Shown here: positions 1 through 64,000 of the stretch, piece after piece
How the letters are laid out: each line of letters opens with the position of its first letter
How positions within the stretch are numbered: position 1 is the stretch's first letter
Origin: Pseudobdellovibrio exovorus JSS
GTDB taxonomy: Bacteria > Bdellovibrionota > Bdellovibrionia > Bdellovibrionales > Bdellovibrionaceae
Direction: 5' to 3'
Assembly: GCF_000348725.1 (NCBI RefSeq)
Contig: NC_020813.1
Span: 372,001 to 436,000, forward strand
Length of the DNA stretch: 64,000 bases
The notes under the pieces: model-generated
Told to the model about the DNA's origin: nothing
Databases searched by the model: none
The model's input: the letters and a program-made list of their open reading frames with translations, nothing else
Made by a program: the position numbers and the translations under genes

Positions 1-1
1 C

Positions 2-826
2 GATACGACTTATCCTCAGCGCGAAACACCTTATCGTGTGCAAGCTCAGGCCTATGTTCCCAACAAAGCGAATGTGCCAGTTGTCTTTATGCTGCCGCCA
101 TTGGGGGGAAGTAATCAGCTGGATCGTGCGATGGCTATGGCCTTTTGCCGTAATAACATTGCTGCATTTGTTATTCTGAATGATTTTACGGGATTAGATA
201 GCAATACTCTGATGCCGGTTACAGATCATGATCATACACCTCGCCGTGTGGTGTCTGCGGTTAAGGGCGGAATTTTAGTAGCCCAAGCTTTCCCGAATAT
301 TAATACACGCAAAGTAGGATTGTTTGGTGCGAGCCTTGGGGGAATCTTAGGGTCCATCGCTTACGGAGTTATGCCTGAGGTGTCAGCGGCAACATTCATT
401 GTGAATGGTGGCGATGTTCCCAACACATTGGCCTATAGCGATCAACAGCCGATTATTCGCATTAAACGTGGACGTATGGCTGCCGAAAATTTAAAAAATG
501 AGGCGGAGTATGAACATTACCTCAATCAACATATCACTCTAGATCCGTTGCACTTTGCTCCGCTGATTGTGCCTGAAAGTATTAAGCTTTACTTATCCCG
601 CAATGACAAAGCTGTGCCATCAGCAAATCAAATGGCTTTCTATCGTGCGGTGGGCTCACCGAAAGAAACCGGATTTTACGCTGTAGATCATGGTTTAACG
701 ATCTTCGCTGTTTTGGGTATTGGTGATCAGAAGCAGGCGATTGCAAATTGGTTTCATGGACGATTCGCACAACCGAATCCACGAGACCTCTACACGGATA
801 GTGTCTACAGTTTAGACAACCCGTAA
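2..826 (+). CDS. alpha/beta hydrolase family protein, 5' end outside window
   Basis: The reading frame is open from the first bases of the window, so the true start lies upstream; the GTG at 38 is only an internal codon. The product has the layout of an alpha/beta hydrolase. A strand carrying VVFMLPPLGGS resembles the oxyanion-hole strand. The nucleophile elbow is GASLGG (Ser in GxSxGG). A late Asp lies in SRNDKAVPS and a His in DHGLTIF, which completes a plausible catalytic triad in the right order. The substrate cannot be told from sequence. It could be an esterase, a lipase or a dienelactone-hydrolase-like enzyme. Any signal peptide would be outside the window. Family assignment is fairly secure; function is unknown. 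Confidence 0.75.
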   Translation, partial: DTTYPQRETPYRVQAQAYVPNKANVPVVFMLPPLGGSNQLDRAMAMAFCRNNIAAFVILNDFTGLDSNTLMPVTDHDHTPRRVVSAVKGGILVAQAFPNINTRKVGLFGASLGGILGSIAYGVMPEVSAATFIVNGGDVPNTLAYSDQQPIIRIKRGRMAAENLKNEAEYEHYLNQHITLDPLHFAPLIVPESIKLYLSRNDKAVPSANQMAFYRAVGSPKETGFYAVDHGLTIFAVLGIGDQKQAIANWFHGRFAQPNPRDLYTDSVYSLDNP

Positions 827-853
827 AAAATTACAGTCCCCTTATCAGGTGAA

Positions 854-875
854 GGCCGAGGTGATAAACTCGGCC
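854..875 (+). promoter_or_regulatory. 7-bp hairpin just before the start codon at 878
   Basis: GGCCGAG and CTCGGCC form a perfect stem with an 8-base loop that ends two bases before the ATG. The only Shine-Dalgarno-like GAGGTGA runs from the 5' arm into the loop, so folding would hide part of it. No T-run follows, which argues against a terminator for the upstream gene. Confidence 0.35.
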
Positions 876-877
876 CC

Positions 878-1861
878 ATGCGTTTTGGGATTCTTTCTTT
901 TATTCTACTTTTAAGTTTAAGCACTCAAGCGGCTATATATAATTATGACTATTGGTGGCCACTAGAACTCACTCGCTATTTTCAGCAGGTCAATCGTAAA
1001 ACGCAGATGTCTCCACCGGCTTCTACAGGTGTAGCTGAAAAATGCGGTGGCATTTACACTCAAGCCATAGCTAAGGGCGAAATGGATGTTCGTTACGCTC
1101 TAGGATATTTCGATGATACACAGGGGAAAGAAGTTCATTTTGATGGACGCAACTATGGTCTGTCGCCAAGTTTAGACATCGCGGTTTTCCATGTGATTCG
1201 TGGTTTTATGAAACGCCCATGCGTGAATCAAGGCCAGCAGATTTGTGAGTTCGCCGAGTCCGGAAATCCAGAGCAAGGATTAGTGGTGCTATCTAAGACG
1301 ATTTTTTTAGATCAGCGCCCAGTCAATGTGAAAATGACACTGACTCATGCTTCGGCCTCTGAAAGTTTCACGGCGAATAAAGGAACGTTGGTAACACGTC
1401 AGTCTCAATTAACTCGTCAATCCGAGCAAAATTTCTTCGGAGCTTTAGGGCGGGCGGATATCGTATTTTATAATGGTCACTCGCGCAATGGAGGTGGACC
1501 TGATTTCAACCCACCGATCTTAAATCGCCAAAATAAAACCAATTACACAGGCCACTATGAAGTCAGACGTGATGGCATCAAACGCTTTTTAGATCTGATG
1601 GGGCAGTCTCGTAATCCTGATCAAGTTGTGGGTTTCTTTTCGTGTTATTCCCGTCGTCACTTTCACCGCGATATCATGCGTGTGAATCCGAATCAGAAGG
1701 TGATCCTTTCTGCGGATGAAATCGATTACTTGGATTCGTTATTGGCTTCGATGGGATATCTAGAGGGCTTTATGCAAGGTCGCTGCGGACAAGATCTCGC
1801 TGACTTTGCAAAACAAGGCGCTAAAATTCAAAATGGATTTCAAGGTTATAATTTACGCTAG
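878..1861 (+). CDS. secreted protein with clan-CD protease-like His/Cys motifs
   Basis: The product is 327 aa and begins with a clear signal peptide (about residues 1-18, cleavage after TQA), so it is exported. I do not recognise the family by name. Two blocks stand out. A hydrophobic strand leads into the GH pair of FYNGHSRNGGG (His about 201), and a second hydrophobic strand leads into FFSCYS (Cys about 256). That order and spacing is the signature of clan-CD cysteine peptidases such as caspases, gingipains and separase: strand-HG, then strand-[AS]C. Other cysteines (about 56, 115, 123) may form disulfides. The gene stands alone between a hydrolase and a convergent gene. The protease assignment is an inference. 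Confidence 0.6.
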   Translation: MRFGILSFILLLSLSTQAAIYNYDYWWPLELTRYFQQVNRKTQMSPPASTGVAEKCGGIYTQAIAKGEMDVRYALGYFDDTQGKEVHFDGRNYGLSPSLDIAVFHVIRGFMKRPCVNQGQQICEFAESGNPEQGLVVLSKTIFLDQRPVNVKMTLTHASASESFTANKGTLVTRQSQLTRQSEQNFFGALGRADIVFYNGHSRNGGGPDFNPPILNRQNKTNYTGHYEVRRDGIKRFLDLMGQSRNPDQVVGFFSCYSRRHFHRDIMRVNPNQKVILSADEIDYLDSLLASMGYLEGFMQGRCGQDLADFAKQGAKIQNGFQGYNLR

Positions 1862-1874
1862 TACGAGTAGATGA

Positions 1875-2477
1875 TTAGGCCGCGACATCTTCTTCGCTAT
1901 TGCTCGAGAAGATGCGATTAACGTCAATCAAAGAGGGAAAAACTAAAGCTTGCACACGAGGAATTTTCTGAGAAGCCTTGCGGACACCATTATTGTGCTC
2001 AGAAATTTTTGAGTTAATTTTTTCACTTAGATCGTACATGTCTTTAATCAGGCGTGCGATATCCAGCTCTGTTTTAAAATCCGAGCACATGAAATCGTTC
2101 TGAACATCGGGCATGTCTTCAGGCTCAGTGCCATTATCCATTTGTAAGTATTGAATAACCCTACGGCTCAAGTCGAAATAACTTTGGAAGTCAGCCCCTC
2201 TTTCAAAAGGATTATTGCACATGTCGTGTAAGGCCACATCGACAAGGTCACCTTGCGGAGGCGGCACGCGAAATGTCGCGCGTAAGATATTGGCTTTTTT
2301 CTTCACTTTAGACTTTAAAGATAGACGATACTGCGAAAGAAGCGCTTGCAAGTTTAAGATCTCTTGCTTGGCATTATTATGTTTATGCGCCCGTAGTGTT
2401 GAAACTACGAAAAAGACTGCTCCACCGATAAAGCTGAGCTTTAATATAGCGCTAAAGACATCAATCATGGCATCCAT
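1875..2477 (-). CDS. hypothetical single-pass membrane protein
   Basis: The product is 200 aa. An N-terminal hydrophobic helix (about residues 8-25) would anchor it in the inner membrane. The rest is soluble, mostly helical and rich in charged residues, with a probable coiled-coil stretch just after the anchor (about 30-65). I recognise no family. The gene converges with the secreted protein gene ending at 1861, leaving only 13 bases between stops. It appears monocistronic. The ATG at 2475-2477 gives the membrane helix its natural N-terminal position. Confidence 0.6.
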   Translation of the reverse strand: MDAMIDVFSAILKLSFIGGAVFFVVSTLRAHKHNNAKQEILNLQALLSQYRLSLKSKVKKKANILRATFRVPPPQGDLVDVALHDMCNNPFERGADFQSYFDLSRRVIQYLQMDNGTEPEDMPDVQNDFMCSDFKTELDIARLIKDMYDLSEKINSKISEHNNGVRKASQKIPRVQALVFPSLIDVNRIFSSNSEEDVAA

Positions 2478-2653
2478 ATATAAGTCCTATCGGATACTCA
2501 ATAGCAGTTCTTGAATGAATTTGGCCGCTCAAAATGAAACGAATTTTGGTCACTGTTTAAAAGTTTAACAGCAAAAAATCCATGTACGAAAATAAGACGA
2601 CATTTGAGGTCGGCGTATTTGCTGCAAATGCATTTTAATGCAGAGGAGCTTAT

Positions 2654-3805
2654 ATGAAGCATAAGTTAGTCACACAAGCTGTTTTAATGTTGAGTTTAGG
2701 TTTTTTGACGGCCTGTCCGCCAAACAACAGAAACGACAATAACAACTCGGCCGTTCAGCAAGGGCGAATCATGTCTCAAGATGCGAATTCGTTTTGTGAC
2801 CTTAATAATGGAACGCTGACCTGTTACGGAGTCAATCAGATGACAGGTAATCGCTGCTCGACTTTATCTAAGAGTTATAATCCCAATGATCGCATCAATC
2901 TATGCAGTCAGATTTATCAGTTGCGCTCTGAAAATTCATCTATGTCATTTGGTAATACAGGTTGTGTTGTCGATGGTGCTATCAATTCGACAATTGCACA
3001 ATATTGTGAAGGTGTTACAGATCAATGGGGTCAAAACTTACCCGGTTCCAATAATCCCATGGACCCTAACAATCCACAAAATCCAACAAACCCGATGAAT
3101 CCAAACCAACCGGGGATGGATATGGGATATGTTTCCCTTCAATGTGACTTTGAAGCGCAAAGAACTTCCAGCCGCCGTTGGTTCAATAGTAATGTGAGTA
3201 TTCCAAAAACAACGGCTTTGATCACGATGAGTTCTACTTCACAACAACGTGTAGATTTAAGAAGAAAGTTCTTAGGTTTAGATGTGGGTAAGTTTGGTAA
3301 TTTATCAATGACATATAAACCGGCTCGCGGTCAGTCGACAGATGCACAAATTGAATTGCGCAGCGAAGGCATGAAAGTCAGTGATGAAAGTGTACGTATC
3401 GTTAAGACGGGATCTGCAAGTCGTGGAGTGCAATTGGAAGCTTTAGCTGAAGGTTTATACATGAAGATTTCATGCCGTAACAGCAACCAAGCGCAGCCTC
3501 GTCAAGGTGGTTCGGCTCCTATCAATGGTCGCAATCTTGTATGCGTCGGAGAATCAAAAATTATTGGAACTCCTCGTGAAGAAATCGAATTCATCACACC
3601 ATTGAATTCAATTGCCAATGGTCAAGAGTTCCAAATTTCACAGGCAGTATCAGCTAAGTTAAATGGCAGTGATATCACTTACACAGCTGTTTTGGATCGC
3701 GATTTCGGTCCAACGCTTGTAACAACATCGTCTTTAAGATCAGCTGCAGTCTTGAAAGCCAATGACCGAGTGGCTCGTATCGACGTGACTTGTACTGTGC
3801 AATAG
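2654..3805 (+). CDS. putative lipoprotein with Asn/Pro-rich linker
   Basis: The product is 383 aa. A lipoprotein signal peptide ends in the lipobox LTAC (Cys 21), so the mature protein should be lipid-anchored. An Asn-rich start follows. The N-terminal third is Cys-containing. A low-complexity linker near residues 132-156 is built from repeated N-P pairs (PNNPQNPTNP). A larger C-terminal domain of likely beta character runs to the end, with paired cysteines that suggest periplasmic or surface disulfides. I recognise no family. A Shine-Dalgarno AGAGGAG lies 8 bases before the ATG. The gene is monocistronic and is followed by a strong terminator. Confidence 0.7.
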   Translation: MKHKLVTQAVLMLSLGFLTACPPNNRNDNNNSAVQQGRIMSQDANSFCDLNNGTLTCYGVNQMTGNRCSTLSKSYNPNDRINLCSQIYQLRSENSSMSFGNTGCVVDGAINSTIAQYCEGVTDQWGQNLPGSNNPMDPNNPQNPTNPMNPNQPGMDMGYVSLQCDFEAQRTSSRRWFNSNVSIPKTTALITMSSTSQQRVDLRRKFLGLDVGKFGNLSMTYKPARGQSTDAQIELRSEGMKVSDESVRIVKTGSASRGVQLEALAEGLYMKISCRNSNQAQPRQGGSAPINGRNLVCVGESKIIGTPREEIEFITPLNSIANGQEFQISQAVSAKLNGSDITYTAVLDRDFGPTLVTTSSLRSAAVLKANDRVARIDVTCTVQ

Positions 3806-3848
3806 TCAGCGCAGCAACACCCTAGAATAAAATTTAACTGAACAAAGA

Positions 3849-3879
3849 AAAAGGCAGCTTAAAGCTGCCTTTTTCTTTT
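3849..3879 (+). terminator. rho-independent terminator
   Basis: AGGCAGCTT and AAGCTGCCT form a 9-bp stem flanked by an A-run before it and a T-rich tail after it. It lies about 45 bases after the stop of the lipoprotein gene ending at 3805. The flanking A and T runs make it potentially bidirectional. Confidence 0.85.
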
Positions 3880-3986
3880 GATCGACTTTAGTCTGGCTGA
3901 AGCCTCTTTCGGAGGAGGAACAAAGGTAGAGGTAACCTAAATATGATGGTGTTTTGAAATGAGCTTATCTAAGATAGATCAAATTT

Positions 3987-4009
3987 CGATATGGCCGAGA
4001 GGCCTATCG
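3987..4009 (+). promoter_or_regulatory. 5' leader hairpin with GAGA tetraloop
   Basis: CGATA, then GGCC-GAGA-GGCC, then TATCG form a nested stem with one bulged T, capped by a GNRA-type loop. It ends about 10 bases before the AGAAGGAG Shine-Dalgarno of the gene at 4029. It may be an mRNA-stabilising leader or a binding site. The evidence is structural only. Confidence 0.35.
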
Positions 4010-4028
4010 ATTCCAGAAGGAGTAGAAA

Positions 4029-4835
4029 ATGAAAAAGGCATTCGCCATTACAATGTTGATATCTTTAGTGACAATGAATCCAGTGGCTCACGCTGAAGAA
4101 GCTGCTGTAGAAGATGTAACGGCCGCAGAAGACGTCACAGCGGACGAGGTGGCGATCAGTGAAGAGCCACAGGAGAACTGGGTTGAGTGCGGTCCTTCCT
4201 ATTTGAATTATGTGCGTGGTTTAGCTAAGCCCAAACAAAAGGCAGAACTAGAAAATTGGTGGATGATCTCAGATTCCGATTACCAGTCTATTCGTAATGA
4301 TGAGTTTCAATATGCAGAAGAAAAAACTAAAAAAGAAAAAGAATTTGCAGCGGCATTGGCCCAACCAGCAGGGCGTCAGTCGATTTTGGCTAAAGTAAAA
4401 TTTGGTACTTACGATATGAAGAAAAAGGGATTCCCTCTGGATATCCGTCTTGAAAATGGAACGCTTGAGGACCATTTCTCTGGCGGGATGGGTTTCGGTG
4501 GAGGTCTAGGTGGTCCTCCAAGTGCCTATGTCACAGGTTGCGCTATGAGAGTGGACTACAAGAAAAAAGATAGTATTCCAAATACAATCAAAATTAAGCC
4601 GACGAATTCAGCTAAATTAAAATTCCTAGCCGTTCCAGAGGAGTTTGCCCGTCAAATCACTACTGATTTGGGAAGTTCACGAGTGAAAACAGTTTTACTT
4701 AGATTTGATCCGAAGCAAACTCAGCTTGTGAAAAAAAGTCTAGGTACAATTAAGTTGAGCGAACTTGTTGTCAGTGCAGAGATTAAAGAAATCGAAGTTC
4801 AACAAAATGACGAAAAGAAGGTCTTCACTTTTTAA
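4029..4835 (+). CDS. secreted hypothetical protein
   Basis: The product is 268 aa with a signal peptide cleaved near AHA (about residue 22). The mature N-terminus is acidic (repeated E-D-V-T-A units). A Gly-rich loop lies near residues 151-162 (GGMGFGGGLGG). The rest is Lys-rich and probably beta-structured. I recognise no family. A strong Shine-Dalgarno AGAAGGAG precedes the ATG. It lies upstream of mreB in the same direction. About 100 bases separate the two and include an inverted repeat (GCCGACT at 4854, AGTCGGC at 4876) with no T-run, so they may or may not be co-transcribed. Confidence 0.7.
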   Translation: MKKAFAITMLISLVTMNPVAHAEEAAVEDVTAAEDVTADEVAISEEPQENWVECGPSYLNYVRGLAKPKQKAELENWWMISDSDYQSIRNDEFQYAEEKTKKEKEFAAALAQPAGRQSILAKVKFGTYDMKKKGFPLDIRLENGTLEDHFSGGMGFGGGLGGPPSAYVTGCAMRVDYKKKDSIPNTIKIKPTNSAKLKFLAVPEEFARQITTDLGSSRVKTVLLRFDPKQTQLVKKSLGTIKLSELVVSAEIKEIEVQQNDEKKVFTF

Positions 4836-4918
4836 GCTGGGCAGGTCGAGGCGCCGACTCTGAGGTTGTCCAGAAGTCGGCTTGCGTTAAATATCTGCAT
4901 TGACTCTGCTTTTCATAG

Positions 4919-5983
<1,065 letters not shown>

Positions 5984-5992
5984 TATTTGAAT

Positions 5993-7390
5993 ATGTTTAC
6001 TTCGACGGATAGTCGACTCTGGTTGGCAGTTCATTTATTGTACCCTCATGCGTCTCAGGCATTTGATATTTATCAGGGTATCGTTCAGCAATCAGAGAGT
6101 CTGATCAACCAAAACAAAAAAGAGGCTATTTTTGCCAAACTGGTTCAGGTGATGGAGCGCATCCCACCTGTCAGTTCAAATTTGGCTTTTCAAGAGTTTG
6201 AGTTTGATCAGATCGATCAATGGAAAGTTATTTATAAAAACTCTCAAAAAAAACAACTGGTGATTTTTGTTGGTGTGTTGATCTTCGAAATGAAGATGCT
6301 CGAGATCGCTCCGCTGTTGAAGTTATCTCCGGATAAAGCTCAGTTTTTATTCCATCAGGTTTTTAAGAAATTAGCGCAAAACAGTTCTAAGCTGAAGTAC
6401 AACGAACAGTTAAACTTCAAAAAACAAAACGATTTAAAAATTTCTTATCTGTATACCTACGAAAATTTAATTGAATACTGTTTGGGACTTCTTTCTGAAG
6501 AAGACCATGAAAAAGTACGGGCTGGTCTTGAGCTTTACCCAATCCTACAAGTTACAAAAGAAGAGTACAGTCGCATTATCAATCAAATACAGAATTTGAA
6601 AGTGCAACGTACAGGCGAAGCGAAGGCGCGTAAAGGAAACGGAACTGATGCTTTAGCAAATGAAGCGGCAACGCGTGACTCGCGTCTTTTTTATAAAAAG
6701 AAAAGAACTTGGGTGGCACTTGCGGCTATTTTATGTGGCGTTACAGTTGTTGGCATTCTTCAATACACCGGTGTACTTCCTTACTTGCAAAATCGCGAGC
6801 AGACCCTAGTTATCGGTGCATTAGATAAACGATCTGAAACTCCGGTTCCAGATCATCCTGAGATTGCTCAGGGGTCTGTGCCTGAAGAAGCTCCGCCTTC
6901 GGAAATTCCTTCCGAAGAGGCCAATCTAAGCGAATTACCACCAGAAACTGTGGCGGAAGTAACGCCGAATGAAGTCCCTCCAGTTATCGCGGCAACACCG
7001 AAACCCAGTGAGCCTGTTGTCAGCACACCTCCAGTTTCGACTCCAGCCGCATCAACGCCAGTAGCGTCTGTGGCGGCAGAAGAGAGTCTTCCTAGCGAAG
7101 CGGGTGGATTATTTAGAGGTCACCTGATTGTTGATGATGTGGACACAGCCAACTCGCAGTTGATGCAGCAGTTGCAAAAATTGGGTGCGACAAAAGCCGG
7201 TGAAGTGGCTCTGGGTTGGAAAAAATCTGAAAAAGTGGCGTATTATCACTACGTCATTCCTGAAAAAAGCATCGCCGAAGCCAATAGCAGCTTTCGCCGA
7301 CTGGGTAAGTTAGTTTTAAAATTTGAAAAACATCCGCGCTCTATTCCGGCGGGCAGCAGACGCTTTATTATCGAAGTCGAGCAAAAATAG
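5993..7390 (+). CDS. single-pass membrane protein, sigma/anti-sigma-like layout, unknown function
   Basis: The product is about 465 aa. The ATG at 5993 is preferred; an in-frame TTG at 5987 is also possible, and neither has a clear Shine-Dalgarno. The N-terminal 235 residues are cytoplasmic and helical. The part near residues 100-130 (EIAPLLKLSPDKAQ) resembles a sigma region-4 helix-turn-helix, and the part near 157-190 resembles the helical segment of anti-sigma factors, without zinc ligands. One membrane helix spans about 241-261. A Pro/Glu/Thr-rich linker (about 280-360) leads to a folded C-terminal domain outside the membrane. It is translationally coupled to the histidine kinase gene (stop and start share a base). 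The sigma-like reading is weak. Confidence 0.55.
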   Translation: MFTSTDSRLWLAVHLLYPHASQAFDIYQGIVQQSESLINQNKKEAIFAKLVQVMERIPPVSSNLAFQEFEFDQIDQWKVIYKNSQKKQLVIFVGVLIFEMKMLEIAPLLKLSPDKAQFLFHQVFKKLAQNSSKLKYNEQLNFKKQNDLKISYLYTYENLIEYCLGLLSEEDHEKVRAGLELYPILQVTKEEYSRIINQIQNLKVQRTGEAKARKGNGTDALANEAATRDSRLFYKKKRTWVALAAILCGVTVVGILQYTGVLPYLQNREQTLVIGALDKRSETPVPDHPEIAQGSVPEEAPPSEIPSEEANLSELPPETVAEVTPNEVPPVIAATPKPSEPVVSTPPVSTPAASTPVASVAAEESLPSEAGGLFRGHLIVDDVDTANSQLMQQLQKLGATKAGEVALGWKKSEKVAYYHYVIPEKSIAEANSSFRRLGKLVLKFEKHPRSIPAGSRRFIIEVEQK

Positions 7391-9381
7391 TGAAGATTAA
7401 GAATCCATTTCGGTTTTCATCTTTAAGATCAGTATTGATCACATGGTTTTTTGTATTTTCTATTCTGCCGTTGGTTTTAATTTCATGGTATTCGTTACGG
7501 CAATTTCAGCAGGCTATTGAAAGTGAACAATTGCAGCGACTTCAATCCAACGGACGAGAAGTGGCTGTCATTGTTTCGGATTACTATCAACAACTTAAAA
7601 ACAATCAAGAAGCCTTGGCCAGTTCAAGTCAATTTGTTGAAGCTTTAGTGCAATCCAATCGTAGATTTTTAAAAGACTTTTCTTATGCAGGGCTCAGCTT
7701 AAGTTTTCTAAATTCAGCTTCTTTGTATTCACCAAGCGGGCAAAAGTTACTCATTTTAAATCGTGATCGTCAGAACAACCTGCAATCACAATTTATCTTT
7801 TCAGAAGACCAAGTCCTACGTGAAGATGAAGTAAAACACTTAGCAAATCAAGACGAACTCGGCACCGTTGTCGAAAGCAATACGGACGGATTAACGCTGG
7901 TGTTACTTAGTAAGTTTAAAAACACAGAAGGTGAAATCCAAGGCTATATAGAACAGCGAATAGATTTGAAATCACTGTTTCTTATGCGAGTTAAAAATAA
8001 AATCAAGTCTGAGCTTTTCTTATTAGATAATTCGCAGAATAAAATTTTGGCATCGACATTCTATTTGCCGAATGCAGATATTCGCTCTTTGGTGCAACAG
8101 GGGCAATCGTTGCATGACGAAGACCAAATTTTAAATATCAAAAGCCAAGACACGCCCTACGGATTTATTATACAGCCACTGCTGTGGGATAAGTCGGTCT
8201 TTTTTCTGGGTATTGGTATGAGCAAAAAAGGCTCCTTAGAAGTTCTACAAAATATTAATGTGGCCTTCATCGGTGTCATCAGTTTAGTGGCGCTGTTCCT
8301 GATTATCACAATCGTGATTAGCACCACCGTGTTATTGCGGCCGATTAATGAATTGATTGATGGTTTGCAGGCATTTGATAAGACAGAAAAACCAATTCAA
8401 TTGGCAGTTAAAAACAAAACAGAAATCGGCAGATTGACCCGCACGTTTAATCAGATGAGCTATAAAATTTATCGAGCGAAACATGACTTGCGAAAGAAAA
8501 TCAAAGAGCTCGAAAAAGCGAACCTGAACTTGAAAGCGGCTCAGGCGAAGTTAGTGCATTCGGCTAAGATGACCAGCCTAGGGCAACTGGTAGCAGGGGT
8601 GGCGCACGAATTGAATAATCCGATTGGTTTTATCTACAGTAACACAGGACATTTAAAAGATTATTCCCAGAAATTATTTAAGATCATTGATGAGATCGAA
8701 CAGAATCCAGAAAAGATTAACGAGATCAAGCAGGCTTACGATTATGAGTATATTAAAAAAGATTTGCCCTTACTGATCCGTTCGTGTGAAGACGGAGCCC
8801 AGCGCACACGAGACATCGTTGTGGGACTACGGAACTTCTCTAGATTGGATGAATCGCAATTAAAAGAGGTTGATTTACGTGAAGCCCTCGATACCACTTT
8901 AGAAATTCTCGGTGGAGAAATTAAGAACCGAATCAAAATTATCAAGAACTACGAAACAGTTCCACCGATATGGTGTTATGCTTCGCAGATCAATCAAGTT
9001 CTAGTGAATATATTAGCCAATGCGGCTCAGGCCATAGAGGGAAATGGACGCATTTGGATTCACCTGAGCGCCCAGAAAGCGACTCCGGAAAAACCTCGTC
9101 ATATACGCCTATCGATTCAAGACAGTGGGGCTGGAATTCCTCGTGAAGTCGTAGAGAAAATTTTCGAGCCGTTTTTTACGACAAAAGATGTGGGGCAGGG
9201 AACAGGATTAGGGCTGAGTATTTCCTATGGAATCGTACAAAATCATGGTGGCGACATCCAAGTGAAGTCCCAGCAAGGTAAAGGGACTGAGTTCATTGTG
9301 ACTCTTCCTTTAAGGCCACCTCAAACGAAACCGCCTTCGGCGCGTCTCAAAATGGGAAAAGACGACAAAACTAAGTTTTAG
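7390..9381 (+). CDS. membrane sensor histidine kinase
   Basis: The product is 663 aa. TM1 spans about 15-31, followed by a large periplasmic sensor region of some 260 residues (Cache-like by layout) and TM2 (about 293-315). A HAMP segment (about 316-370) and a coiled coil lead to the HisKA domain with His 406 in AHELNNP. The HATPase domain has the N box [14 protein letters not shown], the G1 box DSGAGIP, an F box and the G2 box GTGLGLSI. The HELNNP type groups it with NtrB/ZraS-like kinases. The GTG start overlaps the upstream stop by one base. No response regulator is adjacent; the nearest encoded one is at 21729. It is probably co-expressed with mreB. Confidence 0.93.
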
Positions 9382-9406
9382 GTCAAATTCTTCCGATAAG
9401 TTCACA

Positions 9407-10003
9407 GTGAAACAGATCAGTGAGTTTTTAAACTATATTATTGCACTGATGGTGGTCGTGATGGCCGGCGCTTTTTATCATTTTCACACAAGCTCAAAGG
9501 CCCCATCCGAAGTCAACGATCTATCCAGCCATCAAGCAAGCAAGAAGCCAGCTTCACAGAACTTGAGTTCTGCGGAAGAGGATAAAATTGTAAATAAATA
9601 CCTACAAGAAGCCTCTAAAGAATTAGAGCGTCAAAAAATGATTTCGGACCGAAATTTACGTGAGGCTCAACGTAAATTAGCAGAGCTAGAGCGAGCTAAA
9701 AAATTAAAAGAGCAAAAAGAAATCGAAAGTATTCCACTGGAACGTCAAATCTGGAAAGAGCCGCAACGTGAAACCGCGGTCGAGATTCTAGATGGCGAAA
9801 TAAGTCAGTTACAACAGCAAATTCGCACGATTGATCGTCAGCAAAAAAAAGCTGCGGATGATTTTGTTGAAAATGCGCGACAAGAGGGATACCACGTCGA
9901 GGTTTCTGACGATATGGAAGTGACGAATGCCACACCTATCCGTAATCGAAAACCTTCACAAGAAGATGACGAAGATTCAATCGAAGTGTATCCGTCAGAT
10001 TAA
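9407..10003 (+). CDS. membrane-anchored coiled-coil protein
   Basis: The product is 198 aa from a GTG start. An N-terminal membrane helix (about residues 8-25) is followed by a Ser-rich stretch, then a long charged coiled coil (about 55-105, rich in E/K/L/Q), a second helical segment (about 125-150) and an acidic tail. It has no recognised domain. It lies 25 bases after the histidine kinase gene in the same direction and is probably the last gene of the mreB-proximal transcript. Its 3' end overlaps the convergent RadC-like gene by 9 bases. A structural or scaffold role in the envelope is possible but not shown. Confidence 0.6.
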   Translation: MKQISEFLNYIIALMVVVMAGAFYHFHTSSKAPSEVNDLSSHQASKKPASQNLSSAEEDKIVNKYLQEASKELERQKMISDRNLREAQRKLAELERAKKLKEQKEIESIPLERQIWKEPQRETAVEILDGEISQLQQQIRTIDRQQKKAADDFVENARQEGYHVEVSDDMEVTNATPIRNRKPSQEDDEDSIEVYPSD

Positions 10004-10372
10004 GTTATTCTCTTTGAAACTGAAGTAATTCTTATCTGTAAAAATAATATGATCTAAAATGGGCAGCTGTAGAAGGTGCCCTTTTTTTATCAACTGTTGA
10101 GTCATGCGGATATCTGCAGGTGTTGGTTGCACGTTTAAGCTGGGGTGATTGTGCGCTAAAACCAGAGCCTGTGCGTCGAGTAATAGGGCACTTTTGAAAA
10201 TCTTCTGCGGCTTAACAAGACAAAAGTTTGGCTGTCCTGTGGCCATCCGCTGAATAGCGATAAACTCCAATGCCGAGTCTAGGTAAATGACCCAAAAACT
10301 TTCGTTACTTTTTTGAAACAGGTGGCGCAATAAAAGAAAATAAAAAGAGGCACAGGGTGAAATCGACATCAT
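9995..10372 (-). CDS. RadC-family JAMM-domain protein, short form
   Basis: The product is about 125 aa (ATG at 10372; an upstream TTG at 10387 is in frame). It matches the C-terminal JAB/MPN (RadC) domain: the conserved Glu strand LEFIAI, the zinc-binding AHNHPS followed by TPAD, and the RadC tail segment LDHIIFTD. The usual N-terminal helix-hairpin-helix half of RadC is absent, so only the metalloprotease-like domain is encoded. RadC proteins are often linked to mobile DNA and natural transformation, but their reaction is unclear. It is convergent with the coiled-coil gene on its left. Confidence 0.85.
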   Translation of the reverse strand: MMSISPCASFYFLLLRHLFQKSNESFWVIYLDSALEFIAIQRMATGQPNFCLVKPQKIFKSALLLDAQALVLAHNHPSLNVQPTPADIRMTQQLIKKGHLLQLPILDHIIFTDKNYFSFKENNLI

Positions 10373-10514
10373 GTAGCTGCTGTGCAATATCTGGTTAAAT
10401 CGTATCTGTGGAAATTGGTGTGGGGATTTACATTGTGCTCCATAAACCGGATAAAAGGCCGCTTCTCGTTTCAGTATAAATCGAATACAGTGGAGTATAT
10501 TAAAGGAGATCGAA

Positions 10515-11117
10515 ATGAATCATTTTCTGAAATTATCCTCTGTTGTTGTGTTGGGTTTAGCTCTGGCCTCCTGCGGTCCTAAAGCATTTGTGAAAGGTGA
10601 ATACGATGAAGATATCAATCGTGAAAACCTGATGAATGATCAATGGTCTGAAACAGATATGCAAGTGGCAGTACGTGCGATGGTGAACTCTATGGTAAGT
10701 CATTCGACAATTGCTAATGCGAAGCGTGTACCAGTTGTTATTGTCACAAATTTGCAAAACAAAACCAGCGAACATATTGATACTCAAAACATTATGGATA
10801 TGGTGCGCGTGGATTTAACTCGTTCAGGAAAAGTAGCCTTCGTTGATAAAGAAGCTCGTCAAGATATCGCAGAAGAATATGCATATCAGGGTTCCGGCAC
10901 GACATCTGAAGAGACAAAAAAATCTACAGGTGGTCAAACAGGTGCAGATTTCATTATTAACGGACGCTTAGACTCGATTGTTCAAGAAGTGGGTAAAGAA
11001 AAAACGGTGTACTACAAGTTAACTCTTAACTTAACAAATTTGAAAACGGGTGTGATCGCTTGGACTGATTACAAGCAAATCCGCAAAATGTACAAAAAGA
11101 AAAGCGTTGGTCTTTAA
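10515..11117 (+). CDS. lpoB: LpoB-like lipoprotein, activator of peptidoglycan synthase
   Basis: The product is 200 aa. Its lipoprotein signal peptide ends in ALASC (Cys 20). The mature domain matches the LpoB family: the strand VPVVIVTNLQNKTSEHIDT, then a segment ending in DLTRSGKVAFVD, a TGADFIINGRLDSI strand, and a tail ending in GVIAWTDYKQIRK. In enterobacteria LpoB is an outer-membrane lipoprotein that activates PBP1b. Here the long flexible linker of enterobacterial LpoB is shorter. A strong Shine-Dalgarno AAAGGAG precedes the ATG. The TPR-like lipoprotein gene follows after 22 bases. The symbol is given by homology, not proven orthology. Confidence 0.85.
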   Translation: MNHFLKLSSVVVLGLALASCGPKAFVKGEYDEDINRENLMNDQWSETDMQVAVRAMVNSMVSHSTIANAKRVPVVIVTNLQNKTSEHIDTQNIMDMVRVDLTRSGKVAFVDKEARQDIAEEYAYQGSGTTSEETKKSTGGQTGADFIINGRLDSIVQEVGKEKTVYYKLTLNLTNLKTGVIAWTDYKQIRKMYKKKSVGL

Positions 11118-11139
11118 CAGTCTTTAGTATTTTTTAAAG

Positions 11140-12378
11140 ATGACCAAATTCATTCCGGTTGCACTCTGCTGTTTAGGTTTTTTGCTGACAGGGTGTGCGA
11201 CCCATCAAGGCAAAATAGAAACAGCTCGTGCCGGTCTGATGAGTGGCAACTGCGAAACGGCCTTACCTCAACTTGAAAAACTCAGTGCAGAAGAAGGCGA
11301 TAACCAGCTCCTTTATTTAATGGAGTATGGATCGGCTTTACAAATCTGTAAGGAATACCAAAAAAGTAATGAAGTTTTTTTGAAGGCGGATCGGCTGAGT
11401 GAGCAAATCGACTATCATTCAGTGTCACGAATCGTGGGAGCAACGTTACTAAATGAAGAGATGATCCAATATAAAGGTGATATCTTTGAACGCTTATTTA
11501 TTAACGTATCGGCGGCCTTAAACTTTTTAGAGTTAGGTCAGTTAGATGATGCGATGGTGGAAGTTCGCCGTATTCATGAAAAATACAATCGTTTTACAGC
11601 CGAAGAAAAAAACAGTTTTGAACTGAATTCTTTTGCACAGTATTTAGCTGGAATGATTTATGAGGTTAATGGCCAGTTCGATGATGCCTGTATCGCCTAT
11701 CAAAGTTCATACAAACTGGATAACACCTATCGAAATGTGGGATTAGATATGCTTTCGGCTTGTTGGCGTGCTCGTCGTTATCAAGAGTACGAACGCTTAG
11801 CCAAAGAGATGTTACTAATTGAATCTGAAGTGGATTACGTCAAAAGAAAAAATAAAAACGAAGTGATAATCGTTTATCTTCAGGGACTTGGGCCACGAAA
11901 AACCATGCGTGGTGCAGAGGGTTCTTTGCCTCATCTGAGTCCCACATACAATGTGACCCAGCAAATAGTTGCGAACTATGAAGATCAGAAAAAAAAGCCC
12001 CAAAGTCAGACGAGTCGATCTGTGTACAGTGTGCAAAATGCAGCGATTGCAACGTTAGAGGCCGACTACAATGCTTTGGCTTTACGACGTATCGGAGCGC
12101 GCGTGGCCAAAGAAGTTGTAGCCGATCAGATACGTCAAAAAGATGAAGCGTTGGGAAATGTGGCTTTGCTTGTGATGCTCTTGGCAGAACGTGCGGACTT
12201 ACGCAACTGGAGTCTATTGCCCGAGGGTGTGCAGGTCTTGCGACTGAATCCTAAGGCGGGCAGTACGATTGAAGTTACAGGTCTCAGCCGTGATCACACA
12301 CGGACGGAGGATATGGGAACCATTGATCTGTCATTAAATCCAAAGAAAAGAATTTATCTATTAAGAAGTGTCCGTTAG
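11140..12378 (+). CDS. TPR-like lipoprotein partner of LpoB-like protein
   Basis: The product is 412 aa with lipobox LLTGC (Cys 19). The N-terminal two thirds are helical repeats of TPR character, for example ALPQLEKLSAEEGDNQLLYL and ACIAYQSSYKLDNTYRN. The C-terminal part is different and probably beta-rich. It resembles the COG3014 type of lipoproteins often found beside LpoB-like genes, an assignment made from memory of that family. Co-transcription with lpoB is likely from the 22-base spacing. It may act in outer-membrane control of peptidoglycan synthesis. Its stop codon abuts a long palindrome. Confidence 0.7.
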   Translation: MTKFIPVALCCLGFLLTGCATHQGKIETARAGLMSGNCETALPQLEKLSAEEGDNQLLYLMEYGSALQICKEYQKSNEVFLKADRLSEQIDYHSVSRIVGATLLNEEMIQYKGDIFERLFINVSAALNFLELGQLDDAMVEVRRIHEKYNRFTAEEKNSFELNSFAQYLAGMIYEVNGQFDDACIAYQSSYKLDNTYRNVGLDMLSACWRARRYQEYERLAKEMLLIESEVDYVKRKNKNEVIIVYLQGLGPRKTMRGAEGSLPHLSPTYNVTQQIVANYEDQKKKPQSQTSRSVYSVQNAAIATLEADYNALALRRIGARVAKEVVADQIRQKDEALGNVALLVMLLAERADLRNWSLLPEGVQVLRLNPKAGSTIEVTGLSRDHTRTEDMGTIDLSLNPKKRIYLLRSVR

Positions 12379-12429
12379 GTGCCAGGCCGTGTTTACGGAC
12401 ACAGTGCGTCCGTAAACACGGCCTGGCAC
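12379..12429. repeat. 22-bp perfect palindrome, REP-like
   Basis: Two 22-base arms (starting GTGCCAGGCCG at 12379 and ending CGGCCTGGCAC at 12429) flank a 7-base loop. The element begins on the base after the stop codon of the preceding gene. GTGCCAGGC/GCCTGGCAC ends are typical of extragenic palindromes moved by RAYT transposases. No second copy was seen in this window. It is followed by an A-run, not a T-run, so it is not a classical terminator for the + strand gene. Confidence 0.6.
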
Positions 12430-12430
12430 C

Positions 12431-12462
12431 AAAAAAAAGGCCAGCAAAAGCTGACCTTTTTT
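12431..12462 (-). terminator. rho-independent terminator for phaR
   Basis: On the minus strand GGTCAGC-TTTT-GCTGGCC forms a stem (with one G-U pair) followed by eight T residues. It lies 28 bases beyond the phaR stop. Read on the plus strand it also has a T-run, so it probably stops the LpoB operon as well. Confidence 0.8.
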
Positions 12463-12489
12463 ATTATTCACTGAATGTGAAGTTAGAAA

Positions 12490-13044
12490 CTACGGATTGA
12501 AACCTTGATTGTTGCTTGGCAACGGAAGGTTCGGAGTTTCATCTTCTTGGTTCAAACCAGGAAGAACAGTCGCTTTTTCAGCAACCGCTTTCGAAGTTGA
12601 ATCTGTGTTCAAGCGAGCTGCAGTAGCAACGCGGTTGTCAGCAGTTTGTTTTAAATCATCAGTCGATACGCGATCGATATTCACGCTAACAGTAGCTTGC
12701 TTCGTCATGTAGTCGATTGGGAAAGCACCAAGTTTAGCTAAGTAGCTAGAGATGCTACCATTGCCGTTTTGGATGATTTCGCGAAGAGTGAAAAGCGGAG
12801 CGTACTGAGAAGCTTTTTTCTCTGATTCAAAGATGATTTGCGTCAAAGTAGCTGCCGTGATGTCATTTTTTGATTTATTGTCGATCACCATAACTTCTTC
12901 GTTAGAGCGAATCATTTTTGCAATATCATCCAGAGTCACGTAGCAGCTTTGTTGAGTGTCATATAACTTACGATTTTGGTAGCGTTTGATAATTTTAACT
13001 TTTGCGCTTGGTTTTACGCTTAAGTTTTCCATTTGGTTCATCAC
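12490..13044 (-). CDS. phaR: polyhydroxyalkanoate synthesis regulator PhaR-like
   Basis: The product is 184 aa. Its N-terminal half (about residues 14-80) is the PHB/PHA accumulation regulator DNA-binding domain: IIKRYQNRKLYDTQQSCYVT, then DIAKMIRSNEEVMVID and a segment ending in LTQIIFE. PhaR proteins bind DNA and PHA granules and repress phasin and PHA genes. The C-terminal region is a Thr/Asp/Asn-rich tail of low conservation. Its minus-strand Shine-Dalgarno GGGGAGG lies 9 bases before the ATG at 13044; a second Met follows at once. No PHA genes are in the window. Confidence 0.9.
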   Translation of the reverse strand: MMNQMENLSVKPSAKVKIIKRYQNRKLYDTQQSCYVTLDDIAKMIRSNEEVMVIDNKSKNDITAATLTQIIFESEKKASQYAPLFTLREIIQNGNGSISSYLAKLGAFPIDYMTKQATVSVNIDRVSTDDLKQTADNRVATAARLNTDSTSKAVAEKATVLPGLNQEDETPNLPLPSNNQGFNP

Positions 13045-13437
13045 AATGGCCTCCCCTTATGTGGCTTTTGTTTAGTCTAGCTAAGAGCTTAAAACTAAAG
13101 CTTTTTGCCTACTTATTACCCGCGCAAATTAGCCCTGCCGCCACCCCTTGTCAAGCAACACCAAGCGAATAATTCGCAAATATTTCACTCAGCTCTTTTA
13201 TATAAGATCTGAGGTCTAGTTCGTCGAAGAAAGTCCAGTTTTTTGAATCTGAGTTCTGAAAATATAAAGTTATTTCATATAGTTATATTAAACAAAAAAT
13301 AAGATAGAAAATCTCTATGGCCCTCGGAACAGAATGGGTAGGCCTAAGTCTAGATATACATAAAATGAACATTTTTTGATCATTTCACTCTCACCCTAAA
13401 GGCGAATTTGTCCGAAAAGCTTTTAAAGGAAGCTTTC
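13045..13437. other. divergent intergenic region, AT-rich
   Basis: This 393-base gap separates divergent phaR and the TPR lipoprotein gene and must hold both promoters. It is AT-rich, especially 13255-13310. I saw no convincing hexamer pair, RNA gene or repeat. A TTG-started extension from 13408 is in frame with the next gene but was not chosen as the start. Confidence 0.5.
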
Positions 13438-15276
13438 ATGTTTACAATAAACAAGACACTCTTACAGGCCATTGTTCTTCTTTCGATCACAGGCTGCGCT
13501 GGTTCAGGTCACTACTTTTACGACTCGGCACTCAATGATAAAAATCGCGCACCATCTTCATTGGCTCTTCCAGAAGCATTTGAACCTACGATCACGACAA
13601 TTGATTCGATGAGGAATCAAGCACAGGCAGACTTCTTATTTTTAAAATCCGAGATGCAGTCGAATGCAGGTCACGGAGCTGCGGCCATTGAAACCCTTAA
13701 AGCGGCTTTGGTATTTGATCCCGAGTCAGCAACGTTCATGCAAAAAATAGCAATCGAACACTATCGTGAAGGTAAAGTGATGCAGGCGATTGTTTGGGCA
13801 CGCAAAGCTTATGAGCAATCTCCAGAAAGACGTGATCTCACTTTGCTGTATGCTGGTTTGTTAACCACAACTAAAGAGTTCGCCTCTGCGGAAGTATTAT
13901 ACCAAAAATTGATTAGTGCGGATAAGACAGATGCAGAAGCTCATCTTTACTTGGGTGCTGTGTACACAGAACAGAAAAAATTCGCGAAGGCTTTGAAGGC
14001 GTTCACAGCGCTTGAAAAATTACCAACGAATTCATCTACTCACTTGGCGCATTATTACAAGGCCCGTATCCATGCTGAAAACAATCAAGCTCAGCAAAGC
14101 AAAGAAGAGCTAAGAAAAACAGTCGCTGTAAAACCTGATTTTATAGAAGCGGTATTGTTATTAGGACAGATCATTCAACAGACAGAATCTGCGCCAAAGG
14201 CTTTTGCCTTCTATGAAAAGCATCAACAGCAGCATGGACCAAATGCTAAATTAGCAGAAGTTCTGTCGCAGCATTATATCACTGTAGGAAATTACGATAA
14301 AGCTTATGAACAGCTTGAGATTGTAGACAAAGCGGCTGAAGGACAAATTCAAGTAAAATTGAAAATGGCTTTGATCTTGATTGAAAAGAAAATGTTTGAT
14401 CCAGCTATTGCGAAATTAAATGAAATTTTAGAAGTAGCACCAGATTCAGATAAAGTGCGCTTTTATCTTTCTGCTGTGTATGAAGAAAAGAAAGATTTTG
14501 CAAAAGCTTACGAAGAATATATGAAAATCGAGCCAGACAGTGGTTTCTTTGCTGATGCACGCTTGCATGCGGCTTACTTATCAAAAGTTATGGATAAACC
14601 ACAACAAGGTATTGGGGTGCTAAAAGCGGTATTAGAGCAAAAGGTAGAAAATCCACAGGTTTTCTTTTTGCTGTCACAGCTTTTTGAAGAAACGAAAGAT
14701 TTTGAAAATGCTCTCTATACATTGAAAAAAGCCCAAGAAGAATTTCCTTCTCATATACAAGTGTACTACTTCATGGGTGCTATTCAGGATCAGATGGATT
14801 TAAAAGAAGACATGTTAGTGAACATGAAAAAGGTCGTTGAGTTAGACTCTAATCATGCACAGGCTTTGAACTACTTGGCCTACACATGGGCTGAGCGTGG
14901 CGAAAATCTAGAGCAGGCAGAAGAGTACGCTCGTCGTGCCGTGAAAAAAGCTCAGAAAGACATCTACATATTAGATACTTTAGGTTGGGTTCTTTTCAAA
15001 AAAGGTCAGTATAAGCAAGCCGTTGAAATTTTAGAAAAAGCACATGCTTTGAATCCAAGTGTGAGTATCGTGTCAGAGCACTTAGGGGATGTGTACAGTA
15101 AATTGAATATGAATGCGAAAGCAAAACAGCAATTCCTACGTGCCGTTGAAAACGAAGAGAACGTGGCGAAACAACAAGAGATTCGCAATAAATTGGCTCA
15201 GGTGGAAGACAGAATTAAAGGTGTGCGAGTGCCGTCTTCAGTCGAGTTCGGTTTAAATACAGATGTGTCGCCGTAA
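13438..15276 (+). CDS. TPR-repeat lipoprotein
   Basis: The product is 612 aa. The ATG at 13438 was chosen because AAAGGAAG lies just upstream and gives a correct lipoprotein signal with lipobox ITGC (Cys 20). A TTG at 13408 would bury the signal. The rest is an array of about a dozen TPR-like helix pairs, clear examples being DAEAHLYLGAVYTEQKKFAK and TLGWVLFKKGQYKQAVEILE, up to a short tail. Such proteins are outer-membrane or periplasmic scaffolds, for instance in envelope assembly. The 3' end overlaps the convergent membrane protein gene by 62 bases. No partner is identifiable. Confidence 0.85.
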   Translation: MFTINKTLLQAIVLLSITGCAGSGHYFYDSALNDKNRAPSSLALPEAFEPTITTIDSMRNQAQADFLFLKSEMQSNAGHGAAAIETLKAALVFDPESATFMQKIAIEHYREGKVMQAIVWARKAYEQSPERRDLTLLYAGLLTTTKEFASAEVLYQKLISADKTDAEAHLYLGAVYTEQKKFAKALKAFTALEKLPTNSSTHLAHYYKARIHAENNQAQQSKEELRKTVAVKPDFIEAVLLLGQIIQQTESAPKAFAFYEKHQQQHGPNAKLAEVLSQHYITVGNYDKAYEQLEIVDKAAEGQIQVKLKMALILIEKKMFDPAIAKLNEILEVAPDSDKVRFYLSAVYEEKKDFAKAYEEYMKIEPDSGFFADARLHAAYLSKVMDKPQQGIGVLKAVLEQKVENPQVFFLLSQLFEETKDFENALYTLKKAQEEFPSHIQVYYFMGAIQDQMDLKEDMLVNMKKVVELDSNHAQALNYLAYTWAERGENLEQAEEYARRAVKKAQKDIYILDTLGWVLFKKGQYKQAVEILEKAHALNPSVSIVSEHLGDVYSKLNMNAKAKQQFLRAVENEENVAKQQEIRNKLAQVEDRIKGVRVPSSVEFGLNTDVSP

Positions 15277-15763
15277 TAGCGAATACAATTTTCCAATCCG
15301 CAGAAAGTAGCGGAATAAAAGAAAAAATGAACAGGATCAGCGTGATTTGTAGAAACTCACGCTGATTTTTTTTAAGATGACTAAACGCCATTTGCCATGC
15401 CGGTAAAACTTTAAAATCTGCAGTTTGCAAAAAGTAGTAGCTAAAAACCAACTGCAAATTTGTGATTGCACTGAGGCAAATCACCACGCTTCCAGCCATC
15501 AGAACTAGGAAGATGTGTTTTTCTTTTAGATAAATCAGAAGCAATGAATGTATAGCGCCCCAGAATAAAATGAGTGGTAGTGACATCGCAAATAGGCGTA
15601 AAGCGCCCCATTGAGCTTTTTTTGTTAAAGTGATTCCATGAATCAGCAATGACAGTTGCAGCGCAACTGCCAGTCCAATCAAGGCTCCTCCGCTGAAGTT
15701 GGCAAGAATCAACACAGCGCAAGCCACGACAAACAGTAGTAAGTGGCGTAATTTTAATTGCAT
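15215..15763 (-). CDS. hypothetical integral membrane protein
   Basis: The product is 182 aa and strongly hydrophobic, with about five predicted membrane segments (near residues 8-22, 25-43, 54-75, 82-110 and 140-170). No family is recognised. It overlaps the 3' end of the TPR lipoprotein gene by 62 bases on the opposite strand. Its start lies close to the divergent lipoprotein gene, with about 30 bases between ATG and GTG, so the promoters must overlap those coding starts. The long overlap slightly lowers confidence, but the unbroken transmembrane pattern supports a real gene. Confidence 0.55.
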   Translation of the reverse strand: MQLKLRHLLLFVVACAVLILANFSGGALIGLAVALQLSLLIHGITLTKKAQWGALRLFAMSLPLILFWGAIHSLLLIYLKEKHIFLVLMAGSVVICLSAITNLQLVFSYYFLQTADFKVLPAWQMAFSHLKKNQREFLQITLILFIFSFIPLLSADWKIVFAITATHLYLNRTRLKTALAHL

Positions 15764-15793
15764 TTAACGAGTATAGTATCTTTAATTAAAAGG

Positions 15794-16420
15794 GTGAACA
15801 AAGAAAAATTAAGACATCTTTTTCTTTTTATGATTCTTGGATTGATATGGTCAGGATGCTCTAAGAAGTCCGTTGAAATCAGCGACACCAGCTCGGCCTA
15901 TCTTATCGAGACAAAAGCGCAAATCAAAAATGATGGCGACACGAATAGTGTGACGATCGAAATCGCGCTCTTGCCACAACAGGCAATACGTATGGAAATT
16001 TCAGCTACGTTAGGAGTTTCTGTTGCGACTGTGGTGATGACACCGACACAGATCAGTTATCTTTTGCACTCGAACAAACAGTTTTACACTGGGCCCTTCC
16101 ATGAAAAAACCTTATACCCAGTATTCAAGAAAAATATAGATCCCACTATTCTGTGGAGAGTGGTTCACGATCAAGTCCCACAATCAGCACAATTAAAATG
16201 TGAAGTGGATGCGGATAAAAGACCTCTTGTCTGTCGTGATTCCGAAGGAACTTTGGTGAAATGGCAGTATTTAGCAGATCATCGTCGCAGAATTGATATT
16301 ACAAGCAATAGGTTTGAGATGAGATGGCTTTTCACCCATCAAAGTGTGATGAGCAATTATCAAAACGAGACCTTCGTCTTGAAAAAGCCAAGCGACTATA
16401 AAGAAATTATCATACGTTAG
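15794..16420 (+). CDS. LolB-like/DUF4292-type lipoprotein
   Basis: The product is 208 aa from the GTG at 15794. This start gives a short lipoprotein signal with lipobox WSGC (Cys 22), whereas the longer TTG start at 15758 would put 12 extra residues in front. The mature part has the layout of the LolB/DUF4292 group: an N-terminal strand region with EIALLPQQAIRMEIS, a central hydrophobic segment, then YTGPFHEKTLYPVF. These proteins bind lipids or lipoproteins at the outer membrane. The assignment is by overall pattern. It lies upstream of prkA with about 100 bases between. Confidence 0.65.
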   Translation: MNKEKLRHLFLFMILGLIWSGCSKKSVEISDTSSAYLIETKAQIKNDGDTNSVTIEIALLPQQAIRMEISATLGVSVATVVMTPTQISYLLHSNKQFYTGPFHEKTLYPVFKKNIDPTILWRVVHDQVPQSAQLKCEVDADKRPLVCRDSEGTLVKWQYLADHRRRIDITSNRFEMRWLFTHQSVMSNYQNETFVLKKPSDYKEIIIR

Positions 16421-16468
16421 ATAGAAGTCGCTAACCGAAAGAACTCAGTGCATAATCATAGTTAACTA

Positions 16469-16508
16469 AGAATCACCACGATTCTCATCTTGAATCTATA
16501 AATTCAAG
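16469..16508 (+). promoter_or_regulatory. two inverted repeats in the prkA leader
   Basis: AGAATC/GATTCT (16469-16485) and CTTGAAT/ATTCAAG (16489-16508) lie back to back, ending just before the GAAAGGAG Shine-Dalgarno of prkA. They may be protein-binding sites or leader hairpins for the operon. Confidence 0.35.
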
Positions 16509-16522
16509 CGAAAGGAGTATCG

Positions 16523-18598
16523 ATGTCATCTGTGAACTTTCGAAGTCTTGTTGAAAAATGGCAATCTCAAAATCCCTCGTCGACGGCGCACTGGAGCGGT
16601 ACTTTTCTTGAGTACTTAGACTTAGTGAAGTCTAATCCGAAGGTGACACGTAATGCCTATCAGCGCATGTACGATATGATTTTGGAATCTGGTACCGAAG
16701 AGTACATTGATTTCAAAAAACACGTTATTCGCTACAAATTTTTCGACGACACTCCTAACAACGGCAAAGATGCTGTCTTTGGGTTAGATGTTCAACTGAT
16801 GAAGTTGGTGAATGTTTTAAAAGCGGCCTCTCTCGGCTACGGGACTGAAAAGCGTGTGATCTTACTTCACGGGCCAGTGGGTTCTGCTAAGTCGACTATC
16901 TGTCGTCGTTTGAAAAAAGGACTAGAAGATTATTCACATTCAGATACAGGTGCGATGTACACCTTTGAATGGATTGACGAGCACGGCAAGTTAGAGGGTC
17001 TATTAGGTAAAGATGTGAAGTCTTTCCAATCGCCGATGAATGAAGAACCTTTATTATTAATTCCTGAAGATATGCGCCAATCTATCTGTGACGAAATCAA
17101 TCGCGGACAGGATGGTCATTATCGTATGAAAATTGTCGGTGAGCTTTGTCCGCCATCGCGCTTTATCTTTAAACATCTGATGGAGCGGTACAACGGCGAC
17201 TTAATGAAAGTACTCACGCATGTTCGTGTGAAAAGACTTTTCATTTCTGAAGCGGATCGTATCGGTATCGGAACTTTCCAACCTAAAGATGAAAAGAATC
17301 AGGACTCAACAGAGCTAACAGGTGATATCAATTACCGCAAGATTGCCGAGTATGGTTCTGACTCTGATCCACGTGCATTTAACTTTGATGGTGAGTTCAA
17401 TGTGGCCAATCGCGGTATGATTGAATTCGTCGAGGTTCTGAAGTTAGATGTGGCGTTCTTGTATGACCTCTTAGGCGCTTCGCAAGAGCATCGTATTAAG
17501 CCGAAGAAATTTGCTCAGACTTATATTGATGAAGTGATTATCGGGCATACGAATGAGCCCGAGTATCGTAAATTACAAGATAATGAGTTCATGGAAGCTC
17601 TTCGCGATCGTACGGTGAAAATCGATATCCCCTACATCACACGTTTAAAAGAAGAAATTAATATCTATAAGAAAGATTTCAATTCGCAGCGCTTGCGTGG
17701 AATTTCCATTGCTCCGCACACCATTGAAATCGCGGCTATGTGGGCGATTCTCACTCGCTTAGAAAAACCGAAAAAAGCGAACCTAACACGTCTTCAAAAA
17801 CTGAAACTTTATAATGGTAAGACTTTGCCAAATTTCACAGAAGACAATGTGAAAGAACTTCGTAAAGAGACCATGCGTGAAGGTTTAGATGGTATTTCCC
17901 CGCGTTACATACAAGATAAATTATCGAATGCTCTTGTGATGGCTCAGCAAATGAATAAGGGGTCGGTAAATCCCTTTATGGTGATGAACGAGCTTGAAAG
18001 CGGTTTGAAACATCACTCTCTTTTATCAAATGACGAATTGAAGCAGGAATACAAAGAGCTTCTTTCTGTTGTGAAGCAAGAGTACGAAGAGATCATCAAA
18101 TCAGAAGTGCAACGCGCGATCAGTGCGGATGATGGCGCCTTACAGCGTCTATGTGCGAATTACATTGATAATGTGAAAGCCTATACTCAGAAAGAAAAAG
18201 TACGCAACCAATTCACAGGCGCTGACGAGGAACCAGATGAAAGATTAATGCGCGCGATCGAAGAAAAAATCGAGATCCCTGAGTCTCGAAAAGAAGACTT
18301 CCGTCGCGAGATCATGAACTACATCGGTGCTTTGGCTATTGATGGTAAGAAATTTAATTACAAAATGAATGAAAGGCTGCATAAGGCCCTTGAGTTAAAG
18401 CTATTTGAAGATCAAAAAGACAGTATTAAGTTAACGTCATTGGTGAGCTCGGTAGCGGACAAGGACACACAAGAAAAAATTGATATTGTGAAGTCGCGTC
18501 TTATTAAAGATTTCGGCTATGACGAAATTTCAGCGACGGACGTATTACACTATGTAGCTAGCATTTTTGCGCGCGGAGATGTGAAGAACAAACAGTAG
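16523..18598 (+). CDS. prkA: PrkA family serine protein kinase (YeaG type)
   Basis: The product is 691 aa, near the family length. PrkA has an AAA+ ATPase domain at the N-terminus and a C-terminal kinase-like part. The Walker A motif GPVGSAKST lies near residue 115, and a conserved PrkA stretch [19 protein letters not shown] follows. Later conserved blocks include [11 protein letters not shown] and [11 protein letters not shown]. In enterobacteria YeaG acts with YeaH and YcgB in starvation and stress adaptation; in Bacillus it acts in sporulation. A strong Shine-Dalgarno precedes the ATG. It heads a three-gene operon with yeaH and spoVR (30- and 14-base gaps). Confidence 0.97.
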
Positions 18599-18628
18599 AA
18601 ATAAAGAGTAAGAAGAGACAGGGCAAAC

Positions 18629-19732
18629 ATGGCTATACGCGAAGATCAAAATCGGTTTAGAAATATTATTAAGGGCCGTGTGCGCGACGATTTTAAACGC
18701 TATGTGACCAACGGGGAGCTGATCGGTAAACGCGAAGATGAGTTCGTGAAGATTCCGATTCCCCGTGTAGATATTCCTACTTTTCGCTATGGTCCTAAAC
18801 AAAATGAACAGGGTGTCGGACAAGGTGACGGTGATCCGTCTTCAGGTGATGCTTCTGGGCAATCGGGTAATGGACAAGGCGAAGCGGGCAGTGAATCGGG
18901 TCAGCACATGCTCGAAGTGGAGATCTCTTTAGATGAGCTGGCTGATATCCTTGGTGAAAAGTTAGAACTTCCTAACATTCAACCGAAGGGCGCTAAAAAT
19001 ATCGTGACGGAACGTCATAAATACTCGGGCCTAGCTCCTGTCGGGCCTGAAGGTTTACGTAAATTCAAACAAACCTATAAAAAAGCACTGACACGTTATA
19101 TCTCTTCAGGAACTTACAATCCGACAGATCCTGTTATTGTGCCTATTCGCCGCGACTATCAGTATCGCACTATCAAAAAGACGCAGATGCCTCACACCAA
19201 AGCGGTGGTCATTTATATGATGGACGTTTCAGGTTCAATGGGGGACGAGCAAAAAGAAATCGTCAGATTAGAATCTTTTTGGATTAACACGTGGTTAAAG
19301 AAACACTACAAAGGCTTAGAGACTCGTTTTATTATCCACGATGCTTCTGCAAAAGAAGTAGATGAAAACACGTTTTTCCGTACCAGTGAGTCCGGCGGAA
19401 CTTTGATCAGCTCGGCGTATAAACTGTGTCAGCAAATGATTTTAAGCGATTACGCCACAAGCGAATGGAATATCTATCCCTTTCATTTCAGCGATGGTGA
19501 CAACTGGAGTGGTGAAGACACGCGCCTTTGCTTAAACCTTTTGAAAGAGTTTTTCCTGCCGAATGTAAATGTGTTTTCCTATGGGCAGGTAGAAAGTAAA
19601 TACGGCAGTGGTCAATTCTTAAAAGATCTACAGAAAGAGTTCGCTGAGGACGAGCGTTTGACTCTGAGCCAAATTGAAGATCGCGATAAAATTTTAAACT
19701 CGATCAAAGATTTCTTGGGCAAAGGTAAATAA
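18629..19732 (+). CDS. yeaH: YeaH/YhbH family protein (DUF444), VWA-like
   Basis: The product is 367 aa. The N-terminus carries the typical YeaH block (DQNRFRNIIKGRVRDDFKRY), then a Gly/Ser/Gln-rich low-complexity linker (about 65-92). The C-terminal half has a von Willebrand-like fold, with the MIDAS-type motif MMDVSGSMGDEQ near residue 200. These proteins accompany PrkA and SpoVR across bacteria and are thought to form a functional unit with the kinase. Here the gene sits between the two, with 30 bases to prkA and 14 to spoVR. Confidence 0.95.
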   Translation: MAIREDQNRFRNIIKGRVRDDFKRYVTNGELIGKREDEFVKIPIPRVDIPTFRYGPKQNEQGVGQGDGDPSSGDASGQSGNGQGEAGSESGQHMLEVEISLDELADILGEKLELPNIQPKGAKNIVTERHKYSGLAPVGPEGLRKFKQTYKKALTRYISSGTYNPTDPVIVPIRRDYQYRTIKKTQMPHTKAVVIYMMDVSGSMGDEQKEIVRLESFWINTWLKKHYKGLETRFIIHDASAKEVDENTFFRTSESGGTLISSAYKLCQQMILSDYATSEWNIYPFHFSDGDNWSGEDTRLCLNLLKEFFLPNVNVFSYGQVESKYGSGQFLKDLQKEFAEDERLTLSQIEDRDKILNSIKDFLGKGK

Positions 19733-19746
19733 GAAGTGGGTAGCAC

Positions 19747-21276
19747 ATGGCAAATTTAACTGTTGAGCTAGAAACAGAACGCAAACGAATTTGTAAGATC
19801 GCAAAAGATTGTGGTTTGGATTTCTTTGAAACTATTTTTGAATTGATTACCTATGATCAAATCAGCCAAATTGCAGCCTATGGCGGCTTTCCAGTGCGCT
19901 ATCCCCATTGGAAATTCGGGATGGAGTATGAACAGCTTTCTAAATCCTATGAATATGGTCTATCGAAAATTTACGAAATGGTGATCAACACGGACCCTTG
20001 TTATGCCTACCTGATGGAAGGCAACTCGATGATGGATCAGAAGTTGGTTATGTCCCATGTGTATGGTCACTGTGATTTTTTTAAGAACAATGTGTGGTTT
20101 TCAAAAACTAATCGCAAAATGATGGATCAAATGGCCAATCACGCCACGCGCATTCGTCGCTACATTGATCGCCATGGCTATGATACTGTCGAACAATTTA
20201 TTGATACGTGTTTAAGTTTAGAAAACCTCATTGATCGTCATAGTATTTTAAATGGTCCACCGAAAATGACGGATGATGCTCCGGTGACCAGCGGCCGTGA
20301 AGATTACATGTTTCGGGTAGAAAAACCCTACATGAGAAATTATATTAATCCTCCAGATTACATTGCAGATCAGAAACAAAAACAAAGTCAGCGCGAGCAA
20401 ATGAAAGTTCGTTTTCCTGCTCAGCCTGTACGCGATGTGCTTTCTTTTTTGATGTATTATGCGCCACTTGAAGATTGGCAGCAGGATATTCTGACTATCG
20501 TGCGTGATGAAGCGTATTATTTTGCTCCACAGGGAATGACAAAGACCCTAAACGAGGGGTGGGCATCCTACTGGCATTCTTATATGATGACTCGACATAT
20601 TTTGAATGACTCCGAAATCATTGATTTTGCTGACCATCATTCAGGAACAATGTTTATGCAGATGGGGGGCTATAATCCGTATAAAGTGGGTATTGAACTC
20701 TTTCGTGATATTGAAGAGCGTTGGAATAAAGGGCGCTTTGGTCGCGAGTGGGATGAGTGTGATGATATTCGCGAACGTAAAAGCTGGGATAAGAAAACTG
20801 GCTTAGGTCGTGAAAAAATATTTGAAGTTCGCAAAATCTACAATGATGTCACTTTTATCGATGAGTTTCTTACAGAAGATTTCTGTGTTCGTAATCGCAT
20901 GTTTGTCTACAAGATGAATAAAGAGACCGGACGCTTCGAAGTCGACACAAGAGACTTTAAAGCCATCAAAGCTCAGTTACTGTTTCAAATGACGAACTTC
21001 GGTCAGCCCATTATTAAAATCGAGGATGCCAATTTCGAAAATCGTGGAGAACTCTTAATGACTCATGTTCACGAAGGATTGGATCTACAACCGGATTATA
21101 TGGATGCAACCATGAGAAACCTGTTTAAACTGTGGAAACGGCCTGTTAACATTGTAACTTTGATGGATAACGAAGCGCAGCTTTTCAGATTTGACGGGAA
21201 CAGCTATACAAAACACAGTTTAGATGGTGATAATAAGAAAGAAACCGCTGAACAACAGGAACTCACTAAGACATAA
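19747..21276 (+). CDS. spoVR: SpoVR family protein (YcgB type)
   Basis: The product is 509 aa, the usual SpoVR length. Conserved family blocks are visible: VRYPHWKFGMEYEQL, SMMDQKLVMSHVYGHCDFFK, NEGWASYWHSYMM, and the C-terminal VNIVTLMDNEAQLFRFDG. The function is unclear; in Bacillus it affects the spore cortex, and in Gram-negatives it is part of the YeaG-YeaH-YcgB stress module. It is the third gene of the operon. The His-rich SHVYGHCDFFK and NEGWASYWH motifs suggest a metal site. That is inference. Confidence 0.95.
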   Translation: MANLTVELETERKRICKIAKDCGLDFFETIFELITYDQISQIAAYGGFPVRYPHWKFGMEYEQLSKSYEYGLSKIYEMVINTDPCYAYLMEGNSMMDQKLVMSHVYGHCDFFKNNVWFSKTNRKMMDQMANHATRIRRYIDRHGYDTVEQFIDTCLSLENLIDRHSILNGPPKMTDDAPVTSGREDYMFRVEKPYMRNYINPPDYIADQKQKQSQREQMKVRFPAQPVRDVLSFLMYYAPLEDWQQDILTIVRDEAYYFAPQGMTKTLNEGWASYWHSYMMTRHILNDSEIIDFADHHSGTMFMQMGGYNPYKVGIELFRDIEERWNKGRFGREWDECDDIRERKSWDKKTGLGREKIFEVRKIYNDVTFIDEFLTEDFCVRNRMFVYKMNKETGRFEVDTRDFKAIKAQLLFQMTNFGQPIIKIEDANFENRGELLMTHVHEGLDLQPDYMDATMRNLFKLWKRPVNIVTLMDNEAQLFRFDGNSYTKHSLDGDNKKETAEQQELTKT

Positions 21277-21350
21277 AGTCTTACCTGCGTAGTCGTTAAA
21301 TTTATGTAGTAAGTTTAGGCATAAACTGGTGTAAGAAGAGGAGAACCACC

Positions 21351-21716
21351 TTGTCTACCAAAGATCGCGTATTAGTCTATTCGACTGATCCCAAGGATCA
21401 GGCTTTGCTATCAGGTGAGCTAGAAAAGAATAAGAACTTAGCGGCTCAGCAGACTCTTGTGGATCAAAACAAGTATGTGGTGGTGTTCCGCCTTGAAACT
21501 CAAAGTCGTGGCGGTAAGACCGTGACTGTGATGGATAAACTTCCTGCCTTCGAGCCCTTCTTAAAAGAGCTGACAAAAGAATTAAAAGTAAAATGTGGCG
21601 TGGGTGGCTCGCATCGTATAGCTGGAGACTTTGGAATTATTGAAATCCAAGGTGATAAGCGGGATGCAATTAAGAAAATTTTAGACAAAAAACAAATCAA
21701 GTACAAAGGCATGTAA
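21351..21716 (+). CDS. yciH: SUI1/eIF1-like translation factor YciH
   Basis: The product is 121 aa. The TTG start at 21351 is set by an AGAGGAG Shine-Dalgarno 7 bases upstream; no ATG lies in a better position. The C-terminal domain is the eIF1/SUI1 fold with the conserved QSRGGKTVTVMDKL, KELKVKCGVGGSHR and IEIQGDKRDAIKKIL. Bacterial YciH influences start-codon selection and is linked to stress translation control. The gene is followed after 12 bases by the response regulator gene, so they may share a transcript. Confidence 0.93.
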   Translation: MSTKDRVLVYSTDPKDQALLSGELEKNKNLAAQQTLVDQNKYVVVFRLETQSRGGKTVTVMDKLPAFEPFLKELTKELKVKCGVGGSHRIAGDFGIIEIQGDKRDAIKKILDKKQIKYKGM

Positions 21717-21728
21717 GAAGGATTAGCT

Positions 21729-22415
21729 GTGAAAGATTCTGGAACAAAAAAGAAGATAATGATCGTCGATGATTTTGAAGAAAGCTGTCAGTTGATGGTA
21801 GAGATTCTTTCGTCAGAATTTGAGTGTCACTATGTGTGTCAGGCTGAAAAAGCGTTAGAGCTGATTCATGCTTTGAAGCCACACTTGATTATCATGGATT
21901 ATAAAATGCCATACGTGACGGGTGTTGAGCTTTGTAAAATCATTAAAGATGCTCCGAGCTTACGACACATACCGATTATTTTTATCTCGGGTGCTGTGAG
22001 TTCAGATGAAAGAATTGAAACATTAGAATCGGGTGGCGATGATTTTCTTTCAAAGCCATTCCATCCTAAAGAGCTTATGTTGCGAGTTAAAAAAAGACTG
22101 CAAAGTTATGCGCTAGAGAGCATAAGTCAGTTAAAAGTGGGCAACCTTAAGATGAATCTGAATTCACGACAGTGCTTTTTAGATAATCAAGAGGTGGTGT
22201 TGACTCCAAAGCAATTTGAAACTTTAAAACTCCTAATTGAAAATCGTAATCAAGCTGTATCACGTCAGTTGTTTATGACGGAGATCTGGGGACATGCAGA
22301 TGTCACGCAACGAAATGTCGATTCACAGATCAACTATCTAAAAAAGAAAATCAATGGATTCATAGGGCAGATATCTTCTGTTCCAGGTTTTGGTTATCGT
22401 TTAGATGGCGAGTGA
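21729..22415 (+). CDS. OmpR-family response regulator
   Basis: The product is 228 aa from a GTG start. The receiver domain (about residues 9-125) has the acidic pair D14/D15, the phosphoacceptor D57 in IIMDYKMP, Ser/Thr in IFISGA and Lys in LSKPFHP. The C-terminal winged helix (about 140-228) ends with the typical NVDSQINYLKKKI and VPGFGYRL. No partner kinase gene is adjacent. The coding sequence overlaps the next gene by 11 bases, so translational coupling with the methyltransferase is likely. Confidence 0.95.
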   Translation: MKDSGTKKKIMIVDDFEESCQLMVEILSSEFECHYVCQAEKALELIHALKPHLIIMDYKMPYVTGVELCKIIKDAPSLRHIPIIFISGAVSSDERIETLESGGDDFLSKPFHPKELMLRVKKRLQSYALESISQLKVGNLKMNLNSRQCFLDNQEVVLTPKQFETLKLLIENRNQAVSRQLFMTEIWGHADVTQRNVDSQINYLKKKINGFIGQISSVPGFGYRLDGE

Positions 22416-23343
22416 TTCGGATTCAGCTAAAAAATCCAATGACATAAACTGGTGGGAAGCGATTGATCTGCATAAGATCTACTTAAGCGACTATCGGCGC
22501 AACGAAGCTTATCAATCGGCATTACAGAGGTATATAACACCTGAAAGTGTTGTCGTGGATATTGGTTGCGGTACAGGAATTTTGGGCTTTATGGCCTTAA
22601 AAGCAGGGGCCCGTAAGCTTTACGCCATTGAGCAATCCAACATGATTCATGTGGCCCGCGAGGTTGCCGAACGGAACCAGCTTTCTGATCGGATTGAATT
22701 CATCCAAGGTGATTTGTTTGAGCTGTCTTTACCTGAAAATGCCGACATTATTTTGCACGATCAAATCGGCGATTTTTTTTGGGATGAGGGAATGGTTGAA
22801 AAGTTAGCTTATGCACGGGCTCACTTTTTAAAACCGCAAGGAAAGATTTTACCACAAGAGCTTGGTCTGCATTTAGTCCCAGCATTCCATCCCGCATTTC
22901 ATATGGATGCGGCTTTTTGGAAAGAACCTTTTTACGGGATAGATTTTTCAACGCTACATCGTGAAGAAATCAAACAAAGTGCGGCTAGAAATAATAAGCC
23001 GCTGAAGATTGTTTTGAAGACAGAAGATATCTTTTTATCTTCGCCTCAAGAGGTGGCACATGTTGATTTTCTTTCTGATGCCAAGCCTTTGTCAGAGGTG
23101 AAGCTTACCTATCCCATTTCAAAAACAGGATGGTGCACGGGGCTTGTTGGTTTTTTTCAAATTATCTTCGATCAAGAAAATATTTTGTCGACATCACCGC
23201 TCATGCCTCCGACCAATTGGGCACAGTTTTTAATTCCTGTGCGTGAACAGATTTGGGTGGAAGCAGGACAAGTTCTAAATGTAGAAATTCAGCTCGATAT
23301 AAAGAAGAACACATGGGATTGCCGTGTTTCGATGGGAAGCTAG
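22405..23343 (+). CDS. class I SAM methyltransferase, PRMT-like
   Basis: The product is 312 aa. Motif I is VVDIGCGTGILGF (about residues 50-62), followed by GARKLYAIEQS (acidic end of strand 2) and IEFIQGDLFEL. The pattern, including the pre-motif LHKIYLSDYRRNEAY and a beta-barrel-like C-terminal half, resembles protein arginine methyltransferases. The PRMT double-Glu loop is not conserved: the equivalent stretch is ILHDQIGDFFWDE. So substrate and activity are uncertain. It overlaps the response regulator by 11 bases and touches the convergent tadA by 4. Confidence 0.75.
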   Translation: MASDSDSAKKSNDINWWEAIDLHKIYLSDYRRNEAYQSALQRYITPESVVVDIGCGTGILGFMALKAGARKLYAIEQSNMIHVAREVAERNQLSDRIEFIQGDLFELSLPENADIILHDQIGDFFWDEGMVEKLAYARAHFLKPQGKILPQELGLHLVPAFHPAFHMDAAFWKEPFYGIDFSTLHREEIKQSAARNNKPLKIVLKTEDIFLSSPQEVAHVDFLSDAKPLSEVKLTYPISKTGWCTGLVGFFQIIFDQENILSTSPLMPPTNWAQFLIPVREQIWVEAGQVLNVEIQLDIKKNTWDCRVSMGS

Positions 23344-23885
23344 CGAATAGATTTACTTTGTTTTTTAAGATCGCGCTTTGTTTTGAAAAAACTTTTTAAT
23401 AACAGACTGCTTTCGTTTTCTAAAATACCTGCGGTCACATCGAAGCGGTGGTTCAGGCGAGTGTCCTGACCTAATTGCGCCAAGCTCTGTAAAGCTCCGG
23501 CCTTGGGGTCATGGGCGGCATAGACCACACGACCGATGCGGGACTGCACTAAGGCTCCGGCGCACATGAAACAGGGCTCAAGGGTCACGTACAGCGTGCA
23601 ATCCAGTAGGCGCCATGAGTTCAGCTTTTTGCAGGCGCGATGGATGGCGACCAGTTCTGCGTGGCCTAGGGTGGTGGCATGTTTTTCCCGTAGATTGGTG
23701 CTTTTGGCGATGATTTTGCCATTTTTATCAACAATTAAGGCTCCGATAGGCACTTCCCCGAGGGATTCGCTTCTTTCTGCTAATTTAAGTGCTAAACGCA
23801 TAAAGCGCTCATCCTGCTGGGATTGCAGATGAAGGTCCATTTTTGATTGACCTAGCGTGTCATTTGATGGTTTCTTGGGTGTCAT
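23340..23885 (-). CDS. tadA: tRNA-specific adenosine deaminase TadA
   Basis: The product is 181 aa. TadA converts A34 to inosine in tRNA-Arg(ACG). The zinc deaminase motifs are present: HAELVAIHRA (catalytic Glu) and PCFMCAGALVQ. The conserved MRLALKLAERSESLGEVPIGA precedes them in the usual order. An N-terminal extension of about 25 residues precedes the catalytic domain. Upstream of the start AGAGGT/ACCTCT could form a small hairpin with an AAGGG in its loop. The gene is divergent from rpsU, with 128 bases between, and convergent with the methyltransferase gene. Confidence 0.95.
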   Translation of the reverse strand: MTPKKPSNDTLGQSKMDLHLQSQQDERFMRLALKLAERSESLGEVPIGALIVDKNGKIIAKSTNLREKHATTLGHAELVAIHRACKKLNSWRLLDCTLYVTLEPCFMCAGALVQSRIGRVVYAAHDPKAGALQSLAQLGQDTRLNHRFDVTAGILENESSLLLKSFFKTKRDLKKQSKSIR

Positions 23886-24013
23886 CAGAGGTGCCCTTTG
23901 TTATACCTCTTTAGTTGATTTTCATTCTGGGATCAAGGCTGTTGCCGTTTTATTTTATAAACGACGACCTTTGATCGACAGCAAGTCCACTTATGGAAGG
24001 CGGGTGAGGACCT

Positions 24014-24214
24014 GTGGCATTAGTTAGAATTAAAGACGGAGAAAGCTTCGAAGGAGCATTCCGTAAATTCAAAAAGTCTTGTGAAAAGGCTGGTATTCTT
24101 TCTGAAGTAAAAAAGCGTGAACATTTTGAAAAACCAAGTGTTTCTGCTAAGAAAAAATCCATCGCTGCACGCAAGCGCGCACATAAAAAAGTTCGTCGTA
24201 GCTGGGGAGATTAA
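24014..24214 (+). CDS. rpsU: 30S ribosomal protein bS21
   Basis: The product is 66 aa from a GTG start set by GTGAGGA just upstream. The sequence fits bS21: [20 protein letters not shown] then a Lys/Arg-rich tail ending RRSWGD. It belongs to the small ribosomal subunit. It is the first gene of the classical macromolecular synthesis operon, ahead of yqeY, dnaG and rpoD in the same direction with short gaps. Confidence 0.97.
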
Positions 24215-24245
24215 TCTCTCTTAGCTCCGTTAGGAGAGCACCATC

Positions 24246-24692
24246 GTGGAAATTCGCGAAAAAATAATGGCCGACATCAAGTCGGCCATGGTGTCTAAAG
24301 ACACTGTTAAATTAAATACTCTTAGATTCTTAAACGCACAGATCAAAAACAAAGAAATCGATTCTCGCCCGAATCCAATCACGGCAGACGATGTAATGGC
24401 TGTGATCAAAAAACTTGTTAAGCAACGTAAAGAATCTATTGAACAATTCTCTGCTGGCGGTCGTACTGACTTGGCTGAAGCGGAGACCGCTGAATTAAAA
24501 GTTTTAGAAGCTTATTTGCCGGCTCAGATGACACGTGAACAAGTGGAAGCTCTTGTGGCTGAAGTGATCACGGCTGTCGGTGCTGCTGGTATTAAAGATA
24601 TGGGGAAAGTGATCAAAGAAACCCAAGCTCGTTCCGGTGGAACAGCGGATGGTAAAACGATCAGTGAAGTTGTTAAAGCGAAGCTCAGCTAG
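24246..24692 (+). CDS. yqeY: GatB/YqeY domain protein
   Basis: The product is 148 aa from a GTG start with TAGGAGAG upstream. It matches YqeY: EIREKIMADIKSAMVSKD, LNTLRFLNAQIKNKEID, then a GatB-type tail ending GTADGKTISEVVK. The tail domain is shared with GatB of the tRNA-dependent amidotransferase and binds tRNA. YqeY's own function is not settled. It sits between rpsU and dnaG, as in many bacteria. Confidence 0.95.
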   Translation: MEIREKIMADIKSAMVSKDTVKLNTLRFLNAQIKNKEIDSRPNPITADDVMAVIKKLVKQRKESIEQFSAGGRTDLAEAETAELKVLEAYLPAQMTREQVEALVAEVITAVGAAGIKDMGKVIKETQARSGGTADGKTISEVVKAKLS

Positions 24693-24710
24693 TTAGTTCG
24701 GAGGAATTTT

Positions 24711-26573
24711 TTGCGCTATTCACCCGAATTTGTAGATCGAGTGCAGGAAGCCAACAACTTAGTCGATATCATCTCTCAGTACACTCAATTAAAACAAAGT
24801 GGCGGTGGCTATATGGGCCGCTGTCCGTTTCCAGATCACGCTGAAAAAACGGCGAGTTTTTCTGTGTCTGAATCGAAGCAGGTCTTTCACTGTTTTGGCT
24901 GTAAGAAAAGCGGAAATCTTTTTAGTTTCTTACGTGATTATAATGGGATGAGTTTTCCTGAAGCGGTAGAGTATCTTGCTGAACGCGCTTCGATCCCTTT
25001 ACCTGAACCTGTGCACGAAGCTCACAACGATCACTATCACGAGCAGCAAGATAAAAAAAAGCTGATGTTGAAAGCGAACAAGACAGCGATGGAATTCTTT
25101 CGCGAGATGCTGAAGCGTGCTCCGAATGATCATCCCATCAAAGCCTATGTGCAAAAACGTAAACTTCAACCTGAAACTTTAGAAGAGTTCCACATCGGTT
25201 TTGCACCGGACGAGTGGGAAGCTCTATCGAATCACCTGCATCGTCAAAAAGTCCCTGCGGCTTTGGCTGAAGAGGCCAAACTGGTGAAAGCCCGTAAAGA
25301 GGGTAATGGTCATTTTGATCTTTTCCGTGATCGTTTGATGTTTCCGATTTTGTCTCCGACTCAGGAAGTATTGGCCTTTGGTGGACGGATTCATGCTCAG
25401 GGTGAACCGAAATATCTGAATAGTCCCGAAACTCCGGTTTTCAATAAAAGCCGCGTGTTGTATGGGTTAGCTCATACAGCGAAATATATTCGTTCTGAAG
25501 ATGCAGTGATTATTGTTGAAGGCTACATGGACCTAGTTTCCTTATTCCAAGCGGGTTTGAAGAACGTGGCGGCCACCATGGGAACGGCATTAACCGCTGA
25601 ACACGCAAAACTCATCAAAAGATTAACCACCAATGTGGTCGTGTTGTTTGATGGTGATGAGGCCGGACAAAGAGCGGCTGAACGCAGTCTTCCGCTTTTA
25701 CTGGCGGCAGGGCTCTATCCGAAAGGACTTGTTTTGACTGAGGCGAAGGACCCCGATGAGTACGTCAGTCAATTCGGGATGGAGTCTCTGAAAGCTAAAA
25801 TCGACACAAGCCCAGAGCTATTTAATATGGTTTTACAAATGTGGATGCGAGATTACAGAGGCGAAGCGGCTCAAAAAGTAAAGCTGATGGACCTTGTTCG
25901 TCCTGTTTTTGAGGCTATTCCTGACCCAAGACTGAAAAGTTTATATGCGCAGGAATTGTCCCACCGCATGAATGTGGGTTTAGACTGGGTGCGCTCAGCA
26001 CTGAGTTCAGCCTCTTCGAATCGCGAGACCTCTCGTAATTGGAGTGCGGACTCTAGGGCTGATGTTCGACCGGATGCGAATTCAGAGGTAAAAAAGCCTG
26101 CGACAACAGCGGCGAATGAGCCTAAGAAGCCTGTATTTTCGATTTCAGGATCCTCGCAGGCAGAAGTGCTGTTAATGCAACTTGCGCTCAAGAGTCGTGC
26201 CAATTTTCAGACGATTTTAGATCAGCAAATCTTAAGCCAAATCAGTCACTTAGGTGTTAAAAAACTCCTCGAAAATGCAGAGCAAGTTTATAGACAAGAC
26301 GTTGCTAAGTTTGATAGATTGACCAGTCTGCTGATAGAGCAAGTTGATCGTCCGGAACTCTTGTTTTCGACAGTCGCGAATTCTGTGGATTTCGATACTG
26401 AAAAAGAAAACAAAATGATCGCGGATTGTTGTAAGCGAATTCAACAGACGTTTTTGAAAGAACAGGCGAAACGAATCGCTCTGGGAATTAACAAAAATGA
26501 TATCGACAAGTTAAAAGAAATCGACGATTTGCAACGCAACAGAATTTCTTTAAACAAAACCGATAAAAATTAA
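24711..26573 (+). CDS. dnaG: DNA primase DnaG
   Basis: The product is 620 aa from a TTG start with CGGAGGA upstream. It makes RNA primers for replication. The N-terminal zinc finger has CPFPDH and CFGC (near residues 38-65). The primase core has GRIHAQGEPKYLNSPET, and the TOPRIM part has IIVEGYMDLVSL and VVLFDGDEAGQ. A Ser/Asp-rich linker (about 428-475) leads to a C-terminal helicase-binding domain. The length is normal. It lies 18 bases after yqeY and 51 before rpoD. Confidence 0.97.
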   Translation: MRYSPEFVDRVQEANNLVDIISQYTQLKQSGGGYMGRCPFPDHAEKTASFSVSESKQVFHCFGCKKSGNLFSFLRDYNGMSFPEAVEYLAERASIPLPEPVHEAHNDHYHEQQDKKKLMLKANKTAMEFFREMLKRAPNDHPIKAYVQKRKLQPETLEEFHIGFAPDEWEALSNHLHRQKVPAALAEEAKLVKARKEGNGHFDLFRDRLMFPILSPTQEVLAFGGRIHAQGEPKYLNSPETPVFNKSRVLYGLAHTAKYIRSEDAVIIVEGYMDLVSLFQAGLKNVAATMGTALTAEHAKLIKRLTTNVVVLFDGDEAGQRAAERSLPLLLAAGLYPKGLVLTEAKDPDEYVSQFGMESLKAKIDTSPELFNMVLQMWMRDYRGEAAQKVKLMDLVRPVFEAIPDPRLKSLYAQELSHRMNVGLDWVRSALSSASSNRETSRNWSADSRADVRPDANSEVKKPATTAANEPKKPVFSISGSSQAEVLLMQLALKSRANFQTILDQQILSQISHLGVKKLLENAEQVYRQDVAKFDRLTSLLIEQVDRPELLFSTVANSVDFDTEKENKMIADCCKRIQQTFLKEQAKRIALGINKNDIDKLKEIDDLQRNRISLNKTDKN

Positions 26574-26624
26574 TTTGTATTTTTTTAAATTAAAGATGGT
26601 CCAATAGATTTAGGTGGAGTGCTA

Positions 26625-28436
26625 ATGTCCGAAAAAAATTCCAAAGAAAATACAAAAGTTCTTTCGATTGCCGAGCAGGAAGCTTTAGCCAAAGAAGAAG
26701 TACAAAAGCTAATTAAGCTACAAAAAGAAAAAGGCCGTGTGACGATCGAAGAGATCAACGAAAGCCTTCCACCAGAAGTAGTGGCTATGGGCGTATTGGA
26801 TGCGTTCATGCAATCTCTGGAAGCGAATGGTGTTGTGATCACAGAACACACTGAAACTACACGTTCAGAAGAGAAAGAAGAATTCTTATCTGAAGTTGAT
26901 AAAGAAGAAGATGAAGACGATGAAGACGTAGCGACGGGTGAAGATGTTAAGGGAAGTGACCCTGTTCGTCTTTACTTACGCAAAATGGGATCTGTGTCTT
27001 TATTGACTCGTGATGGTGAAGTTGAAATCGCAAAACGTATCGAACGCGGTGAGCGCGAGATCGTAAAATCGATGTTGTTATCTCCGTTGGGAACGTACGA
27101 GATCATCAATTTAGGTAAACGCTTAGATGAAGGGCGTATTAAAGTAAAATCAATCTTCCGTGGTTTGGAAGATGAGGACACCCAATACGACGAAAAAGAG
27201 TATATCGAAAAAATTCATCAGTTGATGAACATCGTAACTGAGTACCAAACAGCAACCGAGAAATACTTTATTCAATTGCGCGATGAAGGCTTAAACCTGA
27301 ATACGCGTAATAAAGTAATGGAAGAGTTGAAAGTTCTGAATCAGCAATTGATGTCGAACTTTGAATCGATCAACTTCAATCGTAAAACAATCAATCGCGT
27401 GGTGATTAAGTTTAAAAACTTAGTGAGCCGTATGGGAACTTTACGTCGCCGTATTAAAGATGGTGTTGAAAAAACATTCTCGAAAGATGTGCCTTCGATG
27501 GTTGAGCGTTTGAAACTGATCGAATCGAACGAAAAAGAGTTGGCGAAAATGACTCGCGACACAGGTTTGTCGTTTGGTCGTTTCCGTTCATACGTGATTC
27601 AAGCTCAAGAAGCGGAAGTGCGCTTAAAACGCCTTCACGAAGACACAGCGATGAATTTCAAATGGATCCAAGAAACTTACACGGCTATCTGGAAAGGTGA
27701 ACGTGAAGCGGATCTTGCGAAATCTGAACTAGTTGAAGCGAATTTACGTCTAGTTGTTTCTATTGCAAAAAAATACACGAATCGTGGCTTACAATTCTTG
27801 GATTTGATTCAAGAAGGTAATATCGGTTTGATGAAAGCCGTTGATAAGTTCGAATATCGTCGTGGTTTCAAATTTTCGACTTATGCGACATGGTGGATTC
27901 GTCAGGCGATCACTCGTGCGATTGCCGATCAGGCGCGTACGATCCGTATTCCAGTTCACATGATCGAAACGATTAACAAATTGGTGCGTACACAGCGTCT
28001 GTTGATTCAGGAATTAGGCCGCGAGGCGACTCCTGAAGAGATCGCAGACAAAATGGACATGCCGGTTGATAAGGTACGCAAGGTCCTTAAAATCGCAAAA
28101 GAGCCGATCAGCTTAGAGACTCCGGTAGGTGAAGAAGAAGATTCTCACTTAGGGGACTTTATCGAAGATAAAAAGGTAATCAATCCTGCAGAAGCGATTG
28201 TGAATCTGAACTTGGCTGAACAAACTCGTCGTGTGTTGTCGACATTGACTCCACGTGAAGAGAAAGTTCTGCGTATGCGTTTCGGTATCGGTGAAGAGTC
28301 TGACCACACTTTGGAAGAAGTGGGACAAGATTTCAACGTAACTCGTGAGCGTATTCGTCAGATCGAGGCTAAGGCGCTACGCAAGTTGCGTCATCCGAGC
28401 CGCTCGAACAAGTTGAAGACTTTTGTTGATAGCTAG
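26625..28436 (+). CDS. rpoD: primary sigma factor RpoD (sigma-70)
   Basis: The product is 603 aa. The ATG at 26625 was chosen over the in-frame GTG at 26619 because AGGTGGAG lies just upstream. Region 1.1 is at the N-terminus, then a Glu/Asp-rich stretch and region 1.2 ([17 protein letters not shown]). A non-conserved insert of about 200 residues is followed by region 2 ([20 protein letters not shown], then [19 protein letters not shown]), region 3 and region 4 ([15 protein letters not shown], with [16 protein letters not shown] as recognition helix). It is the last gene of the operon. Four bases after its stop begins a giant hairpin. Confidence 0.98.
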
Positions 28437-28440
28437 GTTC

Positions 28441-28556
28441 TTTTGATGGGCTTTGAAAATACTTAAAGCCTCGGACATGCGTTTTGGCACTCACTTGCGT
28501 TCGCAAGTTCGCGCCAAAGCCGAACTCGTTTTAAGCATTTTCAAAGCCCATCAAAA
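28441..28556 (+). repeat. giant 3' hairpin element A (after rpoD)
   Basis: Outer arms 28441-28467 and 28530-28556 pair at 26 of 27 positions. Inside lie the conserved loop strands TCGGACATGC (5' side) and GCCGAACTCGTTTT (3' side), then inner stems TTTGGC/GCCAAA and ACTTGCG/CGCAAGT. It starts 4 bases after the rpoD stop. Related elements, with different stem sequences, follow ctaB (58607) and maiA (58908, reversed). The 3' arm ends in an A-run, so it is not a classical terminator, and a separate one follows. Confidence 0.8.
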
Positions 28557-28579
28557 AAATAACCATCAGTAAAGCAAGT

Positions 28580-28618
28580 AAAACGAAGAGAGATCATTTG
28601 ATCTCTCTTTTTCGTTTT
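28580..28618 (+). terminator. rho-independent terminator of the rpsU-rpoD operon
   Basis: GAGAGATCA and TGATCTCTC form a 9-bp stem, extended by flanking AAAACGAA/TTCGTTTT pairing, with a T-rich 3' side. It is 145 bases beyond the rpoD stop and just before the tRNA promoter. Confidence 0.85.
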
Positions 28619-28646
28619 GATAATCTTATTGAACTTCAAATAGGAT
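28617..28646 (+). promoter_or_regulatory. probable promoter of the tRNA gene
   Basis: TTGATA (28617-28622), an 18-base spacer and TAGGAT (28641-28646) lie 9 bases before the tRNA 5' end. The -35 box overlaps the tail of the preceding terminator. Confidence 0.45.
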
Positions 28647-28654
28647 ACCAACGT

Positions 28655-28731
28655 GGGGGTGTAGCTTAGTTGGTTAAAGCATCCGGCTCATAACCGGAGG
28701 ATCCGGGGTTCAAGTCCCTGCGCCCCTACCA
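28655..28731 (+). tRNA. tRNA with CAU anticodon (probably elongator Met)
   Basis: This is a 77-nt cloverleaf with the 3' CCA encoded. The acceptor stem GGGGGTG/CGCCCCT begins with a G-U pair. The anticodon stem-loop is TCCGG-CTCATAA-CCGGA, anticodon CAT, and the T arm is CGGGG-TTCAAGT-CCCTG. The anticodon stem lacks the three consecutive G-C pairs of an initiator tRNA, so elongator Met is favoured. A lysidine-modified Ile(CAU) tRNA cannot be excluded by eye. Confidence 0.95.
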
Positions 28732-29197
28732 TTTTCGGATGGTACTTTTCAAAAGCACACGGAAATCCAAAAACAGATAAAGAAAACAGGTTCTCTTCAC
28801 TTCACGTTAGATAGATTCAAAAAGTCTTAAATAAACAAGACCTAGCGTTCTTAGTCCCCGCTTCAACTCTAAGATATTGATGGTCGTACTTAAAGGTACA
28901 CAAATATTTTATCTATTATTTTAGAATCTGATAATGTGTCCGAATTCTGGAGGTTTCGCTGTCATTGAGGACTTTGTTGCAGAAATTAAACATCAAATTC
29001 GTTGGCTACGATTTTGCCTTATCTCTTTTTGAGTAAGTGGGTAGGGACGATCTTGCTATTATAAGCAATAGGCGTAGCGCTCAGCAAAGTGATGGCTCAG
29101 GGGGTAGGAAGACATGGACACCATGATGATCTATATACGCAAGTCTGGGGCAGAGATCACGAGCAAAACATGATCCCATTGACAATGGGTAACATAT
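28732..29197. other. gene-poor region between tRNA and toxin-antitoxin pair
   Basis: No convincing gene was seen in these 466 bases. A 32-codon frame at 28934-29032 and a 19-codon frame from the ATG at 29114 (with GGTAGGAAG before it) are present but match nothing I know. A perfect palindrome CCCATTG-A-CAATGGG at 29175-29189 precedes the toxin start. The stretch directly after a tRNA 3' end is a common integration point, but no integrase or repeat of the tRNA end was found. Confidence 0.5.
29175..29189 (+). promoter_or_regulatory. palindromic operator candidate of the toxin-antitoxin operon
   Basis: CCCATTG-A-CAATGGG is a perfect 7+7 inverted repeat ending 8 bases before the toxin ATG. Type II antitoxins usually bind such palindromes to repress their own operon. 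A TTGACA lies within it, but a matching -10 would overlap the start codon. Confidence 0.4.
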
Positions 29198-29554
29198 ATG
29201 ATACATATTAAATCAAGGCCTTATATCATCAAGATTTTTCACCAAGAGAGTGGCAAGGCTCCTTATTCGGAATGGATTAGGACTCTGGATGACTCAGTTC
29301 GCGCCCGAGTAGCGGCAAGAATTGCTCGCTTTGAAGATGGTCACTTCGGTGATTACAAGGCTGTTGGTGATGGTGTTCTGGAAGCAAGATTCTTTTTTGG
29401 TTCAGGACACAGGGTTTATTTCTCTGTTCATGGTGACGAGATAATCTTGCTACTGAATGGTGGAGATAAATCTACGCAGGCAGATGACATTGAAAAGGCG
29501 AAAGAGTTGTTAAAGACTTATTTGGAGGATCAAGATGCCAACAAGAAGCAGTAA
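29198..29554 (+). CDS. RelE/HigB-like toxin (Gp49/DUF891 type)
   Basis: The product is 118 aa. It fits the Gp49-like RelE superfamily: YSEWIRTLDDSVRARVAARI, then EARFFFGSGHRVYFSVHGDE and LLLNGGDKSTQADDIEKAKE. Members are mostly ribosome-dependent mRNA interferases. The N-terminus has about 15 residues before the usual start of the domain, and no Shine-Dalgarno precedes the ATG. The 3' end overlaps the antitoxin gene by 20 bases, toxin first, as in HigBA. Confidence 0.9.
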   Translation: MIHIKSRPYIIKIFHQESGKAPYSEWIRTLDDSVRARVAARIARFEDGHFGDYKAVGDGVLEARFFFGSGHRVYFSVHGDEIILLLNGGDKSTQADDIEKAKELLKTYLEDQDANKKQ

Positions 29555-29822
29555 TTGGAGCGAAGATGTTTCGCAAGAGCTTCGAGACACCAACTATGCG
29601 CAAAGCTTTTTATTGGCTCTGTTGGACGAGGGTGACGACTTACAGACGGCATTGGGAAGGCTGATTCGCCTGTATGGAGTTAAAGAGTATGCACAGTTGG
29701 TTGAAATGGAAGATTCTGCGATTCAAAGAGCAATCAATCCGGCTCATAATCCAACAAAAGGCACGCTCGAAAAACTTTTGGCTCCATTAAAGCTCAGTCT
29801 CGGGGTAAAGCCAGCAGCTTGA
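29535..29822 (+). CDS. HigA-like antitoxin, HTH
   Basis: The product is 95 aa. It matches the addiction-module antidote family of COG3636 type: DTNYAQSFLLALLDEGDDLQ at the N-terminus, then a helix-turn-helix region (KEYAQLVEMEDSAIQRAINP) and the tail TKGTLEKLLAPLKLSL. It neutralises the toxin and probably represses the operon. A Shine-Dalgarno TTGGAGGA lies inside the toxin gene, 6 bases before the ATG. The order toxin then antitoxin with a 20-base overlap implies translational coupling. Confidence 0.9.
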   Translation: MPTRSSNWSEDVSQELRDTNYAQSFLLALLDEGDDLQTALGRLIRLYGVKEYAQLVEMEDSAIQRAINPAHNPTKGTLEKLLAPLKLSLGVKPAA

Positions 29823-29919
29823 AGGCATTTGTAGCGTCTTGTAATGCTTCTTAAAAACGAGTGTTGAAATCATTAAAGAAAACAAAACTACGCGCTCCCA
29901 CAATTATATTATTTAAATT

Positions 29920-30003
29920 ATCCTTTGGATGTTTCTAAAGGATGTCTCTTCGGAAATGAGCCTCTGGAGAGACACTAAGCCCACTGAAAAGTGGGCTTTT
30001 TTA
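29920..30003 (+). ncRNA. three consecutive hairpins ending in a terminator; possible small RNA
   Basis: ATCCTTT/AAAGGAT (29920-29943), GTCTCT/AGAGAC (29944-29973) and the GC-rich AGCCCACT/AGTGGGCT (29978-29997) with a T-run follow one another. The last is a good rho-independent terminator for the toxin-antitoxin operon. The compact three-stem layout could also be an independent small RNA. The AT-rich stretch before it (29900-29919) could contain a -10 box, but no clear -35 is seen. Confidence 0.5.
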
Positions 30004-30018
30004 TTGAAGATATTTTCT

Positions 30019-30723
30019 TTAAGCTTCGTCTGTAGCTGTTATTTTTTTTACATATCTCATTAAAACATCAGCATGCTTATTTAATTCAATAATTTCTACG
30101 TGGCTTCCATTGCGATCAGGGTGAAATACCAGCGATAGTTTTTTCTTGGCGGCGCTGACGAGCTCTTGGGTTAATTCAGTTCTTAATTCAAAGCCATTTT
30201 GCGAAAAATACACCAAAGAGTTTTCAACGTCTTTTGGGAAAGAGGGTTCATTCGGAATACTTTTTTTGGAATGCTTCATTTCTTTAAGGCGCAGCTTTTG
30301 CTTTTGATATTGGATTTTGCGAAGTAAGCTTTGTTTTTCTTTGAGTGCTGCTTTTTTTTCTTCCCATGCTTGGGACTGGGCTGTTGGCTTTGCTTTCACA
30401 TGAGACGCTGAGGTCATTTTTTCTATTTCTAATTTAGATTCGAAGAAATCAGGATTTTTACCTTCTGTAGCTAATAGTGTGGCCCAGATATGTTTGCAGA
30501 AAAGATCCTTCTTTCCAGCTGGGCAGTTGCAATCTACAAACAGAGTGGGGCTTGAAACTGCATTTGATTTTAAACTGACTTTAAACGGCGGAGTTGTTCG
30601 CATAAACGCAACAACTTCGGTATCAGACGGTTGTGATAGAGATGTTTTGCCTTGCGTAAACAGTGCGCGGCCGCTTGAGCGGACTTCAGGTTTAAAGAAA
30701 TGTTCCCAGTTTTCAGTCGACAT
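30019..30723 (-). CDS. SWIM zinc-finger plus J-domain fusion protein
   Basis: The product is 234 aa. The N-terminal part has a SWIM zinc-binding motif CxC-x8-CxH (Cys 65, Cys 67, Cys 76, His 78) in DCNCPAGKKDLFCKH. A Lys/Gln-rich coiled-coil linker (about 118-155) leads to a C-terminal segment with the HPD signature of DnaJ proteins (His 201-Asp 203) in KLSLVFHPDRNG, placed after a helix as in a J domain. SWIM fingers bind DNA or protein, and J domains stimulate Hsp70. I do not know this pairing as a named family. It is divergent from the small gene at 30826. Confidence 0.8.
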   Translation of the reverse strand: MSTENWEHFFKPEVRSSGRALFTQGKTSLSQPSDTEVVAFMRTTPPFKVSLKSNAVSSPTLFVDCNCPAGKKDLFCKHIWATLLATEGKNPDFFESKLEIEKMTSASHVKAKPTAQSQAWEEKKAALKEKQSLLRKIQYQKQKLRLKEMKHSKKSIPNEPSFPKDVENSLVYFSQNGFELRTELTQELVSAAKKKLSLVFHPDRNGSHVEIIELNKHADVLMRYVKKITATDEA

Positions 30724-30825
30724 GTGTCAATCCTAATAATGTTTCGCCTTGCGGGTAAAGTAAAAACATTGCGTAGACCAAGGTGAGTAATTGTTTTAGT
30801 ATCAAGCATCACATTTGGGGGTTGT

Positions 30826-31065
30826 ATGTCAGAAGATTTAAAAGCCGAACTTGATCGCCTGCGTGCAGAAAATGAAGCGTTAAAAAATAAAAAATCTGGA
30901 ACCCTCAGCATGAAGGTCAGCGAAAAAGGAGCCTTGTCTGTGTACGGAATGGGTCGTTTTCCGATAACGCTTTACAAAGAGCAATGGCTAAAATTATTAA
31001 CTATCGCCGATGAGATTAAACAGTTTATTAAAGATAACGACAGCAAACTTAAAACAAAAGAATAA
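30826..31065 (+). CDS. small conserved hypothetical protein
   Basis: The product is 79 aa. A short N-terminal coiled coil (LKAELDRLRAENEALKNK) is followed by a compact domain with SEKGALSVYGMGRFPITLY and a Lys-rich tail. I have seen this last motif in small proteins of many bacteria, with no known function. Its start is well placed, about 100 bases from the divergent SWIM-J gene. It is convergent with the DUF1456 gene. Confidence 0.7.
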   Translation: MSEDLKAELDRLRAENEALKNKKSGTLSMKVSEKGALSVYGMGRFPITLYKEQWLKLLTIADEIKQFIKDNDSKLKTKE

Positions 31066-31086
31066 TCGCAGATAGAAAAGGCCTAC

Positions 31087-31554
31087 TTAGTCTTTTCCGC
31101 GGAACTTAATTTTCAAACCTTTTAAGAAATAGCGCAAAACCTGATCGCCGCATTCGCGGTAGTTGCTGTGGTCCTTTTTTCTTAGAAAGGCGCTCATCTC
31201 AGCGCGGCCCAAGGGATAATCGGCTAGTTCAAGCAATTCGTGCAAATCCGGTTCTTTCAGTTGAAAGGCCACGCGCAGTTTTTTTAAAACTAAATTATTT
31301 GATATTGGAAACTCAAATGGCATCGGCGGTTTTGACTCATCCTTGCCCCGTTTGTAATAAATAAGGCCATCTAAGAAATGGGCCATGATCACATCACTAC
31401 AGATTGAATATTGCGGATCTTCCTCGTTTTTTAAGAAGCTCTGTATATCGGCTAAAGGAACTTTAAGACCTGCCAGTTCGATAATTTCGATAAGCTTTTG
31501 ATCATTTACATTAATAATGTAGCGAAGACTGCGAAGAACATCGTTATTAAGCAT
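31087..31554 (-). CDS. DUF1456 family protein (YehS-like)
   Basis: The product is 155 aa made of two similar halves, each a helical repeat: NDVLRSLRYIINVNDQKLIE at the N-terminus and LVLKKLRVAFQLKEPDLHEL in the second half. Both are followed by a DYxxC-like stretch (DPQYSICSD, HSNYRECGD) and a hydrophobic helix. This duplication and the sequence match DUF1456/YehS. The function is unknown. The gene is convergent with the small gene at 30826 and divergent from the riboswitch-controlled transporter. Confidence 0.88.
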   Translation of the reverse strand: MLNNDVLRSLRYIINVNDQKLIEIIELAGLKVPLADIQSFLKNEEDPQYSICSDVIMAHFLDGLIYYKRGKDESKPPMPFEFPISNNLVLKKLRVAFQLKEPDLHELLELADYPLGRAEMSAFLRKKDHSNYRECGDQVLRYFLKGLKIKFRGKD

Positions 31555-31732
31555 GAATAAGACTTAACTGATTTTGAGCAGATAGTAAATGGCAGTCGCA
31601 CGGCACGCTCATTTTGCTTAAACAAAGTTCTAGTTTTTACAGCCTATGTAGCGTCTTGAGTTCGACCATGGTCTTTGTCGCTATATTGTCATATGCAAGG
31701 ACGTATGATAGCTTAAATGTTAGAAATACGAG

Positions 31733-31795
31733 CTAATATAAGTTCAGAATTTGGCTGAACGTCTCTACCAACTGCCGCTAAGAGTTGACTATTGG
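31733..31795 (+). promoter_or_regulatory. purine riboswitch (guanine-type)
   Basis: The aptamer of the purine riboswitch is visible in full. P1 is CTAATA/TATTGG (31733-31738 with 31790-31795). J1/2 ends in UAUAA. P2 is GTTCAG/CTGAAC with L2 AATTTGG. J2/3 is GTCTCTACC (canonical GUUUCUACC). P3 is AACT/AGTT with L3 containing CCGCTAA. J3/1 is GACTAT. The C in GACTAT is the specificity base for guanine; adenine aptamers have U. It ends 47 bases before the start of the downstream transporter. The expression platform is not clear and may act on translation. Confidence 0.88.
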
Positions 31796-31842
31796 AACGT
31801 CTATAAAGTGCTTCTTACTTAAGGGGCCGATAGGGTTTTAAA

Positions 31843-32841
31843 ATGATAGTTCACTCGAACACTGAAGAAATGAAATCTGGAAGTACGACTCAAGGAGTTT
31901 TATTCGTTGCACTGGGCGCCTCAAGTTACGGCATGCTATCCACCATTGTGAAGCTGGCATATCAACACGGGTTTACGACGGCCGAAGTGGTGATAGCTCA
32001 GTTTGTCTGGGGCCTTTTGTTTTTAACAGTCTTCGATTACCTCTTTAATAAAAAAGGCAAAGCTCCCACATCTCAGGATACGCTTCAGTTACTTATTGCG
32101 GGGATACCATTAGGACTTACGAGTCTACTTTACTACACATCAGTGAAGTATATTAACGCCTCTATTGCCGTGGTGTTATTAATGCAGTCGGTATGGATTG
32201 GCGTCGTTGTCGAGTCTATTCACAGTCGTCGGTGGCCCAGTATGGCGAAAGCTTTAGGCGTCGTGCTGGTTCTATTTGGAACAGTCCTTGCGACCAATGC
32301 TTTAAATGCATCTTCTGGATCTTTAGATATTCGTGGAGTCATCTTTGGGTTCTTATCAGCCCTATCTTTTAGTTGGACACTTTTTTCAAACAGCGCTGTG
32401 GCTTCACACTTGCCTGTTATTAAACGCAGTCAGTTGATGGTCAGTGGCGGGATGATGGTAGCTCTGGTGTTTTCATTTCTGACACAGATTGCTCCGTACT
32501 ATTTAAATTTTGAATTGCTGAATCAAGACATGATTCAAAGTCAGGCGTTTAATTTTTCGATTTTTTCTGGCTATGGTTTGTTAGTCGCACTTTTTGGTAC
32601 GGTGATGCCGCCGTTATTGCTCAATAAAGGCTTTCCAATAATCGGCGTGGGGCTTGGCAGTATTGTGGCTTCAGCAGAGCTTCCCTGTGCTGTTCTAATT
32701 GCCTTTGCTCTGCTACATGAAACAGTAAATGCCAGCCAGTGGCTCGGAGTGGTGATTATCCTTGCTGCCATTGTCGTTTTAAATTACCGCATTGTTGGGA
32801 CAGCTAAAGAGACTTTGGGTGAACCTCATCAAAATCACTAA
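31843..32841 (+). CDS. EamA/DMT-family transporter
   Basis: The product is 332 aa with about ten membrane segments in two similar halves, as in EamA exporters. The first half has VLFVALGASSYGMLSTIVKL and the end of the second has a segment finishing LHETVNASQWLGV. The riboswitch in its leader points to purine-related control, so it may export a purine base or a related compound. That is inference. Its stop overlaps the convergent 91-aa gene by 4 bases. Confidence 0.88.
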   Translation: MIVHSNTEEMKSGSTTQGVLFVALGASSYGMLSTIVKLAYQHGFTTAEVVIAQFVWGLLFLTVFDYLFNKKGKAPTSQDTLQLLIAGIPLGLTSLLYYTSVKYINASIAVVLLMQSVWIGVVVESIHSRRWPSMAKALGVVLVLFGTVLATNALNASSGSLDIRGVIFGFLSALSFSWTLFSNSAVASHLPVIKRSQLMVSGGMMVALVFSFLTQIAPYYLNFELLNQDMIQSQAFNFSIFSGYGLLVALFGTVMPPLLLNKGFPIIGVGLGSIVASAELPCAVLIAFALLHETVNASQWLGVVIILAAIVVLNYRIVGTAKETLGEPHQNH

Positions 32842-33113
32842 TCCTCTTCAAGGATTTCTTTTAGTGTTTTTCGATCTTCTGCATTCAGTACTAACCATTC
32901 CGGTGGTAATTCTTTAACGACGGCAGCCCATGAAGCTTTGACCATATCACGAGCGCGGGGTTTGTCGTGTAGATCACGCAGTAAGTTCAAATGGCGCAAT
33001 ATAATGGTGCGAACGGGTTTATAGAAGCCATTTTCATCTTTGCCAGCATTACTGATGGTATCAGAGGACTCAACCTTTTGAATCAATTCAGAGAAGTAAT
33101 TTTTTAGGCTCAA
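32838..33113 (-). CDS. small hypothetical protein
   Basis: The product is 91 aa, soluble and helical, with no signal peptide, membrane helix or motif I recognise. Its start overlaps the msrAB stop by 4 bases (33110-33113), so it is probably translated as the second gene of an msrAB transcript. Its 3' end overlaps the convergent transporter gene by 4 bases. Confidence 0.6.
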
Positions 33114-34198
33114 AACTCAATCTTTCTTTCGAAGTGGCAGGTGTAGCCATTCGGTACTTTTTGTAGATAACTTTGATGATAGTCTTCAGCGCGCCAAAAG
33201 TCGCTGAGTTGCTGTAGTTGCGTCACGATAGGCTTTTTCCATGCCTTGGATTTTTCTATACGCTGTTTGACTTTTTCAAATGTGGCTTTCTGTTCTGGTG
33301 ATGAATAAAAAACGACCGAGCGATATTGTGTCCCCACATCATTGCCTTGGCGATTCATGGTTGTCGGGTCGTGGATTTTGAAAAAATAAGTCAGGAGTTT
33401 TTCGTAAGATGTTTTTTTAGGGTCAAAAAGAATTTGTACCGCCTCAGCATGACCTGTTTTTCCGAGTTTAACGATTTCATAGGTGGCATTTTTTAGATCT
33501 CCACCAGTATAGCCGACCTGTGTTTCAAGGACTCCGCTTTGTTTACGTAGTAAATCTTCAACGCCCCAGAAACAGCCACCAGCAAACGTGGCGACCTCCC
33601 ACGATTTCTTTTTTGCAAAATCAAATAGGTAGGCTCCATAGCCGAGCTTTTGCATATCAGCTAAAGGTATGAATTTTAGGGAAGCTGAATTGATACAGTA
33701 GCGTAATCCTCCTGCTTCTTTTGGGCCATCGTCGAATACATGACCTAGATGAGATCCGGCGCTACTAGAAAGGACCTCTTTTCTTTCATAGCCTATTTTG
33801 AAGTCAGATTTGAACTTTAGATGTCTGGTGTCGATAGGTTTAGTGAAGCTGGGCCAGCCAGAACCAGAATCGTATTTGTCTAAGGAACTGAATAAAGGTT
33901 CTCCTGAAACAATGTCGACATAAATGCCATCTTCCTTGTGATCCCAATAGGCATTTTTAAATGGAGGTTCTGTTCCGGCTTCCTGTGTACAACTGTACTG
34001 CTGTGGTGTCAGACGTTTTTTCAGTTCTTGTTCGGAAGGCTTTTTATAATCCCGTTTTTCAGATTGAGGTATTGATGTAGATGACGTTGCCGTTTGCTCT
34101 GCTGGTTGTCGTATAGACGAGGGACTAAATTGATGAGTCCATTTAAGACCGAGGTATAATCCTGCACAAAAGAACGCTAGAAGGACGAACTTTTTCAT
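33110..34198 (-). CDS. msrAB: fused methionine sulfoxide reductase MsrB-MsrA, exported
   Basis: The product is 362 aa. An N-terminal signal anchor (about residues 3-20) places it in the periplasm. The MsrB domain comes first (about 60-190) with catalytic Cys 168 in LRYCINS. The MsrA domain follows (about 200-362) with catalytic Cys 209 in GGCFWG and a C-terminal Cys in GYTCHF. It repairs both epimers of oxidised Met in exported proteins. The MsrB zinc Cys pairs are absent ([12 protein letters not shown] instead of CxxC), and Ser 113 replaces a frequent resolving Cys; Cys 70 may substitute. The downstream 91-aa gene overlaps its stop. Confidence 0.93.
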
Positions 34199-34308
34199 AA
34201 AACTATTCTAAGCTGTTTTTATTGGAAGATGTTATCTTAAATTTTGATTCGTCTTGAAAGATTTCATTTTGCCAGTGCTTTTCTGCTTCTGCTTTAAGTT
34301 TCATTTTG

Positions 34309-34343
34309 AGTCAAATAAGAATTCTTAAGATCCTTATTTGACT
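34309..34343. terminator. 11-bp inverted repeat between convergent-side gene ends
   Basis: AGTCAAATAAG and CTTATTTGACT flank a 13-base loop. It begins 5 bases beyond the stop of the minus-strand gene at 34349. No clear T-run follows on either strand, so it is a weak terminator candidate. Confidence 0.4.
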
Positions 34344-34348
34344 TAAGA

Positions 34349-34702
34349 CTACTCCACATTCACATAAAGTATACTTACCGAGTACCCGTTCGCTTTACGT
34401 GCAATGGCTGCTTTCGCTTCCACTTGTACAGCTGAAACATTCACAACGCACACACCGATTTGCATTTCAGGATTCATCTCGGAAGCATCAGCTTGTAAGC
34501 ATTTAAATGACTTTGGACTCCAGTCCACTTTAAAGTTCTGAAGTTGAAACCCATCTAAACCAGCTTCACTCAGTTCTTGTTGGATAGAAGCTTGAATACT
34601 GCTTTCGATTTGATCCGTATCTTTCATCGGAATACCGAAATATTGAGCTGAAGCACTGATGCCAAGTCCTAAAGTTAAAATCGCGGACAATATAGTCTTC
34701 AT
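34349..34702 (-). CDS. small secreted hypothetical protein
   Basis: The product is 117 aa with a signal peptide cleaved after ASA (about residue 19). The mature domain has two Cys (about 68 and 84) that may pair, and ends with SVSILYVNVE. I recognise no family. It follows the 126-aa secreted protein gene with 9 bases between, so the two are probably co-transcribed and may act together outside the cytoplasm. Confidence 0.65.
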   Translation of the reverse strand: MKTILSAILTLGLGISASAQYFGIPMKDTDQIESSIQASIQQELSEAGLDGFQLQNFKVDWSPKSFKCLQADASEMNPEMQIGVCVVNVSAVQVEAKAAIARKANGYSVSILYVNVE

Positions 34703-34711
34703 AAAAGCTTC

Positions 34712-35092
34712 TTACATTTCACAAGTTAAATTAACTGAATAAGCTTTAAGACCGCCGGAAATGGCGATATCCATAATAGCGTTAGTTGTGCCATCGTCAT
34801 TAGTCTTCTTAAGAACGATATCCACCGTAGAGGAACCAGAATCAGCTGACAGCAATGTCTCATTCGCCATCACTAATGACTTTACATCTGAAGATGAAAA
34901 TATAAGATCATCTTTAGCGGTAACATCAATCAAGACAGCGCCTTGCCCATGATAATTGTAACCAATTAAAACATTCAGTTCTAACTTTCCGCCCACAGTC
35001 CCTTTACATCCGATATCACCAGGAGTGGCCAATGCCGATTGGGAAGCTAAGATCATCAGTGTGGCTAAAGTTGCAGTAAGTACTTTTGTCAT
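34712..35092 (-). CDS. small secreted hypothetical protein
   Basis: The product is 126 aa from the ATG at 35092, chosen because AAGGAGA lies just upstream and because it gives a clean signal peptide (about residues 1-21, cleavage after ALA). A longer frame to 35179 has no such support. The mature part holds two Cys (one in GCKGTVGG, one at the C-terminus LTCEM) that probably form a disulfide, and is likely beta-rich. I recognise no family. It precedes the 117-aa secreted protein gene. Confidence 0.7.
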   Translation of the reverse strand: MTKVLTATLATLMILASQSALATPGDIGCKGTVGGKLELNVLIGYNYHGQGAVLIDVTAKDDLIFSSSDVKSLVMANETLLSADSGSSTVDIVLKKTNDDGTTNAIMDIAISGGLKAYSVNLTCEM

Positions 35093-35267
35093 GGAAGTCT
35101 CCTTATGTGTATAAGATGTGTATAAGCGTATATATAAATCCATATTTAAAAACTTGATGGCGAGTCTATCAAAAGCCATTTGTTTTCTCTACCGAGGGAT
35201 GCCGCAGGTAAAAACAATACAGAGATGTCAAAAGATTAGACGATGCGAAAAAGACTGTGCCCTCATC

Positions 35268-36494
35268 TTAGCGAAATCTAAAGTTTTTGATTCGCTGAAC
35301 TTTGTGGCGGTAGGCTTCTTTCCATTTAGAGGAGTCTCCGTCACTTACTTTTTCTACCTGTGCCAATTGAAAGATATCTTCTAATTGATTGTCGCTTAGG
35401 CTTTCTGCCATGCTGACAAACAAATCCCGTCCCGCCTGCGAAATGGTATAGCCTCCTGCACCTGAGTTACCACTAGCGCCCCATGCTGTGATACGACCAG
35501 AGCCAGACATCAAAGTATCGCGCGAGAAATCAGAAAGCTTTAAAGGTCTGTCGGCTTTACTGTATCCAAAAGCATTACCATAGTCGTTGATGACACCGAT
35601 AGACTGATCACATTTGGGGTTGGAACCTTCCACCACTGTAGATTTTAAACAGTAAAGTTTATTATTATGATGATCGGCATCTTGGCTGCGAACGAAGTTC
35701 ATCCAGATAGCTAAGGCTTCGCGCTCGGTTAAAAGCTGTGCCTGTAAGGCGCGATCACGGGGAGCATAACGAGCCATCTCATTTCGGAAACTAAATCCCT
35801 GTGGCTTGTCCGTATTGGTATTACGGCTGTCTGTGACTTGAAATCCCTTTTGTTTAATTTCAACAACTACATTTTCAAATAGAACACGATTTCCAATGGC
35901 AGCCGGAGCTTGCGACTTTTGCTCCCAAGGATTTTCACTCGGGCAGTCATTACAGACAACATCAACAGGGCAATAGGTACTGCTATAGAAGCCCATCATT
36001 CGAGCCATCAGTGTTCCCATTACGGCCTGTGGAATTTCTTTATGTCCGCCGCCAGCATAGCGCTTCGGCTCATACTTCACTTTTAAAACACGTTTCTTCC
36101 CACCATCTTGTTTGGCATCAAAAGAGCAATCAAACTTTGCGGTCATACCATTAAAAGGATTGCTGGCCGATTTTGGAGTATAAGTGCATTGTACTTGGGG
36201 ACGCTGAATACCTGCCGCAGTTCTTTGGTAGTTGAAACCACATTTTTCTGTCAGGTACTGAGCGATATCAATTTTATCTGTTTGATTGTCTTTGTCGTCT
36301 TCTTCAATATTACGGATTTCAGATAAAGGTTTAAAACTTCTTTTGACCCGCATATTGGCAATCAGTTCAAGACGCGCACGAGGGTCCATTGTTCTAAAGT
36401 AATCTTTTTCACTACGGGCTTGTGCCTGAGACACAGTTGGTGTGCTCAGTAGAGCGAAAAGGGTCGTGTAAATAGCTAGGTGAGTTGCCTTCAT
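35268..36494 (-). CDS. secreted protein with atypical-kinase-like motifs
   Basis: The product is 408 aa from the ATG at 36494 (AAGAGG upstream), with a signal peptide. A strand with VLKVKY (Lys about 138) and a helix AVMGTLMARMMG follow. Then comes a block ADHHNNKLYC (about 273-282) and, after a Cys-bearing loop, IGVINDYGNAFG (about 299-310). The order Lys strand, HxxN, then hINDYGxxFG is like the catalytic loop and DFG-like motif of atypical kinases (PI3K, HipA, Fam20 types). It is inference, not a recognised family. Four Cys near 175-184 (CPVDVVCNDC) may bind metal. It is a paralogue of the neighbour at 36509. Confidence 0.65.
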   Translation of the reverse strand: MKATHLAIYTTLFALLSTPTVSQAQARSEKDYFRTMDPRARLELIANMRVKRSFKPLSEIRNIEEDDKDNQTDKIDIAQYLTEKCGFNYQRTAAGIQRPQVQCTYTPKSASNPFNGMTAKFDCSFDAKQDGGKKRVLKVKYEPKRYAGGGHKEIPQAVMGTLMARMMGFYSSTYCPVDVVCNDCPSENPWEQKSQAPAAIGNRVLFENVVVEIKQKGFQVTDSRNTNTDKPQGFSFRNEMARYAPRDRALQAQLLTEREALAIWMNFVRSQDADHHNNKLYCLKSTVVEGSNPKCDQSIGVINDYGNAFGYSKADRPLKLSDFSRDTLMSGSGRITAWGASGNSGAGGYTISQAGRDLFVSMAESLSDNQLEDIFQLAQVEKVSDGDSSKWKEAYRHKVQRIKNFRFR

Positions 36495-36508
36495 CGGAGC
36501 CTCTTTTG

Positions 36509-37810
36509 TTATGGGCAAGATGCCTGACGGACTTCATTAACTTTATTAAGTAATGCCTGTACCCAACGATTTTCACGTTGCTCGAGTTCTTGGGCATTTC
36601 CACGGAATTTAATTCGAGCAATACGACTTGCTGAAATAATTTGTTTCAGCGTAGCTGCATTCAAGTTCTGTGCACGGGCTAAGAACATATCCTGAGCTTG
36701 GCGCGAGATATTGCGAGGCAGCTTTCCATCTGAAGATGAGTAAGTGAACTCGCATGTATTGTTTTTGAAAATACGAGACTCTTCATAAGCTTCGATGTCT
36801 CCGCGCGGGCGTGTGTGATTGAAGATCGTTCTTTTCTGCGCACGATTTCCGAAGGAAGCCCCAATGTCGTGTACAAAGGCTAAGCTTTTTAAGCAGATGC
36901 TATTGTTAGTTGAATCACGCTCAGTACAAACCAAGGCATTTTGAAATCCAGCATCAGAGGTGAATCCTAAAAAGTGGTTAGCTAAGGCAAATACTTCGCT
37001 TTCTAAGCGTTTATTGTGATCCCAGATTCCTCGATCTAATAGTGTATTCACTTCAGACCATGACCATGGGTTTTGTGTTGGAGCATACATACGTTTACCT
37101 TCGTACTTGAACTCAATTGAGGCATCCGGAAAAGCCTGTAGAACATAGTTTCCACGGCGGTCGGCTAAAGGAGCCTGTTGTTTGCGGAAAGGACTTTTCT
37201 CGCAACCGAAACACATCACTCGATTTGTCATAATGTTATTGTGGGCAGGAACACCCATCGCCCAAAGAATACGAGAGGCCGCAACACTCACATAGTTTTC
37301 AACATTTCGTGAGTTTCCATCGCTGTAGCGAACTTTAAAGATTTGAGCTTTGCGGTTTTCAATTTTCTTTTTTTGTCTGTCGGCTAAGTAGACATCGTCA
37401 TTTTCATCAATAAGGTTTACGGCTTCAGGTACTAATTCACCTTTAGAGTCATAAAGTTGATTTTGCTCATTTGTTCTAGCACAGCGAAACTTAGTTGAAT
37501 TCCCGTTTTGTGATTGATAGTGGAACCGACAATAAACATCTTGTCCATTTTGTAGGTCTAATTTCCCTTTCAAGCGTGGACTTACAATCTGGCGTTGGAA
37601 ATCGGCAGAATCTAAAGCGGGAAGTTCATTTAAGAAGCGCGACTCGGCTAAGCAGTTCAGTCTATTCTGTTCGCGCGCGGAAGAGCTTTCATTCCCTGTG
37701 GGAATTTGGCAAGCGGCCCATGCGCTGGCAACGCCTACGGCTTGAGTTAAAAAAACAGATAAAATAAGCTTTTTGGCAAAGCTCGTTTTAAGACAAGTGT
37801 CTTTTTTCAT
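36509..37810 (-). CDS. secreted protein, paralogue with degenerate kinase-like motifs
   Basis: The product is 433 aa with a signal peptide (about residues 1-32). It aligns along its length with the gene downstream: QIFKVRY, MCFGCEKSPF, then SDAGFQNALVC and LAFVHDIGASFG, and a shared C-terminal helix region (ISRQAQDMFLARAQ). The HxxN of its neighbour is FQN here, so it may be a pseudoenzyme. The two genes are 14 bases apart and likely co-transcribed. A 9-bp hairpin covers the Shine-Dalgarno of this gene. Confidence 0.65.
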   Translation of the reverse strand: MKKDTCLKTSFAKKLILSVFLTQAVGVASAWAACQIPTGNESSSAREQNRLNCLAESRFLNELPALDSADFQRQIVSPRLKGKLDLQNGQDVYCRFHYQSQNGNSTKFRCARTNEQNQLYDSKGELVPEAVNLIDENDDVYLADRQKKKIENRKAQIFKVRYSDGNSRNVENYVSVAASRILWAMGVPAHNNIMTNRVMCFGCEKSPFRKQQAPLADRRGNYVLQAFPDASIEFKYEGKRMYAPTQNPWSWSEVNTLLDRGIWDHNKRLESEVFALANHFLGFTSDAGFQNALVCTERDSTNNSICLKSLAFVHDIGASFGNRAQKRTIFNHTRPRGDIEAYEESRIFKNNTCEFTYSSSDGKLPRNISRQAQDMFLARAQNLNAATLKQIISASRIARIKFRGNAQELEQRENRWVQALLNKVNEVRQASCP

Positions 37811-37811
37811 A

Positions 37812-37841
37812 AAAGCTCCTAATATGACTATCAGGAGCTTT
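37812..37841 (-). promoter_or_regulatory. hairpin hiding the Shine-Dalgarno of the gene at 36509-37810
   Basis: On the minus strand AAAGCTCCT, a 12-base loop and AGGAGCTTT form a perfect 9-bp stem ending one base before the ATG. The AGGAG Shine-Dalgarno is wholly inside the 3' arm. No T-run follows. This is the layout of a thermosensor-like or ligand/protein-controlled translation switch. Confidence 0.6.
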
Positions 37842-37948
37842 GCTTCGAAAATTATGCCGATACGATATGCTTTATATGCGTTTTAAAGTCGCCAAACTGT
37901 TTAAGGTTTTTCAGGTCCTCTTAAAGGTGCCTATTTTTGCTAGGTTTT

Positions 37949-38299
37949 TTACTGCTCGATCTGATGTTTTTTTAGTTCCTTATTCAGGCCACCCGTAACC
38001 CATAGAAACCACATTTTCCAATCAGAGGCGAAAGACCAAAGTGGGTATTTAAATGTAGCCGGTCTATTTTTTTCAATAGTGAAGTGACTGAACCACGCGC
38101 AGGCATAACCTGCGATTAATCCCAGAAGGATAAAGCGGGCTTGGAATGTAACAAAAAATAAAATCAGACAAATAAAGCCAATCGTGCTGCCGACATAATG
38201 CCAGTTACGAGTAGCTTTTTTACTATGTTCTTTTAGATAGAAGGGCCAGAACTCTTGGTAGGTTTGAATGCGATCTGTAGTGGTTTTTAAATTTGTCAT
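37949..38299 (-). CDS. DUF962/Mpo1-like membrane protein
   Basis: The product is 116 aa. It has the family start FWPFYLKEHSKKATRNWHY, a pair of membrane segments (about 34-70) with LLGLIAGYACAWFSHF, and the end segment YPLWSFASDWKMW. Yeast Mpo1 is an Fe(II) dioxygenase of fatty acid alpha-oxidation; the HEHS/HxxxxH-like His residues are partly visible here (EHSKK, NWHYVG, WFSHF). A bacterial role is not known. It stands alone between genes of the same direction. Confidence 0.85.
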   Translation of the reverse strand: MTNLKTTTDRIQTYQEFWPFYLKEHSKKATRNWHYVGSTIGFICLILFFVTFQARFILLGLIAGYACAWFSHFTIEKNRPATFKYPLWSFASDWKMWFLWVTGGLNKELKKHQIEQ

Positions 38300-38384
38300 A
38301 GGCTCAAAATAAACACAAATTTAGATTTATTCAAGAGCCTAACGCATGACCATTTGGTCTTGCGTTAGAGTCTGCTGGATAAGA

Positions 38385-39374
38385 TTACAGGGCAGAGTCT
38401 TCACCAATCGCAACTTGAAATCGTGTCTTGCCTTTTAATCCGTTTGAAACTTTCCCTAAACTCACAAGATCACTGAGGATATTCTGAGTTTTTTTAGGCG
38501 TCGACTCTTGAATTAAAATACTAGCGGCGACACCCGTAACATAAGCTGTCGCCTGAGAGGTTCCACTCATAAAGCCATGGCGGTTATTGGGTAAGGTCGA
38601 ATAAACAGCTGTACCGGGTGCGGCCAAATCGACGGATTTATTCCCATAGTTACTAAAAGCTCCTAGATTTCCATTCTTATCTGTTGCGGCCACAGAGATA
38701 ATATTTTTAAGACCATAGTTTGCGGGATAGTATTTAGCCAAGTTCGTATTCTTGCGATTATTACCAGCAGCCGCAATAAATAAAATGTTCTGTTCCTGTG
38801 CTTTTTTAATAGCCTCGAATTCCTGAGCAAAAAACTCTTCTCCGCCCGCAGAGTAATTAATAATTTTCACATTCATCTTGGTGGCATATTCAATAGCCCG
38901 AACGGTGTTCTTGGCATTTTCATTGGGGTCGATGTTCGGGCTATAGTACTTTAAAATCATTAAGCGAGCTTCTGCTGCTGGCACGGGTATATGGCGTTGA
39001 AACTCATTTTTAATAATTCCGGCGATATGAGTTCCATGTCCATTTTCATCAATAACATTGTTATTGTTTTCAACGAAATTCCATCCGTGTACATCATCAA
39101 CGAAGCCATTTTTATCATCGTCGATACCATTGGAGTCTTTTTGCTTGCCGAATTTATCCAAGCCAGTTTCACCTGGGTTGGTCCATATGAACTCTTTAAG
39201 GTCTTTATGGTTTACATCTGCACCTGTATCGATAACAGCAATAACCAGTGCGGACTCATGTTGGTACTGAACCGCTTTTTCTGGCTTCGCCGCGTATGCA
39301 GGTGTCATTAAAAGGACTGTCAGAGTCAAAGTAGCTAGCTGTGCTGCTAGAGGTGTTTTCAGTGATGCAGTCAT
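38385..39374 (-). CDS. secreted subtilisin-like serine protease (S8), copy 1
   Basis: The product is 329 aa with a signal peptide (about residues 1-28). The catalytic triad is Asp 49 (VIAVIDTGAD), His 113 (NGHGTHIAG) and Ser 273 (SGTSQATAYVTG), with the oxyanion Asn in AAAGNN. The Asp-Gly-rich stretch near residues 80-95 (DSNGIDDDKNGFVDD) looks like a calcium site. There is no visible propeptide: the catalytic domain follows the signal at once. It lies just downstream of a diguanylate cyclase gene in the same direction. The pair is duplicated at 40771-43122. Confidence 0.93.
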   Translation of the reverse strand: MTASLKTPLAAQLATLTLTVLLMTPAYAAKPEKAVQYQHESALVIAVIDTGADVNHKDLKEFIWTNPGETGLDKFGKQKDSNGIDDDKNGFVDDVHGWNFVENNNNVIDENGHGTHIAGIIKNEFQRHIPVPAAEARLMILKYYSPNIDPNENAKNTVRAIEYATKMNVKIINYSAGGEEFFAQEFEAIKKAQEQNILFIAAAGNNRKNTNLAKYYPANYGLKNIISVAATDKNGNLGAFSNYGNKSVDLAAPGTAVYSTLPNNRHGFMSGTSQATAYVTGVAASILIQESTPKKTQNILSDLVSLGKVSNGLKGKTRFQVAIGEDSAL

Positions 39375-39455
39375 AGGAACTCCTTTCTTCTTATTCTGAA
39401 GAAGATTTTCTTAAGCTAGTTAAGAGCAATTTGTAAGCCGTGATGGTTTTGATTT

Positions 39456-39480
39456 AAAGTTCACATCCTCTGTGAACTTT
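39456..39480 (-). terminator. inverted repeat after diguanylate cyclase copy 1
   Basis: AAAGTTCACA and TGTGAACTTT form a 10-bp stem with a 5-base loop, 14 bases beyond the stop of the cyclase gene at 39495. The T-run is short on the minus strand and longer on the plus strand. It probably separates the cyclase and protease transcripts. Confidence 0.55.
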
Positions 39481-39494
39481 TTGACAGCGAGGTT

Positions 39495-40610
39495 TTATGC
39501 CACGCTATATACGGGAGCTTCTTCTGTTGCCAATGTGTAGCGATTGCGCCCGCCGTTTTTAGATTTATACAAAGCTGTATCTGTACGTTTCAACCATGAC
39601 GAGACATCTTCGTTATTCAGCAATTGCGCGATTCCCATAGATGCGGTGTAGGTGATCGTCGTATCGCCACAGTTTAAAATTTGCAGACGAATTCGCTGCA
39701 GAGCCTCTTCTGCACGCAAGGACGCGGCGGCTAAGTCATGCTGAGGTAAGACAATCGCAAACTCTTCGCCACCAATACGCGCAACCATTTCATCGTCAGC
39801 AGTAAAAACTTCTTTTAATGTACGGACGCACTCTTTTAGTACAAAGTCTCCGGTGTCGTGTCCGTAAGAATCATTAATCTTCTTAAAGAAGTCGATATCC
39901 AGAATAATCAAGCTGGCTTGTCCACCAATATCACGACACTGTTGATTAATTTTTTGCAGATACTCGTCAAAGCTTTTTCTATTATGAGCTAAAGTCAAAT
40001 GGTCGATATTCAAGTTGTACGTTGCTTCTAATAGCTGAGTCTTGACGACGTCCAAACTTTTCTTAGTGCTTTCGATGCGTTTGTCGCGCAGTTCGTTTTT
40101 TTGTGTTTGGTATTCAATATAAGCATTGATGAACTCACGAGACTTTGAACGCAAGCTTTCTATTGAATTAGCTTCCACAGCTTCGCGCAGTTCATGTAAG
40201 TAGATAGCTAGGCGTTTCTCTTTGGTATTGTCAAAACGCAAGTCTTCACTTAAATGGTCTGCGAAGTCCCAAATGATTCTTTTGAAATCGTCAAAAGTAT
40301 TTTGAATATACGAGTGCTCGTCGATGCGGTAACTCGAAAAAAACTGACGAATATCAAAAAGAGTTCTTTCTGTTTTCTCTGGGCATGGATCTAAAAGATC
40401 TTTTGCCATCGTATCTAGTTTTTCACGCACTTTACGTACAGAGTGTTTTTCAACTTCAAAGAGGTGTTTGTTGTAATTATCTATAATAAATAACAACGTG
40501 GCTTTCTCTTCGCTAATATGTTGGATCTCTGCTGGTACTTGCGTGTCTGATGCAGTTTGTGATGTTACGACATCTAATTGTTTCATTAAGTTGATGACCC
40601 ACTTCTTCAT
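39495..40610 (-). CDS. diguanylate cyclase with helical N-terminal domain, copy 1
   Basis: The product is 371 aa, soluble. The C-terminal GGDEF domain (about residues 200-365) has the active motif GGEEF at 280-284, the LTLAHNRKSFDEYL start and the substrate Asp region IILDIDFFKKINDSYGHD. So it should make cyclic di-GMP. The RxxD inhibitory site upstream of GGEEF is not present (TADDE). The N-terminal 190 residues are helical with a conserved core TLFDIRQFFSSYRIDEHSYI and no recognised sensor fold. A GGAGG Shine-Dalgarno precedes the ATG. Confidence 0.92.
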   Translation of the reverse strand: MKKWVINLMKQLDVVTSQTASDTQVPAEIQHISEEKATLLFIIDNYNKHLFEVEKHSVRKVREKLDTMAKDLLDPCPEKTERTLFDIRQFFSSYRIDEHSYIQNTFDDFKRIIWDFADHLSEDLRFDNTKEKRLAIYLHELREAVEANSIESLRSKSREFINAYIEYQTQKNELRDKRIESTKKSLDVVKTQLLEATYNLNIDHLTLAHNRKSFDEYLQKINQQCRDIGGQASLIILDIDFFKKINDSYGHDTGDFVLKECVRTLKEVFTADDEMVARIGGEEFAIVLPQHDLAAASLRAEEALQRIRLQILNCGDTTITYTASMGIAQLLNNEDVSSWLKRTDTALYKSKNGGRNRYTLATEEAPVYSVA

Positions 40611-40770
40611 ACCAACCTCCGTTCCTGTTGATATGTTCGGAAATCATCTATTGGGATAAGTCTAATTTATTTGAAGAAATCTTCACTTATCATCTTGAGA
40701 CATTAAGATGGAAATTAAACGATTATGAGCTTAACAAAAAAATAGAAGTGTTTAACTTTGAGAGGCTCAG

Positions 40771-41751
40771 TTACTGAATCATCGCCATTTGAAACTTTGT
40801 TTTACCTTTTAAAGATTTTTTATAGGTACTCATGGCTAACAATTCTTTTAACAAGTTTGGCACATGAGCCGGGCGGCGACTGCGTGTTAAAAGAGCTGCG
40901 CTGACACCTGTAACATAGGCGGTTGCCTGTGATGTCCCACTCATACGTCCATATTTATTATTTGGTAGTGTCGATAGAACTTGCTGGCCGATAGCGGCTA
41001 TATCAATAGAGTTAGAGCCATAGTTACTAAATGAAACCAGTTCTCCGTCCTTATCAGTAGCGGCCACCGAGATGATATTCTGTAAAGGGTAGTTGGCAGG
41101 ATAGAAACGACGCAGATCTGTATTCGAGTTGTTATTACCTGCGGCGGCAACTAATAGAATACCCTGTTGGTTGGCTTGTTGTAGGGCCTTAAATTCTAAA
41201 GAGAATGGACTTTCACCACCACCCGAATAGTTAATAATACGCGCATTCATCTTCGTCGCATATTCAATAGCTTTAACAGTATTCATTACATTCTGCTCAT
41301 CTTCAGCATTAGCATCGTAGTACTTTAAAATCATAAGACGTACAGACTGTGGCGACGTGCTGCTGGTGCGTTGTTTTTCAAATTCCTGTTGAATGATTCC
41401 GCTAATATGCGTTCCGTGTCCTTCTTGGTCACTGACATCATTATTATTTTTAACAAAATTCCATCCATGGACGTCATCGACAAATCCATTGCCATCATCA
41501 TCTAAGCCATTGGTAGCTTTATTGCGTCCTAAGCGATCTAACCCAGATTCCCCCTCGTTAATCCAGATATAATCTTTTAGGTCTTTATGATTAATATCAG
41601 CGCCAGTATCAATAACAGCGACAACGATGTCCTGACGCAATTCCTTTTGAATGTCGGCTTTTGGCTTGTGATCAGGCGTTGTATTAGGAATAGCTGCCTG
41701 AGTATTTAGTGAAAAAGACAATACAAGACCTAAAATGAATTGAGCTTTCAT
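40771..41751 (-). CDS. secreted subtilisin-like serine protease (S8), copy 2
   Basis: The product is 326 aa from the ATG at 41751, chosen because it gives a clean signal peptide (KAQFILGLVLSFSLNTQA) and because GGGGGA precedes it; a longer frame to 41793 was rejected. Triad motifs are VVAVIDTGAD, EGHGTHISG and SGTSQATAYVTG, with oxyanion AAAGNN. The Asp/Asn loop TNGLDDDGNGFVDD is kept. It is closely similar to copy 1 (38385) along its whole length. No propeptide is visible. A diguanylate cyclase gene lies directly upstream, as in copy 1. Confidence 0.92.
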   Translation of the reverse strand: MKAQFILGLVLSFSLNTQAAIPNTTPDHKPKADIQKELRQDIVVAVIDTGADINHKDLKDYIWINEGESGLDRLGRNKATNGLDDDGNGFVDDVHGWNFVKNNNDVSDQEGHGTHISGIIQQEFEKQRTSSTSPQSVRLMILKYYDANAEDEQNVMNTVKAIEYATKMNARIINYSGGGESPFSLEFKALQQANQQGILLVAAAGNNNSNTDLRRFYPANYPLQNIISVAATDKDGELVSFSNYGSNSIDIAAIGQQVLSTLPNNKYGRMSGTSQATAYVTGVSAALLTRSRRPAHVPNLLKELLAMSTYKKSLKGKTKFQMAMIQ

Positions 41752-41915
41752 TTTTCCCCCGAACCTTCTTTGTTTGATTGAGCACTTCCCCAAGTGCTAG
41801 CTGGACGCTACTTAGAAACAAAGCAATGCGGGGGCCATCCCAAAAGCGTTTTATTTTGAGATAAAGTGTAAATATGCAGATAGATGTAAAGAAATTACTA
41901 ACAGTGTAAACTTTT

Positions 41916-41947
41916 AAACAGCCTCAAACACTTATCAGAGGCTGTTT
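41916..41947 (-). terminator. inverted repeat after diguanylate cyclase copy 2
   Basis: AAACAGCCTC and GAGGCTGTTT form a 10-bp stem with a 12-base loop, 57 bases beyond the cyclase stop. The minus strand continues with TTTAAAAG, only a weak T-run. A tandem GCTAATTAGG (two copies) lies between it and the stop. Confidence 0.6.
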
Positions 41948-42003
41948 ACAGGTTTATTAGTCAGCTATTCAATAAGCTATAGGTCGGCTAATTAGGTAGC
42001 TAA

Positions 42004-43122
42004 TTAGGAAGCTTTAGGCTGTTTGAGCAGTTTTCCAGCGGTGGTGTAGCGATTACGCCCGCTGTTTTTAGATTGATATAAAGCCAGATCAGCTCGTTTT
42101 AACCAGTCTGACGTATTTTCATCTTTTAAAAGCTGTGCGATCCCCATCGAAACGGTGAATCGGATATCAATATCACCTTGGATAAAGACCTCATTGCGAA
42201 TGCGCTTTTGCAATTCTTCTGCACGGATAACCGCGTGTTCAGCAGAGTGATTAGGTAAGACCACAACGAATTCTTCCCCGCCGATGCGGGCCACCATTTC
42301 GTCCTCTTTAGTGAAAACCTCTTTCATGGTTTTAACACACTCTTTCAGCACGAAGTCCCCGATATCATGGCCATAGGAATCGTTAATTTTCTTAAAGTAA
42401 TCAATATCCAACATAATCAAGCTCAAAGGAGTTTGATTTAATGCCTGCATTTGCATGAGCTTTTTTAAATACTCATCAAAGCTCTTGCGATTGTTGGCTG
42501 AGGTTAAATGATCGATATTCAAATTACTATGGGCTTCCATCAATTGCTTTTTAACCGTATCCAGATTCTTCTTGGTGCTTTGGATACGCTTATTACGAAG
42601 CTCATTCTTTTGGTGTTGGTATTCCACATACGAGTTAATAAAGTCGCGGGATTTAGAACGTAAAAGCTCAATCGAATTGGCATCGACCGCTTCTTTTAAG
42701 TCTTTTAGGTTTGTTGCGAGCTGTTTTTCCTTAGTGCTTTCAAATTGCAGGTCTTCACTGAGCTGATCGGCAAAGTCCCAAACAATGCGTTTAAAATCAT
42801 CGAAGGTATTTTGAATATAAGAGTACTCATCGATACGATAGCTGGAAAAGAACTGACGAATTTCAAACAGAGTTCTTTCTGTCTTTTCAGGATCTGGATC
42901 GACAAGGGCTTTCGCCATGTTGTCGAGTTTTTCACGTACCTTGCGGATGGAATGTTTTTCGATTTCAAAAAGATGCTTGTTATAAGTATCTATAATGTAA
43001 AGCAAGGTGGCTTTATCTTCACTTAATAGAGGCGGAGCCTTTTCTGTTGAGGTGTTCGCGTCGCTATCGTGATGAAACGAAATATCCAGTTGCTGTAATA
43101 ATTTTTCAACCCACTGTTTCAA
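42004..43122 (-). CDS. diguanylate cyclase with helical N-terminal domain, copy 2
   Basis: The product is 372 aa, closely similar to the protein encoded at 39495 across its full length, including the N-terminal block TLFEIRQFFSSYRIDEYSYI and the GGDEF domain with IGGEEFVVVLP. The RxxD site is missing again (TKEDE). It should be an active cyclase. A Shine-Dalgarno GGAGG lies upstream of the ATG. The gene is divergent from the acetyltransferase gene at 43322, with about 200 bases between that hold both promoters. Confidence 0.92.
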   Translation of the reverse strand: MKQWVEKLLQQLDISFHHDSDANTSTEKAPPLLSEDKATLLYIIDTYNKHLFEIEKHSIRKVREKLDNMAKALVDPDPEKTERTLFEIRQFFSSYRIDEYSYIQNTFDDFKRIVWDFADQLSEDLQFESTKEKQLATNLKDLKEAVDANSIELLRSKSRDFINSYVEYQHQKNELRNKRIQSTKKNLDTVKKQLMEAHSNLNIDHLTSANNRKSFDEYLKKLMQMQALNQTPLSLIMLDIDYFKKINDSYGHDIGDFVLKECVKTMKEVFTKEDEMVARIGGEEFVVVLPNHSAEHAVIRAEELQKRIRNEVFIQGDIDIRFTVSMGIAQLLKDENTSDWLKRADLALYQSKNSGRNRYTTAGKLLKQPKAS

Positions 43123-43321
43123 GTCAGCCTCCGTGATCTTAACTCTTTTCGGTTTTTTGAAGCCGAAATTGTAGCTCTTTTTAAAGAGGTCCTTGTCTCG
43201 ATATAAAACGTTTTAATGAGGATTGGGGTTTAATGGGACGAAATATTGATTTGAGACTATGCGACATTTGGACGATTTGACAGTTGGTTTTTCTGGGTAA
43301 ACAGATAAAAATAATCACTGC

Positions 43322-43984
43322 ATGACTTCCTTATTAACACGATTTTTTCGTCATTATAAAAATAAGCCCTATAAATACTTAGGAGTCGCTCGTCATTCTG
43401 AAACTTTAGAAGAGTTAGCTCTTTATGAAAGTTTATACGACAATCAGTTAGGGCGTATTTGGGTCAGACCGAAAGATATGTTTTTTGAGTCGATTGAGTT
43501 GGACGGAAAAAGTCGCCCTCGCTTTGAACAGGTGCGCTTTGATTTGGTTGAAAAAACACAAATCGATGACGGTGACTGGGATGGTTTAGCCGAGGTTTAT
43601 CAGGAAGGTTTTCAAAACGAGCTGTCGCGATCTAAAGTGTCAGGCCGTTTAACAGAGGCGAAGAACCCTTCGGTTTTGTTCTTATATGACCAAGGTAAGT
43701 TAGTGGCTTTTAAAGTCGGTTATGCAAAAGATACGACCACCTACTATTCATGGATCGGTGCTGTTCGCAAAGACTATCGTGGGCTTGGCTTAGCTACAGA
43801 GCTGATGAAAGCTCAACATGACTGGTGTAAAAAACAGGGCTACACCAAAATTCAGACCAAATCGCGCAATCAATTTGCTGAAATGCTCAGATTAAATATT
43901 AAGTTCGGGTTCGAGATCACAGACGTAGTTCACGAAGCCAATGGTAAAAGTAAAATTATAATGGAAAAGACATTAACAACCTAA
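43322..43984 (+). CDS. GNAT-family N-acetyltransferase
   Basis: The product is 220 aa. The C-terminal half has the GNAT acetyl-CoA motif: IGAVRKDYRGLGLATELMKA (V/I-x-x-x-x-R-G-x-G-x-A). The final part has KIQTKSRNQFAEMLRLNIKF as in the RimI-like fold. The N-terminal 75 residues are an extension of unknown role. No Shine-Dalgarno is obvious before the ATG. It is followed after 14 bases by the DUF2147 gene, likely in one operon. The substrate is unknown. Confidence 0.85.
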   Translation: MTSLLTRFFRHYKNKPYKYLGVARHSETLEELALYESLYDNQLGRIWVRPKDMFFESIELDGKSRPRFEQVRFDLVEKTQIDDGDWDGLAEVYQEGFQNELSRSKVSGRLTEAKNPSVLFLYDQGKLVAFKVGYAKDTTTYYSWIGAVRKDYRGLGLATELMKAQHDWCKKQGYTKIQTKSRNQFAEMLRLNIKFGFEITDVVHEANGKSKIIMEKTLTT

Positions 43985-43998
43985 ATCAAGGAGAGAAA

Positions 43999-44454
43999 AT
44001 GAAAGCAGCACTTATGTTAGTCGTTATGTTATTAGGAACAGCTATCGCTCAGGCTAATCCAGCAGTAGGCCGTTGGAAAACGATTGATGATGAAACAAAA
44101 GAACCAAAATCAATTGTGGAAATCACTGAAGTTGATGGAAAGCTTGTGGGAAAGATTGAAAAATTATTCCGTAAAGCTGACGAAGATCAAAATCCTAAAT
44201 GTGAAAAATGTACGGGCGACAAAAAAGATCAACCGATCATTGGCATGCAAATCTTAGAAGGTTTGAAAAAAGATGCCGACACACGTTGGTCAGGTGGACA
44301 GATTTTAGACCCGAAAAATGGTAAGACTTACTCTTGCAAATTAGAAGTTATCGAAGATGGTAAAAAAATTAAATTAAGAGGCTTTATTGGCGTCTCTTTA
44401 TTAGGTCGCACTCAGGTTTGGGAACGCGAAGCGGCTCCTGAAGTACAACCCTAA
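43999..44454 (+). CDS. DUF2147 family exported protein
   Basis: The product is 151 aa with a signal peptide cleaved after AQA (about residue 19). It has the DUF2147 pattern: VGRWKTIDDETKEPKSIVEI, a CEKC pair in the loop, WSGGQILDPKNGKTYSCKLE and a C-terminal RGFIGVSLLGRTQVWER. Members are small calycin-like beta-barrels of the periplasm, of unknown ligand. A good AAGGAGAG Shine-Dalgarno precedes the start. It is convergent with the FAD oxidoreductase gene. Confidence 0.92.
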   Translation: MKAALMLVVMLLGTAIAQANPAVGRWKTIDDETKEPKSIVEITEVDGKLVGKIEKLFRKADEDQNPKCEKCTGDKKDQPIIGMQILEGLKKDADTRWSGGQILDPKNGKTYSCKLEVIEDGKKIKLRGFIGVSLLGRTQVWEREAAPEVQP

Positions 44455-44464
44455 TAGCTTGAAT

Positions 44465-45637
44465 TTAAAACAGGCGCGCCACATCTAAATGAGATGGAAC
44501 CGGCGTGCCTGATGCGGAATCAACAAGGGTTTTGGCCGAAACAAAGCTAAGACCCATGCCGTGACCTGAACATCCCGCCATAACATGAACCCTTTGGCGA
44601 AGTGGATGTTGACCGATCAGCATCTGTCCATCCGGTGTGAATCCCATGACACCACTCCAGCGATAATTGATTTTCACTTGCTGCGTATTTTGAAAATAAC
44701 TCTGCGTAAACTCTGTCAGCGCTTTTTGAATTAAATCTGTAGCTTCATCCAAAGCTGTATTTTCAGCCTCTAAATCATGATTGCGAAAGCCGCCAACGAG
44801 CAGTTCCCCAGTCGGAAGTTGTCGGAAATAACAAAGATGTTTCGTTAAATAACAAGGACCTTTGACAAAAGCTGGCAGAGGTTCAGTGACGACCACTTGC
44901 CCACGCTGAGGTTTGACCTTGGATTTGAACTCCGGAAGTAACTGCGAGATATATCCGTTTAAGCACACGAACATTTTTTCTGCGGAAAAGTTTTGTAAGT
45001 TAGTTTTGACTAAAACAGCCGAGCTGTTTTCTTCTATGTGGAAGACTTCTTGCCCTTCAAAAAAGTCTACTCCGGATAACTTTGAGCGAATTAAATTCAA
45101 AAGCTTAATCGGGTGAATGATTCCATCGTGTTTGTATTGAATAGCGCCTTGGAAGTTACGTACTCCATAGTGTTGAGCCAGATATTTTTCATCAATCAGT
45201 TCCACATCAATACCGGCATCCAGCATGGTCTGTGCTAAGGTTTGATAACGACTCCAATCTTCAACAGAGGGAGCCACTGTGCATGATCCTGTCTGATAAA
45301 AATCCACGGCTTCGGGATGCCCTTGAATAATTTCCTGCTGTAAGAGCTCGCGGTTTCTTTCCGAGAATCGCCAAATTTCAGTAGCTTTCGCTAAACCGAA
45401 TTGCTCATGTAGTTTATTGAAGTGTTCTGCTGAGCCACAGGTGACAAAGCCAGCATTGCGGCCAGAGGCGCCAGCACCTAAATACTGCCGATCTAGAATG
45501 GCCACTTTAAGGTTTGGATTTTCTTTTTTTAACCAGTAGGCAGTGGACAACCCTGCAATTCCGGCTCCGATAATAAGAGCGTCATAGTGTGCGGTTGATG
45601 TTTTGCTAGATTGATCAAGCCAGTAAGAAATGGTCAT
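44465..45637 (-). CDS. FAD-dependent oxidoreductase (DAO family)
   Basis: The product is 390 aa. The N-terminal dinucleotide fold has DALIIGAGIAGLSTAYWL, then an acidic end of strand 2 (VAILD) and GAGASGRNAGFV, as in glycine/sarcosine and gamma-glutamylputrescine oxidases. The C-terminal part has the segment YRWSGVMGFTPDGQ and GCSGHGMGLSF, which closes the FAD site. The substrate is probably an amine or amino acid. Its start lies 12 bases after the stop of the acetyltransferase gene at 45650-46216, in the same direction, so the two are probably co-transcribed. Confidence 0.92.
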   Translation of the reverse strand: MTISYWLDQSSKTSTAHYDALIIGAGIAGLSTAYWLKKENPNLKVAILDRQYLGAGASGRNAGFVTCGSAEHFNKLHEQFGLAKATEIWRFSERNRELLQQEIIQGHPEAVDFYQTGSCTVAPSVEDWSRYQTLAQTMLDAGIDVELIDEKYLAQHYGVRNFQGAIQYKHDGIIHPIKLLNLIRSKLSGVDFFEGQEVFHIEENSSAVLVKTNLQNFSAEKMFVCLNGYISQLLPEFKSKVKPQRGQVVVTEPLPAFVKGPCYLTKHLCYFRQLPTGELLVGGFRNHDLEAENTALDEATDLIQKALTEFTQSYFQNTQQVKINYRWSGVMGFTPDGQMLIGQHPLRQRVHVMAGCSGHGMGLSFVSAKTLVDSASGTPVPSHLDVARLF

Positions 45638-45649
45638 GTGAAGTCTCTT

Positions 45650-46216
45650 TCATCGAGGATCTTTTCTAAGATCTAAATGCATTTCGATAGCTGTACATCG
45701 ACAGGGACGACCATCACGAGGGCAGGTGTAGTCAACATCGATCCAGTAATTAGGATGTTCTGTAATAATTTGAAATCCGAGTTTATTCAGGTAGCGATAA
45801 GACGAGTTATTCGGAGACTCTTTCCACGAATGAGTGACGATACCTTCTGTACCTAACTGTTTTAAAGCGGCTAACGAACGTGCAGAGAGCTGGGGACCCC
45901 AACCTTGTCCTTGCAAATCCGGAGCAACAAATAAACTTTGAAAATAAGCGGTTTTATCTAAAGATGTGGGCCATAAATCTGAGCGCAGCTGCTGACCTTT
46001 TCCATGCTGCCAATTACCTGCGGGGTAAGCGAGTCTTAGTCCTTTGATTTGGCCGTTATCTTCTAAAACGAAAGAGCAAATTTGCCCGTTAGAGGCGATT
46101 GATTTTTGCTGATTATCGCGAAGCTCGTCTTCGGAGTAATAGCCCAGACCGACACATTGGTCGGTGAAGGCTTTTACTTGTGGAATATCAGAGAGCAAGA
46201 ATTCGCGAATTAGCAT
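45650..46216 (-). CDS. GNAT-family N-acetyltransferase
   Basis: The product is 188 aa. The acetyl-CoA motif is in LFVAPDLQGQGWGPQLSARS (Q-G-x-G-W/x-G), followed by ALKQLGTEGIVTHSWKES and the LNKLGFQIITEHPNYW end typical of RimI-like enzymes. Three Cys lie at the C-terminus (CPRDGRPCRC), perhaps a small metal site. It is followed after 12 bases by the FAD oxidoreductase gene. It is preceded by the GcvH-like gene in the same direction. Confidence 0.85.
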   Translation of the reverse strand: MLIREFLLSDIPQVKAFTDQCVGLGYYSEDELRDNQQKSIASNGQICSFVLEDNGQIKGLRLAYPAGNWQHGKGQQLRSDLWPTSLDKTAYFQSLFVAPDLQGQGWGPQLSARSLAALKQLGTEGIVTHSWKESPNNSSYRYLNKLGFQIITEHPNYWIDVDYTCPRDGRPCRCTAIEMHLDLRKDPR

Positions 46217-46230
46217 AAAATCTCAAAGGA

Positions 46231-46668
46231 CTAGTCTTCGTCCTCGTCGTAGTCATCATCTTCTTCGTCATCATCTTCTTCGTCATCATCAAGATCATCA
46301 TCGTCTTCATCTTCGTCGTCGTAATCGTCATCCTCATCGTCGTCATCAACTTCTTCAGTGGCTTCAATACGTAAAAGCCAGCCTTCTTCATAAGGATCTT
46401 CCTGAATGATACTTGGATCTTCTAAAACGTTACTGTTGATCTCGATAACAGTACCTTCTACAGGAACATAAATATCCAATGGGCCGTCGTCCGTTTCAAT
46501 TGTACCGATAGCAACATCTTCTTCTACTTTTTCTTGTTCTGTAGGTAGATCAATTGAAGTGATTTCGCTGATATCTGCTAAACCTTCTTCGTTGATTCCG
46601 ATAGTGATAATTCCGTCGTCTTCTGTGTACCACATATGGTGGTTGAAGTTTTTGATGTTGTCGCTCAT
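46231..46668 (-). CDS. GcvH-like protein without lipoyl lysine, with acidic tail
   Basis: The product is 145 aa. The N-terminal 103 residues follow glycine cleavage H protein: HMWYTEDDGIITIGINEEGL, SITS-like strand, VPVEGTVIEINSNVLEDP, EDPYEEGWLLRIE. At the lipoylation site the family has ESVKA; here it is ETDDG, with Asp 61 in place of the Lys. So it cannot carry lipoate and is probably not part of glycine cleavage. The last 40 residues are almost only Asp and Glu, encoded by GAY/GAR triplets. It has a GGAGA Shine-Dalgarno. The function is unknown; a binding or chaperone role is possible. Confidence 0.85.
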   Translation of the reverse strand: MSDNIKNFNHHMWYTEDDGIITIGINEEGLADISEITSIDLPTEQEKVEEDVAIGTIETDDGPLDIYVPVEGTVIEINSNVLEDPSIIQEDPYEEGWLLRIEATEEVDDDDEDDDYDDEDEDDDDLDDDEEDDDEEDDDYDEDED

Positions 46669-46968
46669 GCGGCGGTCTCCTTAAATTTTCGTTCTGTTGC
46701 TAACCTATTCAGATAACTCGTTAAGCTCTCTTATGCCCAGCCATAGCGGTTTTCAGAGAAATGGTGCTTAAAAATTAGGTAACGAATTTTCGTCAAGCCA
46801 GATTTTTAAAGTGCTTAATTAACAAGTATTCTAACGAAAAAATTATACCCGTCAAAGGCTCAGATACTAACGCAATCGTTAAAAATTGCGATTTCAGAAA
46901 GTCTTTGATACAAGACCTGAACTTTCGAACTGAAAACCAATTTGCTGTCACAAATCAGAGGGGGATTA
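46669..46968. other. divergent intergenic region
   Basis: These 300 AT-rich bases separate the GcvH-like gene and the AIG2-like gene and must hold both promoters. A minus-strand TATAAT lies at 46843-46848 (complement ATTATA) without a good -35. A small stem CGCAAT/ATTGCG lies near 46872. No gene was seen. Confidence 0.4.
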
Positions 46969-47589
46969 ATGACGACAATGCGTTTTTTTGTCATCGGTTC
47001 ATGGACCGAAGGCATGTTACATTTTCAAAAACTGCGTCCATTTATAGTTTCTTACGAGTCTGCTACAGTTCAGGCGCAAGCTTATCGCTTGCCTGTGGGA
47101 TTTCCCGTATTAGTGGCTCAAAATAGTGGCAGCGAGTCGGCTCATGACCTGATTTCAGGTCAATTGGTTGAATTGCAATATGATCAGACACTATTGGCTT
47201 TAATGGATACATTGCACGGAGTTCATGCAACAGATCCGTCAAAAGGGTTGCACCAACGTATGACGGCTAAAGTGACTAAAAGCTCAGGCGACGTCGACGA
47301 AGCTCAGGTGTATTTCTTTAATCCAAAGAAGTTGACGGCGAAGGCGCAAAGAATCCACGGCGGAGTTTGGCAGGAGTCTTTAGCTTTGAATCCACCTTTA
47401 ACGGAACAATTAAGCGACAAGCAAAGAACCTATGTGTTGAAATTAGGTGCAGCTAAGGGACGTGATATTGTGCCGATCAATGACCTGAGTCTTTATCGTG
47501 AATTGATGAAGATGGAACTTATTGTGGATAAAGGTCGTCGCCTTGCTTTGAGTCCACTGGGTAAAGAAGTCTATAATCATTTAGTTTAA
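46969..47589 (+). CDS. AIG2/gamma-glutamylcyclotransferase-like protein
   Basis: The product is 206 aa from the ATG at 46969, chosen because AGAGGGGG lies 7 bases upstream; an earlier TTG at 46942 has none. The N-terminal half follows the AIG2/GGCT fold: FFVIGSWTEGMLHFQKL, then AQAYRLPVGFPVLVAQNSG, GQLVELQYD and LMDTLHGV. The C-terminal 90 residues are an added region. The catalytic Glu expected near the LMDTLHG block is not clear. The substrate is unknown. Confidence 0.7.
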   Translation: MTTMRFFVIGSWTEGMLHFQKLRPFIVSYESATVQAQAYRLPVGFPVLVAQNSGSESAHDLISGQLVELQYDQTLLALMDTLHGVHATDPSKGLHQRMTAKVTKSSGDVDEAQVYFFNPKKLTAKAQRIHGGVWQESLALNPPLTEQLSDKQRTYVLKLGAAKGRDIVPINDLSLYRELMKMELIVDKGRRLALSPLGKEVYNHLV

Positions 47590-47637
47590 AAAATATCGAC
47601 CTCAAAGAGTGTTTGACCGAGGGAACGTAAGACCTTT

Positions 47638-48138
47638 ATGTTCCTTCGGGTTATGTCTGATGTGCAAAAAACCAAAAGTCTGTTCCGCGTTGTTCTGATT
47701 GAGCCTGAGATTCCTCAAAATACAGGTAATATTGGGCGTACCTGCGTTGGAACTAATTGTGAATTGCATATCGTGGGCCCAACTGGGTTTGAAATTACCG
47801 ATGCCAATTTAAAACGTGCGGGCTTAGATTATTGGCAGCATTTAACATGGCAGCAATATGCTTCCTATGAAGAGTGGTTTGCCCGTGTCGAAGACCCCAG
47901 TCGAGTTTTCTATTTCACAACAAAAGTACAACAGACCTATTTCGATGTTGAATATAAGCAGGGAGACTGGCTAGTTTTTGGTAAAGAAACCAAAGGTCTG
48001 CCACCTGAAATTATCCAAAATAACATTCAACAGGCGGTAACAATTCCGCAACCAGGTCAGGTTCGCAGTTTAAATCTGGCCACGGCGGTGGCGATTTCGG
48101 TCTATGAAGGCTATCGTCAGTTGCGCCAGCAACTATAG
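47638..48138 (+). CDS. trmL: tRNA (cytidine/uridine-34-2'-O)-methyltransferase TrmL
   Basis: The product is 166 aa from the ATG at 47638; a second in-frame ATG at 47653 is also possible. It is a SPOUT knotted methyltransferase: VVLIEPEIPQNTGNIGRTC at the start, WLVFGKETKGLPPE and IPQPGQVRSLNLATAVAISV at the C-terminus, all diagnostic of the TrmL group. It methylates the wobble ribose of tRNA-Leu isoacceptors. It stands between the AIG2-like gene and secA. Confidence 0.96.
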   Translation: MFLRVMSDVQKTKSLFRVVLIEPEIPQNTGNIGRTCVGTNCELHIVGPTGFEITDANLKRAGLDYWQHLTWQQYASYEEWFARVEDPSRVFYFTTKVQQTYFDVEYKQGDWLVFGKETKGLPPEIIQNNIQQAVTIPQPGQVRSLNLATAVAISVYEGYRQLRQQL

Positions 48139-48268
48139 AGGTATCCAGTAACCAATCTGCTGTTTTTATTTATGGTGCGGCTGGACTTATAACCAGACTT
48201 GTTATGCACTTGTCTATAGACTTGGTCAGTCTTGCCCGTGGTGTCGATAAGTTCTATCCTAGTTCCCT

Positions 48269-50944
48269 ATGATGCAACAAATCTTATCTAAAATATTCGG
48301 GACCAGCCACGAGCGCGAAATGAAACGCATTCAGCCTACGGTCAATAAAATCAACTCACTTGAAGCTGATATGCAAAAGTTATCTGACGAGCAACTCAAG
48401 GCTAAGACCGCAGAATTCAGGCAAAGATTGCAAAGCGGTGAAACAGTCGACAGCTTATTGCCAGAGGCATTTGCTGTTTGTCGTGAGGCTTCTCGTCGTG
48501 TTTTAGGAATGCGCCATTATGATGTTCAGTTAATTGGTGGTTATGTTCTGCACCAAGGTTCCATCGCCGAGATGAGAACAGGTGAAGGTAAAACTCTTGT
48601 TGCGACTCTTCCTGTTTATTTAAATGCTCTTACAAGCAAAGGTGTTCACGTAGTCAGTGTGAATGATTACCTTGTAACTCGTGACTGTGAATGGATGAGC
48701 CGTTTGTACAACTGGTTGGGATTAACAACTGGTGTGATCAAACATGGTTTGACCGATGAACAGCGCCGTGCCGCTTATGCTGCTGATATCACGTATGCGA
48801 CTAACAATGAATTAGGCTTCGATTATCTGCGTGATAATATGAAATTTGATTTAGGTGATTACGTTCAGCGCGCTCCGCACTTCGCTATCGTGGATGAGTG
48901 TGACTCGATCTTAATTGACGAAGCCAGAACGCCGTTGATCATTTCAGGCCCTGCCGAAGCGTCTACGGATAAGTACTACGTGATTGATAAGATCATTCCT
49001 TATTTGAAAAAAGAAATTCATTTCAAAGTTGAAGAAAAATCAAAGTCAGCAACATTGACAGATGAAGGTAACTTAGAAGTCGAAAAACTTTTGAAATTAG
49101 ATAATCTTTACGATCCGGCAAATATTGAAATTCTACATCACGTTAACCAAGCTTTACGTGCGCATCATTTGTATCGCCTAGATGTGGAATACATGATTCG
49201 TGATGGAGAAATCGTGATCGTAGATGAATTCACTGGTCGTTTAATGCCAGGACGTCGCTGGAGCGATGGTCTTCACCAAGCGATTGAAGCCAAAGAAAAA
49301 GTGGACGTGAAAAACGAAAACCAAACGTTGGCAACAATCACTTTCCAGAATTACTTTAAAATGTATGACAAGTTGTCAGGCATGACAGGTACTGCGGATA
49401 CAGAAGCTGTTGAGTTCAGAAAAATCTACAACTTAGGTGTCTTCGTAATTCCGACGAACAAACCAATCCGCCGTCGCGATGTGGAAGATATCGTTTACAA
49501 AACTGAAAATGCTAAATTCAAAGCGATCGCTTCGGACATCAAAGAACGCCATGCTAAAGGACAACCGGTGCTTGTCGGTACGGCTTCAATCGAAAGATCG
49601 GAAGCACTGTCAAGATGGTTAAAACAAGAAGGCGTTCGTCACGATGTCTTGAATGCAAAACATCACGAACGTGAAGCCGAGATCGTAGCTTTGGCGGGTC
49701 GTAAAGGCGCCGTGACTATCGCAACGAATATGGCAGGCCGTGGTACCGACATCGTTCTGGGCGGTAATCCGGAGGTCTTAGCTCGTAAAGAAGTTCCTTC
49801 TGAAGAGGGACCAGAGTACTTAGCCGCTTTGGAAAAATTCAAAAAGCAATGTGAAGTTGAAAAACAGCAGGTTCTTGAAGCGGGTGGTTTGTACATTATC
49901 GGTACAGAACGCCATGAATCCCGTCGTATTGATAATCAACTGCGCGGTCGTTCTGGTCGTCAAGGTGACCCAGGTGAGTCTAGATTTTATCTGTCATTAG
50001 AAGACAATTTAATGCGTATCTTCAATGGTGAACGTATTCAAAAAATCATGAATATGTTGAATATCCCTGAAGAGGAACCAATCACTCATAAAATGGTGAC
50101 GAACGCGATCGAAGGAGCTCAAAGAAAAGTAGAAGGCCACCACTTTGATGTGCGTAAAAACTTACTAGATTACGACAACGTCATGAATTTACAGCGTAAT
50201 GCGATTTATAAAATGCGCCGTAAGATCCTAGAGGGTGAACAGATTGAAAGATCTCTTCTAGATATGTTGGGAGATGTAGTCTCTGTTATTCTAGATACTC
50301 ATTTACCACAGGATTCTCGTCCGCAGGATTGGAATTTAGAAGAGCTGCAAACGGCATTGATGGCTCAATTTGGTTTAAGAATCCAATTAGATCGCTCAAT
50401 GTCACAAGATAAAATACAAGAGCTTATCGTTGCTAATGTGAAGAAGGCTTTTGAATTCCAAAAACAATCAATGGGGCCATTCTTTGAACAGATTTCAAAA
50501 ATGATCATGTTGAATGCGATCGATCAACGCTGGAAAGAGCATCTTTATACTATCGATAAAGTAAAAGAGGGCATTAACCTACGCGCTTATGGTCAAAAAG
50601 ATCCATTGATCGAATACAAAAAAGAAGCGTTTAAAGCTTTCGAGTATTTGAATAATGTTATCAAAACGGAAACGATTGAAAAAATCATGCGCGTGCAGTT
50701 AGTCGCTGAAGGCGCTGATGGCTTAGAAGATACAATGCAGAAAATGCGTCATCAAGATGATGGTATCGAGATGAGCTATTCGGCTCCATCTGACTCGGGC
50801 GATGCCTTTGCCGACATGGGCGCTGGCGCCGGAGCTGTGGCACCGGAAGCCGAGTCCTCTTCGAAAAGAAGAATGGTTGCTGGTCCAAGACAAGATGACC
50901 GCCCATTGAATCGCGCGGAAAGACGCCGTCAAAAAGGACGCTGA
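48269..50944 (+). CDS. secA: preprotein translocase ATPase SecA
   Basis: The product is 891 aa, close to the family length. It drives proteins through SecYEG. Walker A is [12 protein letters not shown] (near residue 100), DEAD-like [15 protein letters not shown] (near 208), and the second helicase part has [10 protein letters not shown] and [20 protein letters not shown]. The C-terminal zinc-binding SEC-C motif is absent; the protein ends in a basic tail ([10 protein letters not shown]). No Shine-Dalgarno precedes the start. TTGCCC and TATCCT with a 17-base spacer end a few bases before the ATG, which would fit a leaderless mRNA. The stop overlaps the next start. Confidence 0.97.
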
Positions 50945-51747
50945 TGATTTGTCCAAGCTGTCAGAGTGATGTAAGTGTAACTGACGCGAATTATGGGGCA
51001 CTTTACACCTGTGAAAAGTGCCAAGCGGTGTACTTTGTTAACTTTGACGGACAGCCTGAGTTTGGTGAAGTGCCAGACGAGGCCCCTTTAGATCTGAATA
51101 GTTTGCCTGTAGCGGATGACTCTGCTGATTTTTCCTCCGAATTTTCGACAGAGTTTTCAACAGACGAGTTTGCCTCTATCCAAGGTACGTCAGACACTCA
51201 AGATAGCTTACAACCCGAAGGTGAAGGTGGGCTTGAGCCATCATTTGACTCTTCCTTTGAACCACTGGTGGACTCGATTAATGTGGTCACAGTAGATCCT
51301 GCAGTCGATCCAGCAATAGGCGCTGAGCTACTACAAAGTCAAAGCCCCGAGTTTGAAAGTTTAAATGATGTCGAAGCAGGGATGAATCCATTTGAAAATT
51401 TGATCTCCGCAGATGAAAGTGCTGACGTCGGAGTAACTCCTGATGCGGCGATAGGTTTTGCCGGTGTGGCTAAAGAGATTTCAGACTTTGGAAATACCGA
51501 AGTGCAGTTGGCTGGTCTGAACTACGATCTGAAAATCACAGGCCTTGATACACAAGAAACTATGCGCCTTTTTAAAGAAGCTATTGAAGACTCGAAATTT
51601 GGTTGGGACGCGGCGGACATTTTAAAAAATGTTCGTAATGGTCAGGTAGAATTTAAACGCCTCAGTCCTGTTAAGGCTTATATTCTAGCAAAACGACTAC
51701 AGTTTTTAGATATTGAGAAGCAATGGAGACAGCATGTTCTTTCGTAG
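50944..51747 (+). CDS. zinc-ribbon protein, unknown function
   Basis: The product is 267 aa. The N-terminus is a zinc ribbon (CPSC then CEKC, residues 3-29). The middle 130 residues are acidic, Ser/Asp/Glu-rich and probably disordered. The C-terminal domain (about 190-267) is mixed alpha/beta with LNYDLKITGL and AYILAKRLQFLDIEKQWRQH; its helix pattern recalls the L7/L12 C-terminal domain, but that is weak. The start overlaps the secA stop by one base, so the two are coupled. A role with SecA cannot be shown. Confidence 0.7.
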   Translation: MICPSCQSDVSVTDANYGALYTCEKCQAVYFVNFDGQPEFGEVPDEAPLDLNSLPVADDSADFSSEFSTEFSTDEFASIQGTSDTQDSLQPEGEGGLEPSFDSSFEPLVDSINVVTVDPAVDPAIGAELLQSQSPEFESLNDVEAGMNPFENLISADESADVGVTPDAAIGFAGVAKEISDFGNTEVQLAGLNYDLKITGLDTQETMRLFKEAIEDSKFGWDAADILKNVRNGQVEFKRLSPVKAYILAKRLQFLDIEKQWRQHVLS

Positions 51748-52330
51748 AATCTGTTTAACAGTAAGTCCTTTACTGATGTTGGCTGTCATATCGCAGGCGA
51801 ATGAGGCTCCCAAAGCGGGGGCTCCAGATGCTCAAGTCGAGCAGTACTCAGGAAGTCAAAATCAGGAATGGGAAAAAGTACAAGGACGACTTTCTGCTTT
51901 AAAAACGAAAGTAGATGCTCAAGAAGCTTTGGTTAAAAGTTTAGCGGCTGATAAAGTCCAACTTCAAGGACAAGCTCTTGTCAGTAAAGTGGAAGAGCTA
52001 AAAAAAGAATATGCAACCTTGCGTGATTTGACAGCCGAGTACAACAAACTGAATGAAGAGTATCTGACGAAGTACCCAGAGCGTGGTCTTAAAGAAAAAC
52101 GTGTGTACCCACGGGTAGAAGCGAAACCACTAAGTGCCTATGAAAACGACACTTCTTTGAATGGACAGGTGAATCGTGTTCATAAAAAGATTTTGCAAAA
52201 GTACTCGCGCAGTAAGCAACAGAAGGATGCGGCTACCTCTGACTCTAAGAAAACAGAAACTGAGTCTAAAAACACACAGTCCGAAGAGCCTTCAAGTTCG
52301 GTAACAGATCCGATCATCTATAAAAAGTAA
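51734..52330 (+). CDS. exported coiled-coil protein
   Basis: The product is 198 aa from the ATG at 51734, which gives a signal peptide (cleavage near SQA, about residue 22) and has TGGAGA upstream. An earlier TTG at 51713 was rejected. The mature part is a coiled coil (about 45-105, EWEKVQGRLSALKTKVDAQE) followed by a Tyr-bearing central part and a Ser/Thr/Lys-rich C-terminus. It overlaps the preceding gene by 14 bases, so it belongs to the secA transcript. No family is recognised. Confidence 0.65.
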   Translation: MFFRRICLTVSPLLMLAVISQANEAPKAGAPDAQVEQYSGSQNQEWEKVQGRLSALKTKVDAQEALVKSLAADKVQLQGQALVSKVEELKKEYATLRDLTAEYNKLNEEYLTKYPERGLKEKRVYPRVEAKPLSAYENDTSLNGQVNRVHKKILQKYSRSKQQKDAATSDSKKTETESKNTQSEEPSSSVTDPIIYKK

Positions 52331-52749
52331 AATCAAATCACAAGGCGGCGCTACGCTTTGTTGCAGTCCTGTCTTAAAGGTTACAACAAAAGAAAGTTAG
52401 AGTATTTGTATCTAATTGGATTTAAAAAGATTTTTTAAATCCATAAAAAAGGACTTTAAACAGGTATCTGGGATCACATCCTCAACAGCCCGAATCTTAA
52501 CGAGTTTGTTTCTGTGTCTGTAAAATAAGCAATTGAGATAGGTCGACCTGAGGAAGTATGAGTTTAGCAAAATACTTTTCTGTGTTTTGATGGTGAGTTT
52601 CTTGTTTTTTGTGCACCGCAATTGTGCACAAAATCCACTAAGGATTTTAACTAGTTAGATTGATCCCATAGATGAATTAGGCTATAAATGAAAACTATAT
52701 GAAACCTGAAGTATCTTTTGGGCCTTTTGAAAATTAAGGGAGATTTCTC
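52331..52749. other. intergenic region before the oxidase operon, with palindromes
   Basis: No gene was seen in these 419 bases. GGATTTAAAAA/TTTTTAAATCC (52418-52442) is an 11-bp palindrome. TTTTGTGCAC-cgcaatt-GTGCACAAAA (52607-52633) is a 10-bp one, and AAAATCC/GGATTTT (52630-52648) overlaps its end. The upstream gene has no other terminator. The promoter of the oxidase operon must lie here, but the hexamers are not clear. Confidence 0.5.
52607..52633. promoter_or_regulatory. 10-bp palindrome upstream of oxidase operon
   Basis: TTTTGTGCAC and GTGCACAAAA flank 7 bases, 116 bases before the first gene of the oxidase operon. The dyad and its position fit a regulator-binding site or a leader hairpin. 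Confidence 0.4.
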
Positions 52750-53262
52750 ATGTCTGAAAATCATGACTATCACAACCAAGGCGGATTGATCGCATTTATT
52801 GGTTCAATGGTATTTGTGTTCTGTTTTTTCTTTTACATCGTATTTATTAATAAAGGTGTAACTCTGGATGAGAATGTTTCTGATCCTGCTCCAGCTGGTG
52901 CTGTGAAGTTTGACTTAGCAAGCGTGAAAGAGCCATGGCTTGAAAACCCAGAGGTCGCTCTTGCTGGACAAAAAATTTACAAACAAAACTGTGCTCTTTG
53001 CCATGGTGGTAATGGTGACTTAGTTGGTGGTTTGCCAAACGCTCGTAACCTTGTTGAAGGTGCATGGAAATCTGGTGGTGGCTTGATTAACCATTACAAA
53101 GTTTTACAAAATGGTATGCCAGGAACACAGATGGCATCATTCAAACAAACTCTTCAGCCACACGAGCGCTGGGCTGTATTAAATTACATCGAAACAATCA
53201 CCAACAATAAATCTAAAGACACTCCAGAAGACGTAGCCGCATTTGCAGCTACTGCGGACTAA
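52750..53262 (+). CDS. membrane-anchored c-type cytochrome
   Basis: The product is 170 aa. An N-terminal membrane helix (about 14-33) anchors it. One heme is bound by CALCH (Cys 81, Cys 84, His 85), with the axial Met probably in NGMPGTQM. It is an electron carrier, probably feeding the oxidase encoded next. A good Shine-Dalgarno AAGGGAGA precedes the start. Sco follows after 19 bases, so it belongs to the operon. Confidence 0.93.
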   Translation: MSENHDYHNQGGLIAFIGSMVFVFCFFFYIVFINKGVTLDENVSDPAPAGAVKFDLASVKEPWLENPEVALAGQKIYKQNCALCHGGNGDLVGGLPNARNLVEGAWKSGGGLINHYKVLQNGMPGTQMASFKQTLQPHERWAVLNYIETITNNKSKDTPEDVAAFAATAD

Positions 53263-53281
53263 CTGCTGATTAGGACTTTTT

Positions 53282-54142
53282 TTGAATAAAACCGCAGCCA
53301 TCCTTTTGTTAATAGGTTTTTCTTTCTCGGCCCTTGCCGAGCAGGGTGGCTTTTCTTCGTCTGCAAAACGTGAAACTTACACAGGTAAAGCGTTAACGAA
53401 ATCTTCGACGGATGTTCCTGATGAATTACAAAATGTAGGTATCGAAGAAAAAGTCGGCCAAACATTAGATTTGAATCTAATGGTGACGACTGAAAAAGGT
53501 GAAAAAGTTCCTCTTTCTAGTTTCTTCCATCCGAAAAAACCTGTGGTTTTAAGCCCGGTTTATTTTAATTGTCCGGGACTGTGCAATTTCCACTTAAATG
53601 GTTTCACAGAGACGCTACAGACAATTGATTGGTCTCCGTCGAAACAATTCGATGTGATTGCATTCAGTTTCGATTCAAAAGAAACACCGGAAATTGCAGC
53701 GAAGAAAAAAGAAAATTATTTAAAGCTCTATGGTCGTGAAGGCACTGACGATGGTTGGCACTTTGTAACAGCAGATGAAGAGACTGTTAAAAAGGTCACA
53801 GAAGCGGTGGGCTTCCAATACAAGTGGAATGAAAATGCGGGGGAATGGTCGCACGCATCTGCCGCGATTATTCTGTCTCCGGAAGGTAAGATTTCTCGTT
53901 ATTTACATGGAATTCAATTTGATGCTCGCGATGTGAAGTTAGCATTGAATGAGGCAGCAGACGGAAAGGTCGGCAACATCGTCGACTCAGTCATGCTGTA
54001 TTGTTTTACATATGATAGTCATCAGTCTAAATACGGACTGCAAGTTTTTAACTTAATGAAACTAGCGGGAGCGGTGACAGTTGCAGTGATGGCGCTGTGG
54101 CTGGTGATATCGATGATTCAAGCGAAAAGGGAGAACACATAA
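53282..54142 (+). CDS. Sco1/SenC-type copper chaperone with C-terminal membrane helix
   Basis: The product is 286 aa from a TTG start with AGGA upstream. It has a signal peptide (about 1-19), a thioredoxin-like Sco domain with the copper motif CPGLC (Cys 97, Cys 101) and the His ligand in EWSHASAAI. A C-terminal membrane helix (about 260-280) follows. It loads CuA of subunit II. The copper Cys pair is spaced CxxxC as in the family. It lies between the cytochrome and coxB genes, with one base before coxB. Confidence 0.95.
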   Translation: MNKTAAILLLIGFSFSALAEQGGFSSSAKRETYTGKALTKSSTDVPDELQNVGIEEKVGQTLDLNLMVTTEKGEKVPLSSFFHPKKPVVLSPVYFNCPGLCNFHLNGFTETLQTIDWSPSKQFDVIAFSFDSKETPEIAAKKKENYLKLYGREGTDDGWHFVTADEETVKKVTEAVGFQYKWNENAGEWSHASAAIILSPEGKISRYLHGIQFDARDVKLALNEAADGKVGNIVDSVMLYCFTYDSHQSKYGLQVFNLMKLAGAVTVAVMALWLVISMIQAKRENT

Positions 54143-54143
54143 A

Positions 54144-55112
54144 ATGGCCATTTGGATGTTATTGATGAATAAAGCGATGGCAGGCTCATTTATGCCGGAA
54201 CAAGGCACGCAGATTGCGAAGCAAGTAGATAACCTTTATGGTTTCTTGCTTGTTGTTAGCTTTATTTCATGCGCGATTCTGATCGGCGGAATGATTTACT
54301 TTGTTCTAAAGTACAAACGTAAATCAGCTCATGATAAAACAGCCTATATCACCCATGACACTCGTTTAGAGGTTTTATGGTCGGCGATTCCACTAATTAT
54401 TTTCTTAGTGGTTTTTGCATGGGGTTGGGTTCTTTACCATGACATGAGAAAAATGCCAGAGAACGCTCTTGAGATTATGGTTATGGGCCGTCAATGGAGC
54501 TGGACTGCTGAATACAAAAACGGTGTTAAATCGAGTGAAATCGTTGTGCCTGTGGGTAAAGACGTGAAATTGATCTTAGGATCAGAAGACGTTATCCACT
54601 CGTTCTTCGTGCCAAGTTTCCGTATCAAGCAAGATGCTGTTCCCGGACGTTATACATCTTTATGGTTTAATGCGACGAAATTAGGTGAGTTCCACGTATT
54701 CTGTACTGAGTATTGCGGTACCTCACATGCGGCGATGATCACGCGTCTTAAAGTTGTGACTCAAGAAGAATTTGATAAATGGTTAATTGAAGAGTCAGAA
54801 GTAGGTCTTCTTCCTATCGCAGAAAGAGGAGCTAAATACTTCCAAACTCGCGCTTGTGCTTCTTGCCATAACGTAGATAATCCTGCAGCGAAGATCGGTC
54901 CTTCTTTATACCAACGCTGGGGTAAAGAAGCGCATTTATCAAATGGAACAACAGTTCCATTTGACGAAAACTATGTTCGTGAATCCATGATGTTGCCTCA
55001 AGCACAATTGGCAGCTGGGTTTTCTGCTCCGTCTCCGATGCCTTCATATCAAGGTCAGCTTTCAGAGTCTGAGCTAGCAGCCATCATCGAATACATTAAA
55101 GGTTTAAATTAA
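54144..55112 (+). CDS. coxB: cytochrome c oxidase subunit II fused to cytochrome c
   Basis: The product is 322 aa. Two membrane helices (about 29-53 and 78-98) precede the cupredoxin CuA domain, with ligands in HVFCTEYCGTSHAAM and the earlier His in EDVIHSFFVP. A C-terminal cytochrome c domain (about 225-322) has CASCH (near residue 238) and a Met in PSPMPSYQG. This fusion defines the caa3 type. It transfers electrons from cytochrome c to subunit I. It follows sco by one base and precedes coxA by 19 bases. Confidence 0.97.
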   Translation: MAIWMLLMNKAMAGSFMPEQGTQIAKQVDNLYGFLLVVSFISCAILIGGMIYFVLKYKRKSAHDKTAYITHDTRLEVLWSAIPLIIFLVVFAWGWVLYHDMRKMPENALEIMVMGRQWSWTAEYKNGVKSSEIVVPVGKDVKLILGSEDVIHSFFVPSFRIKQDAVPGRYTSLWFNATKLGEFHVFCTEYCGTSHAAMITRLKVVTQEEFDKWLIEESEVGLLPIAERGAKYFQTRACASCHNVDNPAAKIGPSLYQRWGKEAHLSNGTTVPFDENYVRESMMLPQAQLAAGFSAPSPMPSYQGQLSESELAAIIEYIKGLN

Positions 55113-55131
55113 TTAAGGGATAGGTGTTGAA

Positions 55132-56733
55132 ATGGGACATGCATCTGGAAAAAACTATATAAATGAGGAGCCAGGGTTACTTTCTTGGTTTACTTCTTTA
55201 GATCACAAACGCATCGCTATATTGTACTTTGTTTCAATTATGTTCTTCTTCTTGGTTGGCGGTATCATGGCGCTTTTACTGCGTCTTGAGCTATTCGCAG
55301 TCAACTCAGCTCCAAACGTTGGAAACATCTTGAAGAATGGCGACGTCTACAATCAGGTACTGACGTATCACGGTGCCGTGATGGTCTTTATGGTGATCGT
55401 TCCGGGGATTCCGGCAATCTTGGGTAACTTCTTCTTACCGCTGCAAATCGGTGCTAAAGACGTGGCTTTCCCTCGCTTGAACTTAGCGAGCTGGTACATC
55501 TTTATGTTAGGTGCGGCCTTAGCGGTTATCACGTTCTTCGTAGCTAAAGTAGATACCGGATGGACGTTCTATACACCTTATTCAATTCGTACTGGTGGTG
55601 CGGTTGTGATGATGGTGGTGGCAGCCTTCATTATGGGGATGAGCTCAATCGTAACAGGTTTGAACTTCATCGTAACGGTTCATAAATTAAGAGCTCCGGG
55701 TATGTCGATGTTCCGTATCCCACTTTTCACATGGGCCATTTACTCAACAGCGATCATTCAGGTTCTAGCAACTCCGGTTCTGGGTATCACGTTGTTACTT
55801 TTGGCTATGGAAAGAACTTTCGGCGTCGGTATCTTCGATCCGAAATTAGGTGGTGACCCAGTATTGTTCCAACATTTTTTCTGGTTCTATTCGCATCCTG
55901 CTGTTTACATCATGATCTTACCAGCGATGGGTGTGATCTCTGAATTGATCACGACTTACTCTAAGAAAACAATCTTCGGTTACACGGCGATTGCCTTTTC
56001 GTCTATCGGTATCGCGGCGGTATCGTTCTTCGTGTGGGGTCACCACATGTTCGTATCGGGTCAGTCTGAAATCGCGGGTATCGTGTTCTCGTTCTTAACA
56101 ATGCTTGTTGGGGTTCCAACAGCGATTAAAATGTTCAACTGGTTGGCAACTCTTTACAAAGGTTCAATCGAGTTTACGGCTCCAATGTTATACGCTTTAG
56201 GATTCCTATTCTTGTTTGCTATCGGTGGTGTGACAGGGATTATGTTAGCCGTAACAGCTATCGACGTTCACTTCCATGACACTTACTTCGTGGTAGCTCA
56301 CTTCCACTACGTGATGGTAGGTGGAACATTAATGGCGATCATGGGTGGATTCTTCCACTGGTTCCCGAAAATGTTCGGTAAGATGTACAGTGAAGTTGGT
56401 GCGCGCTGGTCATGGGTTTTCATCTTCATCGGCTTCAACGTGACATTCTTCCCTCAGTTCATCTTAGGAGCGAAAGGGATGCCTCGTCGTTACTTCGACT
56501 ATGTTCCTGAGTACGAGACTCTAAATAGAGTTTCAACTGTAGGTTCATGGTTAATCACAATCGGTTTCTTAATTGGCTTGTATGTTATCGTTCAAGGATT
56601 AAGAAAAGGTAAACAAGCGCCAGATAATCCATGGGGATCTAAAACATTAGAGTGGCAGACATCGTCTCCACCGATTATGCATAACTTTGATCACGACCCA
56701 GTCGTGACTGCGGGGCCATATGAGTACAAGTAG
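55132..56733 (+). CDS. coxA: cytochrome c oxidase subunit I
   Basis: The product is 533 aa with about 12 membrane segments. Heme a and CuB/heme a3 ligand motifs are all present: LTYHGAVMVF, WFYSHPAVYIMILP (CuB His and the cross-linked Tyr), WGHHMFVSG, and HFHDTYFVVAHFHYVM. The protein reduces O2 to water and pumps protons. The C-terminal part overlaps coxC by 14 bases, so translation is coupled. Confidence 0.98.
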   Translation: MGHASGKNYINEEPGLLSWFTSLDHKRIAILYFVSIMFFFLVGGIMALLLRLELFAVNSAPNVGNILKNGDVYNQVLTYHGAVMVFMVIVPGIPAILGNFFLPLQIGAKDVAFPRLNLASWYIFMLGAALAVITFFVAKVDTGWTFYTPYSIRTGGAVVMMVVAAFIMGMSSIVTGLNFIVTVHKLRAPGMSMFRIPLFTWAIYSTAIIQVLATPVLGITLLLLAMERTFGVGIFDPKLGGDPVLFQHFFWFYSHPAVYIMILPAMGVISELITTYSKKTIFGYTAIAFSSIGIAAVSFFVWGHHMFVSGQSEIAGIVFSFLTMLVGVPTAIKMFNWLATLYKGSIEFTAPMLYALGFLFLFAIGGVTGIMLAVTAIDVHFHDTYFVVAHFHYVMVGGTLMAIMGGFFHWFPKMFGKMYSEVGARWSWVFIFIGFNVTFFPQFILGAKGMPRRYFDYVPEYETLNRVSTVGSWLITIGFLIGLYVIVQGLRKGKQAPDNPWGSKTLEWQTSSPPIMHNFDHDPVVTAGPYEYK

Positions 56734-57391
56734 AGTTGTAAACGGGGTTAACGTTGCGTCTCACTACCGAGACGAAAAACACCAGTACGCTTCGAACAAA
56801 GAGGGTATCTGGTTATTCATGGTGACTGAGATCTTGATGTTTGGTGGCCTTTTTGTTGGCTACATCATCTATCACTCAATGTACCCTGAATTATTTGCTG
56901 AAGGCGCTAGCTTCTTGGATTGGAGATTGGGCTTCATCAATACTCTAGTTCTGATTTTTTCATCGTTAACAATGGCTTTGGGTATTTACTACAACCAAAT
57001 CAGTCAGCCGAAAAAGGCGACATGGGCATTAGCTATTACATTAATTTGTGCGGCTACCTTCATGGTGATCAAATACTTCGAGTACACACATAAATTCCAT
57101 ATCGGTATCTTCCCAGGAGCGATGTTGAACCTAGAGACTCTGAAAGAGCATGGTTACAATATTCAACATCCTAACTTAGGTTTATACTTTGGTTTTTACT
57201 TCTGTATGTCAGGCCTACACGGTATCCACGTGTTAATCGGTATGGGCTTGATCGCATGGGTAATGATCAAAAATATGAAACGTGAGTTCAATGCGAATTA
57301 CTACACTCCGGTAGAGGGTGTTGGTATCTTCTGGCACATTGTCGATTTGATCTGGATCTTTTTATTCCCTTTACTATATTTAGTTGGTTAA
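56720..57391 (+). CDS. coxC: cytochrome c oxidase subunit III
   Basis: The product is 223 aa with about five membrane helices. It has the subunit III pattern: GIWLFMVTEILMFGGLFVGY, FYFCMSGLHGIHVLIGMG and GVGIFWHIVDLIWIFLFPL. It stabilises proton uptake in subunit I. The start overlaps the coxA stop. The subunit IV gene follows after 14 bases. Confidence 0.97.
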   Translation: MSTSRVVNGVNVASHYRDEKHQYASNKEGIWLFMVTEILMFGGLFVGYIIYHSMYPELFAEGASFLDWRLGFINTLVLIFSSLTMALGIYYNQISQPKKATWALAITLICAATFMVIKYFEYTHKFHIGIFPGAMLNLETLKEHGYNIQHPNLGLYFGFYFCMSGLHGIHVLIGMGLIAWVMIKNMKREFNANYYTPVEGVGIFWHIVDLIWIFLFPLLYLVG

Positions 57392-57405
57392 GGAAGGACT
57401 GAGTT

Positions 57406-57723
57406 ATGGCACAACATCATGACGAAAATCATATAACACCGTTAAACACGTACTTAAAAGTCGCTGGCGGGTTATTCTTACTGACTTTTTTAACTATCGG
57501 GGCACATGCTATCCGTGAACATTTACAGCCTTTCTCGGCATTGATCGCATTCGCGATTGCCGGTGTAAAAGCTTATTTGGTTATGGCTTGGTTCATGCAC
57601 TTGAAGTATGACACAGTTTCAAATCGTATTATCTTTGCTACAGGTTTTTTCTTCTTAGCATTGCTTTTCGCGATTTCATCTTTAGATATCTTCACGCGCA
57701 TCTATCAAGGAAGTGTTCTTTAG
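57406..57723 (+). CDS. cytochrome c oxidase subunit IV (caa3 type)
   Basis: The product is 105 aa with three membrane helices (about 15-35, 43-65 and 72-95). The sequence AGVKAYLVMAWFMHLKYD in the second helix is diagnostic of prokaryotic subunit IV. It lies between coxC and ctaB with short gaps (14 and 3 bases), in the same operon. A Shine-Dalgarno AAGGA precedes the start. Confidence 0.93.
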   Translation: MAQHHDENHITPLNTYLKVAGGLFLLTFLTIGAHAIREHLQPFSALIAFAIAGVKAYLVMAWFMHLKYDTVSNRIIFATGFFFLALLFAISSLDIFTRIYQGSVL

Positions 57724-57726
57724 GTC

Positions 57727-58605
57727 GTGTTTAAAACCTATTCTAGCCTGACGAAGTTCGGGATCGTAATATTTGTTCTTTTAGCCGGTGCTGCGGGATA
57801 CGCCACCGGTTTTCAAATTGAAAATTCATTTTCGATAAAACACTTTTTGTGGTTCTTAGGTGGGCTTTACTTTCTAAGCTCAGGCAGTCTGGCGTTGAAT
57901 CAAGTACAAGAGTATAAACTTGATCAAAAGATGCCGCGTACATCTAAGCGCCCTATTGCTTCTGGTAAAATCACTCCAACTGCAGGTTTGATTCTTTCAT
58001 TTACGTTTCTATTTGTTGGGATCAATATGCTGTTCGAGTTATCCTCGGTAGCGGCTTATGTGGGAATAGCTTCCGTCGCGTTGTACAACGGTGTCTACAC
58101 GATGTATTGGAAACCTAAATGGAGATTCGCCGCTGTACCCGGAGCCATTCCTGGGGCTTTTCCCGTCACGATTGGCTACGCCGTCAATAATCCGGATATT
58201 TTCAATTCGGAATCTATCTATTTATTTTTGATCATGTTCTTGTGGCAGATGCCACACTTCTGGACGTTGGCGATCAAGCTGGCCGATGATTATCGCCTAG
58301 GTGGAGTTCCGACTTTGCCTGTGTCATTAGGGGTGCCAAAAACACTATTTCACATCGGTCTTTATACTTTTACTTATTGTGGTGTTGCGATTGCGTCGCC
58401 ATTCTTTTTACACACAAGCTGGGTCTATGCCGCTTTAGTTTTTCCATTTGCCTTCATGCTTTTAAAAGAGTTCTTCCGCTTCTATCGCTCGGAAGGCAAA
58501 GAGCGCTGGCTCGCTTTCTTCATGTGGACGAACATCAGCATGCTCGTCTTCCTCTTCATCCCCGTAATCGACAAGTGGAGCTTCTTGTTCATAGAACGCG
58601 TCTAG
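57727..58605 (+). CDS. ctaB: protoheme IX farnesyltransferase (heme O synthase)
   Basis: The product is 292 aa from a GTG start, with about eight membrane helices. It makes heme O, the precursor of heme A for the oxidase. The prenyltransferase motif is NQVQEYKLDQKMPRTSKRP (Asp-rich loop with RTxxRP), and a second loop has LADDYRLGGVPTLPV. It lies 3 bases after subunit IV. Its stop is 1 base before giant hairpin element B. Confidence 0.95.
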   Translation: MFKTYSSLTKFGIVIFVLLAGAAGYATGFQIENSFSIKHFLWFLGGLYFLSSGSLALNQVQEYKLDQKMPRTSKRPIASGKITPTAGLILSFTFLFVGINMLFELSSVAAYVGIASVALYNGVYTMYWKPKWRFAAVPGAIPGAFPVTIGYAVNNPDIFNSESIYLFLIMFLWQMPHFWTLAIKLADDYRLGGVPTLPVSLGVPKTLFHIGLYTFTYCGVAIASPFFLHTSWVYAALVFPFAFMLLKEFFRFYRSEGKERWLAFFMWTNISMLVFLFIPVIDKWSFLFIERV

Positions 58606-58606
58606 C

Positions 58607-58744
58607 GTTTGTTTTTTCCTCTTAGCCCTTTCAAAAGCTCAAACAACTGCAATTTGAAGAAGTTTTGCTGATGAATACTAAGTTATTCAGAATCACTTCA
58701 AATTGCAGAACTCGTTTTAAAAGGGCTAAGAGGAAAAAACAAAC
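58607..58744 (+). repeat. giant 3' hairpin element B (after ctaB)
   Basis: Outer arms 58607-58631 and 58720-58744 pair perfectly over 25 bases. Next come the conserved loop strands AGCTCAAACAACTGC (5') and GCAGAACTCGTTTT (3'), then a perfect inner stem CTGCAATTTGAAG/CTTCAAATTGCAG and a loop of about 36 bases. It starts 1 base after the ctaB stop. The outer and inner stems differ in sequence from elements A and C, but the loop strands agree. Confidence 0.8.
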
Positions 58745-58823
58745 AGTTAGATAGTTGAATAAACCCAATGCTTGTTGTTGTATTTGTTGATAGATTTTGT
58801 TTCTGTTCAAAGCCGACACAGAG

Positions 58824-58908
58824 TATTTATTTTTATTTCTACCCTTCAAAACGAGTTCTGCCGAAGGCAGCTGTCTGAGCTTTTGAAGGGTAGAAATAAA
58901 AATAAATA
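58824..58908 (-). repeat. giant 3' hairpin element C (after maiA)
   Basis: Outer arms 58824-58851 and 58881-58908 pair perfectly over 28 bases. Read on the minus strand, the loop strands are GCTCAGACAGC (5') and GCAGAACTCGTTTT (3'), with a short inner stem CTGC/GCAG capped by CTTCG. It begins 1 base after the maiA stop, in the same orientation to its gene as A and B to theirs. Elements B and C lie head to head, 79 bases apart, with nothing else recognised between. Confidence 0.8.
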
Positions 58909-58909
58909 G

Positions 58910-59578
58910 TTAAGGTGTGCGTAGCTCTTCCGGGGTGTCGGGTTGTCTGTGCGGGTGTGCTTTTTTGAAGGCTTCTAACTGATTACAGTTTTCATAGATT
59001 TTTGACAGTAATTGGAAGTGTGAAATATCGATTTGAAAACGCTGCGATGAAAATAGTTGTGGGACTAGGAATAGATCCGCAGCTGTTACAGTATCACCAA
59101 AGCAGTATTTTCCGGCATAGGGTTCCAGTGTTTTTTCAGCCGCTGTCAGACCTTTTACAATCCACTTATTCAACCATGTGCTTTTTTGATCGGCGTTAAA
59201 GTGAGCTTGTTTTTCCAGATATTGCATCACACGCAGATTTTGCAAAGGATGGATGTCGGCATTGATGATCTCGCAAAATTGACGGACTTTTCCTTTTAAG
59301 AAAACATCTTGGGGAAAAAGACGTGTGGTTTGAGGAAAAGCATCTTCAAGATATTCGATAATAGCAAAGGATTGGGACAAAGCCTGACCATTGTGTACCA
59401 ATGTGGGTACGCCTGAAAGGGGATTTAAACTTTTATAAGCCTCTGAGAATTGTTCCCCGCCATCATGTAACAGGTGAACAGGGGTGTAGGCGTAGTCCAA
59501 GCCCTTAAGCTCAAGGGCTATGCGAACGCGGTAAGACGTAGAGCTTCTAAAGTAATTATACAAATTAAGATCAGACAT
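58910..59578 (-). CDS. maiA: maleylacetoacetate isomerase (GST zeta type)
   Basis: The product is 222 aa. The thioredoxin-like N-terminal domain has the zeta-GST motif RSSTSYRVRIALELKGL and NPLSGVPTLVHNG. The C-terminal helical domain has HPLQNLRVMQYL and GDTVTAADLFLVPQL. It isomerises maleylacetoacetate to fumarylacetoacetate with glutathione, in tyrosine breakdown. The gene of a fumarylacetoacetase-family protein lies nearby at 60262. It is divergent from the outer-membrane protein gene. Confidence 0.92.
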   Translation of the reverse strand: MSDLNLYNYFRSSTSYRVRIALELKGLDYAYTPVHLLHDGGEQFSEAYKSLNPLSGVPTLVHNGQALSQSFAIIEYLEDAFPQTTRLFPQDVFLKGKVRQFCEIINADIHPLQNLRVMQYLEKQAHFNADQKSTWLNKWIVKGLTAAEKTLEPYAGKYCFGDTVTAADLFLVPQLFSSQRFQIDISHFQLLSKIYENCNQLEAFKKAHPHRQPDTPEELRTP

Positions 59579-59684
59579 AAAATAAGCTTAACATAAATTA
59601 CTTCTAGAGGTCATTTGCTGCGCAGGGTCTACTAGTTTTTGCTCTGAAAGATTGATAAAGTAGCCTGACTTTTAAGGAGATTTT

Positions 59685-60248
59685 ATGAACCTATCAAGAC
59701 TGATTTTATCGTTGATGTTTTTAGCGCCGTTAAGTGCATTTGCCCAAAAAGGATTTTCGTATTCTATGCCTGCGGTTGAGGTGGGATTCAAGTGGAGTTC
59801 TGCCAATCAAACGGGAGCTGAATCTAACAAACAGTCGTTAGCTATGCAGTTGGGTGGTTCAGGAGTTCTGAATCTATCGGATAGTTTTGGTATCAGAAGC
59901 GGTCTATTCTATTCTGAACGTGCTTTTAAATCAGAATTTATTGCGGGTATTACAGGTGAAGGTAAAATCACTTACTTCGAAGTGCCATTACACTTGATGT
60001 TTAAATTTGAAGATTATGCCGGAGTTTATTTAGGACCTTCTGCTGCTATTAAGCTAGGTGACGAATACAAACCGGGAAGTTTGCGTGATGTAAAAGATTT
60101 TGTTGTGCCGTTAACGTTCGGTGCTCAATTTAAATTTCATCCAATGATGGGTGTAAATGTTTTCTTTGAAACAGTCACTGGTGAGTTAGCCCGTGGAGTT
60201 GAAAACTCAAGAGCTGTTGGTGTTAACTTAATGATCGTTTTAGATTAA
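59685..60248 (+). CDS. outer-membrane beta-barrel protein
   Basis: The product is 187 aa with a signal peptide cleaved after AFA (about residue 21). The rest is made of alternating amphipathic strands with Gly/Tyr/Phe, for example FGIRSGLFYSERAFKSEF and YFEVPLHLMFKFEDYAGVYL, ending in LMIVLD. This is the pattern of small outer-membrane beta-barrels of the OMP_b-brl type. A Shine-Dalgarno AAGGAGA precedes the start. The fumarylacetoacetase-like gene follows after 13 bases. Confidence 0.8.
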   Translation: MNLSRLILSLMFLAPLSAFAQKGFSYSMPAVEVGFKWSSANQTGAESNKQSLAMQLGGSGVLNLSDSFGIRSGLFYSERAFKSEFIAGITGEGKITYFEVPLHLMFKFEDYAGVYLGPSAAIKLGDEYKPGSLRDVKDFVVPLTFGAQFKFHPMMGVNVFFETVTGELARGVENSRAVGVNLMIVLD

Positions 60249-60261
60249 GCGGAGTGTTGGA

Positions 60262-61245
60262 ATGAAACTGGGTTCTTTAAAATCGACAAAATCATTGGAT
60301 GGCAAACTGATTGTATTTTCAAAAGACTTAAAGTCTTATGCAAAAGCTTCGCATATTTGCCCTTCTTTGCGTGAGGCCGTCGAAAATTGGACTCAAGTTC
60401 AACCTCAGTTAGAATCTTTATATTCGCAGTTGAATACAGCAGGCTTTTCTGCTGCTATTCCTGCAACGGATGAAAATGTATTTCATTCGGCATTGCCTCG
60501 CACATGGCTGTTTGCAGATGGCTCGGCCTTCATTCATCACATCAAGCTCGTACGTCAGGCGCGTAATGCGCCATTGCCTGAAACACTGTTGACCGTGCCT
60601 TTGATGTATCAAGCTGAATCTGGACGCTTCTTATCGCCAACAGAAAATATTCCACAGGTGGATTTCACTCATGGCACTGATTTCGAAGCTGAAGTCGGTG
60701 TGATCGTAGATCATGTTCCTATGGGTGTGACGCCAGATCAGGCTTTAAAGCATATCAAGTTAGTTGTTTTGATTAACGATGTGTCTTTGCGTGGTTTAAT
60801 CCCAGCAGAACTCGCACAGGGATTTGGATTCTTCCAAAGCAAGCCGAATAAAGCGTTGTCTCCGGTTGCGGTGACAGTGGACGAATTGGCAGGCGATTGG
60901 AAAGATGGCCGTGTTCATTTGCCATTATTAGTGAAGCACAATTCTGAATTCTTCGGTAAAGCCAACGCCGGAGAAATGCATTTCCACTTTGGACAGTTAA
61001 TAGCCCATGCAGCGAAGACACGTGACTTGGCTGCTGGTAGCTTGATCGGCAGTGGTACTGTAGCGAACGAAGATCCAACAGTGGGTTCTAGTTGCTTAGC
61101 TGAAAAAAGAATGATTGAGCAAATCAAAAACGGATCACCGACAACACCATTTATGAAAGATGGTGATACGATCGAGATCCAAATGAACAACACCAAAGGT
61201 GAAAACATTTTTGGCCGTATTTATCAAAAAGTAATAAAAGCCTAG
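60262..61245 (+). CDS. fumarylacetoacetate hydrolase-family protein
   Basis: The product is 327 aa. The FAH fold is clear: DFTHGTDFEAEVGVIVDHVP carries the metal-binding Glu pair, and VVLINDVSLRGLIP (Asp ligand), GFGFFQSKPNKALSPVAV and GSLIGSGTVAN follow. It probably cleaves fumarylacetoacetate to fumarate and acetoacetate, since maiA is nearby, but other beta-diketone substrates are possible. The 2OG oxygenase gene follows after 3 bases. Confidence 0.9.
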   Translation: MKLGSLKSTKSLDGKLIVFSKDLKSYAKASHICPSLREAVENWTQVQPQLESLYSQLNTAGFSAAIPATDENVFHSALPRTWLFADGSAFIHHIKLVRQARNAPLPETLLTVPLMYQAESGRFLSPTENIPQVDFTHGTDFEAEVGVIVDHVPMGVTPDQALKHIKLVVLINDVSLRGLIPAELAQGFGFFQSKPNKALSPVAVTVDELAGDWKDGRVHLPLLVKHNSEFFGKANAGEMHFHFGQLIAHAAKTRDLAAGSLIGSGTVANEDPTVGSSCLAEKRMIEQIKNGSPTTPFMKDGDTIEIQMNNTKGENIFGRIYQKVIKA

Positions 61246-61248
61246 GCG

Positions 61249-62145
61249 ATGAAAAACATTCTTGTTCAAAAGAATTTTTATCCTTCTGCAAGTCGCTTAC
61301 GCTCTGAGTTTGAACAAAACTTTGCAGATTCTAAGTCGACCCATCAGAAACGTTTTGTTTGGGATTTCTGGTATGATGAAGATCAGTACCATTTGATTCG
61401 GACTCCGGCCTATCACTACTTTACACCGACAGAGTATCAAAACTTCCATTCGTATTTAGTGCAGTGGGGGCGGGAGTATTTGGGTTGCCATGATATTTCT
61501 CCGCCGTGGTTAAGTTATTATGTGGATGGCTGTTATCAGAAGCTGCATTCCGATGTGCCCCATGGTCCGTGGGCTTTTGTTTACTCGTTAACTCCGAATA
61601 AAAAAGAATTTAAAGGTGGCGAAACGTTAATTCTAAAAAACAGCACCTTAGATTTTTGGAGTCACTACGGACGTGAAAGAGATCACGAGCAAAATAGCTT
61701 TGTCGATATTATCCCATCGCTGATGAATCAATTGGTAGTATTTGATCCTCGTTTCCCGCATGGGGTGACAGAGGTTAAAGGCACTCGTGATCCTTTAAAA
61801 AGTCGCCTTGTGATGCATGGTTGGTTTGTTAATCCTCGTCCTTATGTGGTGGGTGGTTTAAGTACAGCAGCCGTGCAGAAGGCTTTGAACACTGTCTTTG
61901 AAGGTTTAAATCCCGTGCTTTCAAATATTGGTTTATTAGACGGAGCTTTATCTGTTCGTCTACATGTGGGAGCTGATGGTTTGGTTAAACAGTATCAAGT
62001 GCTGACAGACACATTGGTTTCGTTACAACATCAGGAAGCCGATATTCGCTATCTAAAAAAGGAACTTAAGTCGTTATTTAGTCATGTTCGCTTTGTTAAA
62101 ACAAAAAAAGCATCAAAAATTACGATGCCGCTGATTTTCAAGTAG
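61249..62145 (+). CDS. 2OG-Fe(II) oxygenase family protein
   Basis: The product is 298 aa. The double-stranded beta-helix iron ligands are His/Asp in YQKLHSDVPHGPWAFVYSL and the distal His in DPRFPHGVTEVKG. The 2-oxoglutarate Arg is in LKSRLVMHGWF. This fits the prolyl-4-hydroxylase-like group. The C-terminal 90 residues are an added region. The substrate is unknown. It is between the FAH-like gene and oxyR in one direction, with gaps of 3 and 11 bases. Confidence 0.85.
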   Translation: MKNILVQKNFYPSASRLRSEFEQNFADSKSTHQKRFVWDFWYDEDQYHLIRTPAYHYFTPTEYQNFHSYLVQWGREYLGCHDISPPWLSYYVDGCYQKLHSDVPHGPWAFVYSLTPNKKEFKGGETLILKNSTLDFWSHYGRERDHEQNSFVDIIPSLMNQLVVFDPRFPHGVTEVKGTRDPLKSRLVMHGWFVNPRPYVVGGLSTAAVQKALNTVFEGLNPVLSNIGLLDGALSVRLHVGADGLVKQYQVLTDTLVSLQHQEADIRYLKKELKSLFSHVRFVKTKKASKITMPLIFK

Positions 62146-62156
62146 AGGTAATTGAT

Positions 62157-63113
62157 ATGACATTAACTCAGTTGTCGTATGTGGTCGCTGTAGATAAGCA
62201 CAAAAATTTCGGAGTTGCAGCTCAACACTGTAAAGTGACTCAGCCTACGCTTAGCATGCAAATTCAAAAGTTAGAAGACGAGCTTGGTGTTATCTTATTT
62301 GATCGTACAGAGCAGCCGATCAAAACCACGAAGGTGGGTGAGGCGTTACTGAAGCAGGCAAAAGTGATCTTGCGTGAAGCGCAGAAGTTTGACGAGATGG
62401 TTTTAGAAGAAAAAGATGAGTCTCGTGGCGAAATCCGTATTGGGGTTATTCCGACATTGGCTCCTTATTTGATGCCGCTATTTCTAAAAGACTTCACTAA
62501 AAATAACGAAAACATTAAAGTGATTGTTGAGGAATTACAGACTCAGCAAATCATTCAAAAATTAGATGATGCTGAACTCGATTTAGGATTACTCGTTACA
62601 CCAATTGATCATGCGGGACTACAGGCCGACCCTATTTTTTACGAGCCGTTCATGGCCTACGTTTCGGATAAGTCTCCGCTAGCTAAGCTCAGTAAGGTTG
62701 ACCAAAAAGATCTGAACTCAGGTGATCTGTGGCTTCTTAATGATGGACATTGTTTCCGCGAACAGTCTTTATTGATTTGTAAAAACCGCAAAAAAAATTC
62801 GGATCAAAATAAGAGTTTGATGTTTGAAAGCGGCAGTCTGGAAACGATTAAAAAAATGATCGATCAGGATTATGGTTTTACACTGTTGCCATATCTAGCG
62901 ACATTAGATCTGAAAAACTCAAAACGCCTAAAAGAATTTTCACACCCAGTTCCGACCCGTGAAGTGAGTGTGATTTACAGTAAGTATTTTAGAAAAAATA
63001 AAATCAAAGATAACTTGATTGAAAGTATTCGTCGTCATTTGCCGGAAGGCCTAGACATCGTGGCGAATAAGAAAATCCAAGTTGTAGACCTACCGATCGG
63101 GCAACTGAGCTAG
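62157..63113 (+). CDS. oxyR: OxyR-type LysR regulator of peroxide response
   Basis: The product is 318 aa. The LysR winged helix has FGVAAQHCKVTQPTLSMQIQ. The regulatory domain has the redox Cys pair of OxyR at Cys 199 and Cys 208 (GHCFREQSLLIC), with the same numbering as in Escherichia coli. Peroxide would form a disulfide and switch its DNA binding. It lies 11 bases after the oxygenase gene. An OsmC gene is convergent, so the neighbourhood fits oxidative stress. Confidence 0.94.
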   Translation: MTLTQLSYVVAVDKHKNFGVAAQHCKVTQPTLSMQIQKLEDELGVILFDRTEQPIKTTKVGEALLKQAKVILREAQKFDEMVLEEKDESRGEIRIGVIPTLAPYLMPLFLKDFTKNNENIKVIVEELQTQQIIQKLDDAELDLGLLVTPIDHAGLQADPIFYEPFMAYVSDKSPLAKLSKVDQKDLNSGDLWLLNDGHCFREQSLLICKNRKKNSDQNKSLMFESGSLETIKKMIDQDYGFTLLPYLATLDLKNSKRLKEFSHPVPTREVSVIYSKYFRKNKIKDNLIESIRRHLPEGLDIVANKKIQVVDLPIGQLS

Positions 63114-63135
63114 TCATAGCCCGATCTCAAAAAAG

Positions 63136-63543
63136 TTAGACCGTATAACGATACTCGATATCCGCTTGCACTTCGGGGTGAAGTGAGCGTTTTACAGGGC
63201 AATTGTTGCCAGAGGCCTCAAGTTTTTCGCGATAGTCTGTTGGGATAGAGGTTGGTAACTCAATGATCGTCTTTAAGCTAGCGATTTTGCGTGGAGCTGC
63301 TGACATCACCTTTTCCACACTCATGCGCGAACCGATTAAGCTCACGCCGTCTTTTTCGGCCATGATCGCCATAGTGGTTAAAACACAAGTCCCTAAAGCT
63401 GTCGCCACTAAATCCGTCGGAGAGAAGCTCTCTCCGCGGCCTTGATTATCTTTCGGTGCATCTGTATCTAAAAGAGTTTTAGATGGCTCATGTTCAACTT
63501 TACAGTGCTTTTCTCCCAAATACGTGGCTGTCATTCTGACCAT
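63136..63543 (-). CDS. OsmC-family peroxide reductase-like protein
   Basis: The product is 135 aa. The two redox Cys are in [12 protein letters not shown] and [12 protein letters not shown], as in OsmC/Ohr-type thiol peroxidases. It probably reduces organic or other peroxides. Its 5' end overlaps the 3' end of the lon gene by 44 bases in the same direction, in a different frame. It is convergent with oxyR. Confidence 0.93.
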
Positions 63544-64000
63544 AGATTAAATCCTCATTCCAGTTTGATAAGTCCAAGTTCAGGGCTTTGTTCAGAACCT
63601 CATTAATGTGTTCGACAAAGCTGAACTCTATTTGGGATCGTACATCTTCTGGAACATCTTTCAAATCTTTTTCATTACGTTTCGACATGATGATCTTATT
63701 CACGCCGGCACGATGGGCTGCAATGACCTTTTCTTTAATACCACCGACAGGTAAGACTTTACCCCTTAAACTAATTTCCCCTGTCATAGCCAGTCTTGGG
63801 TTAACAGGTATACGGGAAACTAATGAGGTCAAAGATGTCAGCAAAGTCACACCCGCCGATGGTCCATCTTTAGGAATAGCTCCTGCAGGTAAGTGGATAT
63901 GAATATCATACTTACTGAAATCAAATGTCGGAGCGATAAAGTTTAATCGCGCTTTGATAAGCGATTTTGCAATCTGTGCAGACTCTTTCATCACATCACC
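63500..64000 (-). CDS. lon: ATP-dependent protease Lon, C-terminal part
   Basis: Only the last 166 or so residues are in the window; the frame stays open to base 64000. It is the Lon protease domain: [14 protein letters not shown], then the catalytic Ser in [15 protein letters not shown] and the catalytic Lys in [14 protein letters not shown]. The C-terminus has about 23 residues beyond the usual end of the domain (from NKALNL), encoded in the overlap with the OsmC gene. Lon removes damaged and regulatory proteins. The ATPase domain lies outside the window. Confidence 0.96.

Follow-up and report, generated by a model that had tools for sequence, protein, structure and literature searches.

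What does a purine-sensing RNA do in front of a transporter gene of a predatory bacterium, which purine would it recognize, and would it raise or lower the transporter? The locus that raises this question lies in a 64,000-nt stretch of the Pseudobdellovibrio exovorus JSS genome (hereafter, the window), for which a preliminary description had claimed a purine aptamer upstream of an EamA gene and had proposed a search with the Rfam purine model. When this model was run by cmscan, RF00167 matched at 53.6 bits against a cut-off of 37, with an E-value of 2.4e-06 computed over the entire 64 kb window and over its full length (model positions 1-102 of 102), and a tRNA was the sole further Rfam match across the window. 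The aptamer was thus confirmed, whereas the span formerly assigned to it, 31733-31842, turned out to lie about 20-30 nt too far 3′, ending one base before the start codon (Table 1).

Table 1. Positions of the features discussed, in window coordinates except for the last two rows, which refer to Bacteroidota loci.
Feature	Position	Strand	Detail	Basis
Purine riboswitch aptamer	31714..31811	+	extent of RF00167 match	cmscan
P1 5′ strand	31729..31738	+	CGAGCUAAUA	Rfam consensus alignment, anatomy script
J1/2	31739..31741	+	UAA; U22 = 31739	Rfam consensus alignment
P2-L2 hairpin	31742..31760	+	stem GUUCAG/CUGAAC, loop AAUUUGG (L2 31748-31754)	Rfam consensus alignment
J2/3, binding core	31761..31768	+	GTCTCTAC(C) / GUCUCUAC; U48 -> C; U51 = 31766	
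P3-L3 hairpin	31769..31787	+	stem CAACU/AGUUG; L3 has CC	Rfam consensus alignment
J3/1	31788..31789	+	A73 and C74 (31789); TAT after AC through 31792	
P1 3′ strand	31790..31799	+	UAUUGGAACG	Rfam consensus alignment, anatomy script
Presumed ribosome-binding site and spacer	31830..31839	+	AUAGGGUUUU	partition function
Start-codon G and next codons	31845..31850	+	GAUAGU	partition function
EamA/DMT-family transporter gene	31843..32841	+	332 aa	ORF list, PF00892
Adenine-type aptamer before EamA ortholog (L204)	1227-1324		U74	
Adenine-type aptamer before EamA ortholog (L270)	about 1501-1598		U74	

All the parts named in that description (P1, P2, L2 AATTTGG, J2/3, P3 and J3/1) were present, and the CC of L3 was located opposite the GG of L2, as for the loop-loop pairing known in the family. 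P1, in which two pairs were mismatched, was weak and consisted of 6 bp followed by a 2x2 internal loop and 3 bp. In the core, U20, A21, U22, A23, U47, U49, C50, U51, A52, C53, U75 and A76 all matched the consensus type, and the replacement of U48 by C was the sole departure. C74 is the specificity base for guanine/hypoxanthine in purine aptamers, and the C to which this specificity had been ascribed proved to be C74; the ligand contacts U22, U47, U51 and C74 were all of the guanine type. With C74, U51 and a J3/1 lacking an insertion, the marks of the guanine class, the assignment of the aptamer to the guanine/hypoxanthine type is supported at the level of sequence. The minimum free energy fold of the bare leader did not display the aptamer and its z-score was ordinary; purine aptamers are not expected to stand out by this measure.

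The gene starting 32 nt behind the aptamer had been read as an EamA transporter, and PF00892 bore this out with 75 bits (cut-off 28.2; E 8.9e-21) in two stretches corresponding to two repeats. Because the upstream neighbour, a DUF1456 gene, is divergent and the downstream one convergent, with no close same-strand gene following, it appears to be transcribed alone. The protein did not reach the curated NCBIfam equivalog cut-offs (TIGR00950, 61.9 versus 230.2 bits; ArnE, 20.2 versus 92), a sequence search of solved structures gave no match to it, and no substrate was found for any EamA protein close to it. Elsewhere in the window, at 29198-29822 (+), a Gp49-like gene of the RelE/HigB type overlaps a region that matches an addiction-module antidote family below threshold, the two likely forming a toxin-antitoxin pair, and a fused SelR (MsrB) and MsrA protein with a signal-like stretch at its N-terminus is encoded at 33110-34198 (-).

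Counting with a profile of the EamA proteins over 369 genomes of the phylum, we found the family in 12 genomes, and a purine aptamer was located upstream in all 12. Eleven of these aptamers scored above the Rfam cut-off and one (G008), which carries C at position 73, fell below it at 35.1 bits; a thirteenth (L130/L237), close to the end of its contig, is followed by sequence encoding the N-terminus of an EamA protein. The guanine-type core (U22, U47, U51 and C74) was conserved in 13/13, and the U48C substitution in J2/3 was found in 12 of the 13, compared with 2/133 in the branch preceding secreted proteins described below. Given the covariance score and this conservation before the same gene in 12/12 genomes, chance is excluded as the origin of the window aptamer. 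The weak P1, a poorly populated aptamer fold and the sub-threshold G008 aptamer could be taken as signs of a decaying relic that has lost its regulatory role in the host. We regard such decay as quite unlikely, because the binding core, P2, P3 and L2/L3 are all intact, the score lies far over the cut-off, and the linkage is invariant even though the EamA proteins of the linked genomes share just about 50-57% identity.

Outside the phylum, the nearest EamA relatives (about 50% identical) were found in Flavobacteriaceae, mostly without a purine aptamer. In Amniculibacterium aquaticum and a relative (G392), both Bacteroidota, an adenine-type (U74) aptamer precedes the EamA ortholog by about 180 nt; its resemblance to the EamA-branch aptamers in P2 and P3 suggests a shared origin followed by a change in ligand. 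In the EamA tree, the phylum proteins formed one group, albeit with weak support (82/72), and the Amniculibacterium protein branched close to the base of the Bacteroidota part. Purine control is thus tied to this transporter in two phyla, and the gene and the aptamer have probably been linked for long while the ligand type changed, which points to a purine-related substrate more strongly than any single case could. The purine connection formerly suggested for the transporter has therefore gained ground, and the choice between import and export, which had been left undecided, can be narrowed only to a preference for export.

The host genome, a single contig of 2,657,893 bases, contained exactly three RF00167 matches, and the two that the preliminary description had overlooked both precede genes of secreted proteins. 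One (L001/L034, G000:C1:1071272-1071369) sits directly on the start of a secreted HNH-type nuclease gene, and the other (L003/L035, G000:C1:1806661-1806757) directly on that of a secreted PD-(D/E)XK-like protein gene; both are of the guanine type, with the ribosome-binding site within or just behind P1. The PD-(D/E)XK-like protein has invariant GELD...EVK...Q residues, and its predicted model (pLDDT 91) resembled restriction-endonuclease-like folds with a best Z of 7.8, which is below the level at which such a match stands alone; a sequence search of solved structures gave no match for it.

At least one RF00167 match was present in 71 of the 141 genomes of the order and in 93 of the 369 of the phylum. 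The genes behind the 151 aptamers collected from the latter encoded HNH proteins (76), endonuclease I (39), EamA (13), PD-(D/E)XK-like proteins (11), endo/exonuclease/phosphatase proteins (6), DUF3465-like proteins (4) and others (2). Accordingly, signal-peptide-like proteins, almost all of them nucleases, lie behind 138 of the 151 aptamers, and a hydropathy count, which is not a signal-peptide predictor, gave a strongly hydrophobic N-terminus of this kind in 137/138. In G004, the gene for endonuclease I located at 3.41 Mb is probably bd3507, judged by genome and position only. At six loci (L055, L067, L092 and L129; L177 and L195), the secreted proteins behind a P1-embedded aptamer belonged either to a DUF3465-like (sub-threshold) family or to one of about 268 aa, and are possibly undescribed nucleases or nucleotide-handling proteins. 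Position 73 was U instead of A in 48/133 nuclease-branch aptamers (e.g., L045, L057 and L078) and in 0/13 of the EamA branch.

The gene set of the nuclease arm bears on the identity of the ligand, since 2′-dG-II riboswitches control a similar set (PMC8872408); this, together with the near-fixation of U48C in the EamA branch, might suggest that 2′-deoxyguanosine, guanosine or xanthine is sensed as a signal of nucleic acid digestion. Such a ligand seems very improbable to us. U51 and C74 are kept in all 146 core-readable phylum aptamers, and position 48 is not known to contact the ligand in guanine riboswitch structures. The 2′-dG classes require C51 (PMC8872408) and the xanthine variants carry a J3/1 insertion (PMC9295807), and both variants were rejected for the window aptamer in view of its U51 and its J3/1 without insertion.

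The two branches differed markedly in how the aptamer is joined to the gene. In the secreted branch, the start was located at a median of 14 nt past U75, a Shine-Dalgarno-like motif began no more than 8 nt from U75, within the P1 3′ strand, in 130/132 loci, and P1 positions 3-5 covaried strongly relative to shuffled partners (z 7-10). Since the ligand-bound P1 would hide the ribosome-binding site, the nuclease arm is predicted to be switched OFF by guanine. The start of the EamA genes, by contrast, was 21-66 nt from U75 (median 49), and a P1-embedded site was found in none of the five EamA loci with a recognisable one; in the window, about 40 nt separate the site from U75. A transcription terminator was rejected as the platform of the window aptamer, as no intrinsic terminator was detected on the + strand between 31500 and 31950. 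A promoter scan gave no promoter either.

Although the expression platform had been called not obvious, a candidate can be proposed in which the ribosome-binding site and the first codons are sequestered by base pairing to the 3′ half of the aptamer. In the partition function of the free model, 31830-31839 paired with 31794-31804, which includes 31794-31798 of the P1 3′ strand, at 0.80-0.99, and 31845-31850 paired with 31788-31793 (J3/1 and P1 3′ strand), C74-G31849 reaching 0.92. Forcing P1 largely freed 31834-31850, with 31831-31833 remaining about 80% paired. The free ensemble lay about 5.7 kcal/mol below the aptamer fold, a figure in which tertiary contacts and ligand are uncounted. Across the EamA branch, the ribosome-binding region of the free ensemble paired with the segment from J2/3 to the P1 3′ strand above the shuffle mean at 12 of the 13 loci (combined p 4e-5; 1.2e-4 when two near-duplicates were removed), and forcing the aptamer raised the accessibility of the start at 11/13 EamA loci versus 30/132 secreted loci (Mann-Whitney p 2e-5, for loci that are not independent). 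The duplex test between ribosome-binding site and aptamer core was significant at 4/13 EamA loci, the window not among them, the pairing partner in the clamp varied among loci, and the start was closed in both models at L125, L127 and L136. These models favour an ON switch for the EamA branch, a direction that we put forward as a hypothesis since the clamp test gave p = 0.12 for the window locus alone.

The opposite direction, in which guanine would lower an importer of prey-derived purine bases or nucleosides, deserves consideration since guanine riboswitches mostly repress uptake and synthesis genes. The host would also have use for such an importer: no purF over the cut-off and no purH were found in its genome, which holds two HPRT genes, and de novo purine synthesis thus looks lost and salvage kept, so that purines must be taken up. 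This gene content makes purine auxotrophy of the host, and its dependence on prey purines, probable; purF is retained in most relatives, G004 included, and the purF match was weak in G011, G020, G024, G027 and G030. Furthermore, the ribosome-binding site of L176, 21 nt from U75, could join an extended P1. Nevertheless, we judge an OFF switch, a serious alternative chiefly on account of this auxotrophy, to be the less likely one at the window locus, where the site is remote from U75, the forced aptamer opens rather than closes the start and no intrinsic terminator was detected; the design of the nuclease arm does not recur in the five EamA loci with a recognisable site. EamA transporters of known substrate are, moreover, mostly exporters.

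We therefore prefer, with a probability of roughly 0.57, the reading that the riboswitch controls translation of a single EamA gene encoding a guanine-activated purine-base transporter, probably an exporter. The comparisons above establish the aptamer with its guanine-type core, its invariant gene linkage, the regulon and the two arrangements, and from these the ligand binding, switching direction, substrate and transport direction are inferred. Without ligand, 31788-31804 (J3/1 and the P1 3′ strand) would clamp 31830-31850, the segment holding the ribosome-binding site and the first codons, and keep translation of the transporter low. Binding of guanine or hypoxanthine would close the three-way junction and let P1 form, which would undo the clamp and allow the transporter to be translated. 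The protein would then carry purine bases or nucleosides across the membrane, most likely as an exporter, and may thereby relieve a purine excess during digestion of prey nucleic acid, as PbuE does in Bacillus under the adenine riboswitch. Purine export by a purine auxotroph is not an obvious design, which counts against this preferred reading. In the wider proposal, the EamA genes would be one arm of a phylum-wide purine regulon whose secreted-nuclease arm is OFF with guanine; that the predators of this phylum share such a guanine regulon, with the EamA arm on and a change between guanine and adenine aptamers from phylum to phylum, seems to us an even bet.

If this proposal is true, the breakdown of prey nucleic acid would be regulated through feedback by what it releases. 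From the genes that the aptamer precedes, the predators appear to couple the digestion of prey nucleic acid, as well as its transport, to the level of guanine in their own cells. Published work on two secreted DNases, Bd0934 and Bd3507, found that they are made sequentially, with no regulator named and riboswitches unmentioned (PMC7925074). As to how Bdellovibrio-type predators time nuclease release, the riboswitch in front of many such genes would provide direct feedback and a simple way to report on the purine status of the predator within its prey. It also gives a strong hint of the substrate class of the window transporter, and the two arms would make a natural OFF/ON pair of platforms that share one aptamer within a single cell. 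In the literature searched, we found no report of purine riboswitches in Bdellovibrio, nor of guanine riboswitches that join secreted nucleases and a transporter into a regulon in such predators, although hits of this kind may have been listed earlier in surveys of riboswitch distribution. Already known are the aptamer family, the protein families, purine-family riboswitches on endonuclease I (PMC8872408) and a ribosome-binding site inside P1 (PMC2258182).

Compared with the guanine class of the xpt-pbuX type (RF00167), the window element shares the three-way junction, P1/P2/P3, the L2-L3 G-C contacts, the J2/3 and J3/1 core and C74, and differs in its EamA target, the change of U48 to C, the lack of a terminator and the proposed translational ON platform. 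The pbuE/ydhL adenine riboswitch of Bacillus subtilis is likewise a purine aptamer that turns on a transporter at purine excess, as proposed here, although pbuE encodes an MFS pump behind an adenine aptamer and a terminator, whereas the window has an EamA/DMT protein, a guanine-type aptamer and a translational platform. The 2′-dG-II riboswitches of Bacteroidetes, which control endonuclease I and ComEC (PMC8872408), resemble the nuclease arm in placing a purine-family aptamer before nuclease genes; the aptamers described here, from a different phylum, are of the guanine type by U51, the J3/1 without insertion and the A-U pair atop P1. Occlusion by P1 is commonest in TPP, preQ1 and SAM-I riboswitches, purine not being named among them, and the SAM-I class carries the ribosome-binding site in the P1 3′ side (Barrick and Breaker, 2007; PMC2258182). 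The nuclease arm would share with SAM-I this direct occlusion by P1, from which the EamA arm departs.
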